Below, in pieces: positions 1 to 45,915 of a stretch of 45,915 nucleotides of DNA (its first letter is position 1; each line of letters starts with the position of its first letter). The stretch is taken from positions 1 through 45,915 of the IMG/VR virus record IMGVR_UViG_3300017697_000024, one strand, 5' to 3'. Under the pieces are notes generated by a model. The model ran no database searches, was not told the origin of the DNA, and saw only the letters and a program-made list of their open reading frames with translations. Both the position numbers and the translations under genes were made by a program. The stretch comes from a virus.

Positions 1-48
1 GCCAAAGCTATGGAATCTAAACCAAAAAAGAAAAAAAATGGCAAATAA
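1..48 (+). CDS. 3' end of an upstream gene (partial)
   Basis: Frame 1 is open from the first base and gives 15 residues, ending in a lysine-rich tail (KPKKKKNGK) before TAA. The stop overlaps the start of the next gene (ATGGCAAATAA), the tight spacing used throughout this genome. Only the C-terminus is present, so no function can be assigned. A portal, scaffold or capsid gene would be expected upstream of this late region, but nothing here shows it. Confidence 0.5.
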   Translation, partial: AKAMESKPKKKKNGK

Positions 49-415
49 ACCACTTAACATATCAGAATCGGCTGCTGTGCAAATGCCAATGAAAACAGTT
101 GCTAGTTTAATTATTTTAGTAGCTATGGGTGTATTTGCATATACAGAACTAACTTCAAGGTTAGTATCGTTAGAAACTTCAAGAGAATTGTTTGAAAATG
201 ATTTGCTTAAAAAATCTGAACAAGTACCTGTAGATCAAGAACAACATTTTTTATTAGAAGATTTATATAAATCTGTAGAAAAAATGGAAGAAACTCAAGA
301 GATGAATATGACTAATAAAGTTAATATAGAATTTTTAAGAGATCAATTAGAAAAAGCATTAAGTGATATTGAAGATTTAAAAGATAAGGTTAGAGCAAAT
401 GGGACGAGTCACTAG
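38..415 (+). CDS. Small membrane protein with coiled coil
   Basis: A 125-residue protein with one N-terminal transmembrane segment (about residues 20-38, TVASLIILVAMGVFAYTEL) after a short polar N-terminus, then a long charged, heptad-like region (about 45-118) likely to form a coiled coil. No enzymatic motif is visible. This topology (short cytoplasmic N-terminus, one anchor, long periplasmic helix) is what an inner-membrane spanin or holin accessory protein would have, and an endolysin lies 1 kb downstream, but that role is inference. I recall close relatives in uncultured marine phages, always uncharacterised. There is no clear SD, so translation may be coupled to the preceding gene, whose stop it overlaps. 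Confidence 0.75.
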   Translation: MANKPLNISESAAVQMPMKTVASLIILVAMGVFAYTELTSRLVSLETSRELFENDLLKKSEQVPVDQEQHFLLEDLYKSVEKMEETQEMNMTNKVNIEFLRDQLEKALSDIEDLKDKVRANGTSH

Positions 416-563
416 AAAAATAGTTGAGTACATTAGTGATATGGAAAAGAAAGCTAAACAAATGAGCTTTATAAGAAATTTAAAAAAAGAAGTTGAAACT
501 GGCAAACATGGTACACAAAAGTATGTCATTAAACAAGGACAAAACAAAGGTAAAGTATTATGA
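399..563 (+). CDS. Small basic protein, 54 aa
   Basis: Starts at an ATG inside the end of the preceding gene and stops at TGA in an ATGA overlap with the next gene, so it fills an otherwise empty 144-base gap. The product starts MGRVTRKIVEYISDMEKK and is rich in Lys/Arg, with a probable helix followed by a GTQKYVIKQGQNKGK tail. No known domain is recognised. Both overlaps match the operon style, which supports it as a real gene; the function is unknown. Confidence 0.55.
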   Translation: MGRVTRKIVEYISDMEKKAKQMSFIRNLKKEVETGKHGTQKYVIKQGQNKGKVL

Positions 564-772
564 TTGAAACAGTTGTGGCTTTACTAATGATAGTAAATAA
601 TGAAATTAAAGAACATAGAATACAAGTTTCTATGAGTGATTGTTTAAAAGGTAAAAGAGTAGCTTCAAGAGCAATAGACAATAATGTTTCTTACCAATGT
701 ATTAAATCAAAAGCAGAATTAGAAAAAAATATTGATGGAAGTTTATCGATAAAGAAGCTAATACTGGAGTAG
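560..772 (+). CDS. Conserved small phage protein, 70 aa
   Basis: Begins with a hydrophobic stretch (MIETVVALLMIV), followed by a polar region with two cysteines (SDCLKGKR at about 27-34 and QCIKSK at about 46-51). The first 15 residues could be a weak membrane anchor or a beta-strand. The ATGA overlap with the gene before, and a stop directly followed by the next ATG, place it in one polycistronic unit. I do not recognise a named family; similar short proteins sit near lysis genes in marine phages. Function unknown. Confidence 0.6.
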   Translation: MIETVVALLMIVNNEIKEHRIQVSMSDCLKGKRVASRAIDNNVSYQCIKSKAELEKNIDGSLSIKKLILE

Positions 773-1294
773 ATGATTCAAAAAATCGAAGAAGTTTTAG
801 ATAGAAAAGAAAACGAAAATTTAAAACAATTACTATTGATATGTTCCGATTGGCGTATATCTATAGATAATGCTAAAAACGGTTATACTGTTGATAATGG
901 TTTTTGCTGCATTCCACAATCAAAACAAAACATAAACACTTCAAAAGAAAATAAAGAATTAACTGAAATAGCAGATACAATTGCTGCAAGAATTAAAAAA
1001 AAATTAAATATAAATGCAGATGTTGTAAGATATTATTACAATTTATATACTAAATCAGCAGTAGGGTCTTTACATGTTGATGAGAATGATGATAACTTTT
1101 TGTCAATTGTGTATAGCATCGATGACGATGGTTATACAATTATAAATGACGAGAAACATTATGATAAACCAAGACAAGCTAAAATCTTTAATAGCAATAT
1201 CTTGCATTGTGGAAGTCCACCAATTTACAACAAATTCAGATTTAATTTAAATATTGTATTAGAACTAAAGGAAAACTATGAACTTAAGCCGTAA
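773..1294 (+). CDS. 2OG/Fe(II)-dependent dioxygenase-like protein
   Basis: A 173-residue protein with the double-stranded beta-helix signature of 2-oxoglutarate/Fe(II) dioxygenases: HVD at 101-103 (iron-binding His and Asp), the distal His in NILHCG (H145), and an Arg (R156, KFRFNLN) where 2OG is normally bound. The C-terminal half is therefore the catalytic core, and the N-terminal 90 residues are helical and not recognised. The enzyme would couple 2OG decarboxylation to oxidation of an unknown substrate. It directly abuts the preceding stop and overlaps the endolysin gene by 17 bases. It is one of eleven genes of this fold in the window. Confidence 0.7.
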   Translation: MIQKIEEVLDRKENENLKQLLLICSDWRISIDNAKNGYTVDNGFCCIPQSKQNINTSKENKELTEIADTIAARIKKKLNINADVVRYYYNLYTKSAVGSLHVDENDDNFLSIVYSIDDDGYTIINDEKHYDKPRQAKIFNSNILHCGSPPIYNKFRFNLNIVLELKENYELKP

Positions 1295-1754
1295 TTTTAC
1301 TCTTTCAGAGTTAACTAAATCAGATACTGCAATTAGGAAGGGAATTAATAATAATCCTAACGCAGAACAAATAGAAAAATTAAAAGGTTTGTGTGAAAAT
1401 ATTTTACAGCCAGTACGTGATCACTTCGGCAGAGTTAAGGTAACCAGTGGATTTCGAAGCGTGGATTTATGTATGGCTATTGGCAGCTCTGCAAATTCGC
1501 AGCATGCCAAAGCTGAAGCCGCAGACTTCGAATGTGTTGGAGTCGACAACGCTGAACTTTTTGATTGGATTAAAAATAACCTTGAGCCAGATCAACTGAT
1601 CCTCGAATACTATACGCCTGGAGAACCTAACAGCGGATGGATACATTGCAGTTGGATTGAAGGAACACCAAGAGCTAGTTTTTTACATGCGTATAAATCA
1701 GAGGGAAGAACTAAATATAAACCAATATTAGGATCAGCCAAAGAACTTGTGTGA
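1278..1754 (+). CDS. M15-family peptidase endolysin
   Basis: A 158-residue D,D-carboxypeptidase-like protein that should cut the peptide cross-links of host peptidoglycan at lysis. The peptidase M15 zinc site is visible: SQHAKAEAADFE provides H76 and D83, WIHCSW provides H123, and E110 (LILEY) is a plausible catalytic acid. The conserved VTSGFRS segment lies at about 55-61. No signal peptide is seen, so export would rely on a holin (a candidate lies at 25209-25385). This single-domain form is common in marine phages. It overlaps its neighbours on both sides (17 bases upstream; GTGTGA downstream). Confidence 0.85.
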   Translation: MNLSRNFTLSELTKSDTAIRKGINNNPNAEQIEKLKGLCENILQPVRDHFGRVKVTSGFRSVDLCMAIGSSANSQHAKAEAADFECVGVDNAELFDWIKNNLEPDQLILEYYTPGEPNSGWIHCSWIEGTPRASFLHAYKSEGRTKYKPILGSAKELV

Positions 1755-2482
1755 GAGATATAATTGTTATTTCTGATATCTTTGACAAAGGTTTAGGAGA
1801 TCATTTCTGTGCTTCAGCTGCACTTAGGTCTTATTACAATAACAATTTTCAAGCTCATAAAATTGTGCTGTTTTCACAATATCCTGATCTGTATGCACAA
1901 CAAACTTACATAAATCAATCATTTGGTTTAGAACATTTAGCTGCATTAGATTATGGTGCTAAAACTGATTTTGAATATGAAAAGATAATACATCTTTATT
2001 CAAAGAAAGATTTTAAAGATAAAACAAATATTGTTGAACAATATTGTGAAAAACTTGGAGTAAAGCCTGAGCATTATCCTAACTTTGAAATAAGACATAA
2101 TAGGTATAAATTTGATAAGACAATACTACTAGCTTTAGAAACAGGTCAAAAACATAAGAGTGTATGGAATGCTAAAGAGGTAGAACAAGAATTAATAAAA
2201 AGATTTCCTCAATTTAACTTTGTTACAACTAAACAATTTGAACGTCTGCCTGCTGACCATTTACCTGAAATTTGCAGCAAGATGTCAGGGTATGTGTCTA
2301 TTAACTCTGGTTATTATCATCTTTTACATAATAAAGAGTATATTAAAAAAGGCATACATTTGTATGTAGATGATGTTTATAAATACAAGTTTGGCTATAA
2401 AGACTCAGTACATTATAAATTTGATAAGATCATCAATGTTGATAATCTCTGTGAAGTATTCTATAATACCTTATGCCAATAG
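1751..2482 (+). CDS. Glycosyltransferase-like protein (GT9-like fold, tentative)
   Basis: A 243-residue protein starting with GTG in the GTGTGA overlap with the endolysin gene. The N-terminal part (ISDIFDKGLGDHFCASAALRSYY) resembles the glycine-rich loop of heptosyltransferase-type GT-B enzymes (GDxxxxxPALR), and the region YVSINSGYYHLLH at about 176-190 resembles their sugar-nucleotide motif (DSGxxHLA). The Asp of that motif is Asn here, so the assignment is tentative. If correct, it would transfer a sugar to a phage or host surface component, alongside the two clearer glycosyltransferases at 15.4-17.6 kb. It could also be a related nucleotide-binding protein. Confidence 0.5.
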   Translation: MRDIIVISDIFDKGLGDHFCASAALRSYYNNNFQAHKIVLFSQYPDLYAQQTYINQSFGLEHLAALDYGAKTDFEYEKIIHLYSKKDFKDKTNIVEQYCEKLGVKPEHYPNFEIRHNRYKFDKTILLALETGQKHKSVWNAKEVEQELIKRFPQFNFVTTKQFERLPADHLPEICSKMSGYVSINSGYYHLLHNKEYIKKGIHLYVDDVYKYKFGYKDSVHYKFDKIINVDNLCEVFYNTLCQ

Positions 2483-2604
2483 GAAGAACTGCAATACCAA
2501 AACAAATAGATGGAAAGCTTAGAGGAGCGAGAGATGAAAAAAAGAAGAAAAGACGTGTCATCTCCAAATTATATCGCAAAAAGCCTAAGGTCTTCAAAGT
2601 TTAG
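2473..2604 (+). CDS. Possible small basic protein overlapping the ArfA-like gene
   Basis: An ATG inside the end of the preceding gene (ATGCCAATAG) opens a 43-codon frame. The product starts MPIGRTAIPKQIDGKLRG and ends in a Lys/Arg-rich tail (EKKKKRRVISKLYRKKPK). The beginning looks like short basic proteins of marine phages, but there is no SD, and most of the frame overlaps the better-supported ArfA-like gene in another frame. Either frame, or both, could be used. Confidence 0.35.
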   Translation: MPIGRTAIPKQIDGKLRGARDEKKKKRRVISKLYRKKPKVFKV

Positions 2605-2695
2605 TCAAAAAGTGCTACAATCTAAGAAGTTGTACAACCGCAAAAAGGAGAAGTCATACACTCTCAAAGCGGCCGCTAATAAGGAGAACAAATAA
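2534..2695 (+). CDS. ArfA-like ribosome rescue factor (probable)
   Basis: A 53-residue basic protein. The start at 2534 is chosen because GAGGAG lies 7-9 bases upstream; an in-frame ATG at 2510 has no SD. Residues 14-38 (IAKSLRSSKFSQKVLQSKKLYNRKK) fit the ArfA core, in which a 'LLxxPLFRQRVExxKKGKGSYxRK' pattern is typical: a short helix, F-x-Q-x-V, then KK-x-Y-x-RK. ArfA frees ribosomes stalled on mRNAs lacking a stop codon by recruiting release factor 2. The match is by eye to a short basic protein, so a nucleic-acid-binding protein of another kind remains possible. TAATG overlap with the next gene. Confidence 0.5.
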   Translation: MKKRRKDVSSPNYIAKSLRSSKFSQKVLQSKKLYNRKKEKSYTLKAAANKENK

Positions 2696-3390
2696 TGGCT
2701 ACATCTGGAACAGTTGCTTTTAATTTAAGCATAGATGAAATTATTGATGAGGGTTATGAGAGATGTGGTTTATCTACTAACTCTGGTTATGATATGCGTT
2801 CAGCAAGAAGAAGCTTAAATCTTCTTTTATCTGAATGGGGTAATAGAGGAATACATCTATGGAAAGTAGCTTTGCATGAAGCAGCTTTAGTTTCAGGACA
2901 AGCTGAGTATGCTGTAAGCTCTAGTGTAAGTGATGTACTAGAAGCTTTTGTTTCTTCTACAGCTGCATCAGGTGATAGTGCAAGTACTCAAGATATATCT
3001 TTATCAAAAATTGACAGATCTACATATGCTGCTTTACCAAATAAGTTATCTGTAGGACAACCATCACAATATTATGTTGCAAGAGAAACAACACCTAAAA
3101 TTTATTTATACCAAGCACCTGATTTAAATACTTATACAACTTTAAAATACTATGTGATAAAAAGAATTGAAGACGCTGGAGCATATACTAATGACCCCGA
3201 TGTAGTTTATAGATTTTTACCTTGTTTAGCTGCAGGTATGGCTTACTACACGTCTATGAAAAAAGCTCCTCAACTTGTTCAACAAAATAAATTAATTTAT
3301 GAGGATGAACTAAAAAGAGCTTTAGATGAAGATGGTCAAAGAGCTTCTACGTTTATATCACCTCAGACATATTTTGGAGATGGTGTATAA
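2695..3390 (+). CDS. Head-tail adaptor-like virion protein
   Basis: A 231-residue protein. The N-terminus (SIDEIIDEGYERCGLSTNSG...SARRSLNLLLSEWGNRGIHLW) has the helical pattern of connector/adaptor proteins below the portal, similar in layout to P22 gp4: an opening helix, a second helix ending in EW, then a beta-rich middle. It begins a block of structural genes coupled by single-base overlaps (TAATG), and a SU10-type adaptor follows two genes later. Role in closing the head and joining the tail is inferred from pattern and position. It has an upstream AAGGAG SD at about 2683. Confidence 0.6.
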   Translation: MATSGTVAFNLSIDEIIDEGYERCGLSTNSGYDMRSARRSLNLLLSEWGNRGIHLWKVALHEAALVSGQAEYAVSSSVSDVLEAFVSSTAASGDSASTQDISLSKIDRSTYAALPNKLSVGQPSQYYVARETTPKIYLYQAPDLNTYTTLKYYVIKRIEDAGAYTNDPDVVYRFLPCLAAGMAYYTSMKKAPQLVQQNKLIYEDELKRALDEDGQRASTFISPQTYFGDGV

Positions 3391-3839
3391 TGGGTAAGTT
3401 TGCAACTGGAAAAAGATCATTAGCTATATCTGATAGATCAGGACAAGCTTTTCCATATAATGAAATGGTAAAAGAATGGAATGGTTCATTAGTGCATACA
3501 TCTGAATATGAACCAAAACATCCACAGATTAGAAGACGAAGACAAGTATCTGATGCAATAGCTTTACAGAATGCAAGAGTACAAAAGTTTCAACAACCTA
3601 TACAACCATTTATAAATAATCCTACAAGTGATGTGACTATAACTAACTCTGGTGGAACAATGGTTGGTGTTGCTAATTTAGAATTACCTGGAGACTTCGC
3701 ATTCAAAACACAAGATTTTGAAATTACAAGAAATGGAGTAACTTCTATACTTCATTCTATGATTCCAGAAGATCCTGCTTTACAAAATAGAAGAAGACAA
3801 TTAAACGCACAATTGGGTGCAGTAACAGTGGTAACATAA
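3390..3839 (+). CDS. Conserved virion-associated protein
   Basis: A 149-residue protein with a conserved-looking N-terminus (ATGKRSLAISDRSGQAFPYNEMVKEWNGSLVH). This is a pattern I recall from marine phage structural clusters, usually next to head-tail adaptor genes. The middle is polar and rich in Arg and Gln; the end is beta-like. No enzyme motif or membrane segment. Its place between two adaptor genes, with 1-base TAATG overlaps, suggests a small connector or head-completion part, but the function has not been shown to my knowledge. Confidence 0.6.
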   Translation: MGKFATGKRSLAISDRSGQAFPYNEMVKEWNGSLVHTSEYEPKHPQIRRRRQVSDAIALQNARVQKFQQPIQPFINNPTSDVTITNSGGTMVGVANLELPGDFAFKTQDFEITRNGVTSILHSMIPEDPALQNRRRQLNAQLGAVTVVT

Positions 3840-4492
3840 TGGCAGTAACATACGCAAATTTTTTAACACAAATTAGAAACTACACAGAAGTAGATAGTAA
3901 TGTTTTGACTGATGCTATTATTCAAGATTTTATAAGATCTGTGGAATTAGATATTGCAGGTAAGGTTGATTATGATGATTTAAGAAAATACTCAAACTCT
4001 ACGTTTACTGCTTCAAACAGATATGTAAGTCTTCCATCTGATTTAACAATTATTAGATCTGTTCAAGTAATTAGCGGTTCTACTAGAACATTTTTAGAAA
4101 AAAGAGATACAAGTTTTATATCTGAATATAATAACAACGCAGCTACAGGACTACCTAAATATTATGCTAATTGGGATGACTTCAATTTTATAGTAGCTCC
4201 AATCCCTGATTCTAATTATAGTGTACAAATAAACTACATACAGGATCCACCTCAATTTACTTCATCTACCGAAACTTTTATTTCTAAGTATCAGGAGTCT
4301 ATGTTATTACATGGGACACTAGCTGAAGCATACCGGTTCTTAAAAGGGCCTATGGATCTATACAACCTCTATCAAAAGAAGTATGATGAAGAAGTACAAA
4401 ATTTTGCTCTTCAACAAATGGGGAGAAGAAGACGTGCAGAATACGATGATGGAGTGCCAAGAATTAAGGTTCCTTCACCATCGCCAAATTAA
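3839..4492 (+). CDS. SU10-type phage adaptor protein
   Basis: A 217-residue protein resembling the adaptor family named after phage SU10, which binds under the portal ring and extends the DNA channel to the tail. The helical start (TYANFLTQIRNYTEVDSNVLTDAIIQDFIRSVELDI), a central beta domain (RYVSLPSDLTIIRSV; YYANWDDFNFIVAPIPDS), and a C-terminal helix pair (SMLLHGTLAEAYRFLKGP...LYQKKYDEEV) follow the family order. The length is normal. It overlaps the preceding stop by one base and ends a tightly packed adaptor block. Confidence 0.7.
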   Translation: MAVTYANFLTQIRNYTEVDSNVLTDAIIQDFIRSVELDIAGKVDYDDLRKYSNSTFTASNRYVSLPSDLTIIRSVQVISGSTRTFLEKRDTSFISEYNNNAATGLPKYYANWDDFNFIVAPIPDSNYSVQINYIQDPPQFTSSTETFISKYQESMLLHGTLAEAYRFLKGPMDLYNLYQKKYDEEVQNFALQQMGRRRRAEYDDGVPRIKVPSPSPN

Positions 4493-4513
4493 TAATTTAG
4501 AAGGAGGCCTACT

Positions 4514-4948
4514 ATGGCAATAACAACTAACGCAATCTGTAATTCTTTTAAAAAAGAATTATTAGAAGCAAAACATGACTTCACTCAGACTACTGGTGAT
4601 AAATTTAAATTATCTATGTACACTAGCTCAGCAACTTTAGGTAAATCTACAACTTCATTTACAACTGGTAACGAAGTTACGTCACCTGCTGGATACACTT
4701 CAGGTGGAGGTGCTCTTGTTAACACAGGAACATCATTAGCTTCAAACACAGCTATAACTGACTTTGCAGACCTATCGTTTACAAACGTTACATTAACTGC
4801 GAGAGGTTCACTAATTTATAATACATCTAACTCTAATAGTGCGGTGGCTGTATTGGATTTTGGTGGTGATAAGACTGCAACTAGCGGAACTTTCACTATT
4901 CAATTTCCTGCGTTTACAACCTCTGCTGCAATATTAAGGATTGCATAA
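4514..4948 (+). CDS. Phage structural protein (tail/decoration type)
   Basis: A 144-residue protein of a type seen in many phages near tail genes: AICNSFKKELLEAKHDF at the start, then KFKLSMYTSSATLGKSTTSF, YTSGGGALVNTG, TLTARGSLIYNTSNSNSAVAVLDFGGDKTATSGTF. It is beta-strand rich, with no transmembrane segment or catalytic motif. A strong SD (AAGGAGG at about 4500) precedes the ATG, consistent with high expression. Exact virion position (tail decoration, or fibre or tail attachment) cannot be read from the sequence. Confidence 0.65.
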   Translation: MAITTNAICNSFKKELLEAKHDFTQTTGDKFKLSMYTSSATLGKSTTSFTTGNEVTSPAGYTSGGGALVNTGTSLASNTAITDFADLSFTNVTLTARGSLIYNTSNSNSAVAVLDFGGDKTATSGTFTIQFPAFTTSAAILRIA

Positions 4949-4964
4949 GAAGTAAAAGGTATGA

Positions 4965-6182
4965 ATGTCGAAAACATGGGGTGCACTTGATTGGGGACAA
5001 GGTAGCTGGGCAGCACAAGGTGATGCCGGTGTTACTGTTACTGGTCTAAGTGCCTCCACGACAATCACAAATGTAGTACCTGACACTGAAGTTAATTCAG
5101 GTTATGGTAGAGCAGCTTGGAGCGAAGGTTCTTGGGGTATTGCTGGAGATGTATTAGCTCAAGGGCAACAATTACAAACACAAATTACAGCAGTCGTTGT
5201 CGATAACGAAATCAACGTAGGTTGGGGTGGAGACACTTGGGGAGAAAATGCTTGGGGAGAATTATCAGGTGTTTATCAAGATGTAACTGGACAATCATTA
5301 ACACCAACAACAGGTTCACCAACACCTAGAGGTGATTGTAATATTGAAGTAGGATCTGTTAGCTTAACATCATCTATTGGCCAAGGTATATACGGAGTAT
5401 CATTTACTTTTGATGCTACTGGGTTATCTTTATCTACCTCAATGGGAGAAGAGACAATTGGAATAGGTGTAAACGTAACTGGATCACAACTTCAAACAAC
5501 TCCTGGAGGAGTAACTATTGATGAAAGCTTACTAACTGGAATTGGTTGGGGTAGAAGAGCTTGGGGTAACCTTGCTTGGGGTGAAGCATATTCAGTAGTA
5601 TTAACTGGACAAGAATTATCATCTTCAATTGGTGAAGAGACAGCGTTTACAGATGTTACTGTATCTGTCACTGGACAAGAAATGTCTATGACTTTAGCTG
5701 GTAACTTCTCAATACAAATTGACCAAGATATATTTGTATTTGCAACAGAAGACCAATTAGATTTATCATTAGGTAACTTTAGTTTAGAACAAAGCACTAA
5801 TGAAACAGCTACCGGACAACAATTAACAAGCACTACTGGAGACGTAGAAGCATTTCAAAACACGCCTGTTGATGTAACAGGAATATCACTATCTTCAAGC
5901 TTAGGTTCTATTAATTTAATACAATCAACCGTAGAGCCTGTAACAGGTATTGCAGCAACTTTGGAACTAGGGGACGAAGAAGAAATTCCAGGACAAGTTA
6001 TAGGTGTGACGGGTCAGGCCTTAACATCAGCTGCAGGTTCTGTAACAATTGCAGCAAATGCTGATGTTTCATTAACTGGCATATCATTGACTTCTTCAGT
6101 AGGTGCACCTAATATAACTGCGTGGGCTGAAATAAATCCAGGTGTAAACAATGTTTGGGAGCCTGTTGACTTAGCCGCTTAG
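4965..6182 (+). CDS. Repeat-rich virion protein (WG and VTGQ repeats)
   Basis: A 405-residue protein made of two interleaved repeat types. Four tryptophan-glycine blocks of the form WGxxxWGxGxWG occur (residues 5-16, about 46-57, 88-101, 195-206). Between and after them lie about a dozen beta-like repeats of 20-25 residues built on VTGQxLxSSxG. Such repeats suggest an elongated or beta-solenoid surface or tail protein; no enzyme is seen. The start at 4965 is preferred because the ATG at 4961 opens a frame that stops after 9 codons. AAAAGG upstream serves as SD. It lies just before the tail fibre. Confidence 0.65.
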   Translation: MSKTWGALDWGQGSWAAQGDAGVTVTGLSASTTITNVVPDTEVNSGYGRAAWSEGSWGIAGDVLAQGQQLQTQITAVVVDNEINVGWGGDTWGENAWGELSGVYQDVTGQSLTPTTGSPTPRGDCNIEVGSVSLTSSIGQGIYGVSFTFDATGLSLSTSMGEETIGIGVNVTGSQLQTTPGGVTIDESLLTGIGWGRRAWGNLAWGEAYSVVLTGQELSSSIGEETAFTDVTVSVTGQEMSMTLAGNFSIQIDQDIFVFATEDQLDLSLGNFSLEQSTNETATGQQLTSTTGDVEAFQNTPVDVTGISLSSSLGSINLIQSTVEPVTGIAATLELGDEEEIPGQVIGVTGQALTSAAGSVTIAANADVSLTGISLTSSVGAPNITAWAEINPGVNNVWEPVDLAA

Positions 6183-6221
6183 CAATAGTAAAATTATACT
6201 TAAATTAGGAGAAAAAAATTT

Positions 6222-7472
6222 ATGGCATCTAATTATTCATCTGACCTTGCACTGGAGTTAATGACCACTGGTGAAAACGCTGGTACATGGGGAGATAAAA
6301 CTAATACAAACTTAAACTTAATTCAACAAGCAGTCGCTGGTTATGAAGCAGTAGCATTAGCTGATGGTGGAACAGTAACACTAGTTATGTCTGATGCTGC
6401 ATTATCAAATGCAAGAAACATGGTAATTAAATTTACTGGTACTTTAACTGGAGCTTCTGCTGTACATATTCCAGACTCAATAGAAAAATTTTATATATTT
6501 GATTGTTCTGCTGTTACAGGTGTAACAAACTTAACTATCAAAACTGTTAGTGGAACTGGCTTTACTGTAGGCGAAGCAAAAATTATAGCTGCTTACACAG
6601 ACGGAACTAACTTAAACGAAATTGCACTTAATACAATTGGTGGTACAATTGGTACTGCTCAAATTGATGACGATGCAATTACAAACGCTAAGATTGCAGA
6701 CGATGCGATTCAAGCTGCACAAATTTCAAACAACGCAGTTGTAACGGCAGGCATTTTAGATGCAAATGTAACTACTGCTAAAATTGCGGATGATGCAGTA
6801 ACTCAAGCAAAAATTGCAGATGATGCTGTTGGTGCTGACCAACTTGTTAACACTGCAGTAAGTGCAGGAACTTACACAGCTGCAACTATTACAGTTGATG
6901 CTCAAGGAAGACTTACTGCTGCTTCTGCAGGAGCTTCTGCAGTTCCAGATATGATACTTACTCAATCATTTGTTGGCCCATCTTCTGGAACTTTTACAAA
7001 ATCAACTAACGCTAATTTTGTTGGGTCTTACATTGTTGGTGGCGGAGGAAATGGTGGTAACAACCAACCTGGATTTAACTCAACTGGAGGAACTGGTGGA
7101 AAAGGTGGCTTCGGTTATTTTGCTGCACCCTCAGGAAGTCCATTAACAGTCCCTTACTCTATTCCTGGCCCTGGTGGAGGAACAACAAATCTTTCAAACA
7201 TTGGTAGAGCTAATGGTGGAGGTGAAGGACAAACTGGAAGAAACTCTAATGGATTTAGAGGAGCTCCTGGTACTGTCGGAAGTATTACAACTGCTCCATC
7301 AAACATTGCAAATGTTTCTTATGACTACGGAGGAAACACAGGTTTTGCGGATAATATAAGACTTATTATTACTGGTTCAAACAACATCGGTTCAGGTGGC
7401 CCTAACGGAACAGCACCGGGTTCACAAGGAAGACCAGGCGGAATAATAGTTTATGAGGATTTAGGTACGTAA
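6222..7472 (+). CDS. Tail fibre with glycine-rich C-terminal domain
   Basis: A 416-residue fibre. Residues 1-45 (MASNYSSDLALELMTTGENAGTWGDKTNTNLNLI) are the N-terminal virion-attachment motif common to marine phage fibres. About 145-215 are short repeats centred on AKIADDAV, the pattern of trimeric fibre shafts. The last 150 residues are very glycine-rich (GGGGNGGNNQ, GGTGGKGGFGY, GPGGGT, GGPNG), like the polyglycine-helix adhesin tips of some phages, so this is the likely receptor-binding end. An AGGAGAA SD lies 12 bases before the ATG. A run of dioxygenase genes begins two genes downstream. Confidence 0.8.
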   Translation: MASNYSSDLALELMTTGENAGTWGDKTNTNLNLIQQAVAGYEAVALADGGTVTLVMSDAALSNARNMVIKFTGTLTGASAVHIPDSIEKFYIFDCSAVTGVTNLTIKTVSGTGFTVGEAKIIAAYTDGTNLNEIALNTIGGTIGTAQIDDDAITNAKIADDAIQAAQISNNAVVTAGILDANVTTAKIADDAVTQAKIADDAVGADQLVNTAVSAGTYTAATITVDAQGRLTAASAGASAVPDMILTQSFVGPSSGTFTKSTNANFVGSYIVGGGGNGGNNQPGFNSTGGTGGKGGFGYFAAPSGSPLTVPYSIPGPGGGTTNLSNIGRANGGGEGQTGRNSNGFRGAPGTVGSITTAPSNIANVSYDYGGNTGFADNIRLIITGSNNIGSGGPNGTAPGSQGRPGGIIVYEDLGT

Positions 7473-7473
7473 T

Positions 7474-7938
7474 ATGGCAACATTAATTAAAAGAGATAAC
7501 GGAACTATGCATAAAGTCTGTTTGACTGAAGCACACGTAAATGCACAAAACCTTCAAGAAGAATTATATACTGAAGGACAATACACTAAAATGGAAATTT
7601 CTACAGCTGAGGCAAATGATGTAAGACATGGAAACAAACATTACATTGAAAATGCTTGGGTTGTTTCAGAAGATAGAGAAGCTCCTGAAGATGGAATTAA
7701 AACACATCACTTTCTTAACAAATCAGATTTTGATGGAGCAGTTGCTGCAGAGATTAAAATTTTTGAACATTTCTTAGCACTCAATCCTGATAATGCTATG
7801 GCAGCAGAAATATCAACTTATGTTGATGCTCTTAAAGCTTTAGATACTTCTGGTATTAGTTTCCCATTAGCACATAATGTATGTAGCTATATGGAATCTA
7901 CAGGTACTACTTCATTCAGTCCTTTACAATGTCCTTAA
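7474..7938 (+). CDS. Unknown protein after the tail fibre
   Basis: A 154-residue soluble, acidic protein (MATLIKRDNGTMHKVCLTEAHVNAQNLQEEL...) with no recognised domain. It starts one base after the tail-fibre stop, the usual place of a fibre chaperone or a second fibre subunit, but sequence similarity to known chaperones is not visible. C-terminal half is mainly helical (EISTYVDALKALDTSG); three Cys near the end. Function unknown. Confidence 0.55.
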   Translation: MATLIKRDNGTMHKVCLTEAHVNAQNLQEELYTEGQYTKMEISTAEANDVRHGNKHYIENAWVVSEDREAPEDGIKTHHFLNKSDFDGAVAAEIKIFEHFLALNPDNAMAAEISTYVDALKALDTSGISFPLAHNVCSYMESTGTTSFSPLQCP

Positions 7939-7956
7939 TAATTGATATTTAGCCTT

Positions 7957-8697
7957 ATGGCTAATATCATTGAATTTTCTGCTTCTCCAGAATATTTAGC
8001 GACACCCGACATTGAAAAACCTGTTCCTATAAAAGTTAATATACCTAAATGGTATAAAGACTTAGAACATAAGATGGAGAAGTTAACTGTAAAAGGTTGT
8101 ATGCCTTTTCTTGATACTTTGTCATCAGGGTATTTATTAAAACTTCCACAAGATATAGCTATAGGTCTAGATCATTTTGATGATGATGGTAATCCATTAA
8201 TGCACGTAAGATACTCTTTACAAACTGAGATAGGCCCTAAAGAGGGTACAAATTTAAATCATGGGGATCATGAATCTACTCATCCAGTATTTCAATTAGG
8301 TGATTCACCTATGGTTGCTAAAAATAATGGCAGACCTTTTCACAAAATAATTAGTCCTTGGAGAATAAAAACACCACCAGGATATAGTTGTTTATTTTTA
8401 CCACCTATGAATAACTATCATGAACCATGGAGTATTATTCCTGGGATTGTAGATACTGATAAATTTACACTAGAAGTTAATTTTCCTACAATTGTTGATG
8501 CAGAAAAGATTAAAACTAAGTATAAACAATTTTTAATGAAGAAAGGCACACCTTATGTTCAAATCATTCCTTTTAAAAAAGAAAGTTGGCAAATGAATAT
8601 TAAACCACTAGAAAACAAAAAAAGTGTCTTTTTATATCCAATGAAATTACTACATAACTATAAAACAGCTTTTTGGAGAAAGATTACATGGAAATAA
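7957..8697 (+). CDS. DUF6065-like protein
   Basis: A 246-residue protein resembling DUF6065, an uncharacterised family common in marine phages and some bacteria: IPKWYKDLE near the start, a DHFDDDGNPLMHVRYSL segment, the core KTPPGYSCLFLPPMNN followed by IIPGIVDTDKF, and a basic C-terminus. ATG 7957 is preferred; a TTG at 7942 in frame would add five residues and has no better SD. The core looks like a beta-sandwich, and I suspect a cupin-related fold because it is regularly found beside 2OG dioxygenases, as here, but no HxD...H iron motif is clear. It overlaps the next gene by 10 bases. Confidence 0.6.
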   Translation: MANIIEFSASPEYLATPDIEKPVPIKVNIPKWYKDLEHKMEKLTVKGCMPFLDTLSSGYLLKLPQDIAIGLDHFDDDGNPLMHVRYSLQTEIGPKEGTNLNHGDHESTHPVFQLGDSPMVAKNNGRPFHKIISPWRIKTPPGYSCLFLPPMNNYHEPWSIIPGIVDTDKFTLEVNFPTIVDAEKIKTKYKQFLMKKGTPYVQIIPFKKESWQMNIKPLENKKSVFLYPMKLLHNYKTAFWRKITWK

Positions 8698-9278
8698 GAA
8701 GTTTTGTACAAGTTTTTGATAATGTATTACACCCTGAGGCTATAGCTTGTTTGCTGCAATGGTTAAATAAAACAGACAGATTTGATAAAGCCGATGTTAT
8801 AAATGATGCAGGCAAAACTAGAAAAGGTGTATTGAGAGAAGATATAAGAAAAACAGAAGCTTTTGGATTACACCCCTTAGATAAAGAATTGACTTCTGTA
8901 CATTGGTTTAATGTACTACGAATGAAGATTGAACAACAAGTTAATAATTATAGAATACTTCATCCTAATTTAGATTTACATCCACAAAAAGTAGAAGAAA
9001 TAAATGCACTTAGATATAAACCAGGTGGCTTTTATAAGTATCATACTGATTATCATATTAAGTTTCCAAGAGTCTTAAGTACAATTACATTACTTAACAA
9101 TGATTATAAAGGTGGACAACTTTGTTTTAGAAACCCTTCGAAAGAAGAAGATTCAGAATTTTGTATAGATGTTAAACCAGGACGAATGATAATGTGGCCA
9201 AGTAATTTTTTATATCCACATGCTATCAAGCCAATAACAGAAGGTACTCGTTATAGTATAGTGGGGTGGGTATGGTAG
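8688..9278 (+). CDS. 2OG/Fe(II) dioxygenase, prolyl-4-hydroxylase type
   Basis: A 196-residue protein with a complete P4H-like core: RYKPGGFYKYHTDYH gives the Fe ligands H119 and D121, the strand STITLLNNDYKGGQLCF follows, PGRMIMWPSNFLYPHAIKP gives the distal H178, and GTRYSIVGWVW gives R188, the 2OG-binding residue. Expected chemistry is hydroxylation of a protein or small-molecule substrate with 2OG and oxygen. The start at 8688 has GGAG about 10 bases upstream; an in-frame TTG lies at 8673. It belongs to the dioxygenase run behind the tail fibre, which makes a virion protein a possible substrate (inference). Confidence 0.8.
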   Translation: MEIRSFVQVFDNVLHPEAIACLLQWLNKTDRFDKADVINDAGKTRKGVLREDIRKTEAFGLHPLDKELTSVHWFNVLRMKIEQQVNNYRILHPNLDLHPQKVEEINALRYKPGGFYKYHTDYHIKFPRVLSTITLLNNDYKGGQLCFRNPSKEEDSEFCIDVKPGRMIMWPSNFLYPHAIKPITEGTRYSIVGWVW

Positions 9279-9829
9279 AACGTGTAACAAGACCATTTAA
9301 GTATAGAGTAATAAAAGGTTTTTTAGATAAAACAGAAATTAAATTATTAACTGATTATACTAGAATTAAACACAGACTTAATAGAGAAACATTTGATCTT
9401 GAACAAAGTAATAATTATGCAACCATTTTTTATAAAGACCCTTTAACAGAAACAATTATGTTACAAAAAAAAGAAATGATGGAAATAGAAACTGGTTATA
9501 AATTATTTCCAACTTATTCTTTTTTTAGAATGTATACTTTTGGATCTGATCTAAAACCTCATACTGATAGATCTTCTTGTGAAGTGAGTGTAACTGTATC
9601 TATTGGTTCTGATGGAACTCCTTGGCCTATCTATATGGATGGTAAAGAAGTGATGTTAGAACATGGAGATGCAGCAATTTATTTTGGTTGCGAAATACCT
9701 CACTGGAGAAAACCATTTAAAGGTGATTGGTATGCACAAACTTTTTTACATTATGTAAATAAAGATGGGCCACACAAAGAGTGGTTAAAAGATAAAAAAC
9801 TGTTATGGGGCCAAACCGAGGAGGATTAA
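9272..9829 (+). CDS. 2OG/Fe(II) dioxygenase-like protein
   Basis: A 185-residue protein. LKPHTDRSSCEVSVTVSI provides H97 and D99 of the iron site, GDAAIYFGCEIPHWR provides H144, and a basic residue (R146 or K150) is in the place of the 2OG-binding Arg. A conserved-looking WPIYMDG segment (118-124) separates the halves. It differs clearly from the other family members here, so it is not a recent duplicate. ATG 9272 lies within the end of the previous gene; an upstream GTG (9266) is possible. It ends with a GGAGGA sequence that serves as SD for the next gene. Confidence 0.65.
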   Translation: MVERVTRPFKYRVIKGFLDKTEIKLLTDYTRIKHRLNRETFDLEQSNNYATIFYKDPLTETIMLQKKEMMEIETGYKLFPTYSFFRMYTFGSDLKPHTDRSSCEVSVTVSIGSDGTPWPIYMDGKEVMLEHGDAAIYFGCEIPHWRKPFKGDWYAQTFLHYVNKDGPHKEWLKDKKLLWGQTEED

Positions 9830-10048
9830 ATGCAAATACAACAAAATGAAGACGGCAGTGCAGATATACTTTTTGAAGATAGTGAAATTACTATTTTAAC
9901 ACAAAAAAAGAAATTACATTTAGATGCAGAAGGTTTGCGGCATTTTGGTAATATTTTGGTAAAGATTGTATCTGATTGGAATCTTAACTTTAACGAAGAT
10001 TTAAAAAATAAAGCAACACATGATACTACACGTGTTAAGTTTAAATGA
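9830..10048 (+). CDS. Conserved small phage protein, 72 aa
   Basis: A 72-residue protein (MQIQQNEDGSADILFEDSEI...HLDAEGLRHFGNILVKIVSDW...) with a strong GAGGAGG SD 6-8 bases before the ATG. A beta hairpin followed by a helix is likely. I recall closely similar proteins from many marine phages with no known role. It sits inside the dioxygenase run, starting right after one and overlapping the next by four bases (ATGA). Confidence 0.6.
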   Translation: MQIQQNEDGSADILFEDSEITILTQKKKLHLDAEGLRHFGNILVKIVSDWNLNFNEDLKNKATHDTTRVKFK

Positions 10049-10569
10049 TAACACTGATTGATAATTTTTATCCAGATGAATTATATGCTGATGTTTTAGA
10101 ACAAGTCAAAACTTTTGATTTTAATCCTAGTCATCAACCTTGCAGAAAAGATATAAACAGATACCAAGCTTATCCTGTTTATGAAACTAATGATTTGAAA
10201 AAAGACAATCCTGCATATCAATATTTAGAAAAGAAATTACAAGAGTTTAAATTAAAACCTTTTAAAATGCATACCTTTTATAGAAAAACATTGTTGTCAG
10301 AATTAAAAAAAAGTTTATCTTGGGATAACTATGCGAAACATATTGATGGTGGAGGTATATCTTTAGCAGGAGTTATTTATCTAAATACACAATCTATTCA
10401 AGATGGCACATCATTATATAATGACTTTTCAGATTATGAACCTACACTTACAGTTGCAAGTAAACCAAATAGATTTATAATGTATAACTCAAATATAATA
10501 CATAGTCCTGGTGTAAGACAGTGGCAGGAAGAACGTATTATACAACCATTTTTTATAGAATATGCTTAA
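10045..10569 (+). CDS. 2OG/Fe(II) dioxygenase-like protein (DUF6445-like)
   Basis: A 174-residue protein. YAKHIDGGGISLAGVIYLN provides H99 and D101; KPNRFIMYNSNIIHSPG provides H153; ERIIQPFFIEY provides R164. The order and spacing are those of a small dioxygenase core with little N-terminal decoration, resembling the DUF6445 group of putative hydroxylases. Substrate unknown. The gene overlaps its neighbours by 4 and 8 bases, and co-translation with the other dioxygenases is likely. Confidence 0.65.
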   Translation: MITLIDNFYPDELYADVLEQVKTFDFNPSHQPCRKDINRYQAYPVYETNDLKKDNPAYQYLEKKLQEFKLKPFKMHTFYRKTLLSELKKSLSWDNYAKHIDGGGISLAGVIYLNTQSIQDGTSLYNDFSDYEPTLTVASKPNRFIMYNSNIIHSPGVRQWQEERIIQPFFIEYA

Positions 10570-11113
10570 GGACGTTTTAAAAATAGAAAAACCATTAGAA
10601 AGACAATCTTGGTTATATGCATTTGATCTTGGTAAAATTGATACCGATTATTTTATTAAAAGAATTGATCACTTTGTAAAAGACGAAACTAATGCAAACT
10701 ATGAAACAAATGTAAGAGGTAAAATGACTAATAATATATTTATGGAAGATCAACAATTTGTAAATATATTACATGTATGTAAAACTTATATAGGTTCTTT
10801 TTCTAGAGTATGGGATCATCCTTGGATATTACAAGATGCATGGGGAGTAAGAAATGATTATGGAGATTATACAAGAAATCATCGACACGGACAAAGTAAT
10901 ATATCAGGATTAATTTATTTAAATAGCAGCACACAAGAATTAGAATTTCCAGAATTACAAACTAAAGTTAAACCTGAACCGGGAAGAGTAGTTATTTGGG
11001 ATTCTTTATTAAGGCATGAATGTAAACCAAATAGATCAGATATATCTAAATATTCTGTAGTGTTTAACATAGATTATCAAGTAGGTTACGAACATCAAGA
11101 CTATCGATCTTGA
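10562..11113 (+). CDS. Putative 2OG/Fe(II) oxygenase, HxH subgroup
   Basis: A 183-residue protein of the putative 2OG-Fe(II) oxygenase group that uses an N-x-H-x-H motif: YTRNHRHGQSNISGLIYLN gives H107 and H109, then GRVVIWDSLLRHEC gives H152, followed by ISKYSVVFNID, where a Lys (163) replaces the usual Arg. The family is widespread in cyanophages and marine phages; its substrate is unknown. This is the last gene of the dioxygenase run; after 24 non-coding bases the tail protein gene follows. Confidence 0.7.
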   Translation: MLKDVLKIEKPLERQSWLYAFDLGKIDTDYFIKRIDHFVKDETNANYETNVRGKMTNNIFMEDQQFVNILHVCKTYIGSFSRVWDHPWILQDAWGVRNDYGDYTRNHRHGQSNISGLIYLNSSTQELEFPELQTKVKPEPGRVVIWDSLLRHECKPNRSDISKYSVVFNIDYQVGYEHQDYRS

Positions 11114-11123
11114 AGACTGCTTA

Positions 11124-11132
11124 TGATATAAT
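11124..11132 (+). promoter_or_regulatory. Candidate extended -10 promoter element
   Basis: In the 24-base gap before the tail protein gene lies TGATATAAT, a perfect extended -10 (TG-n-TATAAT) for a sigma70-type polymerase. No -35 is visible at the right distance. Transcription would begin near 11139, at the ATG itself (11138), so the transcript would be almost leaderless; indeed no SD is present. AT-rich DNA produces such matches by chance. Confidence 0.3.
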
Positions 11133-11137
11133 ATGGC

Positions 11138-13306
11138 ATGCCATTAAAAAATGTACAAATACAGCCAGGATTTAATAAACAAACAACTGCTGTCGGTGCT
11201 GAAGGTCAGTGGACTGATGGAGATTTTGTTAGGTTTAGATATGGTTTACCAGAAAAAATAGGTGGATGGGCACAGATTACAGGTCAAACTTTAGTTGGTG
11301 CAGTCCGAGAACAGCTTGTATGGGCTGATTTGGATGGCAGAAGATATGCAGCTTTAGGTTCTAATAAAGCTTTATTTATTTATTATGAAAGTGCTTTTTA
11401 CGATATTACACCATTGGACACTGCTATTACTGGTTGTACTTTTGGTACAACTAACGGTCTAACAGAAGTAGGTGTTAATAAAACTGCACATGGTTTAGAG
11501 GTTGGAGATTTATTTACTTTTACATCTGTAACCCCTCCCGTAGGAGCAGGATATGTTGCAGCAGATTTTACCACTAATACTTTTCAAGTAGTTACCGTAC
11601 CTTCAACAGATGCTTTTACAATTACTATGGCTACGGGTGCTGGAACGACAGTATCTAACAGTGGATCAGCTGTAGTTAATCCTTATATAAAACCAGGGCC
11701 ACTTACTCAATCTGCAGGTTATGGTTACGGAACTTCTACTTTTGGTGGAGCTTCTGGAGTCTTAGGAAGTTTAAATGGATCTCTAAATGATGACACCGCA
11801 GGAACGGGCGGGTCAGGAACTTCAATAACGCTTGCCTCAACAAATGGCTGGCCAACGTCTGGAACTTTTAAAGTTGGAACAGAATTTATATCTTATACAG
11901 GAGTATCATCAAATGATCTTACTGGTATTACGAGAGGTGTAGCAGGAACTCGATCTGCACACTCTTCTGGTGCTACTTGTGAATACTACACTGCATGGGG
12001 AGATGCTTCATTATCTTCCACAGTTGTACTAGACTCTGCATCTTGGTCTTTAGATCATTTTGGACAAAAACTAATTGCAACTATTAAAAATGGTAAAACA
12101 TTTGAATGGGATCCTCTTAATGTATCTACTGCAGCTTTAACAACAAGAGCTACTGTAATATCAGGAGCACCTACAAAATCAGTTATGTCGATTGTTTCTG
12201 AAAGAGATAGACATTTAATTATGATTGGAACAGAAACAACTATTGGTCAAACTGCATCACAAGATAAAATGTTTATTAGATTTTCTGATCAAGAAAATAT
12301 TAACGATTACACAGCTACTTCAGTAAATACCGCAGGATCTTTAAGGCTTGATTCTGGTGTTAAGATAGTTGGTGCAGCTAAAGGAAAAGACTATATTTTA
12401 ATATTAACAGATACTTCTGCATACATTATGCAGTTTGTTGGCCCACCATTTACTTTTTCTCTTAGACAAGTAGGTTCTAATTGTGGTGCAATAGGTCAAC
12501 ATGCAATTAAATATGTTAATGGTAAAGTATTTTGGATGGGACAAGCAGGAGGCTTCTTTGTTTATGATGGTACAGTTAAATCATTACCTTGTTTAGTAGA
12601 AGATTTTGTATTTACATTTACAGGAAATAATGTGGTTACAGACAATATTGGAATTAACTACACTAATGGCGAACAAGTATATGCAGGTTTAAATCATTTG
12701 TATGAAGAAATTACTTGGTTCTATCCTAAGAATGGTTCTGATGAAGTAGACAGACAAGTTACATACAACTATGCAGAGAACACTTGGCATACAGGATCTC
12801 TAGCTAGAACTTCTTGGACTGATTCTACATTATATGACAACCCATACGCGACAGACTACGATACGACTGGTGTTCCTACGTACCCTACTATTCAAGGAGT
12901 GACAGCGGAAAACGGAGCAACAACTTATTACGCACACGAAATAGGAACTGACCAAACAGACAATGATGGTAATGTAACACAAACTATAACTTCTTACTTG
13001 CAATCTGGTGACTTTGATTTAGATATTAATGGAGATGGTCAAATGTTTATGAGTATGAGAAGGTTTATACCTGACTTTAAAAAAATAGTTGGTAATGCTA
13101 GTATTACAATAGGTCTTAAAAGATATCCTTCCTCTACCTCAGCATCATCACCACTTGGGCCTTTTACAATTACAAGCACTACTGATAAGGTAGACACACG
13201 TGCAAGATCTAGATTTGCAAGTGTAAAGATAGAAAATTTATCTAGTGGAGAGAGTTGGCGATACGGAACATTTAGAGCAGATGTACAACCAGATGGTATG
13301 AGATAA
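11138..13306 (+). CDS. Tail protein, P22 gp10-like (packaged-DNA stabilisation type)
   Basis: A 722-residue virion protein. The N-terminus (MPLKNVQIQPGFNKQTTAVGAEGQWTDGDFVRFRYGLPEKIGGW) is typical of a large family in marine podovirus-like phages that I relate to P22 gp10, a tail hub protein closing the DNA channel. It is almost all beta-strand, with many Thr/Ser/Gly repeats at 150-300 and a propeller-like central part (SERDRHLIMIGTET, ILTDTSAYIMQFVG, VFWMGQAGGFFVYDG). There is no clear SD, unusual for an abundant virion protein. Confidence 0.65.
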   Translation: MPLKNVQIQPGFNKQTTAVGAEGQWTDGDFVRFRYGLPEKIGGWAQITGQTLVGAVREQLVWADLDGRRYAALGSNKALFIYYESAFYDITPLDTAITGCTFGTTNGLTEVGVNKTAHGLEVGDLFTFTSVTPPVGAGYVAADFTTNTFQVVTVPSTDAFTITMATGAGTTVSNSGSAVVNPYIKPGPLTQSAGYGYGTSTFGGASGVLGSLNGSLNDDTAGTGGSGTSITLASTNGWPTSGTFKVGTEFISYTGVSSNDLTGITRGVAGTRSAHSSGATCEYYTAWGDASLSSTVVLDSASWSLDHFGQKLIATIKNGKTFEWDPLNVSTAALTTRATVISGAPTKSVMSIVSERDRHLIMIGTETTIGQTASQDKMFIRFSDQENINDYTATSVNTAGSLRLDSGVKIVGAAKGKDYILILTDTSAYIMQFVGPPFTFSLRQVGSNCGAIGQHAIKYVNGKVFWMGQAGGFFVYDGTVKSLPCLVEDFVFTFTGNNVVTDNIGINYTNGEQVYAGLNHLYEEITWFYPKNGSDEVDRQVTYNYAENTWHTGSLARTSWTDSTLYDNPYATDYDTTGVPTYPTIQGVTAENGATTYYAHEIGTDQTDNDGNVTQTITSYLQSGDFDLDINGDGQMFMSMRRFIPDFKKIVGNASITIGLKRYPSSTSASSPLGPFTITSTTDKVDTRARSRFASVKIENLSSGESWRYGTFRADVQPDGMR

Positions 13307-13950
13307 TGGAAGATTTATTACAAGCACAATACAATAATCAATTAGCTAATAGTGCAGCTGAATTATTTGACCAAAGACAAAGAGAGCAAGTTAACAACTC
13401 AGCTATGGGTATAATGAAATTAGGTTTTCAAAACTCACCAGCTATGACAGCATTAGGTGACCCTATGTCTGAATATAGTAATTTTGATGTAGGTGGCCAA
13501 ACTTTTGCATATGGTGATCCTATGGCACAAGAAAAAAGTAATTTTATTGAGAAAGGTTTTTTTAATGTTAATAGAAATGCACCTGGATTTAAAGGTTCAC
13601 TTGCAAGAACTGGTATTAGTGCTTTAGGTAGAGCAGCAGGATTAGGAACAATAGCTTCTTCTGCACTTGGATTTGCATTTGCACCAATAGCAGGAATAGC
13701 TAGTTTGTTTAGTGGTTTAGGTAGAAGTACATCGATTGCAGGTTATCTACAATCTAAGCGAGACGCTAAGGCTAGAAGAGATGCAGCAGCAAGAGGTGCT
13801 AGAAAACAAGGTTTAAAAGCTCTGGCAAAAACTTATCATGAAATTGGACAAAACAGAGATGGAGGAGGTCACCCAGGAGGATCTACAGCAGCGGCTGGTG
13901 CAGCGGCTCAGGCAGCAGATGATAGTGCAGCTGGAGCAGGAGGTTACTAA
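13306..13950 (+). CDS. Probable internal/ejected virion protein
   Basis: A 214-residue protein. Polar, glutamine-rich N-terminus; a central hydrophobic stretch (about 106-140, ALGRAAGLGTIASSALGFAFAPIAGIASLFSGLG) able to insert into a membrane; a basic helix (SKRDAKARRDAAARGARKQ); and an Ala/Gly-rich tail. This mix of a membrane-active segment and low-complexity tail is typical of small podovirus ejection proteins, but no specific family is recognised. It overlaps the gp10-like gene by one base (TAATG). Confidence 0.5.
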   Translation: MEDLLQAQYNNQLANSAAELFDQRQREQVNNSAMGIMKLGFQNSPAMTALGDPMSEYSNFDVGGQTFAYGDPMAQEKSNFIEKGFFNVNRNAPGFKGSLARTGISALGRAAGLGTIASSALGFAFAPIAGIASLFSGLGRSTSIAGYLQSKRDAKARRDAAARGARKQGLKALAKTYHEIGQNRDGGGHPGGSTAAAGAAAQAADDSAAGAGGY

Positions 13951-14114
13951 TGGCTAAAGTAGATATTTATGTTCCTGAACCAACACCAACTTATACTGAA
14001 GAAAATCAAAGACAAGTAGCACAAACTTTACAAACACTTAAAGATAAGTTAAACACAAGTTATCAACACGAACTTAAAAATGAACAAAACACTTTTAACT
14101 ATTTTATGTCATGA
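13950..14114 (+). CDS. Conserved small phage protein, 54 aa
   Basis: Starts at the ATG of a TAATG overlap and stops in an ATGA overlap with the next gene, filling a gap of 160 bases. The product starts MAKVDIYVPEPTPTYTEENQ and continues as a long helix (RQVAQTLQTLKDKLNTSYQ...). I recall very similar short proteins in the same position of other marine phages, without known function. Position suggests a minor structural or assembly protein. Confidence 0.6.
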   Translation: MAKVDIYVPEPTPTYTEENQRQVAQTLQTLKDKLNTSYQHELKNEQNTFNYFMS

Positions 14115-14446
14115 CAATAAGATACAAAAGCGAAACATTTGATTTAACTACAACAAACATCACGACAGTTTTAACGTGTCCATCAGATGCAACTATTATA
14201 GTAAAAGCTATTCAAGCTAGTCATCAGGCTGCATCAAATGTGGATGTTGATGCTTTTTTACAAAAATCTGGTGGGTCAGATGTAGAGATTAGTCATGCTC
14301 AACTAAATAAAAATTTTATAAACATGGTTAGTTCAAGTTTAAATATGGAAGCTAGTGATGTTTTAAAAGTGCAAGCAGATACTGCTAATCAAATTACAGG
14401 ATCTGTTAGCTATGCTCTTATAGATAGATCTCAAGAGAATGGCTAA
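14111..14446 (+). CDS. Small beta-rich virion-type protein
   Basis: A 111-residue protein (MTIRYKSETFDLTTTNITTVLTCPSDATIIVKAIQASH...), built of beta-strands with ordered polar/hydrophobic alternation. It resembles a group of short proteins in phage structural clusters, possibly a tail or fibre accessory. No catalytic or membrane motif. Coupled to its neighbours by ATGA (upstream) and an 8-base overlap (downstream). Confidence 0.55.
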   Translation: MTIRYKSETFDLTTTNITTVLTCPSDATIIVKAIQASHQAASNVDVDAFLQKSGGSDVEISHAQLNKNFINMVSSSLNMEASDVLKVQADTANQITGSVSYALIDRSQENG

Positions 14447-14567
14447 ACAAAAATTTACAAACTTTGTACCAAGACCACAACCTAGGAAGAGACCTAGACG
14501 TCACACCAAAAGTCTTAACAAAAGTAAGAAAAGATGTTTTAAAAAATACAATCGGCAAGGACGTTAG
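14439..14567 (+). CDS. Small very basic protein, 42 aa
   Basis: An ATG within the end of the previous gene opens a 42-codon frame. The product begins MAKQKFTNFVPRPQPRKRPR and continues with HTKSLNKSKKRCFKKYNRQGR. The FVPRPxPRKRPxxHxKS-KK pattern recurs in short proteins of marine cyanophages and pelagiphages, which supports it as a real gene in spite of its size. The high Arg/Lys content suggests nucleic-acid contact. Its stop TAG shares its G with the GTG start of the next gene. Confidence 0.6.
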   Translation: MAKQKFTNFVPRPQPRKRPRRHTKSLNKSKKRCFKKYNRQGR

Positions 14568-15214
14568 TGCATATTACTAATTTTCAAAACAACAATATTA
14601 ATAATCCTTTTAATCCACATTATTCATATCATATATATGAAGATGATTTACCTTTAGATACAGAAGTATTAAGTGAGTTTTTATTACACAAAGAAAAACA
14701 ACTTATAAAAGAACATCCACCACATGATAATGGTGGTACAGGATTAAGTGAAAATAGTGTTACAAGTAGATTTATATATTACAACTTACTCGAGTTTCCT
14801 GAGTGTGGCTTTCTTAAAAATCATATAAGAAAAGCACACGATACATTTTGTAAGTTTTTAGAAGTAGATATACACGAATCATATTATGTTCAATGTTGGT
14901 TTAATGTAATGAGAAAAGGCGAAGAAATTAAATTACATAATCATGCAGAGGATAATACAGGTTATTTGAGTGGGCATATATGTGTAAAAGTTGCAGATAC
15001 TACAACAGATTACGAGGTACCTTATTTTAAAACATCGTATAGATGTAAAAATACACCAGGAAAAATAACTTTATTCCCAGGTTGGCTTTCACATAAAGTA
15101 AGCACTATAGAAAAGGACGATGTAAGAATAACCATAGCGTTTGACATAAGAACTCAAAGCTCTTATATTCAACACGTTAACGATAAATTAAAAAATCATT
15201 GGATTAAAATATGA
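14567..15214 (+). CDS. Putative 2OG/Fe(II) oxygenase, HxH subgroup
   Basis: A 215-residue protein with a GTG start sharing one base with the preceding TAG. IKLHNHAEDNTGYLSGHICVKV provides the iron-site H124 and H126 in the N-x-H form of the putative 2OG-Fe(II) oxygenase group; PGKITLFPGWLSHKV gives H176; DDVRITIAFDI gives R187. Long N-terminal region (1-105) not recognised. It heads a short module with two glycosyltransferases and a cupin-like gene. Substrate unknown. Confidence 0.7.
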   Translation: MHITNFQNNNINNPFNPHYSYHIYEDDLPLDTEVLSEFLLHKEKQLIKEHPPHDNGGTGLSENSVTSRFIYYNLLEFPECGFLKNHIRKAHDTFCKFLEVDIHESYYVQCWFNVMRKGEEIKLHNHAEDNTGYLSGHICVKVADTTTDYEVPYFKTSYRCKNTPGKITLFPGWLSHKVSTIEKDDVRITIAFDIRTQSSYIQHVNDKLKNHWIKI

Positions 15215-15411
15215 GTGATGAACTAATAAAAATACCTGCTAAAGCAGTAGAAATAGTAAAACATAAAAGAACTGGTAAGGTATATGCAGATAAAGCTGAA
15301 TTTGATGCAGATGTTGCAGACCCTAATACAGATACAACCGCAGAGGACTTCAGACAAGACTTAGAAATAACAGTTGCAAAACTTTCTATGTTTGGTAAAA
15401 CCAAAACATAA
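15211..15411 (+). CDS. Conserved small phage protein, 66 aa
   Basis: A 66-residue acidic protein starting in an ATGA overlap with the dioxygenase gene. The product (MSDELIKIPAKAVEIVKHKRTGKVYADKAEFDADVADPNTDT...) contains a KHKRTGKVYxxKxEFxADVADP segment that I recall from several marine phages, of unknown function. It is followed without a gap (TAATG) by a glycosyltransferase. Confidence 0.6.
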   Translation: MSDELIKIPAKAVEIVKHKRTGKVYADKAEFDADVADPNTDTTAEDFRQDLEITVAKLSMFGKTKT

Positions 15412-16343
15412 TGAATCCTAGAGGTGGTACCGAGTTGCAAATGGAGATGCTTTACAAGCATTGTCCTAAAGAGCTGTTAGATAAAACACAAATCTGTACT
15501 TCTATACCTGGTAAAGTACCTATTGATCCAAATAAACTAAATATACTTTGGCAAAAAAATTCATATGACCAATCAAACTTACAAGAATTTTTTAACAATC
15601 CTTTTAAACATTCTGATTATGATTGGTATGTATTTAATTCACATTGGAATTATGAAAAATTTAGAATGGCTTTTAATATTCCACAAGAAAAATCAATAGT
15701 AATTAAAAACGGTTGTACAAATTTTCCAGAAAGAAAACCTTATATAAAAGGCCAACCAATTAAAATAATACATCATTCAACTCCTTGGAGAGGATTAAAC
15801 GTACTGTTAGCAGCAATGCAACTTGTAAAGAATCCATTAATTACTTTAGATGTTTACAGCAGCACAAAAGTATATGGTAGTGAGTTTAGTCAAGCACATG
15901 AAGCTACTTATCAGCCTTTATTTGATCAGGCTAAATCTTTACCTAATGTAAATTACATAGGTTATGTACCTAATGAACAAATATTAGAAAAAATTACTGA
16001 CTATCAAATGTTTGTATACCCAAGTATATTTGAAGAAACATTTTGTATATCAGCTTTAGAATGTATGTCCGCAGGACTACATGTTATAACTACAAACTTT
16101 GGAGCTTTATTTGAAACTTGCTCTGAATGGCCAGTATATGTCAATTATGATTCCAATGTAGAAAACTTAGCAAGAGCAACTGCACATGCAATAGAAACAG
16201 CTGCTACATATCTACACGAACAACCTGTACAAGATCATCTAGCAGAACAACAAAAATTTTTTAAAAAGTTTTATAGTTGGAAGAAAAAAGGTTCAGAGTG
16301 GGAAAACTTTTTAAAAGGTGCAATCCATGCAAAAGGTCTATAA
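15411..16343 (+). CDS. GT4-family glycosyltransferase
   Basis: A 310-residue GT-B glycosyltransferase. NPRGGTELQ at 2-10 is the glycine-rich acceptor-side loop; NGC after VIKN starts the second domain; IKIIHHSTPWRGLNVLLAAM, with the SxPWRGL pattern, and EETFCISALECMSAG (about 214-228), with the E-x7-E motif that holds the nucleotide sugar, mark the GT4 family. It should transfer a sugar to an unknown acceptor: phage protein, host surface glycan or modified DNA. The N-terminus is short by some 20-30 residues relative to many GT4 enzymes. Next to another GT and two dioxygenase-fold genes. Confidence 0.75.
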   Translation: MNPRGGTELQMEMLYKHCPKELLDKTQICTSIPGKVPIDPNKLNILWQKNSYDQSNLQEFFNNPFKHSDYDWYVFNSHWNYEKFRMAFNIPQEKSIVIKNGCTNFPERKPYIKGQPIKIIHHSTPWRGLNVLLAAMQLVKNPLITLDVYSSTKVYGSEFSQAHEATYQPLFDQAKSLPNVNYIGYVPNEQILEKITDYQMFVYPSIFEETFCISALECMSAGLHVITTNFGALFETCSEWPVYVNYDSNVENLARATAHAIETAATYLHEQPVQDHLAEQQKFFKKFYSWKKKGSEWENFLKGAIHAKGL

Positions 16344-16773
16344 ACAATTTAGTGACGAAAAACTAGATTTCAATCAACTAACTAACTTAATATCTGAAGA
16401 TCATTTTAAGTCTAAACAATCTAGTAAATGGCTAGAGAACTTTGTACTCCAAGGCACAATAGTCATAAAAAATGTGGGTGCACATCCTGCTTTTAATTCT
16501 TTAATAAATAAAATTATTAATCAATTTAAACTAAAATTTAAATCAATGGATATAGATTTATATGTAGGGTTTACTCAAGGTGCAACATCTAATATACATC
16601 GAGACGACTATGATGTTTATCTATATAATTTGTATGGAAATGTTATTTATAACATTAATAAAGAAAACTATATGTTAGAAGAAAAAGATTTAATTACAAT
16701 TAAACAAGGAGACATACATCAAGCAATTGGTTTATCTCCTAGAATAACATTATCGTTAGGAATTTATGATTAA
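16327..16773 (+). CDS. Cupin/JmjC-like dioxygenase-fold protein
   Basis: A 148-residue protein. GATSNIHRDDYDVYLYNLYGNVIY provides H91 and D93 of a facial triad, and ITIKQGDIHQAIGLSPRITLSLGIY provides H131 and R139. This is the compact cupin/JmjC-like variant (a metal-binding double-stranded beta helix) rather than a P4H-type enzyme. Activity (hydroxylase or sugar-binding isomerase) is open. ATG 16327 is preferred to GTG 16318; both lie within the end of the glycosyltransferase gene, and the gene overlaps the second glycosyltransferase by 8 bases. Confidence 0.55.
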   Translation: MQKVYKQFSDEKLDFNQLTNLISEDHFKSKQSSKWLENFVLQGTIVIKNVGAHPAFNSLINKIINQFKLKFKSMDIDLYVGFTQGATSNIHRDDYDVYLYNLYGNVIYNINKENYMLEEKDLITIKQGDIHQAIGLSPRITLSLGIYD

Positions 16774-17587
16774 AGATATAGGACAAAAGGTTAATAGAGA
16801 AGGTGCGGCTAAACCTATTTGGATAGGTAAATCAAGTGTACCACATATATATGTAGCTACGCCTGTTCACGATCAAGTTAGTATTCATTTCACACAATCT
16901 ATACTAGACTTTCAAAAGTATTGTTTTCAAAACAAATTAAAAGTAACTTTTCAATTAGTTAAATCATCATTAGTAACCCAAGGCAGAAACTTATGTGTTG
17001 CAGATTTTTTAACTTCCGGTGCTGACTATTTATTATTTATTGATTCAGATATTGAATTTGAACCAGGCACCATTCAAGCTATGATAGACAAAGACAAAGA
17101 GCTTATATCAGCTCCATACCCATTGAAAAATATTAATTGGAAAAAAGCATTTGAAAAGATTCAAGCAGGAGATGTTAAAACATTAGAAGATCTTTCTAAC
17201 GCAATCTATCAATATCCACTTAGAGTTCCAAATGAACACGATATAAGTATGCATGAAGGGATAATAGAAGTAACTCATGGTGCTACTGGTTGTATGTTAA
17301 TAAAACGTAGTGTTTTTGATAAATTAATGAAAGCTTATCCTGATAAAACTATTGTTCAAAAAACAGTTATGAATGGTGAACTAGTTGATAAAGATAACCT
17401 ATGGAATTTCTTTGATACTTTATACGATTCAAAGACTAAAATGTATATGGGTGAGGACTTTGCTTTCTGCAAATTATGGAAAGATATAGGTGGTAAATGC
17501 TATAGTTACGTACTAGACCCAATTACCCACGTAGGCGAATTTAAATATAGTGGAAGGTTCGCTGATGAGTTGATAATCAATAAGTAA
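16766..17587 (+). CDS. GT-A-type glycosyltransferase
   Basis: A 273-residue protein with a GT-A (GT2-like) fold: IYVATPVHDQVSIHFTQSIL at the start, QGRNLCVADFLTSGADYLLFIDSDIEF with the D93-S-D95 metal/nucleotide-sugar motif, then HGATGCMLIKRSVFDKL and MGEDFAFCKLWKDIGGKCY with an ED catalytic-base motif. It resembles glycosyltransferases found in many marine phages. It probably acts together with the GT4 enzyme upstream. The gene ends the module; a hairpin lies at its stop codon. Confidence 0.75.
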   Translation: MIKDIGQKVNREGAAKPIWIGKSSVPHIYVATPVHDQVSIHFTQSILDFQKYCFQNKLKVTFQLVKSSLVTQGRNLCVADFLTSGADYLLFIDSDIEFEPGTIQAMIDKDKELISAPYPLKNINWKKAFEKIQAGDVKTLEDLSNAIYQYPLRVPNEHDISMHEGIIEVTHGATGCMLIKRSVFDKLMKAYPDKTIVQKTVMNGELVDKDNLWNFFDTLYDSKTKMYMGEDFAFCKLWKDIGGKCYSYVLDPITHVGEFKYSGRFADELIINK

Positions 17588-17607
17588 AATGGTATTATTT
17601 ACCATTT
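17587..17607 (+). other. 8-bp hairpin at the end of the glycosyltransferase module
   Basis: AAATGGTA and TACCATTT form a perfect 8-bp stem around the 5-base loop TTATT. It overlaps the stop codon of the glycosyltransferase and precedes the strong SD of the next gene. No U-run follows and the stem is AT-rich, so it is a weak terminator at best; an mRNA processing or stability element is equally possible. Confidence 0.4.
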
Positions 17608-17634
17608 AAAGATCTTTAAGGAGAACGTTTATAA

Positions 17635-18642
17635 ATGTTACAATTTTTACCCTATGCACTTGCCGCCTACGGAGGATACAGAGGTTATAGAGATGCTAAG
17701 AAATCTGGGGCTTCAGGAATAGGAAGATTATTATCGGCTGGTACAGGTGCCGCTATGGGCTACTATGGAGGTAAAATGATACCAGGTGTATCTACATCTG
17801 GATTTACTCCATTTACATCAACAGCTTTTGGTCAGTCACTTCCTTTTGTTGGTGCAACACAATCAGCAGCAGCACAAACTGGTGGATTATCTGCAATGCA
17901 ACAAGCACAAATTGCAAGTAGCGGAGCAGATCCAGGATTAGCATTATCTCAAATGCCAGCAGGAGGTGAAGGAAACCCAACTGATCCAAGAAGTTTTTTA
18001 CAAAAAATGTTTTATAAAAAAGATGCACCATCAGAAGTAGATCCATTAAAATTATTTGCAGGTGTATCTGGACTAAGTTATGCATCAGGTGCTTTTGAAC
18101 AAGGCCCAGTAGATATGTATCAACCTACATACAATATAGCTTACAAAGAATTTGCAGAGAAAAGACCTAACTTTAAATATATAGATCCACAAACTGGTGA
18201 TGAAAAAAATTACGAAAAAGTTTACATACCTGAAGGTAATGTTGAGGGCAATCCATATCAAATGGTTAAATCTAGATTAAGAGAAGGTGGGTTAGCTGAA
18301 ATAAAAAAATTTAATGAGGGTGGTATTAATTATTTACCATCAAAAACATCTCATGACGAGTATGATTCTAACAATTATGTTAGAGCAACTGGTTATGTAG
18401 AGGACGGATCCGGAACAGGAGACAAAGACGAGGATACGATGTTAGCTCAATTAGCAGACGGAGAGTTTGTAACAAGAGCAGACGGTGTATTAGGTGCTGG
18501 TTTAATAGCTGGAGCAAATCCTACAAGCATAAAAGATATGCGAGAAAAAGGTGCGGCTTACTTCTATGAACAGCAAAAAAGATATAAAAGAATTTTTGAC
18601 TTAATAGGAGAAGCACGTGGCACGAGCAGCAAAAAAAATTAA
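17635..18642 (+). CDS. Internal virion / ejection protein
   Basis: A 335-residue protein with an Ala/Gly-rich N-terminal 80 residues containing weakly hydrophobic segments (AYGGYRGYRD, LLSAGTGAAMGYYGG), and a C-terminal motif DTMLAQLADGEFVTRADGVLGAG that recurs in phage internal or tape-measure-like proteins. It starts a set of four large structural genes expected to be ejected with DNA. AAGGAG lies 11 bases before the ATG. This role is inferred from composition and gene order, as in other podovirus-like phages. Confidence 0.55.
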   Translation: MLQFLPYALAAYGGYRGYRDAKKSGASGIGRLLSAGTGAAMGYYGGKMIPGVSTSGFTPFTSTAFGQSLPFVGATQSAAAQTGGLSAMQQAQIASSGADPGLALSQMPAGGEGNPTDPRSFLQKMFYKKDAPSEVDPLKLFAGVSGLSYASGAFEQGPVDMYQPTYNIAYKEFAEKRPNFKYIDPQTGDEKNYEKVYIPEGNVEGNPYQMVKSRLREGGLAEIKKFNEGGINYLPSKTSHDEYDSNNYVRATGYVEDGSGTGDKDEDTMLAQLADGEFVTRADGVLGAGLIAGANPTSIKDMREKGAAYFYEQQKRYKRIFDLIGEARGTSSKKN

Positions 18643-19078
18643 ACCATCAGTAAATATTGTACCTGTTCTACCTAAAGACGTAGAAAGATTTTGGCCTTTA
18701 GCTGAATTTATGATTAAAGAAGCGTTAATTTATTCTGGAAGATATGCAGAATCTTCTGACATATATAGTCTATTATTAAAAGATGAGGCACAACTATTTG
18801 TTATGTTTGGATCTGATGAAACAGAAGAGAATAAAGTATTTGGTATAGCTGTAACAAGAATAGGTTCTATGCCTAATTACGATCAGTTAGAAATTATTAT
18901 ATGTACAGGTAAAAGAAGAGAGCTATGGGAAGATAAAATTGTAGCTCATATAACTAACTTTGCTAAACAAAACAAATGTAAAAGACTTTGCATTTGGGCA
19001 AGACCTGGTTGGGAAAAAGTTTCCAAAAAATGGGGATGGAAGAAAAAACACGTTCAACTAGTAAAGGATATTAAATGA
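18617..19078 (+). CDS. GNAT-like virion-cluster protein
   Basis: A 153-residue protein starting at GTG 18617 within the end of the previous gene (26-base overlap). The pattern YDQLEIIICTGKRRELWEDKIVAHITNFAKQNKCKRLCIWARPGWEKVSKKWGWKKKHVQLVKDI is like acetyltransferase-fold (GNAT) proteins found in T7-like structural clusters, with the CKRL...RPGW...GW signature in the last 45 residues. Acetyl-CoA binding residues are not certain, so it may be a structural relative. It overlaps the next gene by 4 bases (ATGA). Confidence 0.5.
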   Translation: MARAAKKIKPSVNIVPVLPKDVERFWPLAEFMIKEALIYSGRYAESSDIYSLLLKDEAQLFVMFGSDETEENKVFGIAVTRIGSMPNYDQLEIIICTGKRRELWEDKIVAHITNFAKQNKCKRLCIWARPGWEKVSKKWGWKKKHVQLVKDIK

Positions 19079-19941
19079 GTTTTGTAAGTAATTTATTTGG
19101 TGGAGGCGGTGGAGCACCAGCATCAACTCCTGCATCTCAAACACAATTTGTTAGAGAAGCTCCAGGTATAGAAGAAAGAAAACTTGAGTTGATGGATATC
19201 GCGAGACAAGTTTCTCAAGATCCAATTAAATTACCTGGTATACAAGTTGCCGGATCTGGTCTTGGATCAGCTTTACAACAACAAGGACTAACGGCTGCCG
19301 GAACAACAGGTGCGGGTGCTGGAACTGTTAACCAAGGTATAGCACAAGTATTAGGTGCAGCAGCTCCTGTAGGTCAATCACAAATAAATCAATTTTTAAA
19401 TCCTTATCAATCTTATGTTACTGATGAAATTGGAAGACAAGGACAAATCATGCAAAACCAACTATCGGCACAGGCAGTTAATCAAGGTGCCTTTGGTGGA
19501 GGACGTGAGGGTGTTCAACAAGCGGAATTACAAAATAGAATTTTGGAAGCTCAGGGTAGAGCTAATGCTCAAGGATTTGGAACTGCATTAGGTGCAGCTC
19601 AAAGACAACAACAATTAGGTATGGCTGCTGGTCAACAATTAGGAAACTTAGGTGCTGGTCAACAACAAATGGCTCAAGCAGATATTAATCAACTAATGGC
19701 TTCTGGTGGAATTCAACAGCAATTAGCTCAACAAGCACTTGATGCACAAAGACAAACTACTTTACAACAACAATACGAGCCTTACCAAAGAGCAGAGTTT
19801 CTTGCAAACTTATATGCTGCAGGGCCTAAATCACAGTCTGGAATTACGATGACAACACAACCTGGCACAAGTCCATTAGCACAATCTATCGGAACAGGAT
19901 TAGGAGCATTCACGGCATACCAAGCTGGACAACAACAATAG
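19075..19941 (+). CDS. Gln/Ala-rich internal virion protein
   Basis: A 288-residue low-complexity protein: LFGGGGGAP near the start, then a long region rich in Gln, Ala and Gly (about 80-245) likely to be helical (LNPYQSYVTDEIGRQGQIMQNQLSAQAVNQGAFGGGREGVQQAELQNRILEAQGRAN). The NPYxxxV...GAFGGxRxxxxxAE pattern is common to phage DNA-ejection proteins. Overlaps the gene before by 4 bases; a GGAGGATTA SD follows for the next gene. Confidence 0.6.
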   Translation: MSFVSNLFGGGGGAPASTPASQTQFVREAPGIEERKLELMDIARQVSQDPIKLPGIQVAGSGLGSALQQQGLTAAGTTGAGAGTVNQGIAQVLGAAAPVGQSQINQFLNPYQSYVTDEIGRQGQIMQNQLSAQAVNQGAFGGGREGVQQAELQNRILEAQGRANAQGFGTALGAAQRQQQLGMAAGQQLGNLGAGQQQMAQADINQLMASGGIQQQLAQQALDAQRQTTLQQQYEPYQRAEFLANLYAAGPKSQSGITMTTQPGTSPLAQSIGTGLGAFTAYQAGQQQ

Positions 19942-19949
19942 GAGGATTA

Positions 19950-22142
19950 ATGTCAATTAATAATGTTTTAAATCGTCCTATTTTTAGAAAACAAGCTTTA
20001 CGTAAAGGTCATCTTAAAGTAATCAAAGCGAATACTGGTACTTATACAGGAAGTTATCTTCCACTAGATCCAAGAACATCAACTCCTAAAGGCCCTGGTT
20101 TTTTTTCAAAGTTAGGTTCTGATATAGGTGGAGTAGGAAGAAATATTAAAGACCCAAGATTTTTAATTAATGCTCCTTTTGGTATGGGTGGTGCTACTAC
20201 TAGAACTGCAGGAGCATTTGGGTTGTACCCTTTAATTGGTGAAGCAACAAGAAAATTAGGAATGACAGGCGTTGGAAAAGATGTTGCAGATTTAGGTATA
20301 TCTGCAGCGTTATCAAGAAATCCATATGCTGTTGGTGCGGGATTATTATATGGTGGTTATAGAGCAGCACGTCCTGTTATCGGAAGAGGAGTAGATTTAA
20401 TTAAAGAAAGACCACTAGGTACAACTGCATCTAATGCAAGTTTTATGCCTGGTATTGAAGGTGTGTTAGGTAAACCAATTAATCAAGTATCACTAGAAGA
20501 AATGGTTAAGAATAATCCTAAAGGAAGACCAATAAATAAACCGGGTGAAAGAAATAAAATAGCATCAGGAAGAGGTGCAGGAGATAAAGAAACTGCTGTT
20601 GGATATAAACCATTTGATGATGCTGTTGCAGGAGTTACAGATAATTTAACTGTACCTGATAATATGGCTGAATTACCTGGAGAGCCTAAAGTTGATATAA
20701 CTAAAGTAGTAAACAACATCGCACCAGTGCCACCGGAAACAGGTATTACTGCAGATGCTCCACCACCTAAAAAGGATACTAAACTTGCAAAAATAGAAAC
20801 ACAAGAAACTGAACAAAAACCAGGTGGAACACAATCTGCTGGTGACATTGTTACATCAGCAAATGAAAATTTAAACCAACCAACTAGAATAACTTCTGCA
20901 GATGGTGCACAAGTTACAGATGATATTATTGCAAGAGCAAGAAAAATAAGAACAGAATTAATGCAAGGTCAATCATCGCAAGCTAAACTTGTATTCTTAG
21001 CTAACTTAGCTTCTGGATTAATGTCTGGTACTACAAGCAAAGCTGGTATTGGTGGAGCTATGGAAGTATTTGGTAGAGCTTTAGGCCCAGCTGTAAATAA
21101 TTATGCAATGATTAAACTTAAAGAAAATGAATTACAAAATGAATTTATGCAGAGTGCATTAGAGATTGCTTCTGATGAAATGGATAGAAAAAACAAAGCT
21201 TATGAATATCCTGAAGGAGACCCAGGTGTTGTTCAATTTTTTAACGAAAATGGAAAAACGGTTAACATGACAGGAATTAGATTAAAAGATGGTACAGTAC
21301 AAGTAGCTATGCCAGGACAGTATGATCAAAATGGAAGAAATGTTTATAGAACAATTCCACCAGGACAATACAATAGATTTGCAAAAAATGATGAATTAGC
21401 TAAACCACAAATAGAATTGTTAAAAGAACTAGAAGGTAAGTACAGAGCTTATGCATTAGGACAAAAATCAATTAATATTCTTAGAGAGTTTCAAGAAAAA
21501 GGTGAAACTGGAGCAGGGCCAGTTGGACGATTCAATTTATTTAGTCAAAGATTAGGAAGTGCGTTTGAAGATATTACAGGAAGAAAAATGTATGACTCTG
21601 CAGAAGCAGCTAATGAAAGATTACAGTTTGAAAGAGATAAATTAATAAATGACTTAATGGTTGGAGAAGATTTAGAAAGAAAACAAGCTGAGAAAAAAGT
21701 AGACAGTTTACTTGGAGACTCAGTTGTTAAAGATAAAATTATGAAAGCTATCCAACAAGCTACTGGTGAAGAAGATAAACAGAAACTTTCTCAATTAGCT
21801 ATTAACGAAACGGTGATGGTTTACGCGTTAGCGAACTCATTAAAATCAAAAGACCGTTTAACAGAAAAAGATATTAAGATGGCTAAAGAACTTGTAAACA
21901 TCTTCCCATTATTAAGAGGTCAAAGAGATGTAATTAGAGATTTATCGTCAGTGAATAATACAATCCTAGGAGATATACAATCTTTAGAAAATCAATGGAG
22001 AGATGGATTACTTGGAGAAACTGGAACATTAGATAATTTCAAAAGAAAATATGGAATTACTTCAGGAACAGGTGATCAACCAGAAGAATTAACAAACCCA
22101 TTCACTGATAAATCAACTAAAGAATTATTGGAGATGTTCTAA
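19950..22142 (+). CDS. Large internal virion protein, 730 aa
   Basis: A 730-residue protein. Basic N-terminus, glycine-rich segments with hydrophobic stretches (about 70-145), a proline/lysine-rich linker (about 180-300), a helical C-terminal half with AKLVFLANLASGLMSGTTSKAGIGGAMEVFGRALGPAVNNYA (about 345-390). No lysozyme or protease motif visible. By size and position it is a candidate for one of the proteins ejected into the host to form a DNA conduit. Start supported by AGGAGG 6 bases upstream. Overlaps the next gene by one base. Confidence 0.55.
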   Translation: MSINNVLNRPIFRKQALRKGHLKVIKANTGTYTGSYLPLDPRTSTPKGPGFFSKLGSDIGGVGRNIKDPRFLINAPFGMGGATTRTAGAFGLYPLIGEATRKLGMTGVGKDVADLGISAALSRNPYAVGAGLLYGGYRAARPVIGRGVDLIKERPLGTTASNASFMPGIEGVLGKPINQVSLEEMVKNNPKGRPINKPGERNKIASGRGAGDKETAVGYKPFDDAVAGVTDNLTVPDNMAELPGEPKVDITKVVNNIAPVPPETGITADAPPPKKDTKLAKIETQETEQKPGGTQSAGDIVTSANENLNQPTRITSADGAQVTDDIIARARKIRTELMQGQSSQAKLVFLANLASGLMSGTTSKAGIGGAMEVFGRALGPAVNNYAMIKLKENELQNEFMQSALEIASDEMDRKNKAYEYPEGDPGVVQFFNENGKTVNMTGIRLKDGTVQVAMPGQYDQNGRNVYRTIPPGQYNRFAKNDELAKPQIELLKELEGKYRAYALGQKSINILREFQEKGETGAGPVGRFNLFSQRLGSAFEDITGRKMYDSAEAANERLQFERDKLINDLMVGEDLERKQAEKKVDSLLGDSVVKDKIMKAIQQATGEEDKQKLSQLAINETVMVYALANSLKSKDRLTEKDIKMAKELVNIFPLLRGQRDVIRDLSSVNNTILGDIQSLENQWRDGLLGETGTLDNFKRKYGITSGTGDQPEELTNPFTDKSTKELLEMF

Positions 22143-25100
22143 TGGCTACATCAATAAAAGCATTACAGAAAAGTTTAGATGACAAAAGTTTAGATCCATC
22201 TAGATTATCAAAAGAACAAAGACAAATTATAGATACTTTAATTGAAAGAGGTGATCTTAAAGGCCCATCAATGGGCGAACTACAATCACAAAGAAGTTTT
22301 GCTGCTAAAAATATAGCAAGAGAAGAAGAATACCTTAAAGATCCAATTGCGGCAGCTTTAGCAGCAGAAGATAATCCTTACTTTGTAAAAGGCAGACCAA
22401 CTGCAGAATTAGCAGGTGACCTATCAGGATCAATTGCACCATACTTACTAATGAGAAAAAAAATATATGGTGCCGCTAAATCAGGAAACTTATGGCAAAA
22501 AGGCCCTGGCTTCTTTAAGAAAGCTGCAGATAAATTAGCAGATAAGATGCCTGGCAGATTAAAATTATTTGGTGGTGCTCTTAAATTACTTGCAAGAGTA
22601 GCTGATGCTCCAGCTAAAGTAGTTAAAAGTCCATTAGGTAGAGCTGAGTTATATTCAGTTATGGGAGGTACAGCAGGTGCTGGTGTAGGTTCTGTTACTT
22701 ATGATGTATTAAATGAACAAGCAGGAACTTTAATTGCAAGTACAATTACAGATGAGTTTGCAGATATACCTCAACAAAAAATAGATAACGATATTTTATT
22801 AAATGCTGCAGATGCAACTAAGAACGCTTTAATGTGGAACGCAGGAGCTGCTGCACTTACACCATTTATTTCAGGGCCAATAGGTAAATTAGGTTCTAAA
22901 TTATTTGGCACTAAAGGTGCTAAGGCAAAAGAGTTGGCACAATATGCAAGAGATAAAGGATTACCTTTACCACTTAACACTGCGATTGAAGATGGAGTTT
23001 TATCTGGTGTAGGTAAAGATTATTTTAAAACAGTTGGTGTATTTCCATTTATATCTGGTATTGGAAGAGAAGCTTTACAAGGTGCTGAACAAGCTGCAGG
23101 TAAACAATATTTAAATTCATTAGCAAAATTTGCACCTATCATGAAAACATCCGCATTATCTTCTTCTATTTATAATCAAGCAGCTAAAGTATTTGCTGAT
23201 AGATCTGCATTAATTGGAGCTAAGTATAAAGCATTTGATACATTAGCTGAAACAGTTGGTAACCCTAAAGTTATTCCAATGGAAAATTTAAAAAGAATAT
23301 CAACAGAATTTTTAGATCAAAATAGACAAATGTTTCCTAATATGGATAGATTTATATCTGATGGTGTTAATCCACAAAAGATAAATGAAATTTTAAAAAT
23401 GTCAGGTGATCCACTTAATCTTTTTATGCAAGCAGTAAAAATGATGGGTGATGAAATGATTACTCCTAAACAATACGGTGGTTTAATGAAAATGATGAAC
23501 CGAGCTATTGAAGGAACACAATATCAAAATATAAGAGCTTCTGTATTTGGGTTAAGAGAAGCTATGGAAAATGATTTAAATTCATTTGGTGCAAAATTGA
23601 CAAAAGATACTTTTTTAAAAGATGAAGGTATTAAAACTGCGTACGAAGAAATGTCTAAAGGCCAAGGTAAAGAAGTAGCAGAATCATTTTTAAACAACAA
23701 CTTAAGAGATGCTGAACAACTTTATGCTAAACTATATGATGCTAATGCAACCTTCTCTGCATCTATGGGTTTTTTAAAGAAAGCAGGTGGTCTTGTAGGT
23801 AAAATGAGAGGGTTTGATCAAAATTTATTTACATCACAAGGTGTAAATGGAATCTATGGAATGCAAAGATTTCCTAGAGATAAGATGTTTCAAACTATGG
23901 AAAGAGATGTGTTTGCATCTAACTCACCTGAAGCTATTGAACAATTCAAAGTTATTATTGGAGCTGCAGGGCCTAAAGCTTCTGACAATGGAAAAAGATT
24001 ATTTGAAGCTGCTAAAGCAAGATATATGTTTAATGCATTCTTAGGATCATTTGATTCAGCAGGAAGTCCAGCTGCACAATCAATCTTTAAAGATGTTGTT
24101 GGTGAATCACTTGGTGTTAAAGCAGGAACTGAATATGCACAAGATGCTATGAGAGCAATAGGTTCAGAAGCTATGGAAGCAAGAAGAGGTTTTAGTATAG
24201 ATGATGTAAAACTAAACAATGGTATTTATGATTTAAGTCAAATTAGATTTAGTCCAAAAGACTTTGCTGATTTTAATATAAACAAATTCATGAACAAGTT
24301 AGGTGTAGGAGAAGCTACAGCAGACTTAGGTAGAGCTAAAATGGCTAGCTTACTAGGTAAAGATGGTGCTCAAGATTTCTTTAAATTCGCTAACTATATG
24401 AAAGCAGTTTCGGATGTACCTTTATCCGATACATCTACCTTCTTACAGAGAAGAATGACACTCGGGTCATTTGGATCTGTAGCTGGTGGTATGTTTGTAG
24501 GTGCGGGTATGTTTGCAGTAAATCCTTTCGCTCCTGCAATATTTTTATTATTAGCTAGACGTGCTGGTAAAATGTTAACAGACCCTACTGCATTAAGATA
24601 TATGAATGATGCATTAGGTGTAGATGAATTAGTACAAGGTCTTAAAGGAAAAGGTATAGGAGTAGATGGTAAATTTAAAATAAGAAGTATCAATCCTAAA
24701 TTAACAGCTGCAGGCTTAACTCAGAAAAGAGAAGCGTTTGCAAGACTTGCAAACTATATGGCTGATGAAGATAAAGATTTACCAAGGGTAAATCCTAAAG
24801 ATGTAGATCCTAAAGCTATCCAAGAAAAGTTATTAAATATGTCATACAATATTGAACAACCTAGATACGATGATAAAACAATACCAAAAGATACACTTGA
24901 AGCTATGTTTGCTCAAGATTTTGCAAAAAGCTCGGGTAACGTTAATACAGATAATCAAATGGTAGACTATATTAAATCAACTATGGTTAATCAGGAAGCT
25001 GTTGAAATTGATCAAGCAGCTAGAGATGAAGAAGCTGATCAAGCAGGTATAACTGATGATATGGAGTTAGCAGATGTTGGACAAGCTGTTAATAATAATC

Positions 25101-25216
25101 AACAACCTATGATAGCACCGGCTACCGGACAAGTAGATGCTAATCAATTTCAAGCATTATTTCCTAACGATCCAACAGGAGCTGCAATAGCACAAAGAGG
25201 AGTTAAACGTGGCTAG
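22142..25216 (+). CDS. Largest internal virion protein, 1024 aa
   Basis: A 1024-residue protein, the longest gene in the window. It is predominantly helical, with Ala/Gly-rich hydrophobic segments (about 170-190, 230-250 and 775-815, the last GSFGSVAGGMFVGAGMFAVNPFAPAIFLLLARRAGKML) that could insert in a membrane. The C-terminal 100 residues are acidic and polar. No lytic transglycosylase signature is seen. Size and position match the final large ejection protein of podovirus-like phages. It is followed with an 8-base overlap by a holin-like gene. Confidence 0.55.
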   Translation: MATSIKALQKSLDDKSLDPSRLSKEQRQIIDTLIERGDLKGPSMGELQSQRSFAAKNIAREEEYLKDPIAAALAAEDNPYFVKGRPTAELAGDLSGSIAPYLLMRKKIYGAAKSGNLWQKGPGFFKKAADKLADKMPGRLKLFGGALKLLARVADAPAKVVKSPLGRAELYSVMGGTAGAGVGSVTYDVLNEQAGTLIASTITDEFADIPQQKIDNDILLNAADATKNALMWNAGAAALTPFISGPIGKLGSKLFGTKGAKAKELAQYARDKGLPLPLNTAIEDGVLSGVGKDYFKTVGVFPFISGIGREALQGAEQAAGKQYLNSLAKFAPIMKTSALSSSIYNQAAKVFADRSALIGAKYKAFDTLAETVGNPKVIPMENLKRISTEFLDQNRQMFPNMDRFISDGVNPQKINEILKMSGDPLNLFMQAVKMMGDEMITPKQYGGLMKMMNRAIEGTQYQNIRASVFGLREAMENDLNSFGAKLTKDTFLKDEGIKTAYEEMSKGQGKEVAESFLNNNLRDAEQLYAKLYDANATFSASMGFLKKAGGLVGKMRGFDQNLFTSQGVNGIYGMQRFPRDKMFQTMERDVFASNSPEAIEQFKVIIGAAGPKASDNGKRLFEAAKARYMFNAFLGSFDSAGSPAAQSIFKDVVGESLGVKAGTEYAQDAMRAIGSEAMEARRGFSIDDVKLNNGIYDLSQIRFSPKDFADFNINKFMNKLGVGEATADLGRAKMASLLGKDGAQDFFKFANYMKAVSDVPLSDTSTFLQRRMTLGSFGSVAGGMFVGAGMFAVNPFAPAIFLLLARRAGKMLTDPTALRYMNDALGVDELVQGLKGKGIGVDGKFKIRSINPKLTAAGLTQKREAFARLANYMADEDKDLPRVNPKDVDPKAIQEKLLNMSYNIEQPRYDDKTIPKDTLEAMFAQDFAKSSGNVNTDNQMVDYIKSTMVNQEAVEIDQAARDEEADQAGITDDMELADVGQAVNNNQQPMIAPATGQVDANQFQALFPNDPTGAAIAQRGVKRG

Positions 25217-25385
25217 AAAATCTGCATTAGATAGAATAGATAATCACGAAAAGATTTGCAGATTAATGCAAAAGCAGACTTTTGATAGAATCGATAGAAT
25301 GGAACAAAGAATAAATAGAATAGAAAAGATTATTGTAGGCGGAATGTTTGCAATATTTATGGCTGTACTTTCCAACCATTTGTAG
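25209..25385 (+). CDS. XhlA-like holin candidate, 58 aa
   Basis: A GTG start inside the end of the preceding gene opens 58 codons. Residues 7-42 form a charged coiled coil (DRIDNHEKICRLMQKQTFDRIDRMEQRINRIEKII), followed by one C-terminal transmembrane segment (VGGMFAIFMAVLSNHL). This is the architecture of XhlA/haemolysin-type holins, small membrane proteins that let an endolysin cross the inner membrane. The endolysin gene lies far away at 1278. Another membrane role is possible. Confidence 0.55.
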   Translation: MARKSALDRIDNHEKICRLMQKQTFDRIDRMEQRINRIEKIIVGGMFAIFMAVLSNHL

Positions 25386-25397
25386 TATGAATGACTA

Positions 25398-26063
25398 ATG
25401 GAACTAGTCAGAAAATATCCCTATAAACATTATAATAGATTTTCAGATACAACCGGGCGTAAATATTTAGTTGGTGAAGCTAAAGTACCTTCAGTAACTA
25501 CAATCTTAGGTGCTACTAAAGATCAAAAGTTTTTAGACAACTGGAGAAGACGTGTGGGTAATGAAGAAGCAGATCGTATAATGAGACAAGCTAGTTCTAT
25601 TGGAACTGAGATGCACCAAGTATTAGAATATACATTAACAGGACAAGGTTATTATAATGATACCCCTGAGGGAACAAAACCTAGAATGATGGCTAAAATT
25701 ATTTTAGATAATATTAAGTTATCTGAAGTATGGGGTAATGAAGTTAGTTTAGAATATAAAAATTTATTTGCAGGAACATGTGATTTAGTTGCCATGGCTT
25801 ATGATAAACCATCTATCGTTGACTGGAAACAAGCTAACAAATTTAAAAAAGAAGAATGGGTAGAAGATTATAAATTACAATTAGGTGCTTATTATTTAGC
25901 ACACACATTAAACTACGGCCCTATAGAACAAGGAGTTATATCTATCTGTACAAGAAATCTACAATACCAAGAATTTAAATTATCTGAAGCCGACCTCAAA
26001 GAGTACGGCGAAAAATTCTTAGAACGTTTAAATACTTTTACTGAGTTGCAAAATAAGCAATAG
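25398..26063 (+). CDS. PD-(D/E)XK exonuclease (RecB/MGME1-like)
   Basis: A 221-residue nuclease. SSIGTEMHQVLEY at 67-79 is the leading helix motif with H73; FAGTCDLVAM gives D129; SIVDWKQAN gives D142 and K144 of the D-x-K motif; LQLGAYYLA gives the Q-xx-Y motif. This order is that of RecB/Cas4-like exonucleases, used by phages for recombination or degradation of host DNA. It opens the replication section. The next gene is convergent on the other strand, 36 bases away, with no clear terminator between them. Confidence 0.75.
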   Translation: MELVRKYPYKHYNRFSDTTGRKYLVGEAKVPSVTTILGATKDQKFLDNWRRRVGNEEADRIMRQASSIGTEMHQVLEYTLTGQGYYNDTPEGTKPRMMAKIILDNIKLSEVWGNEVSLEYKNLFAGTCDLVAMAYDKPSIVDWKQANKFKKEEWVEDYKLQLGAYYLAHTLNYGPIEQGVISICTRNLQYQEFKLSEADLKEYGEKFLERLNTFTELQNKQ

Positions 26064-26099
26064 TCAGCAAAGCTATTTCTATTAAAATTATACTTTCAA

Positions 26100-27545
26100 T
26101 CATATTAACCAACTTTTTAATTCTTCTTCTCCTAATGTTTTTGCAGCAACTCTCCCTTTATTTGTTAATGACTTCATGATAGCCTCATCTAATGTACCAC
26201 GTGCTACAATATCAATATAAACAACAGTTCCTTTTTGGCCCATTCTATGAGCACGGTCTTCTGATTGCATACGCACTTCTAAATTATAATTATTAGAATA
26301 GTAAATAACTGTATTGCAAGCAGTAAGTGTAAGACCAAAGCCACCAGTTGTAGGGTTACCCACAAAGAATCTTGTCTTGTCATCTTTTTGAATTCTACGT
26401 ATTGCTTCTTGTCTATCTTCTACTGAAGTAGCACCATAGATACTTACTACAGAATCTTCACCATATTTGTTTTTAAGAAACTGTATAATTTCTTCTAGGT
26501 TGTGGATGTAGTTGGCCCAGATAATAACCTTACCATCTGTTTCTTCAAGAATATCTTCCAACGCTTGTAGTTTATGATTGTGCAAGTTAAGTATTTTACC
26601 ATCATCATCTTTAGTAAACCCATTACAAACTTGATGCAGTTTAATAATTTCAGTAAGTTTATTAGAAAAACTAATAGTGCTATCTTCAACTATAGCTAGA
26701 GCATTGATTCGCAGCTTTTCATATATTCTTTTAGCCTCACCTTCTAATTCAATATATCTTTTCTGCCTTACTTTAGGTTCTAGATCTAAACATTGGTCTT
26801 TACGAACCCTAGAAGAAAAGCCTTTTAGTTTATTTTCTAGCTCTTGTAAGTTTTTGTAATATTTTGGGATACTAATATATCTACCAGAACCCACTGGAAT
26901 ATCACCCATTTCAGCATATCTGTTTCTGAATGTTAAGTAGCTGCTAAAGCCTAAAAGTTGTGGATTTAAAAATTGACATTGTGTATATAGATCCAATGGA
27001 GATTTTGTTATTGGCGATCCTGTTAGTATACGCCTTATGGCGGATAGTGTTCGTAGTTTTAATATGTTTTTTGTTCTTTTTGCTGTTCGGTTCTTTATGG
27101 TTGTGGATTCATCCAACACTACCATATTTCGGGGTCTTTTAGATAAGTAATTAATACAAGCATCAAAACCTCTCTTAGTAGATAAAGCCTCTACATTAAT
27201 AAGAAAGATATTTAATAATTTAGTTTTATCTTTATTTTTTTTATCTATATTCCATCTGTAAATATAATATTCAACTTCATCAGGTAAATGTGTTTCTATT
27301 TCTGTTTGCCATACTGTATAAACTGATTTAGGTGCAATAATTAAACACGAATCAATTTTATTTTGTAAATACAACCAAGCAATGTTATCAATAGTAACTT
27401 TAGTTTTGCCTGTGCCCATTTCCATAAAGTAAGCAAACTCAGATTTATGTGCAGATATCTTAAGTGCTTCCCTCTGATGTTCATAGGGTTTTGTTTTGTA
27501 CGGGTATTTCCACATCGAACAAATTAATAAACTTTCTTCTTGCAT
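26100..27545 (-). CDS. SNF2-family (SF2) helicase
   Basis: A 481-residue SF2 helicase on the minus strand. Motif I is MEMGTGKTK (41-49), motif II LDEST (DExx, D145-E146), motif III LTGSPI, and the second lobe ends with FGLTLTACNTVIYY and the SNF2 motif VI QSEDRAHRMGQ. Such proteins move along double-stranded DNA; in marine phages they lie beside replication genes. An alternative start at residue 11 (MWKYPYKTKPYEHQ, position 27515) may be the true one, since the family usually begins near there; neither has an SD. It interrupts a + strand operon, and its 5' end is 42 bases from the divergent next gene. Confidence 0.8.
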   Translation of the reverse strand: MQEESLLICSMWKYPYKTKPYEHQREALKISAHKSEFAYFMEMGTGKTKVTIDNIAWLYLQNKIDSCLIIAPKSVYTVWQTEIETHLPDEVEYYIYRWNIDKKNKDKTKLLNIFLINVEALSTKRGFDACINYLSKRPRNMVVLDESTTIKNRTAKRTKNILKLRTLSAIRRILTGSPITKSPLDLYTQCQFLNPQLLGFSSYLTFRNRYAEMGDIPVGSGRYISIPKYYKNLQELENKLKGFSSRVRKDQCLDLEPKVRQKRYIELEGEAKRIYEKLRINALAIVEDSTISFSNKLTEIIKLHQVCNGFTKDDDGKILNLHNHKLQALEDILEETDGKVIIWANYIHNLEEIIQFLKNKYGEDSVVSIYGATSVEDRQEAIRRIQKDDKTRFFVGNPTTGGFGLTLTACNTVIYYSNNYNLEVRMQSEDRAHRMGQKGTVVYIDIVARGTLDEAIMKSLTNKGRVAAKTLGEEELKSWLI

Positions 27546-27587
27546 TGGTCAACAATTTATTTATAAGCGTTTCCAGGAGGAATAAAT

Positions 27588-28130
27588 ATGGATATCGAAA
27601 AAATGTCAAAAATCGACATAGATCAGGATCAGATTAAATCTATTTCTGATCAGTGTCAAAAACTTAGCGGTCTCCGACTCCAAATCGAACAGCGTGAAGA
27701 AGAAATCTCAAAACTAAAATCTCAAGCAAGAGATTTAGAAGAGAGAACTATTCCAGATATGATGCAAGAAGCAGGTGTGTCTTTGCTTAAACTTAAAGAT
27801 GGTTCTACTGTAGAAGTAAAACCTTTTTATGCAGCTAAGATTCCTGAGTCTAGGATTGAAGAAGCCTTCAGTTGGTTGAGAGGTAATGGTCATGAAGATT
27901 TAATTAAGAATACTATTACTACTCAGTTTAGCAGAGGCCAAGACAATCAAGTGTCTGAACTTATAAGTGTTTGTGAGAAGTTTGGTTTCAACTATAATCA
28001 AAAACAAAAAGTTGAACCGATGACTCTTAAAGCATTTGTTAAGGATCAAGTTGAACAAGGTAAAGAAATACCCTTCGATATGTTTGGAGTGTATATCGCT
28101 AATAAAACTAAAATAACTAACAAAGGATAA
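27588..28130 (+). CDS. Conserved replication-region protein
   Basis: A 180-residue protein beginning with a coiled coil (about 15-55, KSISDQCQKLSGLRLQIEQREEEISKLKSQARDLEER), then TIPDMMQEAGVSLLKLKDGSTVEVKPFYAAKIP, SWLRGNGHEDLIKN and MTLKAFVKDQVEQGKEIPFDMFGVY. I recall it as a conserved protein in many marine phage replication modules, always just before an SSB-like gene, without a proven function. Strong AGGAGG SD 9 bases upstream of the ATG. Three bases separate it from the next gene. Confidence 0.65.
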   Translation: MDIEKMSKIDIDQDQIKSISDQCQKLSGLRLQIEQREEEISKLKSQARDLEERTIPDMMQEAGVSLLKLKDGSTVEVKPFYAAKIPESRIEEAFSWLRGNGHEDLIKNTITTQFSRGQDNQVSELISVCEKFGFNYNQKQKVEPMTLKAFVKDQVEQGKEIPFDMFGVYIANKTKITNKG

Positions 28131-28132
28131 GT

Positions 28133-28927
28133 ATGAATAACGGTGAAAAAACAACGAAAGACGTTGAAGTAATAGCTAAAAAAGGAGGAGCTTTAGCTGC
28201 AGTAAATTTAGAACAATTTGCTGATACTGGCTTTGATAATGTTGATGCTAAATCAGTAGCATTACCATTTTTAAAAGTGCTAGGACAATTATCTCCTCAA
28301 GTAACACAAGGTGATAGTCAGTTTATCGAAGCTGCTAGACCAGGTATGATTTATAATACTGTAACGAACCAACTTTATAATGGTCAAAATGGTATTACAG
28401 TTATACCTTGTTATTATAAATTAGAGTATATCGAATGGAAAGACAGAGACCAAGGTGCAGTAGCACCAGTAAATGTTTATCCTGCAACATCAGACATCAT
28501 GTCTAAAACAACAAGAGATGATAATGGTAAAGATAGACTTGAAAACGGCAACTATGTAGAAGAAACAGCTTCTCACTATATTTTAATATGTGAAGATGGT
28601 TCTCAATCAACTGCATTGGTTACTATGAAATCCACTCAAAGAAAAAAATCTAAGAAGTGGAACTCTATGATGATGTCTTTAAGACAGAAAAAAGCTGATG
28701 GTAAAGGTTTCTTTAAACCTGCTCCATTCACGCAGCAATATAAAATGCGAACTGTTTTAGAGAAAAATCAGTTAGGATCATGGTATGGCTGGGAAATAGA
28801 ACATATTGGCCCTGTGGCTGATAAGACTGTTTTAGAAGCAGCATTCGGCTTTTACGAGACTTGTAAAAAAGGATCAGTAAAAGTTAATCATGGAAAAGAA
28901 GAACAACAGGAAAAAACACCCTTCTAA
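28133..28927 (+). CDS. Single-stranded DNA-binding-like protein
   Basis: A 264-residue protein. The central part is beta-rich and aromatic (GMIYNTVTNQLYNGQNGITVIPCYYKLEYIEWKDRDQG), followed by a basic KSTQRKKSKKWNSMMMSLRQKK region, and the protein ends with an acidic, glutamine-rich tail finishing in TPF. A short acidic tail ending in PF is the protein-interaction tip of many SSBs, and the position before a primase fits. No OB-fold signature can be proven by eye. An annealing or recombination protein is an alternative. Confidence 0.5.
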   Translation: MNNGEKTTKDVEVIAKKGGALAAVNLEQFADTGFDNVDAKSVALPFLKVLGQLSPQVTQGDSQFIEAARPGMIYNTVTNQLYNGQNGITVIPCYYKLEYIEWKDRDQGAVAPVNVYPATSDIMSKTTRDDNGKDRLENGNYVEETASHYILICEDGSQSTALVTMKSTQRKKSKKWNSMMMSLRQKKADGKGFFKPAPFTQQYKMRTVLEKNQLGSWYGWEIEHIGPVADKTVLEAAFGFYETCKKGSVKVNHGKEEQQEKTPF

Positions 28928-28930
28928 TCT

Positions 28931-30502
28931 ATGAGTCTACTTGACAAAACCTTGGAAGAGTTTGTACAACTCTTCCAGGGCTCATCTACATATTTTGGTG
29001 CATCTCAGCCTATAGGAAGTAAAAAACCGAACGGCAAAAATGAATTCAAACATTGGGTTGAACCAAAACCAATGACGTTAGATCATTGGAAACAACATTT
29101 AAAAGGAGAAGCATACTATGGAAGCGTTCCAATTAGAGATGATAATACATGCTCTTGGGGGGTCATCGATGTTGATCGTTATAATATACAGCATAAGGAC
29201 GTTATATCGGTTATACGGAAAAGACAGTACCCACTCATCCCGTTCAGATCGAAATCCAACGGATTACACTTAGTATTATTTATTGATGGAGTCGTTGCTG
29301 CATCAGCAATGCGTAAGAAACTAATAGAGATAGCCTCAGACTTAGGAATCAACGACACAACAACAGACATCTATCCTGCTCAAGATGAAGTAGATCTATC
29401 TCCTGAAAAATGGGACGACAAAAGAAAAGGTAACTTTGTAAACTTACCATATCAAAAAGCACATATGACAACTCGTGTTGCTATGGATGACAATGGTAAC
29501 GGAATTAAAATAGAAAATTTATTTGAATTTGTAAAACCTTACAGATTAAAACCAGCAGACTTTAAAAAATTAAAAATATTTCAAGATGATGAAACTAAAG
29601 ATTACCCACCTTGTGTAATTAACTTTATGAAAAACAGAGTGCAAAAAGGTGAGGGTAGAAATGATGCTATGTTTAACGTAGCAGTATTAGCAAAAAAAAT
29701 AAATCCTGATCCAGTTATGTATGAAGATTGGACTAGAAATATGATGACTAAAGTTTGTTCTGAAAACTTACATCCTAAAGAGTTGCAAAATATTTTTAAA
29801 GGTGTAGAAAATAAAGAATATGCGTACAAATGTAAAACGTCAATCGCTAGAATGCACTGCGTATCATCTACTTGCGTTAAGCGTAAGTTTGGGATTGGAA
29901 CTAATGAAGCGTTACCCGAAGTAGGAAAACTTTTAAAAGTTAATTCTTACCCTGAACCTTATTGGATATTACCCATCCAAGGTAAATCAATTAGATTATC
30001 TACTAAACAATTATATCAACAGCAGCTATTAGGGGAAGCATTGCTTAATTATGATATAGTTTGGCGTACTTTAAAGCCTTCTAAAAGAGACCCTGACCCT
30101 TACAGAGATTGGCTAGAAGAGTTAATATCTAACAAACAAGACATGGAAGGATTTGATGCAGCAGAAGAAATGGGTGATGTATTTAATTCTAGAATGTCTA
30201 GGTTTTTGGAAGATGTTGAAGATACAACTGAGTTTGACCAAATTGATAATGGTAATATTTGGAAGGATGATTCTGAGATGAGATTTAAATTAGAAACATT
30301 TAGACAATTTATTAAAAAAATGGGTTATAACTGGTCAGAAAAAGATTGTACTAAATTTTTAGAATCGGGAGGTGCTAAACCTAAAAAGAAATTTCAAGCT
30401 ATTGATAGCAGACATTGGGTTGTAGCATTACCAAAACAAATGGAACACAAAAATAAAAATGTCAAATTTACTAAAGCAAAAGCTGCATGGGAAGACAGTT
30501 AA
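28931..30502 (+). CDS. AEP-type DNA primase
   Basis: A 523-residue protein with archaeo-eukaryotic primase (AEP) motifs: WGVIDVDRY (catalytic D80 and D82), SKSNGLHLVLF (S109...H113, the sxH motif), then TDIYPAQDEVD (acidic residue of motif III) and GNFVNLPYQKAH, as in AEPs of phages and TOTE conflict systems. The second half (about 240-523) has a Cys-containing region (CKTSIARMHCVSSTCVKRKFG), maybe a zinc site, and helical regions. It should make primers for the family A polymerase downstream. No DnaB-type helicase is attached or nearby. Confidence 0.75.
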   Translation: MSLLDKTLEEFVQLFQGSSTYFGASQPIGSKKPNGKNEFKHWVEPKPMTLDHWKQHLKGEAYYGSVPIRDDNTCSWGVIDVDRYNIQHKDVISVIRKRQYPLIPFRSKSNGLHLVLFIDGVVAASAMRKKLIEIASDLGINDTTTDIYPAQDEVDLSPEKWDDKRKGNFVNLPYQKAHMTTRVAMDDNGNGIKIENLFEFVKPYRLKPADFKKLKIFQDDETKDYPPCVINFMKNRVQKGEGRNDAMFNVAVLAKKINPDPVMYEDWTRNMMTKVCSENLHPKELQNIFKGVENKEYAYKCKTSIARMHCVSSTCVKRKFGIGTNEALPEVGKLLKVNSYPEPYWILPIQGKSIRLSTKQLYQQQLLGEALLNYDIVWRTLKPSKRDPDPYRDWLEELISNKQDMEGFDAAEEMGDVFNSRMSRFLEDVEDTTEFDQIDNGNIWKDDSEMRFKLETFRQFIKKMGYNWSEKDCTKFLESGGAKPKKKFQAIDSRHWVVALPKQMEHKNKNVKFTKAKAAWEDS

Positions 30503-32069
30503 AATATTTGGCCCTCCAGGGACAGGTAAAACTGAGAACCTTTTAAAACGAGTACAAAGATACTTACGACAAGGTTATTCACCTGATGAAATATGTTATA
30601 TATCATTTACTAACAAAGCTGTTGACGAATGTGTAAGTCGTGTAAGAAAAAAATTTAAAGAGTATGATGAAGATGACTTTAAATATTTTAGAACCCTACA
30701 TAGTTTAGCAAGACAACAATTTGCAGAGATTCCTGTACTAGATCCTAAAGTGGATATGATTACGTTTCATACACAATATGGAACTGTAAAAGTAAATTTT
30801 AAAGAAGGTCATGATGAGCAAAAAGTTTATAACAATTGGTCGCTACAAATTTATGACAGAGCTAGAAACATGAAAGTAGATCCTGTGTGGCTGTACAAAC
30901 AGCAGCCAAGAAAAGCTGTAAGGTTGCAGCAATTCAAATCTATTATTGCAGGTTATGAAGAATTTAAAACTATGGAGTTAGAAAACGGACAACGGACACC
31001 GGACAGATTAGATTTTACTGATATGATACAAAAATTTATTGATGATGGTTTATCAATACCTTTTAGAGTCTTAATGGTAGATGAAGCTCAGGATTTAACA
31101 CCTTTACAATGGGACTTGGTTGTTAAGTTAGCGGCACAAGTACATAGAGTTTATCTAGCTGGAGATGATGACCAGGCTATTTATGAATGGAATGGTGCAG
31201 ATGTAGAACACTTTCAAACTTTTCCAGGTCGTAAAGTTATATTAAAAAAATCTGTAAGACTTAATAAAAATGTACATTTCTTTTCTAAATGTATTTTAAA
31301 TTCTATGGGAGATAATAGAATAAAAAAAGAATTTATATCTAATGGTAAAGAAGGATCTATTCATAGATGGAATGGATTAAAAAAAGTACCTTGGGACATG
31401 GAAGGATCTTGGATGGTACTTGCTAGAATAAACGATGTAAAAAAAGAATTGCAGCAAGAAGCAAGAAATCTTTCATTATATTATCAAGATGTAAAAGGTA
31501 ATAGATCATTTGATACTAATCAATTTTTAGCTATTGAGTATTGGAATAAAATTAATCAAGGTGGATCTATAACAAGAGAAGAAGCAACAGTAATGTATGA
31601 GTTTCTTTTAAACATAGATCACGGCTACCGGTCAGCGGACAGCAAAAAATGGAGCTTTGCTCATCCGAATCAGGTGTTTAATTTTGACGAATTACATTTG
31701 AGGTGTGGTATGAGAGATCAAAAAAGCAGCTGGGAAGATGCTTTTAAAAGAAAATTTAAGGAAAAAGATAAGTTGTATTTTAAAAAATTAATGAAAGAGG
31801 GTATAGATTTAAACTTGCCACCAAAGATAATTATAGATACTATTCACCAAGTCAAAGGCGGAGAAGCTGATAATGTAGTTTTAGCAAGTAAATGTAATTA
31901 TCCTTCTCATTTTGAGAAGAAAAACTTAATGGATAAAGTAAAAGAACTTAGAGTTTGGTATACAGGTGCAACAAGATCTAAAGGTACGTTGCATTTATTA
32001 GGCACCTATCATCAATATAACTTTCCATTAGGTAAATACTTTAAACTTTACGAGGCAAACTATGTTTAG
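30459..32069 (+). CDS. UvrD/PcrA-like SF1 helicase
   Basis: A 536-residue SF1 helicase. FGPPGTGKTE (G18-T25) is Walker A; FTNKAVDEC is motif Ia; VDEAQD (207-212) is motif II; AGDDDQAIYEWNGAD is motif III; IHQVKGGEADNVVLAS is motif V; VWYTGATRSKGTLHLLG is motif VI. It is shorter than bacterial UvrD (about 720), with reduced 1B/2B insertions. It overlaps the primase gene by 44 bases, so the two are probably co-translated and may work together at the fork, in place of a DnaB or T7 gp4-type helicase. Confidence 0.85.
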   Translation: MSNLLKQKLHGKTVKIFGPPGTGKTENLLKRVQRYLRQGYSPDEICYISFTNKAVDECVSRVRKKFKEYDEDDFKYFRTLHSLARQQFAEIPVLDPKVDMITFHTQYGTVKVNFKEGHDEQKVYNNWSLQIYDRARNMKVDPVWLYKQQPRKAVRLQQFKSIIAGYEEFKTMELENGQRTPDRLDFTDMIQKFIDDGLSIPFRVLMVDEAQDLTPLQWDLVVKLAAQVHRVYLAGDDDQAIYEWNGADVEHFQTFPGRKVILKKSVRLNKNVHFFSKCILNSMGDNRIKKEFISNGKEGSIHRWNGLKKVPWDMEGSWMVLARINDVKKELQQEARNLSLYYQDVKGNRSFDTNQFLAIEYWNKINQGGSITREEATVMYEFLLNIDHGYRSADSKKWSFAHPNQVFNFDELHLRCGMRDQKSSWEDAFKRKFKEKDKLYFKKLMKEGIDLNLPPKIIIDTIHQVKGGEADNVVLASKCNYPSHFEKKNLMDKVKELRVWYTGATRSKGTLHLLGTYHQYNFPLGKYFKLYEANYV

Positions 32070-32268
32070 AAAATTAATAATACAAGCACTAGAAGATAAA
32101 TATAATGCACAAATATCTAAAGCCGAAGCTACTATAAAAATATATTTTGAAAAACCAGTAGCTATTGGTGAACATCCACAACACGTTGACGAATGCGATA
32201 AATTAATAAATGAAATAGCTCAAGCACAAGAAAATTTAAAAATTATAAGAGACTTTGATTATGATTGA
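32062..32268 (+). CDS. Conserved small phage protein, 68 aa
   Basis: A 68-residue helical protein (MFRKLIIQALEDKYNAQISKAEATIKIYFEKPVAIGEHPQHVDECDKLINEIAQAQENLKII). The GIGEHPQH-type segment (here AIGEHPQHVDECDKL) recurs in small helical proteins of T7-like and marine phages. Two helices probably form a hairpin. Function unknown. 8-base overlaps with both neighbours. Confidence 0.6.
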   Translation: MFRKLIIQALEDKYNAQISKAEATIKIYFEKPVAIGEHPQHVDECDKLINEIAQAQENLKIIRDFDYD

Positions 32269-32821
32269 AAAGTATATAATGAAAGGCAATATTATACCAT
32301 CTAGCATATGCGATATGCTAATAGAAAGGTCAAAAGAATTAGAGTGGGAAAAACATTTATGGCATAATAATAATAGAAATGAGTTTCATGACAGAGATAC
32401 AGAGGGTGTTATCTGTTCTTATATGCCTGATGATTTATGTGGATTGCTGCACCCTCTCCTACATCAGTTAATTAGAGAATATCAAAAAACATTTTGTGGT
32501 AAAGCCGAGAATACAAAAAACGAATTTATAACTAAGATTACAAGACTTAGATTTAATAAGTATGCTCCAGGCAGTTATATGAAAGAACATCAAGATCATA
32601 TACATTCAATTTTTGATGGTAATGAAAAAGGAATTCCTATATTAAGTATAGTAGGTAACTTAAATGATGACTTTGAAGGATCAGAATTTATATGTAGAGA
32701 CAAGAGAGTAGCTATGGGTAAAGGCGATGTTATTTTATTTCCATCTAATTTTATGTTTCCACACAGAGTAACTGATTGTTTAAAAGGTGAACGAATTTCA
32801 TTCGTAGGATGGGGGTATTAA
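32261..32821 (+). CDS. 2OG/Fe(II) dioxygenase, prolyl-4-hydroxylase type
   Basis: A 186-residue P4H-like enzyme. RFNKYAPGSYMKEHQDHIH gives H110 and D112; ILSIVGNLNDDFEGSEFIC is the central strand pair; KGDVILFPSNFMFPHRVTDCLKGERISFVGWGY gives H168 and R178. It has the same core pattern as the gene at 8688 (PSNFxxPHxV/I...GxRxSxVGW) but is otherwise divergent, so the two may be distant paralogues. ATG 32261 is preferred over the in-frame TTG 32255. Embedded among replication genes rather than beside virion genes. Confidence 0.8.
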   Translation: MIEKYIMKGNIIPSSICDMLIERSKELEWEKHLWHNNNRNEFHDRDTEGVICSYMPDDLCGLLHPLLHQLIREYQKTFCGKAENTKNEFITKITRLRFNKYAPGSYMKEHQDHIHSIFDGNEKGIPILSIVGNLNDDFEGSEFICRDKRVAMGKGDVILFPSNFMFPHRVTDCLKGERISFVGWGY

Positions 32822-33060
32822 TGACACATAAAGATATGTTTAAGGGAGCTACTTATGATTCTTTAGAAAAGCAGGTAGGCGGGAATCATTACTCTAAAAT
32901 GAAGATTCAGCCCGCAGAATTTATTAATGAAAATAAAATTTTATTTGCTGAGGGCAATGCAATTAAGTACATTTGTAGGCATCAGTCAAAAGGCAAAGAA
33001 AAAGATATCCAAAAGGCCATACACTATTTAGAAATGATATTAGAAAGAGATTATTCGTGA
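32821..33060 (+). CDS. DUF3310-family protein
   Basis: A 79-residue protein matching DUF3310: QVGGNHYSKMKIQPAEFINENKILFAEGNAIKYICRHQSKGKEKDIQKAIHYLEMILE. This domain occurs in many phages, including T7 gp1.7, which has nucleotide-kinase activity, and the fold is helical with a conserved GNHY...P...EGN-IKY-RH pattern. A role in nucleotide supply is therefore possible. ATG 32821 forms a TAATG overlap with the dioxygenase stop; an in-frame ATG at 32809 would lie within that gene. Confidence 0.85.
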   Translation: MTHKDMFKGATYDSLEKQVGGNHYSKMKIQPAEFINENKILFAEGNAIKYICRHQSKGKEKDIQKAIHYLEMILERDYS

Positions 33061-33149
33061 TGCAATTATGTCTATCTTTAGGATTTATATTTATAATATT
33101 TGGGTTAATATTGCTGCTATTAATTAAATGGAATAACGAACGTGCTTGA
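33060..33149 (+). CDS. 29-residue single-span membrane protein
   Basis: An ATG in a TGATG overlap with the DUF3310 stop opens 29 codons: a hydrophobic stretch (CLSLGFIFIIFGLILLLLI) followed by a short polar tail (KWNNERA). Its stop overlaps the GTG start of the next gene. The coupled overlaps suggest a translated membrane peptide, maybe lysis-related or regulatory. Function unknown. Confidence 0.45.
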   Translation: MQLCLSLGFIFIIFGLILLLLIKWNNERA

Positions 33150-33723
33150 TTTTTTTGATATACCACCTGAAGTATTTAAAAGTTTAAAAGGTATCGCAAA
33201 CGATACTAGTTCTGATAAAAATGTAGATCTAGCAGGAAACATCGAAAAAGAATATGATTTGACTAAATATATACCTTTGATTGAACCCACCTTAATGAAT
33301 ATAATTAAGGATCCTAAAACAAATTCAAGTAATCATTTAAAAACAGTTAAAGTAACAAAACATTTAAAACTTAAACAACAAGATTTTTGGGTAAATCATA
33401 TGCACAAACATGAATTTAACCCTGCTCATTCACACTCAGGTCTATTTAGTTTTATATTATTTATACAAATACCCTTTCTAATCCAAGATGAAATGAATAA
33501 TCCTAAATCAAGACATAGTAATTCACCACTATCAGGATTCTTACAATTTTTACATTTAGACCAAGCAAGTCGAGGAGGTATTACTGAACATAACATACCT
33601 GTCGACAAGACTTACGAAGGAAAAGGTTTTATATTTCCAGCTTTTTTAAAACACTCTGTATATCCATTTTATACTTCTGACTTACCAAGAATTACTATGT
33701 CAGGAAATATTTATGCAGTGTAA
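33142..33723 (+). CDS. Putative 2OG/Fe(II) oxygenase, HxH subgroup
   Basis: A 193-residue protein starting with GTG. FWVNHMHKHEFNPAHSHSGLFSFILFIQIPF gives H96 and H98 (HxH iron site), KGFIFPAFLKHSVYPF gives H171, and DLPRITMSGNI gives R183. The N-terminal third is not recognised. It overlaps the membrane peptide gene before (8 bases) and a lipoprotein gene after (11 bases). Substrate unknown; its place in the replication operon differs from the virion-linked dioxygenases. Confidence 0.65.
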   Translation: MLDFFDIPPEVFKSLKGIANDTSSDKNVDLAGNIEKEYDLTKYIPLIEPTLMNIIKDPKTNSSNHLKTVKVTKHLKLKQQDFWVNHMHKHEFNPAHSHSGLFSFILFIQIPFLIQDEMNNPKSRHSNSPLSGFLQFLHLDQASRGGITEHNIPVDKTYEGKGFIFPAFLKHSVYPFYTSDLPRITMSGNIYAV

Positions 33724-33856
33724 AAAAATCTTTGTAGTGTTAAGTATTATGTTACTATTTTTAACATCAAATTGCGTTAAAAATTTAAGAGATTTCAACC
33801 CTACCACAACAGTTGCAAATCAATTAATAAAAGTTATAAGTAATAATAATAAATGA
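33713..33856 (+). CDS. Small lipoprotein, 47 aa
   Basis: ATG within the end of the dioxygenase gene; stop overlaps the DNA polymerase ATG (ATGA). The product MQCKKIFVVLSIMLLFLTSN-C has a basic N-terminus, a hydrophobic core and a lipobox-like LTSN-C with Cys21, a signal-peptidase-II-type signal. The mature part is a 27-residue polar tail. Such tiny lipoproteins can be outer-membrane spanins; the membrane-anchored coiled-coil protein at 38-415 could be a partner, but the distance makes that uncertain. Confidence 0.5.
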   Translation: MQCKKIFVVLSIMLLFLTSNCVKNLRDFNPTTTVANQLIKVISNNNK

Positions 33857-35721
33857 CCCATCAATTAAATTTTATTTATAATGATTCAGATTGGATATGT
33901 CCTGCTGAATACCCTGATTTGTCTAAAGCCACAGAAATTGCAATAGACTTAGAAACTAAAGATCCAAATATAAAAACTAAAGGAGCTGGATGGGCTACCT
34001 TTGATGGTGGCATAGTTGGTTTTGCAGTAGCTGCACTGGGCCAACAATGGTACTTTCCAATTCAACATGATGCAGGTGGTAATATGGATTTAGCTATAAC
34101 AACTGCATGGATGCAGGATATTCTTAAAACTCCTGCTACTAAAATATTTCATAATGCAAGTTACGATGTCGGTTGGTTGTTAGTAAATGGTTTCGAGATT
34201 AAAGGTAAGATTGTAGATACTATGATCGCTGCAGCAATAATAAATGAAAATAGATTTAGTTTTAGTTTAAATGCATGTGCTAAAGATTATTTAGGTGAAG
34301 TTAAAAATGAAACATTCTTAACTGAAAAAGCTAAAGAGTGGGGCATAGATCCCAAGGCTGACATGTGGAGATTACCTGCGGGTTATGTTGGTCATTACGC
34401 TGAACAAGATGCAGGTTTAACTTTAAGACTATGGGAAAGATTAAAAGGTGAAATTGTAAAACAAAATTTAAGTGATGTGTGGGAAATGGAAATGGAGCTC
34501 CTGCCTATACTTATTGATACTAGACGTAGAGGTATTAGAGTTGATGAAGAAAAAGCTCATTTACTAAAAAAAGAATTTAAGAAAAAAGAATTTGAAGTAT
34601 TAGATAAAATAAAACAAGAGACAACTCACAGTGTAGACATTTGGGCTGCACGAAGTGTAGCTCAGGTGTTTGATAGAATAGGTGTGGAGTACCCACGGAC
34701 ACAGAAAACCGGAGAACCAAGCTTTACACAAAACTGGTTAGTAAACTGTAATAACCCGATAGCACAACTAATAAGACAAGCAAGAGAAATAAATAAATTT
34801 CATTCAACATTCATAGACTCCGTATTAAGATATACGCACAAAGGCAGAATCCATGCAGAGATAAATCAATTAAGATCAGATCAGGGTGGAACTGTATCTG
34901 GACGATTATCTTATTCTAATCCAAACTTACAGCAGATACCAGCCCGTAACAAAGAAATGGGTGATAAAATTAGAAGTTTATTTTTACCTGAAGAGGGTAG
35001 ACAATGGGGTAGCTTTGACTACTCACAACAAGAACCAAGATTAGTAGCTCACTACGCTGCATCTATAGACGCAGGATTTGATGGTGCTGATGAATTTATA
35101 GAAGCCTACCAAAATGAGTCAGCAGACTTTCACCAAATAGTTGCTGATATGGCAGGTATATCTAGGACTCATGCTAAGACGATCAATTTGGGTCTTTTCT
35201 ATGGTATGGGTAAAAACAAATTAGCCACAGAATTAGGTATTGATAAAGATGCTGCAGATAGATTGCTGCAAACATATAACAGTAGAGTACCATTTGTTAA
35301 GAAATTAGCCGCAGAAGTGTCTAACAGTGCTTCTAAATATGGCTTTATTCGGACTATAAAGGGCCGTAAATGCCGTTTTAACATGTGGGAGCCCTCTACC
35401 TTCGGAATGAATAAGGCGATGGACTACGAGGCTGCTAAGGCCCATTATGGAAATAACATACGTAGGGCATTTACATATAAAGCTTTAAACAGACTAATTC
35501 AGGGGTCAGCAGCTGATCAAACTAAAATGGCTATGATTCAATGCTACAAAGCAGGATATAAACCTTTATTACAAATACATGATGAATTATGTTTTTCTAT
35601 TGATAAGGAAGAAGATATTAAACATGTTAAATCGATAATGGAAAACGCAGTCGAAAATCTTAAGGTTCCTTCTAAAGTAGATATTGCACTTGGAGCTTCT
35701 TGGGGTGAGGCAAAAGAATAA
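33853..35721 (+). CDS. polA: Family A DNA polymerase (Leu at the 762 position)
   Basis: A 622-residue replicative polymerase with 3'-5' exonuclease domain: DLE at 32-34, FHNASYD (100-105) and HYAEQD (Y182, D186). Polymerase motifs: A, SFDYSQQEPRLVAHYA (D389, E394); B, RTHAKTINLGLFYGM (R438, K442, Y450); C, LLQIHDELCFSI (H576-D577-E578). The motif B residue equivalent to E. coli Phe762 is Leu446 (codon 35188-35190). No 5'-3' exonuclease domain. It is the last gene of the + strand replication operon and converges, 3 bases apart, with a minus-strand gene. Confidence 0.95.
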   Translation: MTHQLNFIYNDSDWICPAEYPDLSKATEIAIDLETKDPNIKTKGAGWATFDGGIVGFAVAALGQQWYFPIQHDAGGNMDLAITTAWMQDILKTPATKIFHNASYDVGWLLVNGFEIKGKIVDTMIAAAIINENRFSFSLNACAKDYLGEVKNETFLTEKAKEWGIDPKADMWRLPAGYVGHYAEQDAGLTLRLWERLKGEIVKQNLSDVWEMEMELLPILIDTRRRGIRVDEEKAHLLKKEFKKKEFEVLDKIKQETTHSVDIWAARSVAQVFDRIGVEYPRTQKTGEPSFTQNWLVNCNNPIAQLIRQAREINKFHSTFIDSVLRYTHKGRIHAEINQLRSDQGGTVSGRLSYSNPNLQQIPARNKEMGDKIRSLFLPEEGRQWGSFDYSQQEPRLVAHYAASIDAGFDGADEFIEAYQNESADFHQIVADMAGISRTHAKTINLGLFYGMGKNKLATELGIDKDAADRLLQTYNSRVPFVKKLAAEVSNSASKYGFIRTIKGRKCRFNMWEPSTFGMNKAMDYEAAKAHYGNNIRRAFTYKALNRLIQGSAADQTKMAMIQCYKAGYKPLLQIHDELCFSIDKEEDIKHVKSIMENAVENLKVPSKVDIALGASWGEAKE

Positions 35722-35724
35722 ATA

Positions 35725-36240
35725 CTATTCGTTCATTTTAATTGAAGTATTAAAAGAGATAATAATTTTAGGATCATCAAACAAATTTACTGGAGACTTG
35801 TGCCACCAATAAGAGGGTATAGTTAAGATCTGTCCTTCCATTACATCAAAAGATTTTAGCTGCTCAATATGTTTAATAGTTGTTTTAACTTCTTTGTTTG
35901 GCATAGATAAATAATAAATATTTGTAAAGTGAACACCTCCATGAATATGCCATACATGAAAATCATTTTTTTCATACCATTGGAACCAGGCGTTGTGTAA
36001 ACCAATTTTACTTTTAATCTTATCTTCAAAGTCTAATTTAAATTCATGATAAATATTTTTAAAAAAATATTCTCTCCACTCAATAATCATACTCGCAGGT
36101 AAATTATAATCAGTGTGTGAAATTTGATCTATTTTATTTTGTGGTATCAATCTCATTTTATCAATGAGAATTGGTTTATGTACTATGTGTTTAGGTACAT
36201 TATAAATCCAGCTATCTTTTATTAAGGACTCTTCCTGCAT
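35725..36240 (-). CDS. Putative 2OG/Fe(II) oxygenase, HxH subgroup (minus strand)
   Basis: A 171-residue protein. NDFHVWHIHGGVHFTNIYYLS gives H98 and H100, EGQILTIPSYWWHKSPV gives H147, and DDPKIIISFNTSI has K158 in the usual Arg place. It belongs to the HxH group like the genes at 10562, 14567 and 33142. It is the distal gene of a minus-strand island, ending three bases from the stop of the DNA polymerase gene, so the two converge without room for a standard terminator (GAATA/TATTC 5-bp stem at about 35717-35731 only). Weak SD. Confidence 0.65.
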   Translation of the reverse strand: MQEESLIKDSWIYNVPKHIVHKPILIDKMRLIPQNKIDQISHTDYNLPASMIIEWREYFFKNIYHEFKLDFEDKIKSKIGLHNAWFQWYEKNDFHVWHIHGGVHFTNIYYLSMPNKEVKTTIKHIEQLKSFDVMEGQILTIPSYWWHKSPVNLFDDPKIIISFNTSIKMNE

Positions 36241-36388
36241 TACTTCGATGTCTATTTTTCCAATTTAATTTTAACTTTAAAACTTTATCTTCTGGCCCAT
36301 GACAAATAGTTATTAAATGACCCTTCTTGGTATCAGTAATCCAATATTTTTTGTAATCATTTATGATTAAGGTTTTATTAGAGGACAT
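36212..36388 (-). CDS. Small basic protein, 58 aa (minus strand)
   Basis: A minus-strand frame of 58 codons. The product starts MSSNKTLIINDYKKYWITDT and continues KKGHLITICHGPEDKVLKLKLNWKNRHRSNAGRVLNKR. It fills a 195-base gap and overlaps the start of the dioxygenase gene by 29 bases. AGGGA lies about 5 bases before the ATG. No family recognised. Amphipathic beta-strands in the middle and a basic C-terminus are visible. Confidence 0.45.
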   Translation of the reverse strand: MSSNKTLIINDYKKYWITDTKKGHLITICHGPEDKVLKLKLNWKNRHRSNAGRVLNKR

Positions 36389-36435
36389 AAGTTCCCTACA
36401 CTTTATATCGAAAAAAGTAAATGTGCTAGTTTTAT

Positions 36436-36624
36436 TTAACTAGCTATATCGTAAAGACCACTTTTAGCGTCTTCAACACTTTGATCATTAATCTTAGTTT
36501 TAAGACCTTTGATCTTTATATCGATCCACTTCATATCAGGTGTTACCCGACCCTGCTGCAATGCCTGTGATGCCCACTTGGATTCCAGCTGAAGTTTTTC
36601 CGATATTAACTTTTGTAGTTGCAT
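36436..36624 (-). CDS. Small helical protein, 62 aa (minus strand)
   Basis: Start at 36624 is chosen because AGGAGG (36634-36639 on the + strand as CCTCCT) lies 9 bases upstream; an in-frame ATG at 36642 would use part of that SD. The product MQLQKLISEKLQLESKWASQ...KWIDIKIKGLKTKINDQSVEDAKSGLYDIAS is helical and polar. It overlaps the end of the upstream minus-strand gene by about 90 bases in another frame. Function unknown. Confidence 0.5.
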   Translation of the reverse strand: MQLQKLISEKLQLESKWASQALQQGRVTPDMKWIDIKIKGLKTKINDQSVEDAKSGLYDIAS

Positions 36625-36814
36625 CTCGGTCAACCTCCTCATAGGTTAAGAATAAAATATCAGGATTCTCAAACCCTGCACCTTCATTCTCTGTTACATC
36701 CCCTGAGCTAACCTTTTTACTAAACTCCTCAAGGGCGGCTTTATCGTTCTCTGCCCAAAGCATCTCATTAATATATATATTCTTGTACTTTGCTTGGACG
36801 CGATATAGCTTCAT
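36536..36814 (-). CDS. Unknown protein, 92 aa (minus strand)
   Basis: MKLYRVQAKYKNIYINEMLWAENDKAALEEFSKKVSSGDVTENEGAGFENPDILFLTYEEVD: a beta-alpha start in which W-AENDKAALEEF looks like short phage proteins of the 'AENxxEA' type, followed by a flexible Gly/Thr-rich tail. A consensus-like promoter lies directly upstream (36820-36849) and no SD is present, so the mRNA may be leaderless. The end of the gene overlaps the next minus-strand gene in another frame. Confidence 0.5.
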   Translation of the reverse strand: MKLYRVQAKYKNIYINEMLWAENDKAALEEFSKKVSSGDVTENEGAGFENPDILFLTYEEVDRDATTKVNIGKTSAGIQVGITGIAAGSGNT

Positions 36815-36819
36815 AAGGT

Positions 36820-36849
36820 ATTATATAGCATTTTGTGATATTATTGCAA
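36820..36849 (-). promoter_or_regulatory. Sigma70-like promoter, minus strand
   Basis: On the minus strand, TTGCAA (36844-36849), an 18-base spacer, then a perfect TATAAT (36820-36825). The expected start of transcription (about 36813) coincides with the ATG at 36814, giving a leaderless or nearly leaderless transcript. The same TTGCAA box serves in the divergent promoter at 37102-37107. Confidence 0.5.
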
Positions 36850-37071
36850 CTATAGGGGTGTGCTTTCTTTAATTTCTATACATTCAAATTTTATAGCTAA
36901 TTTCCCTTTATTTATCTTATCTTTAGGCATTGTAGCCATTGTATCTCCAGATATTTTATATCCAGCGATTGCACATTCTTTCCATGAATCATACTCTCCT
37001 TGTGGATGAACCATACCAGGACAAGTCTGAGTTAAAAAACTACATAAATGTAAAACTAGCAAGTATTTCAT
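36850..37071 (-). CDS. Small secreted protein with signal peptide (minus strand)
   Basis: A 73-residue protein. Residues 1-17 (MKYLLVLHLCSFLTQTC) look like a short Sec signal peptide, followed by PGMVHPQGEYDSWKECAIAGYKISGDT...KLAIKFECIEIKES. Several cysteines (10, 17, 33, 64) could form disulfides in the periplasm, or C17 could be a lipidation site. I recall similar small proteins in marine phages and Pelagibacterales. A role at the cell envelope (superinfection exclusion or lysis) is only a guess. First gene of the minus-strand island, behind its own promoter. Confidence 0.6.
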   Translation of the reverse strand: MKYLLVLHLCSFLTQTCPGMVHPQGEYDSWKECAIAGYKISGDTMATMPKDKINKGKLAIKFECIEIKESTPL

Positions 37072-37079
37072 TTTCCTAT

Positions 37080-37129
37080 ATTATCCTATCTTATTTAATC
37101 CTTGCAATTTAGATTAAAATATTTATATT
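37080..37129. promoter_or_regulatory. Divergent promoter pair sharing a palindromic -35 (TTGCAA)
   Basis: TTGCAA at 37102-37107 is its own reverse complement. On the + strand it is followed by a 16-base spacer and TATATT (37124-37129), then an AAAAGGAGAA SD and the gene at 37159. On the minus strand it is followed by a 16-base spacer and GATAAT (37080-37085), then ATG at 37071. Both directions give reasonable sigma70 promoters with equal spacers. Simultaneous use would be mutually exclusive. Confidence 0.5.
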
Positions 37130-37158
37130 GTAAACATGTTTATAAAAAGGAGAATATC

Positions 37159-37434
37159 ATGATCAACATAAAATTGAAATCTAGTAGCGACACTTTTGTT
37201 AACTGGATAAAAGAAGTTGATGACATTCTGAGTACAACTCAGATAACAACAATAGATGGTCAACCTATGGAATATAGTGAAGACCACTTTCAAGAACAAA
37301 TGCGTAGGTTGCAGCAGTGTTCTATGAATTTCGACATGCATCCTATCTATCCGATTAATGAGCAAGTCGCGATGGATTTAATACATTGCCACATAAAGGG
37401 GAAACAAGATAATGATGATAAATCAATTTTTTAA
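37159..37434 (+). CDS. Unknown early/middle protein, 91 aa
   Basis: Start at 37159 is set by the SD AAAAGGAGAA about 6-12 bases upstream; a longer frame beginning at TTG 37102 would overlap the promoter. Product MINIKLKSSSDTFVNWIKEVDDILSTTQITTIDGQPMEYSEDHFQEQMRRLQQC...: soluble, acidic, no recognised domain. It is the first gene of a + strand unit with a membrane peptide and a ParB-like protein. Confidence 0.6.
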   Translation: MINIKLKSSSDTFVNWIKEVDDILSTTQITTIDGQPMEYSEDHFQEQMRRLQQCSMNFDMHPIYPINEQVAMDLIHCHIKGKQDNDDKSIF

Positions 37435-37522
37435 GTTTGTACTTTTGTGTGCAATATTAGTAATACCACCTAAGATTTTTATAATGTTAGTTGGGGCATT
37501 GCTCTATACAATCATATACTAA
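37412..37522 (+). CDS. 36-residue membrane peptide
   Basis: ATGATG at 37412 opens MMINQFFKFVLLCAILVIPPKIFIMLVGALLYTIIY: two short hydrophobic stretches separated by PPK, so either a re-entrant hairpin or a single span. AAAGGGGA precedes it by 10 bases as a possible SD, and it fills the 100-base gap before the ParB-like gene. Function unknown. Confidence 0.45.
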   Translation: MMINQFFKFVLLCAILVIPPKIFIMLVGALLYTIIY

Positions 37523-37533
37523 AAAAGGAGAAA

Positions 37534-38322
37534 ATGATGACTAAAGAAGTAAAAGGTAAATATTTTGTAACAAAAGATTATGGAATATTTAAAAAATCAA
37601 AAGGTAATAGAGAAGTTGATTCTACACATGTAGATAGAATCAAAAGATTAATCGCTGAGAGAGATCTTAAAACTCCTATTATTGTAAATAAAAAAATGGA
37701 GATCGTAGATGGTCAACATACAGCCCAGGCTAGAAAACAATTAGGCTTGGATATTTACTATGTAATTGGTGATTCTGATGATGCTTTAGATACAGCTAGG
37801 GCTAACACTGGAAAAAAGAATTGGAACTTAAACAATTTTTTAAACTTCCACTGTACAAGAGGCAAACAAGATTATAAGATCTGTGCTTCTAAAATGACAC
37901 AATACGGAATGCCAGTAGCTGAAACACTAGCCCTACTTAATGGTAGAGCAACAGTTTGTAGATTACAAACTGAAGAGTTTAAATTGGGAGACTTCTCAAT
38001 TGCTGCAGGTAGACTAAGCAGGTTTGATCAAATTGCAAAAGAAATAACTTACATTGCAAAACAAATCGATCCGAATGGTAAAAAACTAAAACGACAATTG
38101 ATTAGAGCATATTTAATTATGTGCAAACATCCAAAGTTTTCATTTGATAGATTAAAGTCTGCAATGAAATCTAAGGGTGGTAAATTAGCTGCAGTAACTA
38201 ACAGCTCTGATTACATTGAACAATTCGATAGAGTGTACAATGGTGGATTGACTAGAGATAAAAAAGTTGATTTTCTTAAGTTTGCATTAGATCGAGACTT
38301 TGACAAGAGAGAGGCAGCGTAA
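37534..38322 (+). CDS. ParB-like nuclease-domain protein
   Basis: A 262-residue protein. The N-terminal domain (about 27-90) has the ParB/sulfiredoxin fold pattern: VDSTHVDRIKRLIAERDLKTPIIVNKKMEIVDGQHTAQARKQLGLDIYYVIGD. The usual DGQHR box reads DGQHT (59-63), so the Arg is lost. The rest (about 95-262) is helical and basic and could bind DNA. Phage ParB-like proteins act in transcription control, partition or as nucleases; which applies is unknown. AAAAAGGAG SD 4 bases before the ATG. Confidence 0.7.
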   Translation: MMTKEVKGKYFVTKDYGIFKKSKGNREVDSTHVDRIKRLIAERDLKTPIIVNKKMEIVDGQHTAQARKQLGLDIYYVIGDSDDALDTARANTGKKNWNLNNFLNFHCTRGKQDYKICASKMTQYGMPVAETLALLNGRATVCRLQTEEFKLGDFSIAAGRLSRFDQIAKEITYIAKQIDPNGKKLKRQLIRAYLIMCKHPKFSFDRLKSAMKSKGGKLAAVTNSSDYIEQFDRVYNGGLTRDKKVDFLKFALDRDFDKREAA

Positions 38323-38325
38323 GCT

Positions 38326-38547
38326 ATGAATATTAACAAATGGAAATCCTGTGCAGTGGATATAGATTCATACTGTATAATTAGGGCCATGGGTAAAGAA
38401 GGCTTTAGAAGACCGGGTAATATGATTGCCAAATTAGTAGATGAAGAAGTTAAAAAAATCGCTAAAAAACAAGGCAAATCACCCGAATCAATGAGAGAGA
38501 ATTTACTATCACAGGGCAAGAAATTGCTTAACGGGAGTGGTAAATAA
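38326..38547 (+). CDS. Small basic protein, 73 aa
   Basis: MNINKWKSCAVDIDSYCIIRAMGKEGFRRPGNMIAKLVDEEVKKIAKKQGKS...: a strand followed by two helices, a layout compatible with a ribbon-helix-helix DNA-binding protein (strand KWKSCAVDIDSYCII, helix GNMIAKLVDEEVKKIA). That is a structural guess; no family is recognised with certainty. Last gene before the intrinsic terminator at 38587. Three bases after the ParB-like gene. Confidence 0.55.
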   Translation: MNINKWKSCAVDIDSYCIIRAMGKEGFRRPGNMIAKLVDEEVKKIAKKQGKSPESMRENLLSQGKKLLNGSGK

Positions 38548-38586
38548 ACCTGCGGATTGGATGGTTAACCTTAAATCTGAGGTTGG

Positions 38587-38617
38587 AAAAGGGCCGGGAG
38601 ACTGGCCCTTTTTTTTT
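38587..38617 (+). terminator. Strong Rho-independent terminator
   Basis: AAAAGGGCC and GGCCCTTTT form a perfect 9-bp stem with an 8-base loop (GGGAGACT), followed by a T-run up to 38617. It ends the transcription unit that begins at the divergent promoter at about 37102. It is the clearest terminator in the window. Confidence 0.9.
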
Positions 38618-38619
38618 AC

Positions 38620-38648
38620 TTGCAATTAAAATTTAAATCACTTAATAG
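38620..38648 (+). promoter_or_regulatory. Weak promoter candidate after the terminator
   Basis: TTGCAA (38620-38625), a 17-base spacer and TAATAG (38643-38648). The -35 is the same as in the divergent promoter at 37102, and it lies directly behind the terminator, where the next unit needs a promoter. The -10 matches only three of six consensus bases. About 110 bases of leader with a small AAAGTG/CACTTT inverted repeat (about 38669-38702) follow before the next gene. Confidence 0.25.
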
Positions 38649-38757
38649 TTAATAACGTATTCCTAAGCCTAAATGAAAAAGTGGGGCTTTCAAAACACTT
38701 TATTTTCACAATAACAACGAACAATTTTTTCTTTTAATTTAATTATGGAGAACAAAG

Positions 38758-39012
38758 TTGGCAGAAGCTATGAAAAAGTCGAGTGAAGAAGCTTTAACTA
38801 AAACGCTACAACGTTTGGTTATGATATGTCCGAATAAGAGAACTTATGACGAGATAACTTCCTTGATGTTTCAATTATATTGTGGAAATGATTTTGGTTT
38901 AGGAAATTTCAATCTTTCATTCCTTGATAAAATCGAGGGGTGTTGGCGATCAGGTCGTAAAGCTGCAGCTAAGGCGAAAGGCTTAAGACTGGTTGTTAAA
39001 AATGATGCGTGA
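38758..39012 (+). CDS. Unknown protein, 84 aa, TTG start
   Basis: TTG 38758 is chosen because GGAG (38747-38750) ends 7 bases before it; the in-frame ATG at 38770 is too far from any SD. The product MAEAMKKSSEEALTKTLQRLVMICPNKRTYDEITSLMFQLYCGNDFGLGNFNLSFLDKIEGCWRSGRKAAAKAKG is helical and basic at the end. No known domain. It overlaps the next start by 4 bases (GTGA). Confidence 0.55.
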   Translation: MAEAMKKSSEEALTKTLQRLVMICPNKRTYDEITSLMFQLYCGNDFGLGNFNLSFLDKIEGCWRSGRKAAAKAKGLRLVVKNDA

Positions 39013-39263
39013 CCGTAGGAAACTTCCATATCGATATCTTTTCCCATCCTGCGGTTACGATCATTATGGATGATGAAACTTACATAGATTTTAAAGACTA
39101 TCATTACAAGGTTGCAAATATGCTAGACGGTGTAAGTAGGATGCGATTCATCGAGGGTATATTTGACGATTATACTGAGGTAATGACTTTCGACTCCAGC
39201 AAAAAGGAGCAAAGACAATATCGTGAATTACTCACCGAACTTGTTAAAAATTTTGGGCACTGA
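39009..39263 (+). CDS. Unknown protein, 84 aa, GTG start
   Basis: GTG 39009 forms a GTGA overlap with the preceding stop, the coupled arrangement typical here. Product MTVGNFHIDIFSHPAVTIIMDDETYIDFKDYHYKVANMLDGVSRMRFIEGIFDDYTEVMTFDSSKKEQRQYRELLTELVKNFGH: beta-rich start, helical end, acidic. No recognised family. A shorter start at ATG 39066 is possible. Confidence 0.5.
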   Translation: MTVGNFHIDIFSHPAVTIIMDDETYIDFKDYHYKVANMLDGVSRMRFIEGIFDDYTEVMTFDSSKKEQRQYRELLTELVKNFGH

Positions 39264-39264
39264 C

Positions 39265-39651
39265 ATGGCTTCGACTGTGACATGTACTAGTAAGCCTGAG
39301 CATAAGCTCTTCCAGGCTATTATTATGCAAGCCTTTGAGGATTGTACTTCTTTTACTTATTCTAAAATTGATGCTTATAATAAACAGGATTCGATTAATT
39401 GGTTTGTAAGAAATAGTGATGAGTTTAAGGAGATTTGTTGGAACGCAGATTTTGACCCTGAGTATGTAATGGGTGTATTTAAGAGATTGATTAAAGAAGA
39501 AAAAATTCAATACAACAGGAACGAGAAGTTATGGATGGAGTATAGAGCTAGATATGTTCAATATCGTGCAGCTAATAATAAGGAAGAGAGAAGAGAGATT
39601 AAGAAAAAAATTGATTTAATAAATGTCCCAAATGATAAAAAAGAAAGCTAA
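39265..39651 (+). CDS. Conserved phage protein upstream of the terminase region
   Basis: ATG 39265 follows the preceding stop by one base. The product (MASTVTCTSKPEHKLFQAIIMQAFEDCTS...DSINWFVRNSDEFKEICWNADFDPEYVMGVFKRLIKE) has a pattern (HxLxxAIxxxA...A/S-xxWF...F..IC..A..DP..V) that I recall from small helical proteins near terminase genes of alphaproteobacterial phages; a helix-turn-helix role is suspected, not proven. A longer GTG start at 39223 lacks support. Confidence 0.55.
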   Translation: MASTVTCTSKPEHKLFQAIIMQAFEDCTSFTYSKIDAYNKQDSINWFVRNSDEFKEICWNADFDPEYVMGVFKRLIKEEKIQYNRNEKLWMEYRARYVQYRAANNKEERREIKKKIDLINVPNDKKES

Positions 39652-39733
39652 AATGATCGTAAGAGCTATAATGTTAAAAACTCACTTGGGACACATGGCC
39701 AGTGTACTGTATTTAGTAGGAATCTTCAAGTAA
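39623..39733 (+). CDS. Possible 36-residue peptide
   Basis: ATG 39623 inside the previous gene opens 36 codons: MSQMIKKKAKMIVRAIMLKTHLGHMASVLYLVGIFK, a basic start followed by a weakly hydrophobic amphipathic helix. It extends 82 bases into the otherwise empty region before the repeat array. A shorter start at 39653 is possible. No SD of note; may be chance. Confidence 0.3.
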   Translation: MSQMIKKKAKMIVRAIMLKTHLGHMASVLYLVGIFK

Positions 39734-40012
39734 AACACCGTACGTTACAACGGATACCGGAAATTCCTCTATATAGATATCTCTACCCTTTCAATAAAAT
39801 AATTTGCTTGGAACCCTAAAGTGGTGTCCCTGGTGTCCCTGAAGACTATTATTCGCTAATACCAACATTTATAGACGATTCTATGGTGTCCCTGTGGTGT
39901 CCCTGTGGTGTCCCTGAGGGACACATTAGGACTATGTGTGTCTTGTGGAGCAGTAAATTTTTACTTTTTCAAATAGTGTACAGAGGTCTGAAATATCTAT
40001 ATAGTAGAAAAT
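39734..40012. other. Non-coding region before the small terminase gene
   Basis: About 280 bases without a convincing gene, a rarity in this window. It holds the GGTGTCCC repeat array (listed separately) and AT-rich flanks. I see no strong SD and no clear sigma70 promoter before the small terminase gene. A cis-acting region (packaging start, origin or operator) is the likely content. Confidence 0.6.
39821..39924. repeat. GGTGTCCCT repeat array with terminal palindrome
   Basis: Five direct copies of TGGTGTCCCT at 39822-39831, 39831-39840, 39884-39893, 39895-39904 and 39906-39915. The last three are spaced exactly 11 bases apart, one helical turn. The fifth copy is part of a perfect 17-bp palindrome, GTGTCCCT-G-AGGGACAC (39908-39924). 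An isolated inverted copy, GGGACAC, lies at 39688-39694. Iterons in helical phase just upstream of the small terminase gene suggest a binding site for a protein: terminase small subunit (pac), replication initiator or repressor. Confidence 0.75.
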
Positions 40013-40537
40013 ATGCCAGGATTGAAAAAGAAAGAACTGAGAACAGAAGATGACTTGACTCTAAAGCAAAAGAAGTTTGTGGATATCTATGTTAAAAATT
40101 GGGGCAATATCACAAAAGCTGATGCTTTAAAAGAAGCGGGATATGAATGTAAGAATTCGAATGATTATTCAGTTATAGCTAGTAGATTAACAAATAGAAA
40201 ATTGAACCCTCACGTTGTTAAATATTTAGATAAAATTTATAAGGAAGAATGTGCGAAGTATGAAGGTGATAACCTAAGACGATATAAAAGATTAGAACGA
40301 ATTGCTTTAAATGCAGAAGCTGATAAACAATATGCTGCTGCTATTAATGCTGAATACAGATCTGGACAATTAGCAGGTCAGTATGTAGATAGGAGAGAAG
40401 TAAAAGTAACTGGTCTGGAGGGTATGTCACGTGAAGAGCTTGAAAAAAAACTCAAAGAGCTTTCAAATAAAATCGATGGATACAATGCAAAAACCATCGA
40501 AGTTATTGAAGACACAAAAGAGATTGAACAGGGCTAG
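40013..40537 (+). CDS. terS: Terminase small subunit
   Basis: A 174-residue protein of the Terminase_2 type: LTLKQKKFVDIYVKNWGNITKADALKEAGYECKNSNDYSVIASRLTNRKLNPHVVKYLDKI is the DNA-binding helix-turn-helix domain, followed by a helical oligomerisation region (about 75-130), then an acidic coiled end (MSREELEKKLKELSNKI). It recognises phage DNA for packaging and works with a large terminase, which is not present in this window. The repeat array just upstream may be its binding site. Confidence 0.8.
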   Translation: MPGLKKKELRTEDDLTLKQKKFVDIYVKNWGNITKADALKEAGYECKNSNDYSVIASRLTNRKLNPHVVKYLDKIYKEECAKYEGDNLRRYKRLERIALNAEADKQYAAAINAEYRSGQLAGQYVDRREVKVTGLEGMSREELEKKLKELSNKIDGYNAKTIEVIEDTKEIEQG

Positions 40538-40631
40538 TTGGTCTGAGTTTATTAAAATATTTAATAAAAGACACAACAGTCACTTGATGACATCACTAGG
40601 CGTAATTAATGTAAAAGTCGATGAAAAGTGA
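40524..40631 (+). pseudogene. Possible truncated large-terminase N-terminus
   Basis: A TTG within the end of terS opens 35 codons: LNRASWSEFIKIFNKRHNSHLMTSLGVINVKVDEK. Large terminase genes usually overlap the end of terS and begin with a short helix of this kind (xxFIKIxNxR). After about 20 residues the resemblance, which is weak and by eye, ends, and the halogenase gene begins. This may be a remnant left by replacement or recombination; it may also be chance. Confidence 0.25.
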
Positions 40632-42072
40632 TCTTTGTATTGTTGGTGGTGGTACTGCAGGTTATGTAGCTGCATTAGTTTTAAAAACAAAATATCCTCA
40701 TCTAAATATTAATTTAATTAAATCTGATAAGATTGGTATTATTGGAGTAGGAGAAGGTAGTACACCTCATTGGGATACTTTTATTAAAACTGTTGGTATT
40801 ACAGCAGATGAAATTATTAGAGAATGTGGAGTTACATTAAAGACATCTATTTATTACAAAAATTGGGGTCATAAAGATTATATTCATTCAGTAGATAATT
40901 CTATTATGAAAGATTATTTCAATACCAAAATTAAATTATTATATAAATTTTATAATAATTATTCTGGTATACATATTGGCCCTGTAGAACATTTAGCTAA
41001 ACAATTAAATGGTGAAGTTAGAAAACCAGTTAACCAATTTCATTTTGATAATCTTAAATTAAATACATTCTTAAAAAAGAAAAGTGAAGAACGTGGTGTT
41101 AATGTTATTGATGATGAGATTACAGAAGTACATACAGGAGAGCATGGAATACATTCAGTAAAAGGTAAAGTCATATATCATTCTAATTTCTGGATTGATG
41201 CTACAGGTTTTAAAAAATTATTAATGTCTAAATTAAATGCTAAGTGGATTGGTGTAGATCCTTGGTTATCATTAAATACAGCTATTACATATCGTACCTA
41301 TAAGGATGAAGTACCTGATCTATGGACTGAAGCTCATGCACTGTCAGCAGGTTGGAAATTTAAAGTACCTCTACAAGACAAACAAGGTAATGGATACATA
41401 TTTGATTCTAACTATTTGTCAGAGGATGAGGCTATGGAAGAAATAAATAATGTTGAGCTTGCAGCTAAAGATAATATTAGAACTATAAGATTTACAGCTG
41501 GTTATTTAGAAGAGACCTGGAAAGGTAATTGTTTTGCTATTGGTTTAACGGGTAGTTTTTTTGAACCATTAGAAGCTTCTTCTATTGCAACATCAGTACA
41601 ACAATCATTTATGTTAGCTACAAATTTAATTAATTATGATCAGGTTGTTATTGATAGATACAATAAACAATTTATTAAGTTGGTTGAGAACATCAGAGAC
41701 TTTTTAATATTACACTACAGAACTAAAAGAACAGACACTAAGTTTTGGAGAGATAAGGCTAGTATGGATATACCAGATAGTCTTGCTGCTAAACTAGAAA
41801 TAGTTAAAAGCAGATTATTAACTAAAGATGATTTTGATGATGGCCATTATGCATTATGGAGAGATCAACATTATGCAATCGTAATGTATGGAATGGGTTT
41901 GTTAGATCAAGATATGGTCAAATCACACTATGAAGCTTTACCTGAGGCTATCAAAAAACAGCTATTTTTCGAAAAAAACCATGAGGTAGATCAGCAGTTT
42001 GCTGTGGAGTATATTTATCATGATAAATGGCTTCAACAAGTTAGGAAAGGAGAAAGAGTAGTAGATGAATAA
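40621..42072 (+). CDS. Flavin-dependent tryptophan-halogenase family protein
   Basis: A 483-residue protein with FAD-binding GGGTAGY (9-15), GVGEGSTP (42-49; halogenase motif GVGEATxP), and GVTLKTSIYYKNW, in which K74 aligns with the catalytic Lys79 of PrnA. AGWKFKVPL (243-251) corresponds to the WxWxIP motif (second W replaced by F), and GSFFEPLEASSI gives E318, matching PrnA Glu346. Key residues are thus present, and the enzyme should be able to form a halogenating lysine adduct. A reduced-flavin supply (host reductase) is needed. Related genes occur in cyanophages, including the viral iodinase VirX1. Substrate here unknown. Very AT-rich; overlaps the next gene by 8 bases. Confidence 0.85.
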   Translation: MKSDLCIVGGGTAGYVAALVLKTKYPHLNINLIKSDKIGIIGVGEGSTPHWDTFIKTVGITADEIIRECGVTLKTSIYYKNWGHKDYIHSVDNSIMKDYFNTKIKLLYKFYNNYSGIHIGPVEHLAKQLNGEVRKPVNQFHFDNLKLNTFLKKKSEERGVNVIDDEITEVHTGEHGIHSVKGKVIYHSNFWIDATGFKKLLMSKLNAKWIGVDPWLSLNTAITYRTYKDEVPDLWTEAHALSAGWKFKVPLQDKQGNGYIFDSNYLSEDEAMEEINNVELAAKDNIRTIRFTAGYLEETWKGNCFAIGLTGSFFEPLEASSIATSVQQSFMLATNLINYDQVVIDRYNKQFIKLVENIRDFLILHYRTKRTDTKFWRDKASMDIPDSLAAKLEIVKSRLLTKDDFDDGHYALWRDQHYAIVMYGMGLLDQDMVKSHYEALPEAIKKQLFFEKNHEVDQQFAVEYIYHDKWLQQVRKGERVVDE

Positions 42073-42355
42073 AAAAATAGTAATTAAAAAACGGGCCAAA
42101 CATTGGAAAGATAAATTTCCTATGGTGGCTGTGGACTGGTTGGACATCGTGAGTGATGCAAGTTGGTTAACCATTGAAGATCTCAAAAAAGCTAGACTAG
42201 CTACTTGTACTTCTAAAGGACATTTATTTAGTCAGTCTAAAGGTATTACTAGACTGTTTGCAGACTGTTCCACAGATGATAAGGGAGAGATAGAATCTAT
42301 AGGAAATACTACTATCATTCCTAATACAGTTATTGTAAAGATAACTAAACTATGA
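42065..42355 (+). CDS. Small conserved protein next to the halogenase, 96 aa
   Basis: MNKKIVIKKRAKHWKDKFPMVAVDWLDIVSDASWLTIEDLKKARLATCTSKGHLFSQSKGITRLFADCSTDDKGEIESIGNTTIIPNTVIVKITKL. The pattern V-x-W-xDI-SxxxW...A-xCxxxGxLxxxxxxxxxLxxx...IPxxxIxKI recurs in small beta-rich phage proteins of unknown role. Overlaps its neighbours by 8 and 4 bases. Confidence 0.6.
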   Translation: MNKKIVIKKRAKHWKDKFPMVAVDWLDIVSDASWLTIEDLKKARLATCTSKGHLFSQSKGITRLFADCSTDDKGEIESIGNTTIIPNTVIVKITKL

Positions 42356-42870
42356 AGTTATATAAAAACTTTCTAAGCAAAGAAGATCATAAGCGTATAT
42401 GTACAATGGTATACCACCGAGACTTCCCTTGGTTTAATGAATGCCTTGAGCTTGGTAATGATAATAAAATTGTTAATGATGACAAGATAGAAGCAAGTCA
42501 GGTTTGGAAACAACAGCATTATTTATTTACTGAACATCCACAAAGATTCTATTCACCATTCTTTCATGAAATTATGATGCCTTTGTTGGGTAAATTAAAT
42601 TTTAATACATACAAAAGAATTTGGATTAATAACTATTACAGAGATAAGGAACCAATTAAGTTTGATTATCACACTGATGAAGACTACTCTCATCTCGTTG
42701 CAATCTATCAATTAAATACTTGTAATGGGTATTTAGAATACTCTCCTGCTGGTGAACGGGTAGAGTCAGTTGAGAACAGCTTGATCTTATTTGATGGCAC
42801 TGTAAAGCATAGACCTGTGACTCAAACAGATATGCCATTTAGAACAAATATTAACATAGTCTTGACTTGA
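42352..42870 (+). CDS. 2OG/Fe(II) dioxygenase-like protein
   Basis: A 172-residue protein. IKFDYHTDEDYSHLVAIYQLNTCNGYLEY gives H107 and D109; ENSLILFDGTVKHRPV gives H153; MPFRTNINIVLT gives R164. It is the eleventh gene of this fold in the window. Its coupling to the halogenase (ATGA overlap via the 96-residue gene) suggests both may modify the same product or serve the same process, but this is inference. It ends two bases before the nuclease gene. Confidence 0.7.
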   Translation: MKLYKNFLSKEDHKRICTMVYHRDFPWFNECLELGNDNKIVNDDKIEASQVWKQQHYLFTEHPQRFYSPFFHEIMMPLLGKLNFNTYKRIWINNYYRDKEPIKFDYHTDEDYSHLVAIYQLNTCNGYLEYSPAGERVESVENSLILFDGTVKHRPVTQTDMPFRTNINIVLT

Positions 42871-42871
42871 T

Positions 42872-43273
42872 ATGGCAGCTAAAAATCGTGAGAGTTTGTT
42901 GTGGCAAAAACTAAAAAAAGGTTGCCCAGAAATCTTTTTTACTCGCATAGAATCTAGCACAATCAATGGTATTCCTGATGTACACGCAGTATCTAACACC
43001 AGTGTATTTTGGATAGAATTAAAATCAGATTATGTCAGTTATCCTAAGCTTAATAAGTGGCAAATTGTTTGGATCAATAAATATATCAAGGCGGGTGGAA
43101 AAGTATTTATCTTGGTTGAGGCCCTCTCGGAGGGAGTCCTCAAACTGTATGAACCAGTGTCCGTTTTCACGGATCCTCGTTTACTGAAGCCTCGTTCTCG
43201 TTTCTCGCTTACAGGACAATGGCCCGCTATCCAGGCAGAGCTCTTAGCACCTGCCCAGCAGCGTTCTCCGTGA
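42872..43273 (+). CDS. VRR-NUC-like nuclease
   Basis: A 133-residue protein. FFTRIESSTINGIPDVHAVSNTSVFWIELKSD gives the nuclease signature: G33-I-P-D36 and E49-L-K51, as in VRR-NUC and Holliday-junction-resolvase-like enzymes; LNKWQIVWINKYIKAGGKVFILVE completes the core. Likely acts in DNA processing or packaging. The last 35 residues (from about 98, PRLLKPRSRFSLTGQ...PAQQRSP) are encoded by an abruptly GC-rich, CTCGT-rich sequence and do not look like the family, so the gene may have been altered at its 3' end by recombination. Confidence 0.65.
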   Translation: MAAKNRESLLWQKLKKGCPEIFFTRIESSTINGIPDVHAVSNTSVFWIELKSDYVSYPKLNKWQIVWINKYIKAGGKVFILVEALSEGVLKLYEPVSVFTDPRLLKPRSRFSLTGQWPAIQAELLAPAQQRSP

Positions 43274-43505
43274 AGCTCGTGTCGTTTCTCGTTGCAATTC
43301 CTCGTTTCTTGTTTACAATGAACACCGGAAAGAGCCCCCTGCAGCACCAGCCGTGCTGGATCAGCAGGAAGCTCTCGTTCTCGTTCTCGTTGCTGGTTCT
43401 TTTTTCCCTATTTAGTTAGTACCAGCAGGGGACGTCAGGCAGAGCTCAGGATTTGAGGCTTGACAGATATCCCACGATGTCGTATTGTTGGGAAAAGGAG
43501 AAACA
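43274..43505. repeat. GC-rich spacer with tandem CTCGTT repeats
   Basis: A non-coding spacer with more than 50% GC in parts (one 60-base stretch from 43321 is about 62%), in a genome that is otherwise about one third GC. It contains repeated CTCGT units, including three tandem CTCGTT copies at 43374-43391, and a CAGCAC/GTGCTG hairpin at 43342-43358. The CTCGT cluster extends from 43176 to 45116. The first early promoter lies at its downstream end. Confidence 0.6.
43460..43488 (+). promoter_or_regulatory. Sigma70 promoter, consensus -35
   Basis: TTGACA (43460-43465), a 17-base spacer, TATTGT (43483-43488). The spacer contains TATCCCA (43468-43474), shared with the promoter at 43754. The gene at 43506 follows with an AAAAGGAG SD. 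Very likely a host-polymerase early promoter. Confidence 0.75.
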
Positions 43506-43757
43506 ATGACTGAAATAAATGAAGCTATACGTCTCGTTCAGGATCAGAACAAAGCTCGTACCTACGAAACTAGACTACGGGGGCTGCAGAAGCAGAACCT
43601 TCAGCTCACCACGCTGGTACAATTCATTACGAATTGGCTCGTAGACAATGTCGAAGAACCCAAACCTGATTACGAAAAGAAAGAGGCTAACCTGCGTGCA
43701 GACTCAGCTGACCTGCTGCTACAGATAGAAGAGAAATTAAAAAAAATAAGAGCTTGA
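43506..43757 (+). CDS. Early protein with coiled coil, 83 aa
   Basis: ATG 43506 with AAAAGGAG 5-6 bases upstream and a consensus promoter. MTEINEAIRLVQDQNKARTYETRLRGLQKQNLQLTTLVQFITNWLVDNVEEPKPDYEKKEANLRADSADLLLQIEEKLKKI: two amphipathic helices. Function unknown; short helical early proteins often modify host machinery. Its stop codon is part of the next promoter's -35. Codon use includes CTC, CGT and GAA more evenly than in the rest of the genome. Confidence 0.65.
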   Translation: MTEINEAIRLVQDQNKARTYETRLRGLQKQNLQLTTLVQFITNWLVDNVEEPKPDYEKKEANLRADSADLLLQIEEKLKKIRA

Positions 43758-43782
43758 CATCTATCCCATCTGGTCTTATGTA
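43754..43782 (+). promoter_or_regulatory. Sigma70 promoter, consensus -35
   Basis: TTGACA (43754-43759) overlaps the stop of the preceding gene; a 17-base spacer follows, containing TATCCCA at the same position as in the promoter at 43460, then TATGTA (43777-43782). The gene at 43810 follows with AAAAGGAG. CTTGACAnnTATCCCA is common to both promoters. Confidence 0.75.
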
Positions 43783-43809
43783 TACCACAAACATAAAAGG
43801 AGATACACA

Positions 43810-44175
43810 ATGATCGAAGCACAAGAAATGAAAAGTTGGTGGCTGATGCCATCCCTGAAGGAATGTCTAAAAGAATACCAAGCACAGGACATCGGCCTCA
43901 TAGAAGACATTGCTAAACACGGCTGCAGCGGAGGCGTTGCCGGTGTTACGTATTACTCAGAGACTGAAGCCTTTCATGATCAACATGAAGGTGAGATCTG
44001 GCAGCTGCTACGGGATCACGCGGATGATGCCGGCCTGAACACTGGAGACATGCTCAGTCATACCTCGAAAGATCCAGGCTCGTTACGTCAGCTCACGAAT
44101 GATTTAGTTTGGTGGGCCCTTGAGGTGACTGCCCAGGAGCTGGTGCAGCAGGAGCAGAGCTCGTGTCGCTCATAG
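43810..44175 (+). CDS. DUF7222-like early protein
   Basis: A 121-residue protein: KSWWLMPSLKECLKEYQAQDIGLIEDIAKHGCSGGVAGVTYYSETEAFHDQHEGEIWQLLRDHADDAG...NDLVWWALEVTAQELV. The HGCSGGVxGxxYYSETxxFHDxHExEIW core matches a phage domain family (DUF7222) whose function is unknown. It has its own promoter and SD, so early and possibly high expression is expected. The end overlaps a small hydrophobic frame. Confidence 0.7.
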   Translation: MIEAQEMKSWWLMPSLKECLKEYQAQDIGLIEDIAKHGCSGGVAGVTYYSETEAFHDQHEGEIWQLLRDHADDAGLNTGDMLSHTSKDPGSLRQLTNDLVWWALEVTAQELVQQEQSSCRS

Positions 44176-44267
44176 TCGGTGCGTGGGTATTTGCTTTACT
44201 GATGTGGCCATCAGGGACGCTGGTGGTAACAGGACTGGCTGTTCTCTCGTTAGCAGGAATCATTTGA
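44163..44267 (+). CDS. 34-residue membrane peptide
   Basis: GTG 44163 inside the end of the preceding gene opens 34 codons: MSLIVGAWVFALLMWPSGTLVVTGLAVLSLAGII. Almost entirely hydrophobic, it could form a helical hairpin in the inner membrane. Its TGA overlaps the next ATG (TGATG). Translation would depend on coupling. Function unknown. Confidence 0.4.
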   Translation: MSLIVGAWVFALLMWPSGTLVVTGLAVLSLAGII

Positions 44268-44398
44268 TGTCGTCTCGTTTCTCTAAGAAGCTGGGGGGTG
44301 ACCTCCTGGAAAGAAACCTAGCTACGGCACTGCTGGTGGTAAGAGATGTGGATTTCTACTTTAGAATAATTCTAAAAGATAATTGTTGCACTATGTAG
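44267..44398 (+). CDS. Possible small protein, 43 aa
   Basis: ATG 44267 in a TGATG overlap with the membrane peptide. Product MSSRFSKKLGGDLLERNLATALLVVRDVDFYFRIILKDNCCTM: amphipathic, with two cysteines near the end. A longer frame from GTG 44183 is open but lacks support. The end of the gene runs into the next promoter. May be a chance frame. Confidence 0.35.
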   Translation: MSSRFSKKLGGDLLERNLATALLVVRDVDFYFRIILKDNCCTM

Positions 44399-44412
44399 TG
44401 GGATTTGATAAG
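44383..44412 (+). promoter_or_regulatory. Early promoter with TGGGATTTGATAAG box
   Basis: TTGTTG (44383-44388), an 18-base spacer, GATAAG (44407-44412). The 14-base sequence TGGGATTTGATAAG (44399-44412) is repeated exactly in the promoter at 45279-45292. TGGGAT is the reverse complement of the ATCCCA in the promoters at 43460 and 43754. The gene at 44442 follows with AAAGGAG. Confidence 0.55.
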
Positions 44413-44441
44413 AGAAGTAAAACTTTAACAAAGGAGAAAAT

Positions 44442-45053
44442 ATGGGAATGGACGTGTATGGCATGAACCCAAAGATAATTGGGGAAGAACCTAAAAGACC
44501 AACTAATATGTTCACTAATAAACAACCTCAACCAACAAAGAAAGAGGTAGAGGATTACTTTGAACAAAAGGAAAAGTACGAAGAAATAAATGCAGGAATA
44601 TATTACCGAGCAAATGTGTGGTGGTGGAGACCACTCGCCTCGTTAATACACGATAAGATAAATAACAAAGAATGGTTCACTGAACAACACGCAGACGCAT
44701 TGCAGGACAACAGTGGTATGGAATGGAGTGAACAAGAGGCACTAGAGATACGTGATGAATTGCAGTTAGCAGTATCAAGTGGCGAATGTTTGCAGAGAGA
44801 AAAAGAAAATAAAGATAAAGCTCGTGTGTCGGAACAATGGAATAAGAAAGTACAAGACGAAATGGATAAGCTCGTTGCAGACGCAGGAGTGGATAAGGAC
44901 ACTGCACCGATAGACTACCCTGCCGAAGTTAAAACGAAGTGGGACGCACTTTACAAGACTAGAACTTGGGACGATAGCTACCCATTTAGCGAAGATAATG
45001 TTAAGAGGTTTATAAGATTTCTTAACGAGTGTGGTGGCTTTCAGATATGTTAG
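44442..45053 (+). CDS. Conserved MGMDVYG-type phage protein
   Basis: A 203-residue protein starting MGMDVYGMNPKII. A YYRANVWWWRPLASLIHD segment (54-71) and WSEQEALEIRDELQLAV mark a widespread family of phage and bacterial proteins of unknown function (start MGMDVYGxxP; NVWWWRPL; last part YPFSEDNVKRFIRFLNECGGFQIC). It is soluble, helical and acidic. Compared with shorter relatives it has an insert of about 70 residues rich in Lys and Glu. AAAGGAG SD 9 bases before the ATG. Confidence 0.7.
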   Translation: MGMDVYGMNPKIIGEEPKRPTNMFTNKQPQPTKKEVEDYFEQKEKYEEINAGIYYRANVWWWRPLASLIHDKINNKEWFTEQHADALQDNSGMEWSEQEALEIRDELQLAVSSGECLQREKENKDKARVSEQWNKKVQDEMDKLVADAGVDKDTAPIDYPAEVKTKWDALYKTRTWDDSYPFSEDNVKRFIRFLNECGGFQIC

Positions 45054-45220
45054 ATTTATCTAATATGATTGGCGAGGCTAAAGCCTCGCCCTCGCCTCGT
45101 CCTAAAATAATCTCGTGGTGTATTAATATTGAATACGAGGACGGCACAACCGAGAACTTGGTGGTACTTCCCAACGAGGTTGCAGAAACAGTTGATAGAC
45201 ATTTAAACACTTTAGAATGA
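45047..45220 (+). CDS. Small protein with internal GC hairpin, 57 aa
   Basis: ATG 45047 overlaps the end of the preceding gene (ATGTTAG). Product MLDLSNMIGEAKASPSPRPKIISWCINIEYEDGTTENLVVLPNEVAETVDRHLNTLE: a short helix, an SPSPRP linker, a small beta part (IISWCINIEYEDGTTENLVVL) and a helix. A longer GTG start at 45029 is possible. Codons 9-15 contain the perfect GC hairpin at 45071-45090, which could limit translation. Function unknown. Confidence 0.5.
   Translation: MLDLSNMIGEAKASPSPRPKIISWCINIEYEDGTTENLVVLPNEVAETVDRHLNTLE
45071..45090. repeat. Perfect 8-bp GC-rich inverted repeat
   Basis: GGCGAGGC and GCCTCGCC pair perfectly around the tetraloop TAAA. It is followed by CTCGCCTCG, a partial further copy of the right arm. 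In an AT-rich genome, a stem with 7 G-C pairs of 8 is notable. No T-run follows, so it is not a standard terminator. Confidence 0.6.
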
Positions 45221-45263
45221 TTATAATTAGCAAGTAAAATAAATATGTTAGTAGGCAATTTAA

Positions 45264-45292
45264 TTGTTGTATTACTCATGGGATTTGATAAG
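45264..45292 (+). promoter_or_regulatory. Early promoter with TGGGATTTGATAAG box
   Basis: TTGTTG (45264-45269), a 17-base spacer, GATAAG (45287-45292). It repeats the 14-base box of the promoter at 44383 and shares AATTGTTG upstream. An AAAAAAAGGAG SD and ATG 45327 follow at 35 bases. Confidence 0.55.
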
Positions 45293-45326
45293 TTGTTCAA
45301 GTCAAAACTAAAAAAAGGAGTAATAA

Positions 45327-45654
45327 ATGACAAATGCGATAAGAAAACTAAAGCAAGATGAAAAAAAAAGTAATTCTTGCATACGTTCAATTAAAGCTAA
45401 AGTCTAACAGACTTGCTAAAGAGTTAGACACTATGAAACAAAACATAGTTGATTGCTTTGATAGAACAAAACAAAACCTAATTATTGTTCAAGATGAGAA
45501 TGGCAATAGCTTTGGTTTGCAGAAAATAAATCGTAAGAGACGAAAGTTTGAAACAGCAAACTTTAAGATTGCTCATAATGATTTATACAATCAATTCACA
45601 ACCGAGATGGAGTATTGTGAATATAAAGCGATAGGAGAGAACAATGACAAATAG
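45327..45654 (+). CDS. Early protein, frame shifted at a 9-A run
   Basis: The promoter and the SD (AAAAAAAGGAG, ending 6 bases upstream) point to ATG 45327, whose frame gives MTNAIRKLKQDEKKSNSCIR and stops after 26 codons (45407). A second frame from ATG 45358 (MKKKVILAYVQLKLKSNRLAKELDTMKQNIVDCFDRTKQNLIIVQDENGNSFGLQ...) runs to 45654 but has no SD. The two frames meet at nine consecutive A residues (45361-45369). One base less there would join them into a single protein of about 108 residues. Either a sequencing/assembly indel, a real frameshift mutation, or programmed slippage. The product is helical with a central beta segment; function unknown. Confidence 0.5.
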
Positions 45655-45895
45655 TTTAATCACTATTGCTAAAACATTAGCAGAACGTGTTAATGATAAT
45701 CAACCGACTGCAATGTCCGATATGCACATTGAGGTCAATGGCAAGAAACAACTCAACTATGAAATAATGTTTCAATTACTACAAGGCGAAGTAGAGAAAC
45801 ACATATTAGAAAATCAAGGTAATGAAGTAGTTGACGAGTTTAAACAAAAGATATTAGACAAATTCAGTAGTCTAATACAGCAACTACAACAGTAA
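45644..45895 (+). CDS. Small early protein, 83 aa
   Basis: MTNSLITIAKTLAERVNDNQPTAMSDMHIEVNGKKQLNYEIMFQLLQGEVEKHILENQGNEVVDEFKQKILDKFSSLIQQLQQ: helical and acidic, with an AGGAGAG SD 6 bases upstream. It overlaps the preceding frame by 11 bases. No recognised domain. It ends 20 bases before the window ends. Confidence 0.6.
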   Translation: MTNSLITIAKTLAERVNDNQPTAMSDMHIEVNGKKQLNYEIMFQLLQGEVEKHILENQGNEVVDEFKQKILDKFSSLIQQLQQ

Positions 45896-45915
45896 TCACG
45901 CAGTAGTCGTAGCCC

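Follow-up and report, generated by a model that had tools for sequence, protein, structure and literature searches.

The window analysed here, the whole of the 45,915-base virus record IMGVR_UViG_3300017697_000024, encodes a 53-aa protein that is probably a shortened ArfA, which would escape tmRNA control and recruit host RF2 for ribosome rescue. The ORF is a real gene under purifying selection. Judged by profile comparisons, its product is homologous to ArfA despite failing the Pfam model of that family. The features discussed are the following:

2473–2604, + strand: conserved 43-aa ORF in another frame, lying upstream of the ArfA-like ORF and running into it (conservation, pN/pS)
2522–2527, + strand: Shine-Dalgarno-like GAGGAG, 6 bases before the ATG at 2534 (sequence)
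2534–2695, + strand: ArfA-like short-form protein, 53 aa, stop codon TAA at 2693–2695 (conservation, selection, homology)
2567–2596, + strand: N12-S21, counterpart of the E. coli ArfA helix region (15–24) at the decoding centre (alignments; roles according to PMC8012679)
2600–2617, + strand: F23-L28, counterpart of the RF2-contacting F25 and Q27-E30 of E. coli ArfA (alignment; roles according to PMC8012679)
2624–2647, + strand: K31-K38 (KKLYNRKK), counterpart of the basic mRNA entry channel segment, without the GKG triplet (alignments; role according to PMC8012679)
2695–3390, + strand: next gene, tail adaptor, overlapping the ArfA-like ORF by one base (TAATG); other phages have relatives annotated as tail adaptor or adaptor

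The translated protein (P0001; MKKRRK...NYIAKSLRSSKFSQKV..SKKLYNRKK...) is basic and contains N12...F23-S-Q25-K-V27...K31-K32-L-Y34-N-R36-K37. An in-frame ATG at 2510, unlike that at 2534, has no GAGGAG-type site. Relatives were encoded by 284 of 408 pattern-matched viral stretches, and the best 80 of these were kept for further work. In an alignment of 13 members (12 loci picked from the best 80 and P0001), N12, A15, K16, L18, R19, S20-K22, K26, V27, Q29, S30, K32, and Y34-K38 were invariant; beyond RKK, both residues and length varied among relatives. Across 25 distinct 39-codon cores, pN/pS of the ArfA-like frame was 0.242 vs. 0.32, 0.50, 0.86, 1.35, and 3.97 in the other five frames, the nearest rival (0.322) being antisense. 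In the part beyond the overlapping 43-aa ORF, it fell to 0.108 (30 distinct sequences). The 43-aa ORF (MPIGR...KVFKV) kept its ATG and stop codon at constant offset in 30 of 30 distinct sequences, with pN/pS of 0.209 in its own part and 0.357 in the overlap; Pfam, PHROG, and NCBIfam scans gave no match for it. A run of seven A nucleotides at the start of the ArfA-like ORF could also permit slippage. Late action of the gene, proposed in the initial annotation, may be suggested from gene position only.

Direct HMM scans of P0001 against Pfam and NCBIfam gave no match, and DUF7230 (PF23876) was likewise without a match in the Pfam scan. The search with PF03889, which the initial annotation had put forward as a check, retrieved neither the protein nor anything else in the record. 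The protein matched PHROG 20887, a family without assigned function, at E 4e-4. A profile of close relatives (A1) found nothing in PDB at E up to 10, and a profile of the short class (A3) found no ArfA chain there, its top matches being chance-like (E 0.39). The first profile search of genome contigs with A1 also gave no match. The AlphaFold monomer had helices at 11–19 and 22–52 and no strand plus loop (mean pLDDT 83, pTM 0.41); it was taken as no evidence either way because a peptide of this kind would be ordered on the ribosome.

Homology was revealed by comparison of profiles. In addition to A1 and A3, these were A4 (18 bacterial beta/gamma-type ArfAs), A5 (phage GKGS class), A6 (16 host GKG ArfAs), and A7 (a short profile of 11 members, nine host and two phage rows). 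Hhalign aligned A1 with A6 at 8.2e-7; with trimmed columns the value was 1.4e-6 and the score 29.3, which none of 500 composition-preserving permutations reached (maximum 22.4). A6 matched A4 at 1.7e-10 (score reached in 0 of 200 permutations), A3 matched A5 at 3.8e-10 (trimmed score 47.5, maximum 14.8 in 200 permutations), and A5 matched A4 at 2.9e-12. The margin was narrow for A3 vs. A4 (2e-4; trimmed score 20.8, maximum 18.5 in 300 permutations). Since the direct match of A1 to A4 was weak (0.038), the link of A1 to ArfA runs through the host and phage GKG forms. As the proteins are short, the statistics are modest. All 16 members of A6 matched PF03889 at E 0.01 or better, the first of them with 26.4 bits vs. 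a cut-off of 25.5. A3, built without HTVC027P gp30, found this protein at 1.7e-8 among 2475 ORFs; gp30 itself matched PF03889 at E 4e-4, under the cut-off.

Weak tblastn matches of the window protein led to named phages, from which 22 loci were taken (among the 60 of 92 and 40 of 77 matching records listed). Homologues in phages Cr30, Kikimora, and XM05 were above the PF03889 cut-off. The phage homologues without GKGS leaned to DUF7230, PhT2 (4.9e-13) and L127 (7e-7) being above its cut-off and several more below. DUF7230 resembles the window protein in its KK-x-Y-x-R-K form, and 2 of the 11 A7 members matched it with an E-value of at most 0.01. Among the phage relatives, L084 and L127 scored above the cut-off and others below, whereas the window protein itself had no match. 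The sole DUF7230 match in 299 Pseudomonadota genomes (L256) had a long acidic tail. The proposal of an ArfA-type rescue factor in the initial annotation is thus supported at the level of sequence, by the match of A1 to host ArfAs (8e-7) and by phage homologues above the PF03889 cut-off. That annotation had named lack of an HMM hit, together with lack of similarity of close homologues to ArfA, as grounds for rejection: the former holds for the protein itself, but the latter is false in view of the PF03889 phage matches and the 8e-7 alignment.

Residues N12-K32 aligned without gaps with ArfA, so that F23 and Q25-L28 fell on F25 and Q27-E30 of the E. coli protein. Shared with ArfA (PF03889; E. 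coli, beta/gamma-type) were the N-x-[IV]...L...F-x-Q-x-V...KK register, the basic C-terminal segment, and the Y-x-R end; the window protein differed in lacking the GKG that separates KK from Y as well as the KH motif, and neither a Pfam match nor a hairpin ahead of the stop codon was found. The GKG triplet, exactly three residues, was missing after the gap-free block, and comparison of the mRNA channel segment with the KGKGS loop likewise placed the window protein three residues short. The ArfA core spacing claimed earlier stands for the helix and F-x-Q-x-V register and fails for the distance from KK to Y, which is three residues shorter than in canonical KK-GKGS-Y-x-R. At the RF2 contact, F23, Q25, and V27 were in register, and E. 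coli R28 and E30 were replaced by K26 and L28. The counterpart of E. coli A18 was lysine K16, and the same lysine was invariant in the 16 host GKG ArfAs. Most of the beta-type ArfA frames L245-L255 ended with WEAS..LLAA or FLAA, ends which we take to resemble an ssrA-type tail.

In the account of E. coli ArfA given in PMC8012679, a helix of residues 15–24 lies at the decoding centre, recruitment of RF2 falls to F25 and Q27-E30, and the mRNA entry channel is occupied by the basic C-terminus. By analogy, the window protein would act where a broken mRNA has left a ribosome stalled at its 3' end: the basic tail would occupy the vacant mRNA entry channel, host RF2 would be recruited through F23 and the Q25-L28 strand, and RF2 would release the peptide, leaving the ribosome recyclable. 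BrfA of Bacillus is similar by description: it is small, recruits RF2, and has a basic tail, and its gene carries a terminator ahead of the stop codon (PMC8012679). It is described there as probably unrelated to ArfA except for the KH motif and is called homologous to ArfA in PMC11633108.

Other explanations of the gene were considered. A protein derived from ArfA could have been repurposed, plugging the mRNA channel or sequestering RF2 and thereby slowing host translation without rescue. The shortened loop and carriage by phages would fit such a role, but the protein retains the RF2-contact motif, and in 15 host-type genomes no copy other than the short form was detected, which makes a pure inhibitor unlikely; we regard this explanation as having a small chance of being right. 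Slightly less probable is recruitment of RF1 or of both release factors, with the shortened loop altering the choice between them or the tolerated mRNA length. ArfT is a factor that recruits RF1 or both release factors, and the window protein differs from canonical ArfA in loop length and at the A18 position. Against this, F23 was kept in at least 90% of the 13 aligned members, and it is the counterpart of F25, whose contact is held to account for the RF2 specificity of ArfA (PMC8012679).

The resemblance to ArfA might also be due to chance, the protein being an unrelated small basic nucleic-acid-binding or virion protein. Low complexity, the adjoining tail adaptor gene, and the lack of a direct HMM match agree with this; however, composition-preserving permutations never reached the observed scores (500, 300, and 200 trials), and bridging phage sequences lie above the PF03889 cut-off, which leaves it very improbable. 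The preferred reading remains a shortened ArfA that probably recruits host RF2.

Both E. coli arfA and B. subtilis brfA are expressed from non-stop mRNA (PMC8012679). We scanned 24 sequences for hairpins: the 22 named-phage loci, HTVC027P gp30, and E. coli arfA (the IG49 frame is cut and was effectively outside the scan). In Sinorhizobium phages phiN3, phiM12, and phiM19 (Emdodecavirus), a terminator was located inside the ArfA-like ORF, before the stop codon: a 9–10 bp GC-rich hairpin with a U run, ending 17–18 bases before the stop. This arrangement corresponds to the non-stop design of arfA. These phages are close relatives, so we count them as one case and not three. In 50 kb of phiM12, eight terminator-like sites were present on the + strand, and only the ArfA-like one was wholly inside any of the 103 + strand CDSs. 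The phiM12 record (L377) also annotates a putative aminoacyl-tRNA hydrolase, a RelA/SpoT-like protein, and a type 2 peptidyl-tRNA hydrolase (9597–10019, 35813–36565, and 37480–37950). A similar hairpin without a U run was found in Atu_ph07, hairpins ending at the stop codon in three Acinetobacter phages, and a weak hairpin in ORM_20; the rest of the 24 sequences had no convincing hairpin before the stop. The scan requires unbulged stems and may therefore miss hairpins. For E. coli arfA it gave only a hairpin after the stop, while RNAfold shows a long one before it. Among 89 distinct tails, 12 had a hairpin of -5 kcal/mol or better; none was in the close family L001-L080 or the window gene, in a scan that misses bulged stems. 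None of 59 host loci had a non-stop hairpin. The lack of a hairpin in the window gene points to tmRNA-independent expression. The window gene ends in an ordinary stop codon, before which no hairpin was found, and the next gene begins at its final base, so it should yield a normal phage protein even with host tmRNA active, unlike E. coli arfA.

The product of the next gene had 72% identity to HTVC023P gp54 (annotated as hypothetical), and its identity to a protein of HTVC027P was 54%. According to PMC9599517, HTCC1062 was the host on which these two phages were grown, and they are the two cultured members of the HTVC023P type. As its tail adaptor gene resembles those of that type's cultured members, the window virus is considered a relative, and we infer that it probably infects SAR11. 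HTVC027P gp30, from a pelagiphage of the same type (PMC9599517), shares the N-terminal half and was found by the short-class profile; it differs in having GRGS and in its location, as its gene neighbors that of the small terminase and the large terminase is encoded on the other strand. It is called ArfA and is reported to be highly expressed both early and late in infection (PMC12753301), which concerns a gene located elsewhere in the genome than the window gene. HTVC023P has an unannotated ArfA-like ORF (L270:1319–1522) wholly nested in gp46 in a different frame. In this nested family, 16 of the 18 loci read (37 in total) were inside a long same-strand frame, the exceptions being L367 and L373; pN/pS was 0.253 in the nested frame vs. 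1.185 in the gp46 frame (15 distinct sequences, L367, L373, and L346 left out).

Of 299 Pseudomonadota genomes, 27 had matches over the PF03889 cut-off, as did 6 of 289 genomes of a class taken for Alphaproteobacteria because its centre has GcrA, a marker that also matched one archaeal control genome and is not proof. One of the matching genomes, 1.2 Mb in size, directed us to the order it belongs to, with 197 genomes of 0.7–1.5 Mb with a GC content of 25–32% (18 loci measured). From the small size, GC content, and phage type, we infer that this order is Pelagibacterales (SAR11). Profile A2 matched 169 of the 197 genomes, one locus in each. A6 matched 126 genomes, 119 strongly (at least 44 bits) and 7 weakly (28 bits or less); among the weak matches, those in G570 and G615 fell on known Y-x-R-K loci, whereas those in G567, G580, and G590 fell on a third class of loci. 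A7 matched 108 genomes, 15 strongly (at least 55 bits) and the rest at 39 bits or less; nine of the 15 had themselves supplied A7 rows. The strong short (15) and strong GKG (119) forms did not overlap in any of the 197 genomes, a complementarity that may in part reflect phylogeny. The short form was the only copy detected in its 15 genomes.

We read 59 of the 169 A2 loci (20 best and 39 hand-picked): 36 were GKG, 10 Y-x-R-K short, and 13 without Y-x-R-K. The same convergent family (PfkB-like by eye) was within two genes downstream of 32 of the 36 GKG loci. Seven of the short loci had another common convergent neighbor, two had a third common family nearby, and one had none. The third class (L299-L308, L312, L317, L338; NPIARQLRT...NKKKLHEKKR) was not counted as ArfA on account of its different neighborhood: all 13 loci lay downstream of one shared pair of families (SDR- and RecX-like by eye), and 12 were upstream of a nitroreductase-like family. 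SmpB was detected in 173 of the 197 genomes, and ArfB (NF006718) was over cut-off in none. Among the ArfB matches listed below the cut-off, most lay in frames as long as release factors, usually two to a genome, and were taken for cross-hits of release-factor type; a few frames were shorter, including one of 145 aa.

Besides HTVC027P gp30, phage proteins have been named ArfA before in phage RXM (g10; PMC8953757) and in the database records of phage OC and of Brevundimonas phages. The short form without GKG and a chromosomal ArfA in SAR11 were not found in the open-access literature searched, nor was any paper on DUF7230. In a survey of 15,259 genomes, 2,022 of the 2,376 Alphaproteobacteria are listed with arfB and none with arfA (PMC11633108). 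In contrast, in one order of alphaproteobacterial type, GKG-type ArfA was present in 119 of 197 genomes and the short form in 15 more, with ArfB over cut-off in none. We tentatively suggest, at somewhat less than even chances, that an unrecognised ArfA lineage is common to SAR11-type bacteria and their phages, with the GKG-less form replacing the canonical one. In this order it would take the role of ArfB as the release factor-dependent back-up to trans-translation. The phage versions would be free of tmRNA control, one lineage overlapping a small gene and another fully nested in a larger gene, and the shortened loop may affect which release factor is chosen or how much mRNA overhang is tolerated. 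DUF7230 would gain a testable function. If the GKG and short forms act as ArfA, what look like the ocean's most abundant bacteria would have a second rescue factor, and their phages would bring their own.
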